Source: Ampullaceana balthica (Eukaryota > Mollusca > Gastropoda > Lymnaeidae). Taken from it: a stretch of DNA of 64,000 nucleotides. Under the pieces are notes generated by a model. It was not told the DNA's origin, searched no databases, and saw only the letters and a list, made by a program, of their open reading frames with translations. Below are positions 1-64,000 of this stretch, piece after piece. The stretch is from contig CALYLW010000161.1 of the NCBI GenBank assembly GCA_944989445.1, positions 591,001 through 655,000 of the forward strand. The letters run 5' to 3'. Position 1 is the stretch's first letter; each line of letters starts with the position of its first letter. Made by a program: the position numbers and the translations under genes.

Positions 1-401
1 AAAGAAATTCTCATGATTTCAACTCTCTACCCCAAAAATCTAATTTCAAACACTGAACCATTTAACCTTTACACCAAATTTAAAATCAAAAATCATTTTG
101 GTATAATGTAAGTTTTCATTAGGATTGAATGAACTATTTTCAAAGTAAAAGGCAGACCCTTTAATCACTTGGCCAATGCCGATAGTATAAAAACTTTAAT
201 CAGACACAGTTAATAGAAAAAATGTGGGTGTTACTTAACATTCGGAAGGTATATGTTTTTTTTAGGGCTGTTATCGATTAATTTAATTTTAATCGTTAAC
301 TTTTGAAAAATTATCGATTAATTAATCGATAATTTCGATTAAAACCATAAATAGAAATTTATGACGTCATTAAACTGAACATTTCTCAAGGACATTGAAA
401 A

Positions 402-587
402 TTAAGAATATTTTGAACTAAATTTCATGACAATGTGTTGATACTTGATTTGTGCTGAAGGTGGTACGTCAGCGATGTATTTTGATCCTTTAAAAGAGAA
501 TTGTTTATGGCAGTGAACACAGTAAATGTTTTCACCATCTTCGACTTTGCCATCCGCAGTTAGCTTAAAAACAACATATTTGCTCAA
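402..587 (-). pseudogene. hAT transposase N-terminal BED-finger fragment
   Basis: The frame reads KYVVFKLTADGKVEDGENIY then a CVHCHKQF C-x2-C unit, as in BED zinc fingers at hAT transposase N-termini. No catalytic domain follows. The same fragment recurs near 8900-9075. A leftover inside a deleted element. Confidence 0.55.
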
Positions 588-631
588 CTTTCTAGTTATA
601 TGTTTAAATTTAACTGCGCTGATGCTGTCAG

Positions 632-803
632 CAGGGCCGTCTTAACGCATAGGCCCGTTTGGCATTTGCCCGGGGGCCCACGAGCATATGGGCCCCATGG
701 GAATATGTTTATTTATATATATTCATTTTTTATTCCTGCGGGGGAAGGGCCCAACACTATTTCTTTGCCCGGGGGGGCCCAAAATGGTGTAAAGACGGCT
801 CTG
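632..803. mobile_element. Nested MITE with CAGGGCCGTC ends, copy 1
   Basis: Inverted ends CAGGGCCGTC and GACGGCTCTG, GC-rich centre, and 8-bp duplication GCTGTCAG at 624-631 and 804-811. hAT-like by duplication length. It sits inside the hAT element at 263-1070. Confidence 0.8.
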
Positions 804-1329
804 GCTGTCAGCCATATTTTAGTTGACTTCTGCCAGTCAACATAAATTAATAAAATTAATTTTAATAATACGCAGGAGATGTTTGTACGTAAAAATATAT
901 ATAAATTATTAATAATGTATTATTTATTACTAAAATTAAAAAAAAATATTATAAATATTTTCTTAAATTTTAATCGAATTTTTATCGATTAAAATTATTT
1001 TAATCGATATTTAATCGATACAATTTTTAACGATTAATCGAGAAATTAATCGATAATTTCCGCAGCCCTAGTTTTTTTCATGATAAGAATAATTGCCAAG
1101 TTTCAACTCCAGAATAGGATTAAATTTGCTCAGTCACACACACATATATCCAAGTTTGTGAGTTGAAATAAGGTGTGGAAAAAAGAAGAGTGTATGAAAG
1201 CCCAAGGACATTAAATTAAAGGACAAAATGACCCTGAAAATGTATGTTGATTAAGAAATCAAGTATATATTTGATAAAAAATACAAATGGTAAAAAATTA
1301 TTTTTATCAGAGCAAGATCATTTATTTAC

Positions 1330-4300
1330 ATTCCGCTAAATAGACAGCCTGGTCAGCAACTTTCTGACAAACACCAATGTCTTTCTCCCAGTCCAACTTT
1401 TGAGTGAAGCATCGATATGACTTCTGAAGGTATTGCAAAGCCTGATTTAAAAAAAATGTGTATAAATTATTAAAAATTATGATGCTTATTTTAGGAAACA
1501 TGTATTTTTGTACCCTAAATATTGTAAGAATATGGAAAATAAACAATAACATAAGCTGCTGAGTTAATTTCATTCTGGTTAGCAGATGTTTTGGGGAAAT
1601 AACAAATAATTGGATACAGCTACTTTATTTCTAAAACCTTAAAATCAATCCGAAATTTGATCATTTAAAAAAAAATAGTTTAAGTAGTAAGTTATCAATA
1701 ATAAATTTTTATTTTTTTCATTAAGAAAAATTATTTTTATTTAAGAAGTGAACCATGTGATTATATTGATAAGTTCTTAAACAAACCTTTTCAATCTCTG
1801 GGTCCTTGTCTCCAATTTTGGCACTGCTTAACTTGGCATAATTAGACCAAATGTCTCCCTCCGATGTCACCTGAAATTAGACAATACCAACATCACGTTT
1901 TATTATGTAAGACTTATGTAGTATTAAAAAAATAGTTTTAACCTTATACAAAAACAGCTAACTATTTTAAGTATGTTCAAGACAAATTAGATCTGTCACC
2001 TGGTGTTAAAGCTATCATTTATATCATTAATAACACATGAGTACTAAACATTTGGCCATGTCTAAAATGACTGGTCATTAGTTTAAATTGGTCAATAAGT
2101 CATTTAACTCTTTTTCTCCGGATCAACGCTACCATCGTTGATTTTAAAAAGACGTTTTTGACGGATCGACGATAGGAGCGTAGAATTACTAAAACTGCTT
2201 TGTTCCGTTTCTTTTCTTACCTATTTAACTAAAATTAGTTTTAATGTAATCTAGAATGATTTCCCTTGAATAAAAAAAGTCAGAAATTCTTTGTTTGAAT
2301 GTGTTTTCACCGCAAAAGAAGCGTTTGAAAGTCTTGTTTTTATTTCGTTTTTACGTTTGTTTACAAACATGGATATTCAACTACCTCATCTGGTTATCGA
2401 TCTAATATTATTTTAAATAATACGATGATGAACAAGAAAAAGATATTGTTAATTTATGATGATTCAGATAGTAATTTTAAATTGCAGATGAATCATACGC
2501 CTAGTGATAGTAGTTGTAGTGAAGTTGACAAGTCATCTGTTGATAAACAACAAGCCCCGCCCCTGTCTCAAATACCATGATGAACTGATAGTATTTCTAC
2601 TATATAAATAATAATATAGACAATAAAGCTGCTAAACTTTTTCACTAAAACTAAGTGCAATTTTGGATAGAATTTAAAATAATTTCTAGTTGCAATATGC
2701 AGTATAGCTTCAAGCTCCATTGTAAACAGCACAATTTCCCTATTATTTTCCTGTATGGGTGACCATGGATATTGAGCTCTAATGTTTTATTTGTTTGTTT
2801 TTTTAATGTGAAGTTATTTCTGTTTGCTGTAAATATGAATATAGCTCAGAAAAAAACACCATTTTCTTACATTTTGGATAAAAATCTAGATTTTTGTGAC
2901 TTAGAATGAGTTGTTTTTTTAAATGTGTTTTAAAATTTTTATTTTCATTTTTACTAAAACAAAATCATAATATTTTATGAAAATAAGGAGCAACAAAGCC
3001 CGTCCAAGGATGTTCCGCCACCGTTAGGTGGCATGCTGTAACCCCCTCTAACAGTCGTCTTGACTGGCATACATGTGCATCACATCAAAAATACTATTCA
3101 TTATAGTTAAAATAAATAACTCGTAAAAACAGAGCTTTTGACTATAAATCCCAATGCGCATAACTCAAAATAAAGTCTTGGAAGAAATACTACACCAAAA
3201 ATAACTCATTTTGAACATCCACGCAAACGTGTTCAATATGATTGGTGTAAGAGTCATATGTGTTTGATGGACCAATCGCTATTGATGATCGCACGGAACA
3301 TAGCCCTTTTTTTATATAGGAAGTCATGAGTCTGTCTGGGCTAAAAACATCATTCTTTTCTCTTTAATTAAATACCAAATATATCATTATCTGTTAAAAA
3401 ATAAGAAAGTTATTAACATTTCAAGATAGCATGGTAGCCCACGACAAATTTCCAGAATAGATAATTCCGGCAGAATGAGGAAAATAATTCCGGAGAAAAA
3501 GATTTAAACAGGAAAAAGTCAAAGGCCATCCTAAACTTTAGGTTAGCTGATTTTGAATTGCTCCGGTTTATTTTTTACCTTTGATGTTATTCTCCCAAAC
3601 AGCTCCATCAACTTGTCACCCAGTCGATCAGCAGGCCTACCATCAATATCTGGAATTTTCTCCAGCACAGCTCTTGTAAGAATGGATAAAACCTATTTAA
3701 AAAAATAAATATTCATGATTATTTCTTGTAAAACAATAGAATGATTGAAATAATGCTAAGAATTATAAAAATCAGTTTACTGATTGCAAATTCCAAAACA
3801 ATATAAAAAAGTTGGGATTGAAGCCAGGGATTTCTTTCAGTCCACTGTTTTACTTTACATATTTTACTAAACATCGTACTGCTTGACTTTTTGGTTGTAG
3901 ATGACAAACAAATGGCATATTCGTCCCTTTTTCAAATAATTTTACAAGTAATTTTTGACAATTTGTGTTTGGTCCATCGCTTGGGAAAACCCTAACTTTG
4001 CCGCATTATATGAATGTGACATAATTTCTTAAACTTAATTTAAATATCTTAAGGAAAATTAACGTTTAAAGCCCCAAAGCGTGGTAATGTGTGCCTTGTC
4101 ACTAATCCCAAAGCGCGGTAAAGCGTGCCTCGATAGCGCGCTTTAGTAATGAAATCATAAGAAAGTAGAAACTCTTCATTTAAAGAGAGAAGATTTAATC
4201 AACTTCCGGAAATGTTGGTGTTTGCTTTCGCTAGTGTTTTTTGCTAGAAGTTTTGTGGTAGCTTTTACGTTTTGTTTTGAAGATGTGATTTTGCTATACT

Positions 4301-7300
4301 TTTTTGTAAAAATAATAGTACATTACTAAACTACAGGTATTAAACTCAAGAAGGTCTTTTGGATACGTAAATAACCATTCTTATCCTAAAAGACAATAAT
4401 AATATAAATAAATTTTCAGAAATTTTTTAAATTTCATAACCAGTTGATTGCAATAAACGTGAAATCCTTACAGGACTGAGGCCGAAGTTTACAGAAAACC
4501 TTATGGGGGCTTTAAACGTTAAAATAATGAATGCTAATCAGCATTTCCTGTGAATAATAATGGACTCAATGATAAAACACAATAATAACAAAGACTGGTG
4601 ATATGTCCGAGTTTGATTTAGAGAAGCAATTAAAGTTCTATTTGTTATGACCTATGATAAAAGGGCTATCCATTAAATCTGCATGACAATTTGGAATGAG
4701 TTGGTACAACATTTTCTGATAATTTAGATACCCTCATAGTTTTCCATAAAAATTGCATCCCTTCCCCCACATCCAAAAATTTTATTTTCAACATGTGACA
4801 TGAATGGCTAAAAAAATTTAAAGTTGTAAGAATGGACTTCTTGCATCTTTTTTGTAAGAAAAAAGCAAAAAAGAAAACCCACTGGGTCTTGCTATTGGAT
4901 ATTAGAAAATTCTAACAGTCTCATTGAGAATGTTCACACCTGTTACATAAATTAGTGATTAAGAAAGAAGTAGTCATCCCTTATTAATCTCTTATTTACC
5001 TATGACTCAGCTGGTAATTTAATGATTGTGCAGATATCTTTCAAGTTGTAAAATCGGTCAGTCTAATTTATTAAATTAATTAAATTTTTTTTTCAAATTT
5101 AATCTGTTTCTTTCAATGCATTTTAAATAGAAACACACATTAAAACAAATTACTGTATATACTCGTTCTATAGCCTGTTCGTTCATAAGCCGATTGTTTA
5201 CTTTGTACTACCTATCTTTGTCTTTGTGCTCTCTGTTAGGCAAGAGTTAACGGTATTTTAAAAAAAATTTGTTGGTAAACAGTGGCGGAAGCGCGTACAT
5301 TAAAATTCGTTGTTGAAAACAAAATTTGTAAAACTATTTATTAAAACATTCACAAAAATAAATAAAATGATTAAATAAGGTAAGTGCAGATGTTTAATAA
5401 TATATTATAGCTTCTGGTGGAGCAGTCGAATTCTTGTAGAATGTAGAAAAGGACCTTAATGATCTACAATGACAACACAATATTCAATGGACATGCAGAA
5501 ATCACATATGCCCCACTCATAAGCCGACCCTCCCCTCAACTTTTCCCCCTAGATTTTGTCCAAAAAAAGATCGGCTTTAGAACGAGTATATACGGTTAAT
5601 ACATTCCATTCCATTTGTAATAGTAACATTTCACTTTTTGGAACTTTTGCATATTTAATTAGCCACGATGGTTTTTATTAAAATCATTCAGTTAAAACCT
5701 ACTTAACTCTTTCTACTCTGAAGCACCACTTCTGTGCTTTCTAAATTTCCCTGTAAAAAGGAAAGTATTTCCCTTAGCTTTTGATTCCATAATAAAATTT
5801 TTAAAAATATTGATTATTCTTAAAAAATAATAATTAATGCATGAAGAAATAATTATGTCTAATAACATTATAACACTAAATGCGAAAAAATTAAGAATGA
5901 AGCCAATAGCGATTATCAGCACCTTGGGTGATCCCATGCTAGATCAAATGCTTCTCTAAATATCATATGGACTAGTGGACAAAAAATGTGCTTTTTTTAT
6001 AATGACATCACGCAAAATTTCACTATTGCCAGAATTCTTGAGGAAAACGAGATTTCTATGACATTTTTAACTAAAAAATGCAAAAGTGTGTAGACTTGCG
6101 GCGGTAAGCTTTTAGAGGCTTCCACAAGAAAGACCCCAAGGATGCATTTATTTTTATCTTGGGAGAGGGAGGTGAATAATTTAGAGAGAGAATTTTTAGT
6201 TAAATAAACAGCAATACACATCCTTAACTTAATCTTACCTCATTATCTATCCATTTATCTTTAAGATCCAAGAGTCGATGATAAGATCGTATAACATCCT
6301 CAAATGCTCCACAGTCTGTGCCTATCTGATAAAAAAGGAGTTTATTAATTTTTGTGGAAACAATCAGAAGTACAGCCCTTTCTGATGAACTTCATTTTTA
6401 TTTATAACTCTTTGGTTACTTTGATAATAATGAGTATATACAAATTCTAGATTTAATAAATAAGTATCTCACGATCAAGCTGTTCTCCCATAATTTCCAG
6501 CTCTCATAGTTACACTTGAGGGCATCCTGAAGTGTGGCGTAAGCTTTTTTTCTAATTAGAAAGAAACAAGCAAGCAAGACATTACTCACACTGAATTTGG
6601 AAAAATCACAATAAAATTTTATGGAGAATTTTAAAATTTGAACCACCTTCACAAGTTTAACTATTTTATCCCAGAAAAAAAAAGCTTACTTCATAAAGAA
6701 GCATAAAAATAAATCATGTAAAGCTTCCTGTTTATTTTACATGAGGCTAAGATTTAAGTTGAACTTACATTTGTTTCAGTCTTGCATAGCAGGTTGCAAG
6801 GTTACTCCATGCTTCAAAGTTCTGAGGAGATAGAAATGAGACACATCATTACAATGAGCCTATCTGTTCTAACAATTATAGCAAAGAAATAAGACACATC
6901 ATTACAATGAGTAAAGTTGTTCTAACAATGACAGTATGGCAATAGAGATAAGACACATCATCACTGTGAGCCAATCTGATCTAACAATGATAGCAAAGAA
7001 ATAAGACACATCATTACAATGAGTAAAGTTGTTCTAACCATGACAGTATGGCAATAGAGACAAGACACATCATCACTATGAGCCAATCTGATCTAGTTAT
7101 GGTATGAAAACTACAAAAGATGAGACCTATAGTAGCATACAGTGGAAGACTTACATCAAAATCTATGTTGACACATCGCTTAAATGCTGTGGCCCCGTCC
7201 TCAAACCTTTGACAAGCCATGGCAGCACAGCCGTATGTAAACCACACTGGAATCTGCAGAAAATAAAATCTGATGTCAATATCTAGTAAAATGTCTAAAG

Positions 7301-10300
7301 CTTTTTATAATTTCTTTTTATTTCAGTGAATATGGCATTTAAGAAAGAAAATCACAAACCTGTAAGGAATTGATTTTCAAAGATGTTGCAAAGCACTCAA
7401 CAGCTTTTTCAAACTGAAAAAATAATTTATCTTTTTAATCACAATTATTTAAATTAATAAGATTAAAATCATTTTAAAAAAAGGAGGGGGGGGGGCAAAA
7501 TAGTTAAAGGTTGAAAGTTTTGTTTGTGATATGTTTTTGTCATCAAGTGACAATATTCCTATCATTTTGAACATCATACGCTTGAAGCATAGATCAAATA
7601 AAAATTAAACAGCAGTTAAAAACAATTTAGTAAAATGTGTAAATCTTTTGATAAAGCTTAGTACTGGCAGATATTCTGGATTACCTTTTGTTCTTGAAAG
7701 TAAACGTAACCCATACATCGCATAGCACGAGCACTTTTATGGTTGGAGATTTCCCATGCTCTTTCATAATGCTGAAGGTCACGAGTCACATCCCCCAGGA
7801 AACACAAAAGAGATGGAGTCTCTTGGATGGCCAAACGCTCTCGAATTACAGTCTCTGCCTGTAAACATTTACAATAAACAAATTCACTTGTTATTATAAT
7901 AAGCTTGTTGCATGTTAAAGAATAGATGAACGTCATTTGGTAAAAGAAAATATTAATAATCCTAAACAGTTAAAACACCAAAGATTGTGTGAATAAAAGT
8001 TTACAGAATATATGCTCACTTAACAGTAAGAATTTTGCATAAAATACTCTGTGTAAATTAATGGTTTAAAATAATTTAATTGATAAATCATGGTAATAAG
8101 CCATAACAGACCTGAGCTTAATTAATTTAAAGGGTGAAACGTATGCCTCATGCAGTCTGAAATTCCTAAAACAAAGTTATCAGCATCAACATGATATGGC
8201 CCCAAAAACTATTGTCTTATCCATCACATCCTTCAATTCAGACAAATCTATAGCCTTTTGCCTCTATGCCTACATCTACACATGCTGTCAATCCACTTAT
8301 ACATGATGATGGAGTCAGTGTTAAGAAAACAAGTCAACAAACAAACCATTTCTCTTTTCCCTAGTCTTTGATAGCAAGAAATCACATTTTCCCACATCTC
8401 TAGTTTCTCATAAACATTGAGGGCATCTCCAATACAACCAAGTGATAGCAGCAATGCAGCTAGTTCTCCCTGAAATGACAAATTTTAAAATCTTAAAAAT
8501 AATACAAATTACTTTACATATTTGCAATCTATCTCTAATCTGATCAAACTAATATTTGTATATCTATCTCTAACCAGAGGCAGAAATGGGTGGCTTAATG
8601 CTTTTATTCATAGAAATTTATATAAACTAATAAGTAATAATAATGAACTTTAAAAAAAATACAACTTGTTTAATGGCAAGTTTAAATAAATATATACAAT
8701 TCTAATGTGTTATTGAAACATTGAATAGGTTAAAACTAATTATAATAAAAGTAGGGCTGTTATCGATTATTTTAAATTTTATCGTTAACTTTTGAAAAAT
8801 TGTTGATTAATTAAGCGATAATTTCGATTAAAACCAAAAATAGAAATCTATGACGTCATTAAACTTTTCTCACGGACATTGAAAATTATGAATATTTTGA
8901 ACTAAATTTCATGACAATGTGTTGATACTTGATTTGTGCTGAAGGTGGTACGTCAGCGATGTATATGACTCTTTAAAAGAGAATTGTTTATGGCAGTGGA
9001 CACAGTAAACGTTTTCATCATCTTCGACTTTGCCATCCGCAGTTAGCTTAAAAACAACATATTTGCTCAACTTTCTAGTTATATGTTTAAATTTAACTGC
9101 GCTGTTGCTGTCAGCAGGGCCGTCTTAACGCATTGGCCCGTTGGGCATTTGCCCGGGGGCCAACGAGCATATGGGCTCCATGGGAATATTTTTATTTATA
9201 TATATTAATATTATGTATATTCATTTTTTATTCCTGCGGGGGAAGGCCCAACACTACATCTTTGCCCGGGTGCCCAAAATGGTGTAAAGACGGCTCTTGC
9301 TGTCAGCCATGTTTTAGTTGACGTCTGCCGGTCAACATAAATTAATAAAATTAATTTTAATATTACGCGGGAGATGTTTGTACATAAAAAATATATATAA
9401 ATTATTAATAATTATTAATAATTTATATCGATTATCGAATTTTTATCGATTAAAATTATTTTAATCGATATTTAATCGATAAAAAATTTTTACGATTGAT
9501 CGAGAAATTAATCTATAATTTCCGCAGCCCTAAATAAAAGAGGTTATTTGAATGTCACCAAAAAGAAATTTAAAAATAGAGAAAATTTAACAATAGTTTA
9601 GTTCACTCAATTTAGTTTTGTGTAATGACTTTTTTCACTTTCCAAAAAAAGTCAATATTCTTCTCACTTGTACTTTCCAAACTGGAGGGACAGTGCAAGC
9701 ATGAAAGAGAGGAATTCTGCCACTGATATCAGGTGATGAGTTTGGAGTCACTGCTATTTTGACCAATTCCTGAAAATTAAAATAATAATTTCCATTTGCA
9801 GTACTAATGTAAAGCCAAGGTTGAAACACAGTAAACAAAATTGCAACATTAAAATGATTTTAATTGAGGTAACATAAATTCTGAAATAAATATATTATTA
9901 TTATTTAAATGGAGTAAAGGAAAGTGTTCACACCTCTAGTTGCATCATAGACCTTTCAACTCTTCTGCGACTGTCTCTTTCCAACCTTGATCTTAGATTC
10001 AAAGCAACCAGTGAAACATTCCAGCTGCTTACATTACTCAAGATGTACTAAAAAAAACCATCCAAAATATAACAATAAAATGCATGAAGCATATTTGGAA
10101 ATTTAAAATAAATAAATAAGTCAACTTTATGAGTTCATTTTAATTTATAAAAATTTGATTTCTATAAGTTTTTGAAATGTTTATTATTGATTACCGTTAT
10201 GTACGTCAAAACTTCTTCTTCAGTAAGCCGATCCTGTGCCATACTCCGCCTGTAGCTTTCCCTGAAAATTAGGAAATAATAACATCATTAACACAAGGTT

Positions 10301-13300
10301 CCCAGTGATTTAGAGTTGATACGGCTTTTTCAAATGTCATGGATTAAACATGACTTTGACAGTGAAAACAAAATCAAAGTTGCTGTAAATGAGACCGTAT
10401 TATTTTATAAATTCTAACTAATCTAATGCACCACTCAGACGGGCAGGAAAAAAAACACCTTTCTTGTTCCTTTCACAAGAAAAAACACATAAAAATCATT
10501 CAGGCTTAGAGTGGGCTGCGGGAACAAACCAGGAAAACCAACATACTATCAAGATTTAAAACTCTAATAAATATATGCAAGACTAGACATAAACAATGGA
10601 TAAGCGTGACATATAATAATCTTCCGTATATAAGGAGTGTCTGTAATGTATAAGATAAGATATACAACATTTCAAGTTTTGTAATTTATATCCAATAATT
10701 TATGGCTGACATATGAACATATTTACATGAGTCCTATGATTAAGGCCTGTTCCAGAGGAGAAATGTTGGCAGTCTCTGTGACTGTGTCATCAGCAAACTT
10801 AATGCTATTTAAAACTGTGTCATCATCAAGAGGCAAGTTCTACAACAGAAAGGTTGAAAAAAATATTAACTATTAACAAAGAAATTGTGTAGATGAATAT
10901 ATTTTGCTTAAAATAGTTTGCTTAACTAGTCTTTGAATTGTTAAAACTAATTTTACAACACTTTTTAAAATTTTGACTTTTATGGTTAATTGTAATAAAT
11001 AAAAGAAGTTTTAAACTTAGAAGCCAATGAATAAAGTACAAAATATTTTAATTCAAATGGTAGCATATAATTATTGTATTTAGGATCATTAAATGGGGTT
11101 TCCACAAATTTAATTTTAAGACATGTGCTACCTTAGGTAATATTGAGCTATCTTTAAAGTTATGAGTCTCTCTATCACTTGCTGAATGTCTCTCAACATG
11201 CAGAACAAGCTGTGCTTTATCCTCTTCCTGAAATTGTGTTCGCTTTCCCATAGCACCTAAAGACATTAAAAATAATAGTTAACTAAATGTAAGTTAAAAA
11301 GTTTTAGCTATAAAAATAATAGAAATAGCTAAGAAATGTTTATTAATTATTAAATAAACGTATATATTAGGTATGTTATTAGGCGATACAAATACACAAA
11401 ATGGTAAACAATTCTTTCCCCTTGTAATTCCAAAATATGCATGGTAGTCTGCTAACCTGTCAATGAGACATCAATCTCAGCAATTTTCTTTCCAGTGGCA
11501 AAATGATGGGCGGCTTTTTTATACTCATAGTAGGTATGGCAGGCATGGCCAGCTTCAATGTGAAACAATATCTGAATATCCCTGCAATAAAAAAGAAACA
11601 TTTCTCAAGAATATTTACTCTAAAGTATAATGATGAAGGAAATTGAATATAAAAGTATTCAAAAGTTTAAAGAGTTTAATATTTTAATAACAGTCTTTAA
11701 AATATATATATAAATATTAGGGCTGGTAATAATTTTAAAAAATTTGTTCGATTAATCGGGACAAAATTTAATCAATTAATTTTGATTATCTTATCTTATC
11801 TGTTTACAGACGCTCCTTCTATACAGAAGATTATTGCGTCCTACGCTTATCTATGGTTTGTGTTTAGTCCTGCATTTTTATTAGAGATTTAAATGTTGAT
11901 AAAGTGTTGGTTTTCCTGGATTCTTCAGGCAACCCATTCCACGCCCGAATTCCGGACGGGAAGAAGGAAAACTTGTATGTGTTTGTTCTTGCATATGGAA
12001 TAAGAAAGGTGTTTTTATCCTTATGTCTATCTGAGGGTTGTATTAAGTTATCTTTGTGTTGTATTTCTAAATTAGAATTAATAGCTTTATGTATGATTAC
12101 TACTTTGCTCTTGGTTCTTCTATCCTCTAGTGTTTCAAGGTTTAATGATTTAACTAATGGTGTTATTCTTGTCAGTTTTGAATATTCTCCAGTAATGAAT
12201 CTGGCAGCTCTTTTTTGAATTTGTTCTAGTTTATCAATGTTTTCTTTGGTGGATGGGTCCCATACAGAAGATGCATATTCTAGTACAGTTCTCACCAAAG
12301 TGAGGTAGCATTTTAGTTTTATATCTCTATTACATTTGTTAAAGTTCCTTTTTATAAAGCCTAAGGTTTTGTTTGATTTTTTAATAACTTCATTGACATG
12401 GGGATTCCATGATAGTTTCTCATTTATTAAGACTCCTAAGTATTTTGCATCTTTAGTTTGGGTCAGTTCTTTTCCATGAATGTAATATTTTGAATTTATT
12501 TGTTGCTTTTTCTTTGTTACTCTTAACAGTTGACACTTTTCTGGGTGGAAAGACATACTCCAGTTAGTTTTCCATTTTATCAATTCATCTAAGTCTTTTT
12601 GTAAAATTTTGCTGTCTTGTTCTGATTTAATTGTTCTATAGATTATACAATCATCAGCAAATAACCTAACTTTTGTACCTGTTGAGATGTTGTTGGGTAA
12701 ATCATTTATATAAATTAAAAAGAGTAAGGGACCTAGCACAGTTCCTTGTGGAACTCCTGAGTTAACCTTTATTGGTGCAGATTTAGATCCATTAATTATT
12801 ACAGTTTGCTCCCTGCCCAAAAGGAAGTCTTGGATCCAGTGATGTAAGGAACCTGAGATTCCAAAGTAGTTAAGTTCTTTAAGTAAACTAAGGTGGTGAA
12901 CTTTGTCAAATGCTTTTGAGAAGTCTAGTAATATTGTATCTATTTGATCATTTTTGTCCAAGCCTTTTGATAGTTCATCTATTAAACCTATTAATTGTGT
13001 TTCACATGATCTGTTTTTTCTAAAGCCGTGTTGATGTGGGCATAAGGCATTAATTAATTAATGATTCATTGATTAATTATATTTTTATATCGCATATATA
13101 GATCCCGTTAAGTCGCGATTCATTATTTTGCGAAATTGGTTAAGTGGTGGTAATTCATTGGAAAATTTGTTTTGCTATGCAAGAAATAAGGAAGAAAAAC
13201 CTTTTTGTTTCAAATGCACGTCTAAATAAATAAAATATCACGAGGGAAAAGTATGTAAGTAATAAAAATATATAAATTATTAATAAATTGGAAAATAAAA

Positions 13301-16300
13301 TATTCGAAATATTTTGAAAATTTTAATTGATTTTTTAATCGATCAAATTAATTATAATAGATTAACATTTTAATGATTAATCGATTAATTAATCGCTATT
13401 TTCCGCAGCCCTAATAAATATATAAAGTCACAAAATATGGAACATAAAACTCAATATATTTCGAACAAGTATTTCTTGATGTATATTTTGAATTAACAAA
13501 AATCTAAAATAAAAACCCAAATTTTATAATAAATACTCTACCGGTTTGAATCGTCTGTCATTAGAGGTTCCTTTTTTGACACTGAAAAAGATTTTTAGGT
13601 TTATTTGATTTGCAATAATTTGAATACACTTCATTGGAAGCGGGGGAGATATCTAAATTTCAATGGATTAAAAAAAAGTCTTAACAATTTACTCTCAGTG
13701 GAATATGGCTAAATTTTAAAAACGTTATGTGTTTAGATCTTTTCAAATAAAATCATTTTAACTTTATACTTAATCATTTATTTACCGCTCTTAAACGTTA
13801 ATTTTAAATTATTGCTTTTTGTTCTGCTACATCTTCATATATTTAATCATTTAGCAGTACCAAATAAGTTCTTTAACTATAAATTTTATGCCTAGAATGA
13901 TGGTCTTAACCTTTTTTCAGCACCACAACCTTATGAAATTTAAAAAAATTTCTTATAAGTCTATCTCTATTTCAAAATATATTTTCTGTACAAAACCCCC
14001 ACCCCACCTCAAAAATGCAAATAAACCTATTTTTCATAGATATTTTGGCATTCCAATAATATCCATGACATTTTAGGGGTTGTGGGAACAACCCATGGTC
14101 TAGGACAAAGTTTTCTTACAGTTATCAAACAACTCCATAACAGTGGCTTTTAGTGTAGGACATCTCTCTGACAGAAGAGACTGCTGAATAAGGAGACATC
14201 TAACAAGCCACCAATCCCAAGTCTAGTGAAAAAATAATGAATAGACATGTCTTTTAGAAATGGAGTCTTGATTTGTATTAATTTTTTAACTGTTTTATCT
14301 TTCAGATTAAACCTTTACAAATGCATAGCCATCTTAAATTAAAAAATGTATTATATATATTGTTATTTTTGCATGAACCAAATTTTTTAAATTAATTATC
14401 TCATCTTAATGCTTAAAGTTGTAAAAAAATTGTGAATATTTTCTAACAGACCAAAGGCAGATTTAATTCAGGTTGCACAATAAATTTTATGTAGCATTTA
14501 TCATTTGTTAAAACATTTTTCTACCTGGTTACCTGGAAAAGTGAGAAAAATGATTGACATTCAAGAAGTAAAACTTTGGCAAGATACAAATAGATAAGGA
14601 ACTGAGCCCCTGGATAAACAGTTTCACCATCTACACTCATTTCTTGAAGAGCTTCTTTTTTTATTTCCTTTCAAAATATGATGAATATTTAAGATTATTA
14701 AATGTGCAAATCATTGTAACAACTTCTGTATTAGCATTTTTAGAATTTAAAAAAAAATATTTCTATTTTCCAATTTTTTTAATGTACATGTACTTAGAAA
14801 CAAATTTGTTTTCATACCAATAGATATGTGAAACATATGTGTCATGGCATATTGGAGTGCCACTGCATAAATATGACTAAATTATATTTCATTTATAACA
14901 TTTTTCAAAAACATTTGTACAAAAATATTTCTACTACTGGTAAAAGATTACTTGAAAAAATAAATCAAATTATTTCTTTTAATGTACATGTATATGTAAA
15001 TTACCACTGATTTATCATGAAAGAACTCATGACAAAACTCTAGAGGTTGTCTTGAAGTTGGAGGCCCCAGCCAGTTGTTCTGTACAAATAGTTGAAGACA
15101 TGAAGCTCCTAGTATCAAAACACTCAATTGTCTGGAAGATAAAAAGCTATATTTTAATGAATTTCTTATTTAACACCCATTCCACTTCATTCATTTCTTT
15201 AGACATGCTATTTTCTACAGCAGAATTATATCAAAATAAAGTTTTATGCAATACACTTTCACATAAATACACACCTTTGCTCTAAGTGTTCCTGTTCTTG
15301 AGATATAAAAAGCTCTACATTATGTTTAAGGAAATTCCCTAAACTTTTAGAGTTATTCTGACTGTCACTGTTTGTCCATAATATTTCAGATGATTCCAAA
15401 ATGGCCTCATACTTCCCTTCAAGAAATAGTTTGACCAGCTCAGGTAAATCTAATCATAAAAGAATTTTAAAAATTTGATTCATCTCCATAGTAAACAAAT
15501 AATAGTTTTAGTATAAAAGTTAGCGATTAGAAAGAGTTGTTAATAATTTGTAGGTCATCATCAATGTTCCCTCTGAGGTTCGTTGGTCCGTGTGCAAAGA
15601 TAAAAAACTCGTGTGCAAAGTTGCTCAGCGCAATTTTGCGTGAAATATTTTACAAAATTTACTGCGGTTTAGTTCTAAACTGCTGCCCGGCGTCAGTCAG
15701 ATGTCTGCGCGGCCGCGCAACCGCGCAGCTTAAAGGGAACATTGGTCATCATTCTGATATATCAATCCAATAAATACTTAATAATTTATTTTTCAAAATT
15801 TCCTTAATGGCTGATGGACAATAAGTTCTCGCCCCCCTGCCACCATGCTGGAATTCCTAGCCTAAAATACTCAAATTTGAAAACTATTCAGATTTTTAAA
15901 AAAGGGATTACATTTTTTATTTAATTTTAATGCAGAATTTACTGTTTTAATAAGCAATACTAAATCCCCTGTAATCTTATTTCATTTTTTGTAAGCTTGA
16001 GATAAAAAATAATAATTTTTTTTAAAATGTGATGAGTTGATGGGCATTGCGCGAAGAGTAAATACGATGTCACCAATAGATAAACAAAATACGGAAAACA
16101 CCTGCCACATCATCAGACATCAGCGAGAATTAAGAGGGGCTTGAAATGAAAGCCCTGGATGGCTTACGTTTCTTATGAATATACAAACACTGCCAACACC
16201 ATTTGGTATTCTTTTAGTTGATTTATTAGATAGCTGGGCTGTTGAGATGTGCAGATGTTGTTTTTCTAACCCCACCTCACTCCTCCCGCTATTCCTACAC

Positions 16301-19300
16301 CTGACACACTTAAAAACATCTAATATCAGTTGGCTTGGAACTACCTAGGCCAAAGCCAAAGCCCATACCCTAGTCATAGTTTTGCTAAGTCGGCTTACAC
16401 CTACACAGTAGTGAGTAGTGGTCATAGTTTTTTACTTTTACTGTCACTCAGTGACTCACTGTAGGCACTTGGATGAAAATTGCAAACTATTTTTAAAAAT
16501 ATAAAAGTAATACAGCTGTATAGGATCTTTTAAATGATTAACAAAAACATAAAGATCAACTTTGTAGCTCAAGTGGTTCAAAAGTTATGAATTTTTTTCT
16601 GAGCCCTCCAAAGCAGTTTTTTTACTATGGCATTTTCCTCTACATTTTGTGCCCTTTTGTGTGTGTCTTTGTTATAACACTCATAACTTTTGTATTTAAT
16701 AAGATAAAAATATAATATTATTAGGGAATATATTTAGATATAATTTTACAATATAAAGTCACTAAATATAAATTTAGTTTTTGTTAACTTAGTAAAAAAT
16801 AATTTTTTATATAATTTCCCTTATAAAAATGATGACTTGACAATTTTTAATTTTATCTAAAAAATGTAGCTTTTCTTTTGTTGTTAAATTTATTATAATT
16901 ATTCATATATTTTTTTTTACAAATAAATTAAATATTTTTAGTAGCGTTGGGTCAAAAAACAACATTTAAACTAATAATACAAGGTCTAATTAATTAGTTG
17001 ATTTGATATTGGCGATCATACTTTTATTTTGCCCATTTCTATATAGGCTATAACATTCTATTTAAATATTATTTTTAAATATTTAGAATATCATATATTT
17101 AAAATTATTAATAAGTTTTTAACAGCTACACTTTATTACTGAACTGTGCATTTAATGTGACTTCTTACTTTACTGTTAAAAATTGTAAAACATAAATATG
17201 TTTTTATTATTCACATCAGGTAAGTAACAATTATTTAATTAGATGTTTGTTCTTAGTAATTTGAGTAATATCTTGTGTAATTCATGGTTAAATTGCCAGA
17301 AAGTGCTTTTACCATGTGAATTCTGAGGATTATTGTGGAATATTGTGAAATGTGAGTAATTATCGGATATTTCATTATTAAAGGTAAGTGAATTTTTCAT
17401 AGTAAAGTTATTATTTTGTAATAATAAAACTTATCATCATCTTACTTAAAACTAATTAAGCAACTAGTATTAGCTCTAATATCCTAATAAATTAAATAAC
17501 TAACTAAATGTCTTCATACAAACACAACTACATACATAATAGGTAATTATCAAACACCTTTGCTCAAAATCAAAGTTTGATTTAATTTCTAAATAATAAA
17601 AAAAACTGGGTCACAATTTTGAATAAAGTGTTTGACCATGTTGCCTATGGTCTACGATCATGAAATTTGGATATGTTATAAATGACACAATTAAGCAGGG
17701 TGCATTTTAAAAAAAAATATATATATATTTAAAAAAAAATTTATTGATCACTAAAGTCGACATATAATTACATTGTACCTTCAAACCTTAAATTTTTATA
17801 TTTTTTTAAAATTCAATTTTTAATTGAACAATTAACACCTCGGGATTAAATTAAAAAGTGGAGTTCAACAAAATTACGCTACCAAATTTTCGGGAATTTC
17901 GGGTCTATATCCAAGTGCCTAGGGTCACCCGGGGTAAAATGGGTAGCTGGGGTAAAATGGGTAGCTGGGGTAAAATGGGTAGCTGGGGTAAAATGGGTAC
18001 AAGATACAAATATTTTTATTTTAATGCACTGTTAACTTAATTAAAATAAGTTGTGGGTTTTTATAAAAGAGAAATGTTTTTTGTATAGATAATTGCTATT
18101 AAGATGTTTTGTTACATCACTACTTCTTTACAGTAAATACTGCCATTTTGTTTTTGCATTTCACATGCTTACACCAACATGTAAAACTTCCTTGTAAAAA
18201 AATATGTATATAACATTCACAGTCATAAGTTACATATTTAGAAATCAAGAGAAATGCTTCTTTTTAACTGATATATCAGGAATGTTAAAAAAATACATAA
18301 ATTGAAACATAAATGAAAAAATTCAAAACGGGGGAAAATAAGTATAATGAGTAATCAGAAGGTAATACTAATCTGCATAAATGCATAACTGCAGAAATAT
18401 TGAAGGAATGAAGGATAAATGAAGAACTGTATAAAGAAGAAAGGAAGGATGAATGAAGAACTGCATAAATAAGGAAGGAAGGAAGGATGAATGAAAAATT
18501 GCATGAATGCATGCTTTTATGCAGATTAGTATTAGTCGTACTAAGACCTCCATTTATTGTCTACAAAGGGCAACAACACCTATATCATTCTTGGACATAA
18601 GGTGGACCTCCGAGTACTTGCTATGCAACAAAAAACAAAGTCAGAATGGATGGAAGTCATGGTTTAAACAGTTTATTAAAAGCATATTGAGAAACCTGTT
18701 CTGCTCATTTATGATGGCCATGGCTGTCGTCTAAATTATGAAACAGTGAAGTCTGCAATGGCAAACAATATCATAATACTATGCTTGCTACCAAACACAA
18801 GTCATGCTCTTCAGCCACTGGATGTTGGAGTCTTTAGACCATTGAAATTAGCATGGAAAGAAATTCTAAAGAGATGGTTTACAGATAGTCGTCTCCAGAA
18901 AGTAAGCAAGGAGGTTTTCCCTTGCCTTGTAAAGCAACTGTATGACCAGTTACCCGAAAAAAATGCAGTAAGTGGATTTAGAGGTAGCAGACTATATCCA
19001 TAGAACAAAGATGCAGTTCGACATAGGATTGTTTCATCTGTCAAACCAGTGGAAGTCAGTCAAAGGCCAGAAATTTCAGCTTCAAACATGATGGCGTCAG
19101 AAGCATTTACTCCTATGCTTCTAGGTCAACCTAGTGTTTCAGACTCAGTACGTTGAAACATCCTCTAAATTGCCATTTAAAGTACTACAACAAGCAATTA
19201 AAAAAAAATTCCCCTAGGTGTTCACCTAACAACTTGGATGCGATTATCAATGCTGAAAGAAAAAGAAAATGAGTGCAGGCAAAGGTGGGAGAAGTTTCAG

Positions 19301-22300
19301 CATCAGAGGATGTTGCAGCCAGGTTATTCAATGAAGAAAAAGGCAGAAAGGCAAAGAAAAGCAAAGAAACAGGCATCATAAAAGCACATCCTACTCAACA
19401 CAAGAAATAATAAATGAAGCCACTGAAAATATCTCTAAAGAAGCAGACACCTTGAATGTAATTGTTGAAGATTGGGTGCTGGTTAAGTTTACAGGGAAGA
19501 AGAATGCCCATGAGTTCAAAGGATTGGTGATTGAAACTTCAGATAAAGGCCTGTATACTGTGAAGTTTTTGACAAAGTCACAAGTAGGACCTTACTATGT
19601 CTTTCCTGAAAAAGATGATATTGATGACGTTAGATCTTTCAATATCGTAAAGAAATTACCACAGCCATCATGCAATAGTCGTGAACATTATACATTCTTT
19701 AAGCCAGATGTGAACTTTTTGAAAAAAAAGACCTACAAATTTCAATAACATAAAAGTTTCTTTTTTTTTATTTTGAATAAAATATTTTAAAAGTTCATCT
19801 GTGTTAAATTACTATAATCATAACTGTTTTTAAGGCCTATACCCGTTTTACCCCACTGTATACTCATTTAACCCCAGACCATATGGGGTAAAATGGGTAT
19901 ACTATGGGGGAAAATGGGTATAGGCCTTATCTATAAAACTATTTGATTGGAATATGTAGCACAGGTAAATTTTTATTCCCAATAAGTACAATGTAAAATT
20001 TATTTGATAAAAGTTTTTAAAAAATAATTGCAGTTCAGTTGGTGCAACTACAAACAGAAACCTATGTCAATTTTATACCCATTTTACCCCGGGTGACCCT
20101 ACTCTTTTATGCAGGCCTAGTCTAAGCACGATGGTTTTGCTAGGCACACCACCGTGGTGTACCAAGACACTTCGCTAAATTAATTATGATTTAACAAAAC
20201 CGGTAATCCTTCAGATTTTACACGTATATTATTTCACAGCAAAATTTAATTTTCTCTTGAGAATTTACGTTTTTAATTTATTAAATGCATTATATGTTGT
20301 ATTTAAGCTATTACAGCACTAATTTGTGAGTCTTTTTAATTTCCAGGGCATTTTTTCGGCTCTCAACTGTAAATAGTCTGAGCGTGATGCAATTATTTTG
20401 TTTATTATCACTGTAATTGCCGGGTTGTCACAGTAAGATGCCAAAGGGAAATTTCTCATTTACAAACAAACAAAATAAGAATCAAACATCTAGTAACGAA
20501 ATAATAAATGAAATTTTCTTTAAAATATTTGTTTATCTTCTGAGAACATTAAAATAGATGAGAAAATACTTTTTAAAAAACATTTTCAATCAGTAAATTT
20601 ATTTTAGCATGGGTCGAGCCAGGTAAAAAACATCTGGCCAGCAGTTAGCTACATAAACAAAATGGACGTATCGTGACCAGATTATGTATTATATAGAGCC
20701 GAAAAAATGCCTTATAAATTGAAAAGACTCACAAATTAGCGCTGTAATAGCTGAAATACAACATATTTACAGATAATAATCTATATATATAATTCTCTTC
20801 GTCGCCCAACCATGCCGGACACTACCAGGCAAGTATGTGCAACTGAGCATGACGAATGACCCTCACTGGGGTCGACCAATGTATCGAGACCAAAAATGGT
20901 CCTTGCGCTCACTTGCATTGTTCCTTCAAAGAATAACGTGAGATTCATAGTGTACTGGTTATCACGTTCGCCTTATATGGGGAAGGTCCTGGGTTCAAGC
21001 CCCAGCGAAAACATTGTTATTGTTTTTAAAAAAATTTTTAAAATGTCTGTTTGTGACGTGTGCCCGTTCTTTTACCCTTTTATTGCCAACATGGCTGACC
21101 CTCGCTAGGGTTGGCCAATCACAGTTGGCAAGCTAATGTGGTAAAGGGTGGTGGGCAGGTAGATAACCACAGTGCCTCAGTGACAGTGCAAATGTCTCGA
21201 AACCAACAAATGAGTCAGCAGCCCCCCCCCCAACCGACGTTCACTCGTGTTGTGTTGATTTCTTCGTGCTGTAGTTTGTGTCCGTTCTTTCTCCACTTTC
21301 TTTGCACTCTCCATGAGCAAGTATGCGGCGTATGCTACGCCGCGGGGCGTCTAGTGTATAATTATTAAAATTAAATGTGAATAAATTAAATTAAAAAAAT
21401 TATTAAAAACGTAAGTTCTCACGAGAAAATTAAATTTCGCTGTGAAATAATAGACGTGTAAAATCTGCAGGATTACCAAAAAACCTACAAGCCTAACCAT
21501 TCTTTATGTCTTTTTTTTAAGGCCGGCACTACGTACACCGCGGCGGTGTACCTAGATATAGGCCTGCGTACACCGCGGCGGTGAACCTAGCCAAAGCACT
21601 GTGTCAGGGCTAGGTACACCGCGGTTAAAAATAGATAAATAAAAGTTAATAGAAAATGATACCTTACCCATAATTAAGCATAGATGTGAATAAATTACGC
21701 ATTAGCTAAAAGTTGTAAAACTAGTCTATTTAAAATATCTAATAAAATAGATAAAATATATATTGTTACATTATATTTATATGTATTTTATTATAGTTTT
21801 TGGTTGTGGGGGGTAATCAAATGTTGACGTAATTTTTTTTATCGGTGTCTATGACTATGGAAGTTTGACAAATTGTTGACAAGGGGGTGGGGGAGGTAAA
21901 AATCGCCAATAATTTGTTGAGATAATTAATGGACAGCCTTAGCGCTTTCAACACTGCCACCACTCTGGTATTGCTTGCAAATACTCAAATTTCAAAACTA
22001 TTTAGATTTAAAAGGGGATTATAAAATTTCCATTCAACGCAAAATTTATTGTTCTACAAAATGATACTCTCCTTCTACTATCTTCGACTCTTCATTATCC
22101 CCCTCCCCCTATCTTTCTTCATTCAATGGCAACGAGGAATTCTCTTTCAGGCTGTGGAAACTGATATTATTATCAACAAGTATAATTTTAACAAATACAT
22201 TTTAAAGTTAAAATTAAATACTAGTCTACCTGTACAAATTATAACCTGTTCGTGTAGGCTATCTTATTTGTCAGTCCCGTGAAAAAAATGTCTTAAAATA

Positions 22301-23610
22301 ACGTCACGCGATTTTTGACGATTTTTCACCCCCTCGTCACACGTCGTCATACAAACTTTGCCCCCCCCCAAAAAAAAACAAAAACAAACAAAACAACAAC
22401 AAACAAACACAAAAAAAAACGTATTTTCTATTTGTAAATGGAAACAAATTAAAATCACTTTCTTCGCCCCTTACGTTAAGTATAAAGTTAATATTTGAAT
22501 ATTATGTAATTATTAATATCTTTGAATGAATACACATTTTAAAAAATAAAAATTGAAATTAATTTGTCTTTTCTTTTGGTGTGTGTGTGTGTGTGTGTGG
22601 GGGGGGGGTTATTTACATATACTATACTATTATAATGGGGGAGGGGTCTGGGTGGAAAACGTGTTCTCTACTTTATTTTTTTTTAGAGTTAGCTAGTCAA
22701 TGAGACAAACAGATACTCTAATACTAATACAATCCTTTTGTTAAAACATAGGGGTCATACTCATAGCGATGGTGATAGAAACACCTTTCCGTAGCAGTAT
22801 GAAAGATCAAACTCATAACGATTTTCGTTCCCATCTCGCTCGAAGTTGGGTACGGAATGGGTCGCCTAAACTAAACTATCTATGAAATCCAACATACAAT
22901 CAATATTTTTAATTTAAAACTCTAACAAAAATGAAATACTTAAGATCAATCCATTAAATATTAAAGCATGCATAGGCGTAAGTCGTAAGACTGTGTAGAA
23001 ATAGAAGTAGAGTCTGTAACTGTAACACAAAAGATAAGACAGGGGTGAATGCTTAATTGATACTTGGATTTTCACGTAGTATAAAACATTTATTGCGAGC
23101 ACCCTCATTGTGGTTTTAAAATAAAAATAATTTTAAAAAAATATTCCATCACCGAGATTCGAACCTGACACCACCAACGTAACTGCTTCTTCACTGCGCT
23201 TTACCATTCGTCTGGAACTGCTCATGAAATATGTTGGTTTTTAAAACTTATAACTAATTATCCTGGAATGGTGACCAAAATAGTTTTTTTAAACATTCAG
23301 TAATCATTAAAAATTGCATAAATACATTGATTATTTAAGGTCTACTGCTTATTAGAAAAGGGATTACACACTTTTAGCCTAAATATCGTGAAATCGTTCA
23401 ATTTTTGGCCGCGGTGTACCTAGGCCAAAACCAATGGTTTAGCTAGGTACACCGCGGCGGTGTAAGCAGGCCAAGGACCATGGTTTAGCTGGGTGCACCG
23501 CCGCGGTGTCCGTAGACACTTCGTTTTTTTAATTAAGATATTTTACCATTTTCCTGGTTATTAAATCCAATCAATAAGGCTGCTTCGCATTGCTGTATGG
23601 AAGCAGACAT
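1330..23610 (-). CDS. TTC27: Tetratricopeptide repeat protein 27, C-terminus off window
   Basis: Twenty-two coding exons, 5' to 3': 23610-23547, 15449-15275, 15131-15005, 14667-14533, 14222-14120, 13581-13542, 11581-11457, 11256-11132, 10839-10727, 10261-10195, 10047-9934, 9769-9668, 8469-8347, 7858-7685, 7413-7360, 7253-7155, 6821-6769, 6551-6473, 6325-6239, 3692-3579, 1870-1787, 1441-1330. All have AG/GT borders and compatible phases; they sum to 2269 nt (756 codons plus one base). Diagnostic family strings include LQLFVQNNW, LTGAMGKRT, YEKLEMWENVISCY, ETPSLLCFLGDV, LQDALKCNYESW and YHRLLDLKDKW. TPR helices lie at about residues 434-625. The start MSASIQQCEAALLIGF was chosen because it splices in phase onto DLPELVKLFLEGKYEAI, as in vertebrate TTC27. 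The family is about 840 residues, so roughly 80 are missing: exon 22 ends at a donor in phase 1 and no continuation was found below 1330. It is a TPR scaffold, probably an assembly or chaperone-linked factor (family knowledge). Intron 1 is about 8 kb and packed with transposons. Confidence 0.96.
2108..3503 (+). mobile_element. piggyBac-like element remnant flanked by TTAA
   Basis: TTAA at 2104-2107 and 3504-3507 bracket inverted ends CTCTTTTTCTCCGGA and TCCGGAGAAAAAGAT. A short acidic, Asp/Ser-rich reading frame inside (2425-2580) fits the N-terminus of a piggyBac transposase. Lies in TTC27 intron 20. Confidence 0.7.
2425..2580 (+). pseudogene. Possible piggyBac transposase N-terminal remnant
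   Basis: Frame of 51 codons starting MMNKKKILLIYDDSDSNF, rich in Asp and Ser, ending in TGA. piggyBac transposases often begin with such an acidic tract. No catalytic Asp triad or C-terminal cysteine domain is present, so the identity rests on the flanking TTAA and ends. Confidence 0.4.
4063..4518. mobile_element. TTAA-flanked MITE (CGTTTAAAGCCCC ends), copy 1
   Basis: Inverted ends CGTTTAAAGCCCC / GGGGGCTTTAAACG between TTAA sites. Copies of 447 and 433 bp lie at 28455-28901 and 48058-48490. Non-coding. Confidence 0.75.
4519..5152. other. AT-rich TTC27 intron sequence, nothing recognised
   Basis: Part of TTC27 intron 19. No frame with protein similarity, no clear terminal repeats, only A/T-rich tracts. 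Confidence 0.6.
5153..5595. mobile_element. MITE with CTGTATATACTCG ends
   Basis: Inverted ends CTGTATATACTCGTTCTA and TAGAACGAGTATATACGG, and an inner inverted motif ATAAGCCGA. Non-coding; in TTC27 intron 19. Confidence 0.65.
6835..7096. repeat. Tandem repeat, 112-bp period
   Basis: The motif AAATAAGACACATCATTACA recurs exactly 112 bp apart (6887 and 6999); flanking partial units extend the array to about 2.3 copies. It ends in TTC27 intron 16, between exons 17 and 16. Confidence 0.8.
8752..9532 (-). mobile_element. Non-autonomous hAT element (TAGGGCTG family), copy 2
   Basis: Same ends as 263-1070, with perfect 8-bp duplication AATAAAAG at 8744-8751 and 9533-9540. Contains the same BED-finger fragment and the same nested MITE at the same internal site. 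In TTC27 intron 12. Confidence 0.85.
9115..9298. mobile_element. Nested MITE with CAGGGCCGTC ends, copy 2
   Basis: Flanked by GCTGTCAG at 9107-9114 and 9299-9306, the same duplication and host position as 632-803. It therefore travelled as passenger in the larger hAT element. Confidence 0.8.
11718..13413. mobile_element. hAT element (TAGGGCTG family) interrupted by a LINE
   Basis: TAGGGCTG starts at 11718 and CCGCAGCCCTA ends at 13413, with perfect 8-bp duplication ATAAATAT at 11710-11717 and 13414-13421. The body is split by a LINE fragment (about 11790-13050). In TTC27 intron 6. Confidence 0.8.
11790..13050 (-). mobile_element. CR1/L2-group LINE fragment with intact RT frame, copy 1
   Basis: An open minus-strand frame runs from about 13048 to 11864. 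It shows PHQHGFRKNRSCETQLI, the DFSKAFDKVHH block, [20 protein letters not shown], the catalytic FADD motif and a C-terminal RAWNGLPEESR block. The endonuclease is lost by 5' truncation. The 3' end carries GAAGGAGCGTCTGTAAACAG followed by a GATAA repeat tail. About 1 kb of it is nearly identical to 41948-43074, implying recent activity. Clade assignment is by motif memory. Confidence 0.85.
15562..15744. mobile_element. hAT-type MITE with CAATGTTCCC ends, copy 1
   Basis: Ends CAATGTTCCC and GGGAACATTG, perfect 8-bp duplication GTCATCAT at 15554-15561 and 15745-15752. Three further copies in the window. Sits about 105 bp upstream of TTC27 exon 2's acceptor. Confidence 0.9.
15753..17921. other. 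TTC27 intron 1 sequence, low-grade repeats
   Basis: AT-rich. The stretch around 15840-15960 resembles 21950-22050 (shared CTCAAATTT... GGGATTA pattern), and 16330-16440 carries a diverged CTAGGCCAAAG motif related to the GC-rich ends near 23402-23517. No gene seen. Confidence 0.5.
18360..18510. repeat. Imperfect GAAGGATGAATGAAGAACTG repeat
   Basis: Three to four diverged units of a purine-rich motif inside the pogo element, ending in GCATGAATGCATGC. Simple-sequence expansion. Confidence 0.6.
18690..19746 (+). pseudogene. Degenerate DDE (CENP-B/Tigger-like) transposase
   Basis: Frames here read LIYDGHGCRLNYE, then LLPNTSHALQPLDVGVFRPL, the hallmark end of the DDE_1 domain, followed by KLAWKEILKRW. 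A further frame (19452-19748) has DWVLVKFTGKK and VKFLTKS, as found at the C-terminus of such transposases. Stops and frameshifts (after 18734, 19003 and 19148) show it is dead. N-terminal HTH domains were not found. Confidence 0.85.
20108..20180. repeat. Solo end of the CACCGCGGTG repeat family
   Basis: Shares CAGGCC, GGTTTTGCTAGG, CACACC-CGTGGTG and GACACTTCG in order with the right end of the element at 21526-23525. Lies between the pogo element and the foldback element. Confidence 0.55.
20780..21355 (+). mobile_element. Helitron-like element carrying a tRNA-Val-like segment, copy 1
   Basis: Begins TCTATATATATAATTCTC after an A and ends CTAGT preceded by the hairpin ACGCCGCGGGGCGT, typical Helitron termini, with no inverted ends or duplication. 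Copy 2 at 54121-55061 has the same ends between A and T. Includes a tRNA-Val-like block at 20941-21013. Confidence 0.75.
20941..21013 (+). repeat. tRNA-Val-like block inside Helitron
   Basis: TAGTGTACTGGTTATCACGT is almost the D-arm of animal tRNA-Val, and GGGTTCAAGCCCC is a good T-arm and B box. The acceptor stem does not pair well and the anticodon loop (CTTATAT) would not read Val, so it is not a working tRNA gene. Confidence 0.7.
22579..22610 (+). repeat. (GT)n(G)n microsatellite
   Basis: Nine to ten GT units followed by a run of about ten G. Confidence 0.9.
22917..23220 (-). repeat. tRNA-derived SINE-like repeat
   Basis: On the minus strand, 23218-23146 reads with a GGTAAAGCGC A-box-like and a GGTTCGAATCT B-box, and TTCCA/TGGAA can pair as an acceptor stem. 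Nearby (22990-23042) a plus-strand AGAAGTAGAGTCTGTAAC...AGATAAG resembles the 3' tail of the CR1/L2 LINE, so this may be two adjacent repeats. Confidence 0.45.
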
Positions 23611-23742
23611 TTTTAGAAAGGGGAGTTACTACAATATACAATTATTTTTTTATCTTCACACCTAAAAGATTTTTATGTAACTATTTGTACGCATGTCGAC
23701 GAAATTGCATTGTAACTTCCGAATTTGCTAGTCACTATCACT
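23611..23742. promoter_or_regulatory. Putative bidirectional promoter TTC27/PSMC1
   Basis: These 132 bp separate the TTC27 start codon (minus, 23608-23610) from the PSMC1 start codon (plus, 23743-23745). Both 5' UTRs must lie here unless upstream non-coding exons exist. The stretch carries no recognisable repeat, unlike the sequence on both sides. I see no convincing TATA box for either direction and no yeast-type proteasome control element. Assignment as a shared promoter is inference from the head-to-head layout. Confidence 0.6.
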
Positions 23743-46712
<22,970 letters not shown>

Positions 46713-46901
46713 ATTAATTTTTGCATTTAACACCCAAAAAAATAAGTTCCAATTTTTAAAAATTATTTTGCATTGAAAATATTTCTGAATTTCAAGTGTT
46801 TAGTAGTAAAGAATTTTATTTAATTAGTAAAATAATTTAGGGAAAACATGCTTTTTTGTGTGTATTATTTTATAAGTAAGCATTTTAAGATAAAACTTCT
46901 T

Positions 46902-46907
46902 AATAAA
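46902..46907 (+). terminator. Candidate PSMC1 polyadenylation signal
   Basis: AATAAA 190 bp after the PSMC1 stop codon and before the repeat element that starts at 46962. It is the first canonical hexamer I see after the stop. Confidence 0.5.
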
Positions 46908-46961
46908 TCCTTCCCATTAAGTTTAAAGTTAGAAAATAATTTCAGGCCATATAGTGATTAC

Positions 46962-47529
46962 GGCACGGGTTCAAAATAGCGACTGTCCAAACAGCGACTG
47001 TATCAAAAGAGCGACTGTCATAACAGCGACTTCACCGCATAGCTATTCTTTAAAAAAACAGCCACCTCTGCCCCTACCACCCTAATCCCCCTCAATTAAT
47101 CGACTGCATCTATGTTTGCTAATTTCTATCGAGCTTTCTGCAAAAATATATTTGACTGAAGTAATAGCAGTTATAATTTTAATTTTTTACAGAATTTTTT
47201 GTTTAAAAATGTGTCCCGAAAGTGTATTACGTGAATACACTCTTTACAACACGAACATTTATTTATACACACCTCCAGTATTTAATTTTGTATTGTCCCT
47301 TCTGTACAAAAAACCTACATGGCTTATCATGTCATCCTTTTCTTGATTTTATAAACTCCATTGTAGGCTAGGCACAGTAAGTTTTTCAAACATTATCACA
47401 AGCAATAGAAAAAGTCACTATTTTGATGCAGTTGCTGTTTTGACAGTCGCTGTTTTGATACAGTCGCTACTTTGAAGTTGCTATTATGACGGTCGCTGTT
47501 TTGACAGTCGCTATTCTGCCCGGATGCGA
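46962..47529. mobile_element. hAT-type MITE with iterated AGCGACTGTC motif
   Basis: 8-bp duplication GTGATTAC at 46954-46961 and 47530-47537. The left arm has four AGCGACT units and the right arm six or more AGTCGCT units in inverse order, each spaced about 16-18 bp. Begins 250 bp after the PSMC1 stop. Confidence 0.75.
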
Positions 47530-48057
47530 GTGATTACTTTGTCACAGTGTCTGTAACAAGTATAGATCTTAAAATGAAGTAAAATTGTTTAATCCAGTAA
47601 AGTCAAATGGCTACTTTATGTGGTTGTTGAGTTGCAATTGTTGATCATGAAAAATTTTCTTACTACTTGTTTGTTAATCTAGTGTTAGTTGCTCCACACA
47701 TTTTTTTAAAAGGGCTGAAATCGTTTAAATTATCTCGATTACACATATAAATTAAGAGAGAGCTTTGACTACAGTGAAGTGAAATTAAACCAAGGATTTG
47801 TATTTTACACTTGAATAAAAAATTTAAAAACCTGTCATACATTACTTGTGGTCGCCTTATTTCTAGCATTTAAGCAAGTATAATTTGACAGCTGAAACCC
47901 TAAATTTGCTCTCAAATTATATTTTAACACAATTTTTATTTACCTTCTTGTCTGTATGGGTGAATTAAAACATTCTGTCCATTGGTTTGAAATTTGCAAG
48001 CTTCAATAACTACAAGGTTAATTGATGGTAAAGGAAAAGACACACTTTTTATTTTAA

Positions 48058-48490
48058 CTTTTAAAGTCCCATAAGGTTTTCTAAAAATTTATCCATCAGT
48101 CCCATAAGTATTTCAAGTATATATTGTTATATTGCAATGAATTGGGACATGAAATTTAAAGAATATTAGAAAATGTATTTATTGTCATACTGACTTCATC
48201 TTTTAGGATAATCTTACAGAATGTTTATTTTACGTATACAAAAGACTGTCTTGAGTTTAGTAATATTTTTACCTGTAGTTAAGTACTATTTTTTGTGGCC
48301 GAATAATTTCGTCAAATTAAATCGTCAAAAAAAAAGGAAAGAAAAAAAACTACCACAAAACTTTGCGAAACTAAACACCGACATTTCCGGAAGTCGACTA
48401 AAGCTTCTCTCACTAAATGAAGAGTTTCTACTTTTTAATATTTCTTTACTAAAAAGAGAGCTATCGAGGCGTGCTTTGGGACTTTGAAAG
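48058..48490. mobile_element. TTAA-flanked MITE, copy 3
   Basis: Diverged ends CTTTTAAAGTCCC and GGGACTTTGAAAG with TTAA on both sides. Intergenic, between PSMC1 and gene A. Confidence 0.7.
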
Positions 48491-48729
48491 TTAAAATTCA
48501 GTTGGTTTTGAACCACAAGCCTTGTAGCACGTTCTTTGAGTCATGGTCATAGTGAATAAAATCTTACTCATTTCTGTGTTTATTTTACTAAAAGCATACT
48601 TACCTAATCTTTCTATTGGCAAATATGTAACTAAACAATTCTCTTCTGAGTAATTTGATTTTATGAGTTTTTGGTTATTTATTCTGGACACCTCCCTAAA
48701 TGGTTAATTACGTGTGATAGGCCTATCAC

Positions 48730-48882
48730 CAATCTTCTCTTTAAGCGCACGGCCACAAAGATATCTGCACAGCAGTTTATTACAATGCTGCAAATTTTGA
48801 TAAGGAGAGTGTAAAATTTTGCAAAAGAAATGGATGCTGTGTAATTTTACACGTGGACCAATGAACCTTAGAGGGAACACTG
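48730..48882. mobile_element. hAT-type MITE with CAATGTTCCC ends, copy 3
   Basis: Diverged ends CAATCTTCTC and GGGAACACTG; duplication CCTATCAC/TCTATCAC (7 of 8). Confidence 0.75.
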
Positions 48883-48904
48883 TCTATCACATGTCCAAAC
48901 TTTA

Positions 48905-49430
48905 ATGTACCGTGTCGTGCCCTACATTTTTTAGTACTTCTATTTGTCTAGGGCCCAGATCATTATGGCTTTGTTGGGGTGCTCATCTGGGTATTAGTGG
49001 AAGTGAGGAACAAGAGGCAGTAAACACAAATGCGTCAGTAGTTGTCACTTCAACTCATCCTTTTGGAAGCTTGTTCCAGTCACTAATTGTCCTTGGCAGA
49101 AACTAGCAGCTTCTGTCTTGTGTTCTAGTTCTAGTATTTATAAGTTTGTATTCGACAACATCAACTCTTTCTTGGCGGGAGGATTAGTTTAAGCCCTATG
49201 CCAGAGGAGAGGACTAGCCATTATTTATTTTGAACAGCGCTGCTAGCCTGGCTAGTTGTAGCCATATCTTAGTGGTGACTAGCCAAGCGTTTCTAGCATG
49301 CTGTTGACACTTATGTTTTTCTGTGTCTGCTCAGGACAAAGCATGGTGCCCGTTGCTGCACTTCTCCAATCTGTTTATGGTCCTTTGACTGTTGATACAT
49401 AATTCAACATTGGCTGGACTTAGGCTTTAT
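48905..49430 (-). pseudogene. Decayed LINE C-terminal fragment
   Basis: Minus-strand frames read VQQRAPCFVLSRHRKT, a stretch like SVNSMLETLGWSPLRYGYN, and FLPRTISDWNKLPKG then VEVTTTDAFVFTAS. These are the blocks that end many CR1- and L2-type ORF2 proteins. Several stops and frameshifts; different family from the copies at 11790 and 41948. Confidence 0.7.
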
Positions 49431-49439
49431 AGTTTATAG

Positions 49440-50109
49440 GCTGTTTCTTTTACCCCATCTTTAACCCCAAAGTTTTCGATCCTTAGGTTAAGCATTAGAA
49501 AACCCTAGGGTTCTATTTGCAATGCTGCAATAGTCATTGATAACTTCCAGTTCCTGGCACTTACACTCCAAAACTCTCAGACAGGTAGTCAAAACATTTT
49601 GTCTTTTAAACATTTTTTCTTTTAATTCAAAAATTAACTCATACATAACAGAATTGGTGGCTCTTTTAAAAAGCCTTCACTTTACAGATTAAAAAGCTGC
49701 ACTTAACAGAGTAGTGAATTGAAATCATAATTATTTTTTAGGACAACTTATCACACACCCATCTTAATAATCTGATTGTCAAAGTAATAATAATAGCTGT
49801 TCTCTCTCAAATTTGAAATCGGAAAATTCGTTCAATATCACAATTTTCTCTTGGATGCTCAACAATAAAAACTAATTGATGGAAAGTTACCTTTTCAGAT
49901 ATTTAAAGAATCTAAAATCAGATGCATTCTGGTACTTTAGTTACAAGTTATTTATGCAGACACTAATAACCTCATACCTCAATTACATATAATGATTTGA
50001 TGGATAAATACAATTTCAATAAAATGTTTGATTTGAGGAACTACTCCTGGTCAATTTTTATAACTCACATTTTAACAAGCCATAAAACATTTTCCTATCT
50101 TTAAATAAA
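49440..50109. other. Intergenic sequence, nothing recognised
   Basis: AT-rich spacer holding the presumed 3' UTR of gene A (minus strand). No clear polyadenylation hexamer located. Confidence 0.5.
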
Positions 50110-53100
50110 TTATGTCTTGGACGATTTTTGTGAAGTTTCTATATTCAAATAATTTTGTATAAGCCTGGATGCCTCTTTCAGGTCATCTAAAGATTTGACA
50201 AAGATATCTCTAGAGTCAGTTGATTTGTCAAAAAGACCCCAGTCCATAAGTCTGCATACTGCAAGCGTTTGAGAACCTGAAAAAGATATATACATGTATA
50301 TATATATCTGAGGTTCAGTGGAGGGTAGAAAAAAAAGGGGTGGGGGGTGGGGTAATAATACAATAATTGGCCTTCTGGTTGGTGTAATTTTAAGTTTAAC
50401 ATGAAGATAAAACATTCACAGGAGTGTGAAGTTTTAAACTTTGTTGAAAATTCTATGTCTACCTGTACCAGCTAGGCTGAAGTAGCAGAGTTTGCTGTGA
50501 CCAAACAAGTGAATAAATCAAGATTATTTAATGGCTGCTACTTATCACCTTTCCTTCAATAAATTCATTTTTTTTCTATAATTTTTTTAACTTCTATCAA
50601 AATTCAAAAGTAATGACCCAAGGTGAAAAATATTTCATTAATACAATTTGTAAATGTAAAAAAAAAGAAAGGTAAAATACAGTGACAAGTAACTAGGGCT
50701 GTACCGGATTCACATTTTTTTAATCCGGCCGGAGCGGGATTTGGCCGGATTTATGAAGTGAAATCCGGCCGGAGCTGGATTTGTAAAAATTGCAGGAGCC
50801 AAAATCCGATATACCCCTACAAATAACAAGATGGTACAGAATTTACTTACAAACACAACCTATTACACCCATTGCTACACTCGAGTAAAGCTTCAATTTT
50901 GATGGTTTTCTGTAGAAAAAAACTATCTGCATTAATTTGTTATAGTAAAAGTTATAATATTAATACTATCTAAAAATATAACATGATATGTTTAATCTAT
51001 TTATATGATGTGTTGATTTTTACATTTATGCAGTTTTTAATTAATAATAAATATCTAAATTCAGAAAAAACAACTCTAGAAATTTTAACACATAAAGTTG
51101 ATTAATCTTAATTTTCTATTTCAATTTTTAAAATCACATTACTAAATTAATTAATGAAATGAGAGAAAGTTTCTCTTCTTAAAATCTATTCTTTCACTAA
51201 AACTAAAAGTCTTGAAAATACATTATACACTATCATTTTGTTCACTGTTAATTTTCTGAGAAATAGAAAAACGCATTTACAAATACACAATGTAGTAAGA
51301 ATAGAAATCAATAGAAGAAAACAATTAACTTCTTCCAGGTTTTTAAAATTAAATAAACGTAAAAAAACAAGTTTTTGACCATAAATCCTTTATATAGGAG
51401 AGATATAATACGCACCACGACACTAGCACAAAAATTAACATGATACATAGAGATAAATAACATAATCTAACAATTCAATAATTACAGTATATGCAATCGA
51501 TCTGAAATTTTGATACATAGGTTTTATCATCGGAACGAATCTGCCTGCAAAATTTCAGCTCGCTAGCTTACGAGAAAGTGGTTTAAAAATCGATCCAAAG
51601 TTTTTTCGGCACTCAAGCAAGCAGACACCACGAGTTAATATAATATAAAGGATTTATTTAAAAATCCTATAAATGAATTAAACTCCAAATGAATCAATAA
51701 ATGCTTTATTTAAATTAGCATTGTAAGCTCTCCTGTAAAGTAGAGCAATTCTTACAAATCACTGTACAATGTATTCCCCTCAAAGCTTTTGTAATCAAGC
51801 TTTTCTAATGAACAGAATATCAAAGACCTCGTTATTTTTAATATATTATAAATAGCACTACAGGAGAACCCGGTTATGTCGACGGCCTAGGGGTTTGCCA
51901 AAAAGCGTCGAGATAACCGATGATCGAGTTAAACGAAAACCAATATGGCGACAAAATATTAACATGTGCTTGAAATTTCTTTATGTACATCATAAGGTTG
52001 TTAACCGGTTAGCCGTTACTTCGGTATAAGACTATTTTGCGGAGTTAATGTTTTGTTGGGTTACGGCGGAATACCAGAACCAATACGCAAGCGACCGTGA
52101 CATCAAAGCGAGCGACCGTGACATCAAAGCGAGCGACCATGACATCAAAGCGTTTTCTTACTATTCCGATCTATAAATAATATACACGTCATCACTATTA
52201 GTTTAGTTCGCCTACGGCTGAGGAAAGATTTTTTTTTAAATTTTACTTTGCTTAGTTATTGAGGCTCTGTACGAGAGCTAACACACAGTGCGCATATGAT
52301 ATGAACAACGGTAAAAGTCAAGGCCGTGACTGTTACTGTTACTATTTATATTACCAGAGTCATTTGAAAGACATAGCAAAGATACCGGGCAATTAATTGG
52401 TCCTCAAATTTGAGTTCTGTCTTTTAGTGACAGTTTTCCAGCAAGTTAAGGGCATTTGACATAAGATTACCACATTAATATCAAAACTGATATTTGCTTA
52501 AAAAATGTGTACGGCTAGTGAAAGATTTTTGTAATTATTTTTTTTTAACTCTCTTAGTTGACGAAGCATAGTACAAGAACTAACACACAGTGCGGCGATG
52601 TTAAAATGTGAACAAAGTTCAAGGCCGTGAGGAGTGTTACTATTCAGCGCAAGAAAGCTGAAAACAAGCGGGCTGTGACGTCACATGTTCTTTGAAGTCA
52701 CCATCAGACGGCACGAGGCGAAAATTTGATCATTGATACACTCTCTTAGTTGCTTTTTGCCCGTGATGTCATACAAAACAAGCCCCCCGCTTCCCTCTGC
52801 GCGTCTTCGTTCTCGATTCACGCCGCGTGAACCAGTTCTTCTACACACGCCCAGCACGGCCTAAATGGGGACAAAGCGTGTTTTCGCTGGCGTCGTTGGC
52901 TGGCTGTTAGTAATAATGCAATTGAACCCGCGAAAATATGGTAGTGAGATGGTGAAGTGACATCGCTAACATTTTCAAAAGCTGGCGATTGATCATGGGG
53001 ATCGAGCTAACCAACGTTAAGTGGCAAATTTGGCCCTCTTTTGTGCTCGAGGTATTAGGTTTCGGCGACATAAAAGAATCGACATAACCGATGAGAAAAT

Positions 53101-55667
53101 ACTAAGGCAAAGAGAGAATTTGGCGGTTCCAATCAAAAACGTCGACTTAATAGGGTTGGCGAGTTAACCGAGGTCTAGTTAAGTGGCTTCTACTGTTCTG
53201 TGAAATTTAATGGTGTTTGTTAGAAGTATTGAATAAGTTAATAGTTGAGCGCTTTTCCTAAAATGTCATAAAAGATCAATAAGATTAAATGGCACCTAAA
53301 AATAAATATTTAAAATCCAAAGTCTTTGAGTTGATTTTAACGGAATTCTCTTTCAACATTCATAAATAATGGTACATGTAGTTACAGTTAACTTACTTTT
53401 TCTTAAGTGATAATGAAACCCAAATTAATGTTGCACCTATCAAAGAGAGGTTGATGCTCTGAAACACTTTGAAGGCCATAGTGTCACCAACTTGCAGGGG
53501 TATAAACTGTTGCAAGGTCTTTTCCCATTCTGGAAGTTCTCTTTCAAGGTTACGCTGAATCATCTCCTTTTCTTTAATCTCCCTTTCATATTTTTGAAGC
53601 TCTTTGAGTGTTTCTTCATGATCAATCTCGTCTTGTTTAAATATTCCCCTTTCAATCATTTTCCTCTCATTTTTCATCGCCATATCCTGATATGGGTAAA
53701 AATCCTTTTTTTAAATAAAAAACTCACATAATTATTTTTTTTACAATGTTTCTTAGTATTTTGCACCATTATAATTATTACAATTTTATAGCTTGGTTTT
53801 TATTCCACCATAATATCTATATTACAGTTAAAGTTTAAAAATTTTAAAATTCATTCATGTTATGGAGATGTTTCTTATCTATTTCAGATGCTCCATTTCT
53901 ATACTGAAGATTATTGTGTTTCATTAATTAATAATTTGTTTGATGAAAATAAAGCTAACTTACTCTAAAAAAATCCAACTGGTAAATGCTTTCACGTTTG
54001 CTCTGAAATAAAGTTGTTAACATAGAGCTAAAATAAAATTTTAAGTACTGCATCCAAACTATAGGCCCTAAATTATATATTATAATTAAGCTTTTTCATT
54101 TGTTATATTAATTATTATAAACTAGACGCCCCGCGACATAGCATACGCCACAGACTTGCTCATTGAGAGTGCAAAGAAAGTGGAGAAAGAACGGACACAA
54201 ACTAAAGCACAAAGAAATCAAAACAATGCGAGTGAACGTCGGTTGGGGGGGGGACTGCCAACTCATTGTTGTTTTCGAGACATTTTCAGGCGAAATTCGG
54301 TACACCCCTAACTTCTATGAAGTCAGCTATAGTATAAAACGATAATCGGTTTAAAATCGGTGTTACATAACCGATAATCGGTTTTCCAAAAAAACAACAC
54401 CACGCAATTAACAACCCTAAATATGACTAACCCTCGCTAGGGTCGGCCAATCACAGTTTATGTTTAAAGGATGGTAGTAATAAATGGGAGGCGGGTAATA
54501 ACAACCTCAGTGTGCATGTCTTCACATTTACTCGCTATTTTTTATTTACTTAGTGCTGCTTTTTGTGTCTGTACTCAAACCCCCCCCCAACCGCTCTTTG
54601 CACTGTCTATGATGAGCAAGTCTGCTGCGTATGCTACGCTGCGGGTCTCTCCAGAGTTCCTTCTTTTCATTCACTCACAGTCGTTTGCCCAAACCCACCC
54701 CATTTTGACAACTGTGTCTTTCAGGAAGTCTTCACCCGTCACTAAATCATCAGCGGGTCAGCTAGTGTTGGCAATAAAGGGGTAAAAGAACTGGCACAAA
54801 CGGACATTTTTAAAAATTAAAAAAAACAACAATGTTTTCGCTGGGGCTTGAACCCAGGACCTTCCCCATATAAGGTGGACGTGATAACCAGTACACTACG
54901 AATCTCACATTATTCTGTGAAGGAACAATGCAAGTGAAACGCAAGGACCATTGTTGGTCTTGATACATTGGTTGACCCCAGCGAGGGTCATTCGTCATGC
55001 TCAGTTACACATACTTGCGTGGTGTCTCGCATGGTCCCACGAAGAGAATTATATATATAGATTATAAACTATTAATAGTATTAAAAGGTTTCCTTTAATC
55101 CTTAAACAAAAAATATTTAAATAACAAAATCGACTAATAACATTACATTATTGTCATATTTTAATTATTATAATTTAATATTTTAATAAATATACAAACT
55201 CAAACGCAGTGGTGTAGCTAAGAATTTGGGGGCAGGGGGCCATGGCCTCTTTGGGGGCCCTGCATACATGGTGGTGGCATAATATTTATGTAATGTAAAA
55301 AAAAATTCTAACACTCCTTAGGCGTTTCTGCCTTGCCTTAAGTGGGGGCTGCTTTCGAATTTGGACCCCCCCTCCCATGGCCCATAGCTATACCACTGCT
55401 CAAACTCCATATAAATTATAAAATATAACAAAATCTACTGCATCATATTCATGATTCATACTAATCATACTCGTATTATACATATTTTTTATGACTTACA
55501 TAACGCTGGACAACCTTTTCCCTGTAAGGTTCTGGTAAGTCCTTAAAGTATTCAAAAACTTTTGGGTCTATCACTACATTTTCATTGGCAGAGGAGTCCA
55601 ATTTAATTTCCTCTGATGCCTGGTTATCTCTTTTTCTAGTACCAAATAATATTTGCAACAATGACAT
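50110..55667 (-). CDS. Gene A: coiled-coil protein with two membrane segments, paralog of gene B
   Basis: Five exons: 55667-55500, 54002-53964, 53686-53397, 50909-50851, 50276-50110, all with AG/GT borders; 240 aa ending in TAA. The start is the first in-frame ATG (MSLLQILFG). Residues about 30-60 include the motif FKDLPEPYREKVVQRY. Residues about 66-125 are charged and heptad-like (coiled coil). FIPLQVGD is followed by a first hydrophobic helix (INLSLIGATLIWVSLSL), a KKKKP loop, a second hydrophobic stretch (SSVAMGVIGCVCSQTLAV), then CRLMDWGLF and a polar tail. I do not recognise the family by name. The region from FIPL to the GLF motif parallels gene B, including intron positions and phases (2 and 1). 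Gene A lacks the CxxC of gene B. Intron 3 holds a pogo-like element. A mitochondrial or ER membrane role is only a guess. Confidence 0.85.
50694..50825. repeat. CCGGATTT-rich repeat, copy 1
   Basis: TAGGGCTGTACCGGATTCAC followed by repeated AATCCGGCCGGAGC units. Related to 58740-59015. In gene A intron 4-side sequence, upstream of exon 4's donor. Confidence 0.55.
51384..51659. mobile_element. MITE with AAATCCTTTATAT ends
   Basis: ATAAATCCTTTATATA at the left and TATATAAAGGATTTAT at the right. Related partial copies at 62995-63130 and, in reverse, 63918-64000 (CTCGTGG...GATCGATTTTTAA). In gene A intron 3. Confidence 0.65.
51861..53195. mobile_element. pogo-like element (CAGTCGAAACCGGTTAAG family), copy 3
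   Basis: Starts CAGGAGAACCCGGTTATGTC after TA and ends GTGGCTTCTACTG. Contains a triple tandem of a 21-bp unit, CGAGCGACCGTGACATCAAAG (52083-52150). In gene A intron 3. Confidence 0.75.
54121..55061 (-). mobile_element. Helitron-like element, copy 2
   Basis: On the minus strand it starts TCTATATATATAATTCTC after A (55061) and ends GGGGCGTCTAGT before T (54121). It includes the tRNA-Val-like block (54834-54906) and, near 54560-54650, an internal piece resembling a Helitron end in the opposite orientation. In gene A intron 1. Confidence 0.78.
55207..55398. mobile_element. hAT-type MITE with CAGTGGTGTAGCTA ends
   Basis: Ends CAGTGGTGTAGCTA and TAGCTATACCACTG, duplication CTCAAACG/CTCAAACT (7 of 8). 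In gene A intron 1, about 100 bp from exon 1's donor. Confidence 0.82.
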
Positions 55668-56312
55668 CTTCTTAATCTTAGGACGCAATTCAATAGTCAA
55701 TCAATAGACAATAGTCGACAGTGACGAGTTACCAATTTGATTACACAATTACCAGTCAATAAAATTAATGAATTGATCAATTCAATGAGTCAATGTCAAT
55801 TAGTAGAATTAGATTAGAATGAAAGTATTTTCAAATGTGGTCGATTTCCTGGGAATTTCCATCTCCAGTACTAACCCAAATGTAGAATTGTAAGTAAAAG
55901 TCATATGATTTTGATTTTTTTATCAAATGTTTATTTACTTTTTAATTTTTAAAGCAAATTATTATCTTTTCTTTTCAGAAACAAGCCTTTTTAATCCAGT
56001 TTTTTAAAAAGTCACTTTCACATAGCTCATTTGCTTCATAAAAACACTGATATCTTCATAAGTCATAAGTGACCAAGTGTAAATAACGAAATGCATGATT
56101 GCGTCAAATAAAGTTTATAGAATTTCTAACATAATTAATCGGCGTAGCCACATTTCATCCAGTTTCAGTAAGAATAATTTCGATGAATGAAATTCCATAA
56201 AGCAAGCACATGACTTCACTGTCGAGTATGACATGTTAATTGTTAATACTGGGTATGATGATGACTGAATTAACTGGTGAGTACAGATTATTACTAAATA
56301 CAGATGATTACT

Positions 56313-56592
56313 CGCGGTGGTCGAGTGGCAGCGCGCTCGACTGGCGTACCAGTCACGGGTTCGAATCCATGTGAAGGCAAGGATTTTTTCCCGGGGCCTA
56401 GGGCGTCCCTGAGTCACCCAGCTCCGAATGGGTACCTAACACTAGTTAGGCGGCTGGGTTGTAATGCGTGGAACCCACAAAGTCGTGGTCGTGGCCTGTG
56501 AACGCAGCATCACTTGCCAACAGATCATATGTCATGGTCTGTGGACAAAATATCTTCTGCATAGAAGGAGCGTCTAGATAAGATAAGAAGAT
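56313..56592 (+). mobile_element. tRNA-derived SINE with GATAAG tail (type 2)
   Basis: Head with GTGGTCGAGTGGCAGCGCGC and GGTTCGAATCC, body as in 31399-31771 until CATCACTTGCCAA, then ATCTTCTGCATAGAAGGAGC plus GATAAGATAAG. That tail matches the 3' end of the CR1/L2 LINE at 11790 and 41948. Confidence 0.88.
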
Positions 56593-56745
56593 AAATAGTA
56601 AATACTATCTTATAAAAAAATATCTAAATGAAAGTAAATGTCCTTAAGCCTAAACTAAATAATAGTAATAGTAAATAAATAAATACTGTTTAACTATTTG
56701 AATTTGTTATTTACTATATACTAGAGTGAAGAATGCAAAAAATTG

Positions 56746-56977
56746 GGCAATCCTGCAGTTTTAGCACGTTTTATACGTCATATATTATTTTATTTCGCAG
56801 CAAATTTTAATTTTCTTGTGAGAACTTACGTTTTTGATTTAATAAAAGTGCTATAATAGCTAAAATATAACATATATTAATGAATTTTAATGCATTTAAT
56901 AAATTAAAACGTAAGTTCTCACAAGAAAATTAAAATTTGCTGCGAAATAATATACGTGCTAAGACTGCAGGATTACC
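56746..56977. mobile_element. hAT-like foldback element (GGTAATCCTGCAG ends), copy 3
   Basis: Short 232-bp form consisting almost only of the inverted arms. Ends GGCAATCCTGCAG and CTGCAGGATTACC, perfect 8-bp duplication AAAAATTG at 56738-56745 and 56978-56985. Confidence 0.9.
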
Positions 56978-58276
56978 AAAAATTGCTGTATCTGTACCAG
57001 CCCTAATTAAAAAAGCTTAATAAATGCTAAAAATTGGTTCAGTGATATCATTTAACAAAATATTAAAACAAGAGAAAAACTTTATCATAAAAAAATAAAA
57101 ATATAAAAAAACTTAATAATTTGTAGTTTGATGTTCAAAGTCTGATTGGGAAAACAACCCCTAATGGTCCTAACCCAATGAAGACAGGAGAGCATTCATT
57201 AAGTCTTGAAAGCTTCTTAGGGGCCGTCCATAAATGACGTCATGCGCCTAGGGAGGGGAGGGGGGTCAAGCATTTGTGACGATGGGGAGGGGGGTTAAAG
57301 AAATGTGATGTTACATAAAAAAATCGCACAACTTTAAATAAAATTTCCACTTAACTAATTAATTGCTTGCGATCTATTTAATGAAATGACGTTTTTAATA
57401 GCTTCCCGCGTGTTAGGATTAGACCTGTCAACGGGTACCCATTGCCGTGGAATTACCGGGGTAGTAAAATTGCGCTCGGGTACCCATGAAAATGTGACTG
57501 CAATGTTTATATTCTATAATAAAAACAGTGGCCAAACTGCGACTCTTATCTGTTCACATTACGGCTTGCCAAAATTTATCAAATAACATTTTTTCGTTTG
57601 AAATATTCAGTGTGAAATACTTTTAACACGAAAATGCTTGAGAAGTATCTGTCAAAGGGAAATAAAATAAAGTTCTGACAAACTACAAGGTATTTTGATA
57701 CAACTTTTTCCTCTGAACATGAAACAAAAATCTTAAAACACAAAAAAGATTTGGGTTCTTTGAATGAATCAATGACATGAAGTTAACTAGTCTTTGAAAA
57801 ACGCCAAAATTATTTGTTATCAGTTGAGACAAGGCAATGTTTTTTGTTGTTTTTTTAATCTACCCCCCCCCCTCTCATTCCTGCCTCCACTCCTATCGTG
57901 ACCATGTTAAAAAGTACCAAGTGTAAAAAAAAATTTAAGTATATTTTAGTTGTTCAAAGATATTTACTGTAATAACAAAAAATAAATGAATTTTTGTTTT
58001 GTTTTTTTAATCTGGACAAAACAAAGGGTTGAAAATAATTTGGGCTTGATTTAAAATTTAAAAGTTAAAGGCTAAAGGTTTGATTTGTAAATGGTTAGTG
58101 ATGTAATAACTGTTACCACTCGCCCACAGGTGTTGACACGCGTTGCTGAAAATTTTTTTTACAAACTCGCGCCATTTCCATTCCCTTGTGTTTCTTGTGT
58201 AAGCCTAGCAGAAAAACTTATTTTAATAAGACGTACATAATGTAAAGTTTATCAATTAAAAAGTTACTACCCCCGC

Positions 58277-58459
58277 CAATGTTCCCTTTAAGCTGCGTGG
58301 TTTCACGGCCGCGCAGTTCTCTGGCCGAGGCCGCGCTGCTGCTAAGAATAACCACGCAGAAAATTGTGTATTAATGCACAAAAAATGGATTCTGTGCAAC
58401 TTTGCTCGTGACTTTTTTTTACTTTGCACACGAACCAATGAAACTTAGAGGGCACATTG
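58277..58459. mobile_element. hAT-type MITE with CAATGTTCCC ends, copy 4
   Basis: Ends CAATGTTCCC and GGGCACATTG; the flanking duplication is eroded. Nested in the element at 57220-59316. Confidence 0.75.
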
Positions 58460-58739
58460 ACTGCCGTCTAGCGGACTGACTGAATGTTACGTCATTGTTG
58501 CTGACATTTTGTTTGAATGTTCAGTTGACTGTAGTTTTATTTTATGAGTAGGACGAATGCATTTACATCAGGAATAAAAGTTTGTAGAGCACAATAGTAT
58601 TTTTTGGAAGTATGCTGTTAGCTACTGTGTGAAATTAGGTGCATGGATGGTGGCTAGATTGCATTGTATAGCCGTCATGACCGAGTAAATTATGCGGCAT
58701 TTTGGACGAGTACCTGTGCAGCTTTTTTTCAACAATATT

Positions 58740-59015
58740 GACAGCCCTAGTTACAATTTGGGATTTACCGGATTTCGGCTCCGGCAAATCCGGAATCTGG
58801 CCATTTTTACAAATCCGGCTTCGGCTCCAGCAGAATTTCACTTCATAAATCCGGCTGGCCACTAGAGCCAAAAAAAATATATATATATAATGCTCTGGCA
58901 AATCTGGAATCCAGCCATTCTTACAAATCCGACTCCTGCTTCTGTCGGATTTCACTGCATAAATCTGTCCGAATCCGGCCGGATTTTAAAAATTTGAATC
59001 CTGTTCACCCCTAGT
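58740..59015. repeat. CCGGATTT-rich repeat, copy 2
   Basis: Alternating AAATCCGG and CCGGATTT units with GGCTCCGGC, closed by CACCCCTAGTTAC. Likely a MITE with repeated internal motifs; lies inside the larger element at 57220-59316. Confidence 0.55.
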
Positions 59016-59091
59016 TACGATATTAAATAGATTTCAGACTTACACTAAATACATATTTAAATGTTAAAAAAAGATATTAGAAGCATGCTTA

Positions 59092-59278
59092 TTTTAAATT
59101 AGAAAATACCGTTTTTAGGGGGAGGGTCAAAGCTTTGTGACGTAAAATAGGAGGGAGGTCTAAGTTTTTGTGATGAGGAGGTCCCCCACCTCCTCATCAC
59201 AAAAACTTAGACCTCCCTCCTATTTTACGTAACAAAGCTTTGACCCTCCCCCTAAAAACGGTATTTTCTAATTTAAAA
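59092..59278. repeat. Near-perfect palindrome, 91-nt arms
   Basis: 59092-59182 and 59188-59278 are inverse complements with one mismatch (G against T near 59138/59232) around a CCCCC loop. Lies just inside the right end of the element at 57220-59316. Confidence 0.95.
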
Positions 59279-59511
59279 GCGGCCAAAATCGTGTGACGTC
59301 ATTTATGGACGGCCCCTTTTGCTCTTTGCCTTTGGGATGCATTAAAAAAATTTTTTTAATTATTTCAGCATGATATTTGAAATTGGTATTTAAAATTAAT
59401 AACTGTACTTGAAATATTTTCTAAAATAGGTTCATTCAGTTTTCTAATCTTAATTTATTCTGTACATTGCAGATTATGAGCTAAACTGTATATGAAGAGT
59501 CTACTAATACT

Positions 59512-61596
59512 ATGAATAAGTTGCGTTCATGGCTATTTGGAAATGAGTCTTATAAATCAGTAAACTCCAATCATGAGTCATTGAACAAGGAAGTGAGTGT
59601 TCATCCCTCACTACAGAATTTAATTAAATTGTGCTTAAATATGGTCATTTGAAATCATTCATTTATAATTAATGAGCCTATGCAGAATGCAATGGCAATT
59701 AAATATATTTGCATACAATTCAGAAAAGATATGTAGGAAAAATATACAGCTCTTTGACTTTTTTAAAGTTTGATTAACAATAAAATTGTTAAAATTAGAT
59801 TTGAAACTTTATTTTAAATTCACATTTTATAATATCTCAAGGCCATTCAAGCATCTGCAAAAACAGAATCAATATTCCGAAAGACATTGTTAAGATTCAT
59901 TCCTCTTGCTCCTGGTGACTGTTTAGAATGCAAGTTAGTTGGCACTGGAGTGATGATGCTGAGTGGAATTATTGTTCTCGTATCGGCTATGCAGTCAAGA
60001 AATAGGTTTGTCTGATGGTTTTGTAAGCATTGGCATAATTAAATCTTGACCTTAGGAATGGTATTTATTTATCATATGGCAACTAAATTTATTCAACATA
60101 TAATATATTCCACAAATGTTTACAAATTTAAATTTAATGTAATGTAGTTTTATAGTTATTTATAGTTTTTATGGTATGGGTATTACAAATTATTTTTTTT
60201 AATGTTCTGTTTCTATGTTACTCTATTTATGGTAAAATACAAATAAACAAATTGTGTAATGAAAACAATAAATTTGAGCTTTTTTTATTAAACTAATACG
60301 GCAGTATACGTTTCGGCTAATGCCTTCATCATTACAATTAACATAAAGAACGTACTTACTTTAAGTAATACGTAAAATTATACTTGGTGTTGTATATAAT
60401 ACTAGATCGACCCACAGCGTAGCATACTCCGCAGAATCGCTCGTAGATAGTGCAAATAAACAGGGAAAAGAATGGGCACAAACTTCTCTCGGTACTCTTT
60501 ATGGAAGTTGTTTTGAAGCATTAATTCCTTTCCTTCTATATAGTATGTCTCATTTCGGTGCGCATAGTGCGGCAGGGTCGGGGAGTGCACATTACTACCT
60601 ATATACAGACTATATGTCTTGTTTACTCTAGTTTCTAGCAAATTATATATATATAAAAAACAGATAAACATTAAAAACAGTTTCAGTAACTTTTCTTGTA
60701 CCATTTATTGATGTCTCATGCAAGGTTTTGATGCAACTGACAAAGTTATTCAGGGCATCAGTATATTATTCCAGAAAATAAATAAATTTTATTTTTATAA
60801 ATTACGTTGTTGCTTTAAAGTTAAAGCTTTAGAAACAAAAATTATATTACTGTAGTAAATTTGATGTTTGTAATATTAACCATGGAATCTGTATAGGAAT
60901 GCCTGTACACACTGTAATGTATAAGATAAGTCTGTAAATATATAATTCACAATATAAAATGTGCTCTTTCATGCACATAAACATAGTGAAAACTATATAT
61001 ACATGTATACTTAAGTATTTATTACTGGTATTTATATAAAAGATGGGAAGGGTATGTGTGTAATTTTTTTTTCTCAATGCATATACTTGAATTTTTTTGA
61101 AAACTTTAGAACTAGATTTTTATCAATATCTAGTGATAAACTACTAAGAGATTTTTTTGTTTTTCAGTAATCCAAAAGTAGTTGTGAAAAATAGTGTTTT
61201 ATATTACTCATTGTGTGGAGGCTTGTTTCTTGGTAAGTATAGATTGATTTAAGCATGATAATTTATACTACAATATTCCTTATTCTTGATACATAAAAAT
61301 ATATTTCTTAGCTTAAAAATAGTTTGCTTTCAAATCTTACACATTTGTACAAATCCTTGTTCAGTAATCTTGATATGTGCTTAAAACTATTATTTAAAAA
61401 TGAATATAAAATCATAACGACTTTAATTTACCTTGCACTTGTTTTTTTTAATTAAGAGTTAAGAATAACAGAGAGCTAGAACTGTAGGAAAAAATTGATA
61501 AGCTACACAAAAATTGTTATATAATTTTTTTCAGGATTTGAATATACAGCATTTTGCCGATTATTAAACTGTGGTGTTTTCAAAAAGGAACCATGA
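59512..61596 (+). CDS. Gene B: small two-TM protein with CxxC, DMAC1/TMEM261-like (DUF4536)
   Basis: Four exons: 59512-59592, 59842-60005, 61168-61232, 61535-61596; 372 nt, 123 aa, TGA stop. The N-terminus MNKLRSWLFG resembles gene A's MSLLQILFG. FIPLAPGD is followed by CLECKLVG (a CxxC pair), a first helix (about residues 58-76), a loop NPKVVVKN, a second helix, then AFCRLLNCGVF and the end. Size, the CxxC just before the first helix and the two-helix layout recall DUF4536 proteins such as human DMAC1, a complex I distal-arm assembly factor. That link is from memory of the family and is tentative; the exon structure is firm. An in-frame-terminated upstream ATG lies at 59492. Intron 2 contains a Helitron-like end (60402-60490). 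A polyadenylation signal follows 41 bp after the stop. Confidence 0.85.
60402..60490 (-). mobile_element. Diverged Helitron-like 3' end
   Basis: CTAGATCGACCCACAGCGTAG then CATACTCCGCAGA and GTGCAAATAAACAGGGAAAA parallel the 3' end of the element at 54121. In gene B intron 2. The other end was not found. Confidence 0.5.
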
Positions 61597-61637
61597 CACC
61601 ATCTTGCATTTAATTCTTTAATTTTATGTAATGTATA

Positions 61638-61643
61638 AATAAA
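61638..61643 (+). terminator. Gene B polyadenylation signal
   Basis: AATAAA within TATAAATAAATAA, 41 bp after the TGA. Short 3' UTR implied. Confidence 0.6.
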
Positions 61644-61975
61644 TAATGTGTATGCCCAAAATGAATTTGCAATTTTTTTACAGTTGTGTCTCTTTAAACA
61701 TTTATTTTCATATAAACGCACTTATGAGTCTTATGATTGGTTGAATATTACATGTATGTCATTTGTTTTGTTTTTTTTGGGCTCTTTTGTTGGTCATTTC
61801 AGGAATTAGGTGACATTAATTATTTTTAGAGAAAGTAGTCGAATTGATTTGCTAAAGTTGAAAATCACCAAATTATGGGTAGGCTGACTTGTTTATTACC
61901 TGAACAGCTCCTCTAATTTTTGCTTCAAGCCGCAATGTCAAATATGCATGACCCATTACCACTAAATATTTATAT

Positions 61976-62723
61976 TAGGGCTGTTAACCATTAATTTAAA
62001 TTTGAAAAATTAACAATTAATTAATCGTTAATTTTGATTAAAGCCAAAAATTAAAATTTATGATGTCATAAGAAACACTTATTAAAGGTTCTTGTTGAAA
62101 ATCTAAATAACACTGGAATGTCTCCTTTATATGTCATCTTTTAACCAACTACGCAAAAAGACAAGTGTCATTATTAGGTTCAAGTGATGAGCGGGTCTAA
62201 TTGACAATATAACCAGCCAAGCTGAACAATCATTCACATGGAACTGAGCTAAATGGTATGCAGAAAACGGTCTTGGCAAGGAATGACATTATCGGATATC
62301 AGTGTTCATTAAGTTTCCATGTAGAGGGTTAATGGATTCAGGAACTTTCATCTCCATTTTGTAGCGCAGTAATTCATCAGAAGGGCTATCGTCATTTTCT
62401 GTCTCTGAGTCAGACTCCATTACTGCCATTAGCTTTTCATTTGGTTTGATAAGTAGGGGAAGTGTTAGAACCATTCTAGGCAAACTTTGTCAACATTTTC
62501 AACATTCCCGTCAGTCAATACATGTTGTTAAAAAACCAAAATGTTTGCGTAATCGTCGGGAAATTTATTATTTATCGGCCACTTTTTATTATTTTTTTAA
62601 AAATTACTTTATGGCTTCTAATAATTTGTAAGTGATTGTTCCATTAATCGTTAAAAATTAATTTAATCGTTAACAATTTTTTACGATAAATTGAGAAATT
62701 AATCAGTAATTTCCGCAGCCCTA
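61976..62723 (-). mobile_element. Non-autonomous hAT element (TAGGGCTG family), copy 4
   Basis: Ends TAGGGCTGTTAA and CCGCAGCCCTA, perfect 8-bp duplication ATTTATAT at 61968-61975 and 62724-62731. Retains the C-terminal part of the transposase rather than the BED finger. Confidence 0.85.
62180..62420 (-). pseudogene. hAT transposase C-terminal (hATC) remnant
   Basis: Minus-strand frame has SDSETENDDSPSDELLRYKM then a degenerate NPLHGNLMNTDIR stop CHSLPRPFSAYHLAQFHV. This parallels the hATC block NPL-WW-NEH-YP-LS-LA-...IPA-S-P-E. A stop and probable frameshifts break it. Confidence 0.6.
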
Positions 62724-63479
62724 ATTTATATTACATGTAATTGTAATTAGGTTTCATTGACTCAAAAGTTATATGCTTACTAATTTTAAGTCAATAGTGT
62801 CATCAGGCCTATCCTAATCTGTTTTGGGATTGAATTTGGAAAACATTATTTTGGCATAAATATATATATCAAAATGCGACAACTTATTTTTAAAAATATG
62901 CTTATATTTATTTTGTGGCAAGATTTTTGTCCACTACTAGATTACACTGTCAGTGGAGCCCAGTGGATTATGTTAAAGGCTATCTGCGCATCTATCATCT
63001 AACTTAAGATTTTTGAGAAAATATTGAAAAAATAACATGATACATAGACATAGACATAGAGATAAATAAAATAATCTTAAAAAAAATTCGACAAACAATC
63101 AACCAGACACCACAAGTTAATATAAAGGATTTAAAAAATAGGGATCGTCCTTAAAAGACGTCACACACCTAGTGGGAGGGGTCGCACATTTGTGACGAGA
63201 TGGAGGGGGAATTTAAGAATATGACGTCACTTCAAAACACGCAACTTTAAATAGAAGTTCTACTTAAATATTTGATTGCTTACAATTTATTTAATTACGT
63301 TTTAAATGGCTTCACGCGTGTTACGATGTTAGAATGCAGGCCTACACTAAATAAATACTTCATAACAAAAAGTGATTTGAAACATGCTAATTTTTAAATA
63401 GGAAAAAAAAAGGTTTTATTGGGGGGCAAAGCTTGTGACGTAATATTGGAAGGGGGTCTAACTTTTTTAACTTATTTTC
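62724..63479. other. Intergenic sequence with partial repeats
   Basis: AT-rich, with a partial MITE (62995-63130, tail CACAAGTTAATATAAAGGAT) and a partial copy of the GGCCGTCC element at 63140-63240 (GACGTCACACACCTAGTGGG). Confidence 0.5.
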
Positions 63480-63640
63480 TTATCTTATCTATACAGACGC
63501 TCCTTCTGTGCAGAAGATAATTGCGTCCACAGACCATGACAGATGATCTGTTGGCAAGTGATGCAGCGTTCACAGGCCACGGCTTTGTGGGTTCCATGCA
63601 TTACCTAGCCGCCTAACTAGTGTTAGGTACCCATTCGGGT
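63478..63640 (-). mobile_element. 5'-truncated type 2 SINE
   Basis: Complement of the SINE at 56313: GATAAG tail, AGAAGGAGCGTCTGTATAG, GGCAAGTGATGCAGCGTTCA, then body to GGTACCCATTCGGG. The tRNA head is missing. Confidence 0.85.
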
Positions 63641-64000
63641 CTTTTGTAAATATGTTAAGGAGGTCCCAACCATGTGCACGTGCCAAAAAAAAATACCGAA
63701 AAAGTTTACTGGATTTCCTGGAAAATAAAAATAAAACGAAAAAATAGTAGTTTGTCAATTGCTCGTTAACTATAAAATCTATCGGGTTGAAACAAACGCC
63801 AAACGAAAGCTAATAATAATAATATTTAGAACAATGTTGGAGAAGGAAGCTTTTTAAAAATCTCTTTTCTTTCGACTCCCGTAATTTTAGCAGCAATTTG
63901 TAGATAGCAATTGTTTTTTTTAAATCCTTTATATTAACTCGTGGCGTCTGCACCCGCCCTTGCTTGTCACCAAAACTTTTGATCGATTTTTAACCCACTT
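63641..64000. other. Intergenic sequence at right edge
   Basis: No gene seen. From 63918 it matches, in reverse, the CACGAGTTAATATAAAGGAT repeat end of 51384-51659. Confidence 0.5.

Follow-up and report, generated by a model that had tools for sequence, protein, structure and literature searches.

Two genes lying head to head in the window (by which we mean the whole 64-kb stretch of DNA that was analysed) form an inverted pair of paralogs, here called A and B, that goes back to an old duplication. This reading, first proposed from the letters alone, is now supported by a profile match between the two proteins, two shared introns, a split between A and B with 100/99 support and the fact that the two genes are neighbours in other snails. 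The gene structures, the homology of A and B, the absence of a CxxC motif from A, the conserved neighbourhood and the old split were all computed directly. Judged from their sequences, A and B are real genes, B being probably a snail DMAC1/Dbi1-like protein.

Structure of the two genes

A lies on the minus strand and B on the plus strand, in divergent orientation, with start codons at 55667 (A) and 59512 (B). The stop codon of A ends at 50110 and that of B at 61596, and the orientation and outer limits given in the sequence-only reading are thus correct. Both genes sit on contig C161 of a 1.1-Gb genome, and the proteins closest to both come from Lymnaea stagnalis and other freshwater snails, which suggests a panpulmonate snail, or something close to one, as the source. 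A search of the genome with B yielded four matches at E ≤ 1e-3, all of them its own exons, and a search with A yielded five at E ≤ 10, four of them its own exons; each gene is therefore present in one clear copy. The fifth match of A, on contig C1472 (33%, E 0.93), was attributed to chance. Scanning the 64-kb window for tRNAs and with Rfam gave zero matches.

To avoid circularity, splice combinations were enumerated without any constraint on phase and scored with profiles made from the relatives only. For A, 735 models were scored with exon 1, the mini-exon described below and the start of exon 3 held fixed; the best of them has phases 2 and 1 (299.6 bits) and the runner-up phases 0 and 1 (295.2 bits). 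The resulting protein has 240 residues, encoded by five coding exons on the minus strand with intron phases 0, 0, 2 and 1. Exon 1 (55500..55667, minus strand), recognised by residues common to five relatives, contains the start codon, a short N-terminal block and DPKVFEYFKDLPEPYREKVVQRY, and ends at a phase-0 donor, GTAAGT. Exon 2 (53964..54002, minus strand) is a mini-exon of 39 nt carrying SKRESIYQLDFFR, with phase 0 on both sides. It was missing from the earlier account of the gene, which is to be corrected accordingly: in a scan of the window's intron the mini-exon match scored 62 (next best 16) and is flanked by TTTCAG and GTAAGT, and SKREG(I/L) stands at this position in five of five relatives. 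The remaining exons, also on the minus strand, were placed by splice-model scoring and alignment. Exon 3 (53397..53686) encodes the charged region, WEK, FIPL, TMAF in place of CxxC, and helix 1, and ends at a phase-2 donor; exon 4 (50851..50909) encodes the KP loop and the first half of helix 2, up to a phase-1 donor; exon 5 (50110..50276) encodes the second half of helix 2, AVCRLMDWGLF and the C-terminal tail, followed by the stop.

An earlier A model of 226 residues, without the mini-exon, one lysine short and with one wrong residue at the last junction, was used in the protein-database searches, the search for solved structures with A, the alignment of the relatives, the hhalign comparison and the first Pfam scans. 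The corrected model of 240 residues was used in the shuffles, the tree, the heptad test, the later Pfam scan, the intron mapping, the identities and the search for copies in the genome.

B encodes 123 residues in four coding exons on the plus strand, with intron phases 0, 2 and 1. A total of 384 models was scored, each junction being varied within set ranges, and the top three share these phases, the donor of exon 1 being their sole difference. The donor used here ranks third (164.4 bits, against 166.8 and 166.1) and was chosen because it has the consensus GTGAGT; the end of exon 1 (59512..59592, plus strand; MNKLRSWLFG...) is therefore uncertain between three possible donors. Exon 2 (59842..60005, plus strand), backed by splice scoring and Pfam, contains IPLAPGD, the CxxC motif CLEC and helix 1, ends at a phase-2 donor and holds the PF15055 match discussed below. 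Exon 3 (61168..61232, plus strand) encodes the NP loop and the first half of helix 2, with a phase-1 donor, and exon 4 (61535..61596, plus strand) the end of helix 2, AFCRLLNCGVF and the stop; like exon 1, both were placed by splice-model scoring and alignment.

Homology of A and B

The profile-profile comparison of the two-helix regions, which had been put forward as a check on the pair, gave an hhalign probability of 98.2 with an E-value of 3.1e-14 over 86 columns, the A row being the earlier, slightly wrong model of 226 residues. The two introns for which common phases had been claimed bear this out: the intron before the loop is phase 2 in both genes and the intron before CRL is phase 1 in both, and each falls in the identical column whichever of the four MAFFT modes is used. 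Simple counting over 86 codons and three phases puts the probability of two such coincidences near 3e-5. The phase-0 introns of A and B gave no alignment by column. By significant homology and common intron positions, A thus qualifies as a paralog of B.

BLASTP aligned 29 of the 30 pairs of A and B sequences, with single-comparison E-values between 1e-12 and 0.02, and the unaligned pair and the pair with the highest E-value both include the incomplete Lymnaea A model. When sequences were shuffled with their residue-class pattern kept, none of 1000 shuffles reached the real score for 10 of the 11 sequences, and one in 1000 did so for window A. Over the region that they share, the A and B sequences are 22-31% identical (30 pairs), with 24% for the two window proteins. 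The 74-residue B fragment P0006 was left out of the B alignment, the tree and the shuffle test.

The A and B sequences fall into two groups in the tree, split with 100/99 support, and Aplysia lies inside A. The weak spots of this tree are the Lymnaea A row, which fills under half of the columns, and the Physella row, whose length makes the placement of Physella unsure. Two groups with Aplysia in A indicate that the duplication is old, and with a root placed between the two groups, the split would be older than the common ancestor of Aplysia and Lymnaea. A would have derived from a B-like ancestor, a direction suggested by the PF15055 match, found in B only, and by the shortness of the known members, the tree itself having no outgroup.

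Relatives and neighbourhood in other snails

Searching with A alone brought up a single relative (Lymnaea) among 369 candidates. With A and the Lymnaea relative as queries, five of 2336 candidates in 5.8 billion proteins were relatives, all from heterobranch snails (Lymnaea, Bulinus, Biomphalaria, Aplysia and Physella). The search with B gave five relatives among six candidates: proteins of Lymnaea, Biomphalaria, Bulinus and Bradybaena and the 74-residue fragment. Both genes were found in three of the six named species; Aplysia and Physella yielded only A, and Bradybaena only B. These absences carry little weight, the protein search being word-filtered and limited to proteins that share short words. 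The snail records found for A and B are named only hypothetical, uncharacterized or unnamed.

The locus tags of the two genes are consecutive in Bulinus (Btru_003004 for B, Btru_003005 for A) and in Biomphalaria (BgiMline_008199 for B, BgiMline_008200 for A), and in all three species with both genes the longest reported contig is equally long for A and B (1,225,840, 12,575,501 and 56,995,939). Together, these observations indicate that A and B have remained neighbours in at least two species, with Lymnaea as a likely third. The proposed search for the two genes side by side in other lophotrochozoans reached heterobranch gastropods, where Bulinus and Biomphalaria carry them next to each other.

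Resemblance of B to DMAC1/Dbi1

The top Pfam match of B is DMAC1_Dmo2 (PF15055), with an E-value of 1.2e-4 and 22.6 bits, and the same family is the top match in five of five B relatives (18.7-21.5 bits, E 2.7e-4 to 2e-3). The curated cut-off of 27 bits is reached by none of these six proteins, and we therefore call B DMAC1/Dbi1-like and no formal member. In a PF15055 search of the whole genome, B is the best place, with an E-value of only 0.17, and the same loose search gives a below-cut-off match in one of 14 control genomes (E. coli). A candidate second DMAC1 on contig C443 (20.4 bits, E 0.81) is hydrophilic and without CxxC and was taken as chance.

B shows the trait of the family, a CxxC directly before helix 1, and two adjacent membrane helices, as seen in hydropathy and in a low-confidence model of the Biomphalaria protein. 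The structure models of Biomphalaria A and B each contain two adjacent long helices; their mean pLDDT is near 60, so the fold searches made with them, which returned no match at E ≤ 0.001, are of low power. Among solved structures, the best E-values by sequence were 0.19 for B and 0.98 for A (226-residue model), and the B profile had zero matches.

Yeast Dbi1 (YDL157C, also Dmo2) is described as a protein of 118 residues that acts in the inner membrane both as a CxxC oxidoreductase and as an assembly chaperone; it has two helices, the CxxC before helix 1 and a measured topology that places both ends in the intermembrane space (PMC11850723). According to the same report, it introduces disulfides into Tim17, Tim22 and Cox20 and remains on Tim17 as a chaperone, and the oxidoreductase function of human DMAC1 had not been analysed so far (PMC11850723). 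A 2026 review restates the role of Dbi1 (PMC13239934). Human DMAC1/TMEM261 has been linked to complex I assembly (PMC10910544, PMC10752898) and is reported to have 116 residues and to be N-myristoylated (PMC10752898).

B resembles yeast Dbi1 in size (123 against 118 residues), in its two central helices and in the CxxC just before helix 1; it differs in lying below the PF15055 cut-off. It likewise resembles human DMAC1 in size (123 against 116 residues) and in its top Pfam family, the human membership being taken from the family name; window B begins with Met-Asn and so is without a glycine at the second position, unlike the N-myristoylated human protein. A has only the hairpin in common with yeast Dbi1, being without CxxC and about twice as long, and by size and cysteines it is also further from human DMAC1.

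Loss of the cysteines and additional parts in A

Shared motifs had been listed as part of the case for the pair. The FIPL block, the (K/N)P loop, YS and A-x-CRL-x3-G-x-F are indeed present in both window proteins, but GD and the C of CRL are not general: GD follows IPL in three of six A rows, and the C of CRL occurs in two of the nine rows that reach this position. PL is common to all 11 sequences, and A-x-x-R-(L/F)-x3-G-x-F is found in nine of the nine rows that reach it, both Lymnaea models ending earlier. The N-terminal LFG block is short, and the likeness in it stands outside the chance controls. All 11 sequences carry a net positive charge in the loop that joins the helices (only partly covered in Lymnaea A), as expected if both protein ends face the intermembrane space, as in yeast Dbi1.

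The reported lack of CxxC in A extends to its relatives. None of the six A sequences has a cysteine at either position, which reads TMAF, IMAL, TVSF, TVTS, TMGW and TMTM, and five of five B sequences have CLEC, as does the fragment P0006. A was accordingly not filed as a member of PF15055, and no match to this family was obtained at E ≤ 10 with the corrected protein, its core, proteins P0007-P0010 or the six-row A alignment. Lack of a profile match between A and B and placement of A in a different Pfam family had been named as outcomes that would speak against the pair. Neither was seen: the profile match is significant, and all Pfam matches of A stay below the family cut-offs, the weak ones varying between relatives.

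Two parts are found in A only: ahead of helix 1 there is a charged region for which a helix is predicted in part, and helix 2 is followed by a tail of ~40 residues. The earlier description of A as having gained a coiled coil and a tail stands for the tail and for a charged region, and the coiled coil is not supported: in a crude heptad test on 45 residues per A sequence, period 3.5 had a power of 0.02-0.20 across the six sequences, and in none of them did it come out on top of the six periods tried. Given this negative result, a charged, possibly helical region is the better name. The added domain keeps invariant motifs in six of six sequences found; no Pfam family reaches its cut-off there, so any role for it is a guess. 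A also evolves faster than B. The window and Biomphalaria proteins are 46% identical in the case of A against 59% for B, and those of Bulinus and Biomphalaria 53% against 70%; the gap is small between the window and Lymnaea (78% against 81%).

Discussion

The reading towards which we lean, by a modest degree, is that B is a redox chaperone of the DMAC1/Dbi1 kind and that A, produced by the old inverted duplication, is a redox-inactive assembly chaperone or adaptor. For both we infer a mitochondrial location and a topology, as well as the chemistry of B, from homology, and the role of A. B would sit in the mitochondrial inner membrane as a small protein of two helices, with its CxxC just before helix 1, and would probably oxidise and chaperone membrane proteins during their assembly, its clients being perhaps Tim17/Tim22-type proteins or parts of the distal arm of complex I. 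A would have arisen from B, or from the ancestor of B, and would have kept the hairpin and the two intron positions, with neither of the cysteines, while gaining the N-terminal charged domain and the C-terminal tail. Its hairpin may contact a client or B, and its added parts may provide a protein-binding surface, on the side of the intermembrane space if the Dbi1 topology holds. A new function in A, also proposed from the sequence at the outset, is plausible.

Among the alternatives, the one that we give appreciable though minor weight is that A is a very old DMAC1 paralog present in many animals, the duplication far predating snails and the pair having stayed together here. An identity of only 22-31%, the long branch between A and B and a database search confined to proteins with short words in common are all compatible with such an age, but the only matches, five among 2336 candidates from 5.8 billion proteins, are heterobranch snails, and neighbourhood and introns are still in common. 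More doubtful is the idea that A is a permanent accessory subunit of a snail respiratory complex, ATP synthase or translocase and not an assembly factor. Accessory subunits are commonly small hairpin proteins that carry extra helices, and the conservation of A in all six sequences found, including the invariant motifs of its added domain, would suit such a subunit; against it, the nearest named relatives, reached through B and PF15055, are assembly factors, and the fold searches brought no complex-subunit match at E ≤ 0.001, although with so poor a model this counts for little. That A acts elsewhere than in mitochondria, having parted from the pathway of B, is improbable, given that its hairpin and its positive loop are kept, as are the residues around them, even though its added domain is without a named relative. 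Finally, chance or convergence of two membrane hairpins is barely credible as the source of the likeness: hydrophobic hairpins are easily aligned, the window proteins are 24% identical and one in 1000 shuffles of window A reaches the real score, but the profile match (E 3e-14), the 10 of 11 sequences that beat all 1000 shuffles, the two introns in the same column and phase and the adjoining genes of other snails rule it out.

The preferred reading, of a redox chaperone B beside a redox-inactive A, has a further form, tentative and on balance unlikely, in which heterobranchs possess a two-part system: B would be redox-active, and the cysteine-free A a partner devoted to holding or docking, which would either pair with B or receive clients once they are oxidised. 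With B as the redox half and A as the holding half, the oxidoreductase and chaperone roles of Dbi1 would have been split by evolution. In the open-access literature searched, partly at the level of title lists, we found no account of a snail paralog of DMAC1/Dbi1 that is cysteine-free, and nothing on DMAC1 in molluscs or on the six snail gene tags. A, a hairpin without cysteines beside a retained, cysteine-bearing B, could represent a natural separation of the two roles of Dbi1. The pair could let biologists test whether a DMAC1/Dbi1 factor acts beyond disulfide formation, and it attaches a likely function to snail genes that have so far been without informative names.

Lymnaea stagnalis models and a weak second PF15055 match

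The A/B pair of Lymnaea stagnalis is represented in the database by two protein models, P0001 and P0002. The A model appears truncated at or just after the phase-2 intron and the B model at or just after the phase-1 intron, junctions shared with genes A and B of the window, respectively, and the public annotation of the pair in this species looks incomplete at those junctions. Elsewhere in the Ampullaceana balthica genome (G000), a weak second PF15055 match was found on another contig, C443 (20.4 bits, E 0.81; locus L006, 1501-1584, i.e. G000:C443:1183703-1183786). The place is hydrophilic and without CxxC, and the match is probably due to chance.

Repeats in and around the gene pair

Two copies of a dispersed repeat, mutually inverted, are located inside the last intron of A (50689-50793) and in the intergenic region between A and B (58800-59018). 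Also between the genes, an inverted repeat at 56786-56954, with 49-nt arms that are 98% complementary and 71 nt apart, looks like a small mobile element. By eye, ~56309-56600 resembles a tRNA-derived short repeat; ARAGORN found no tRNA across the 64-kb window. Finally, a near-perfect palindrome at 59092-59278 ends ~230 nt before the start codon of B; its arms, each 91 nt long, are separated by 5 nt and show 99% complementarity. This palindrome may be either a mobile element or an assembly fold-back.
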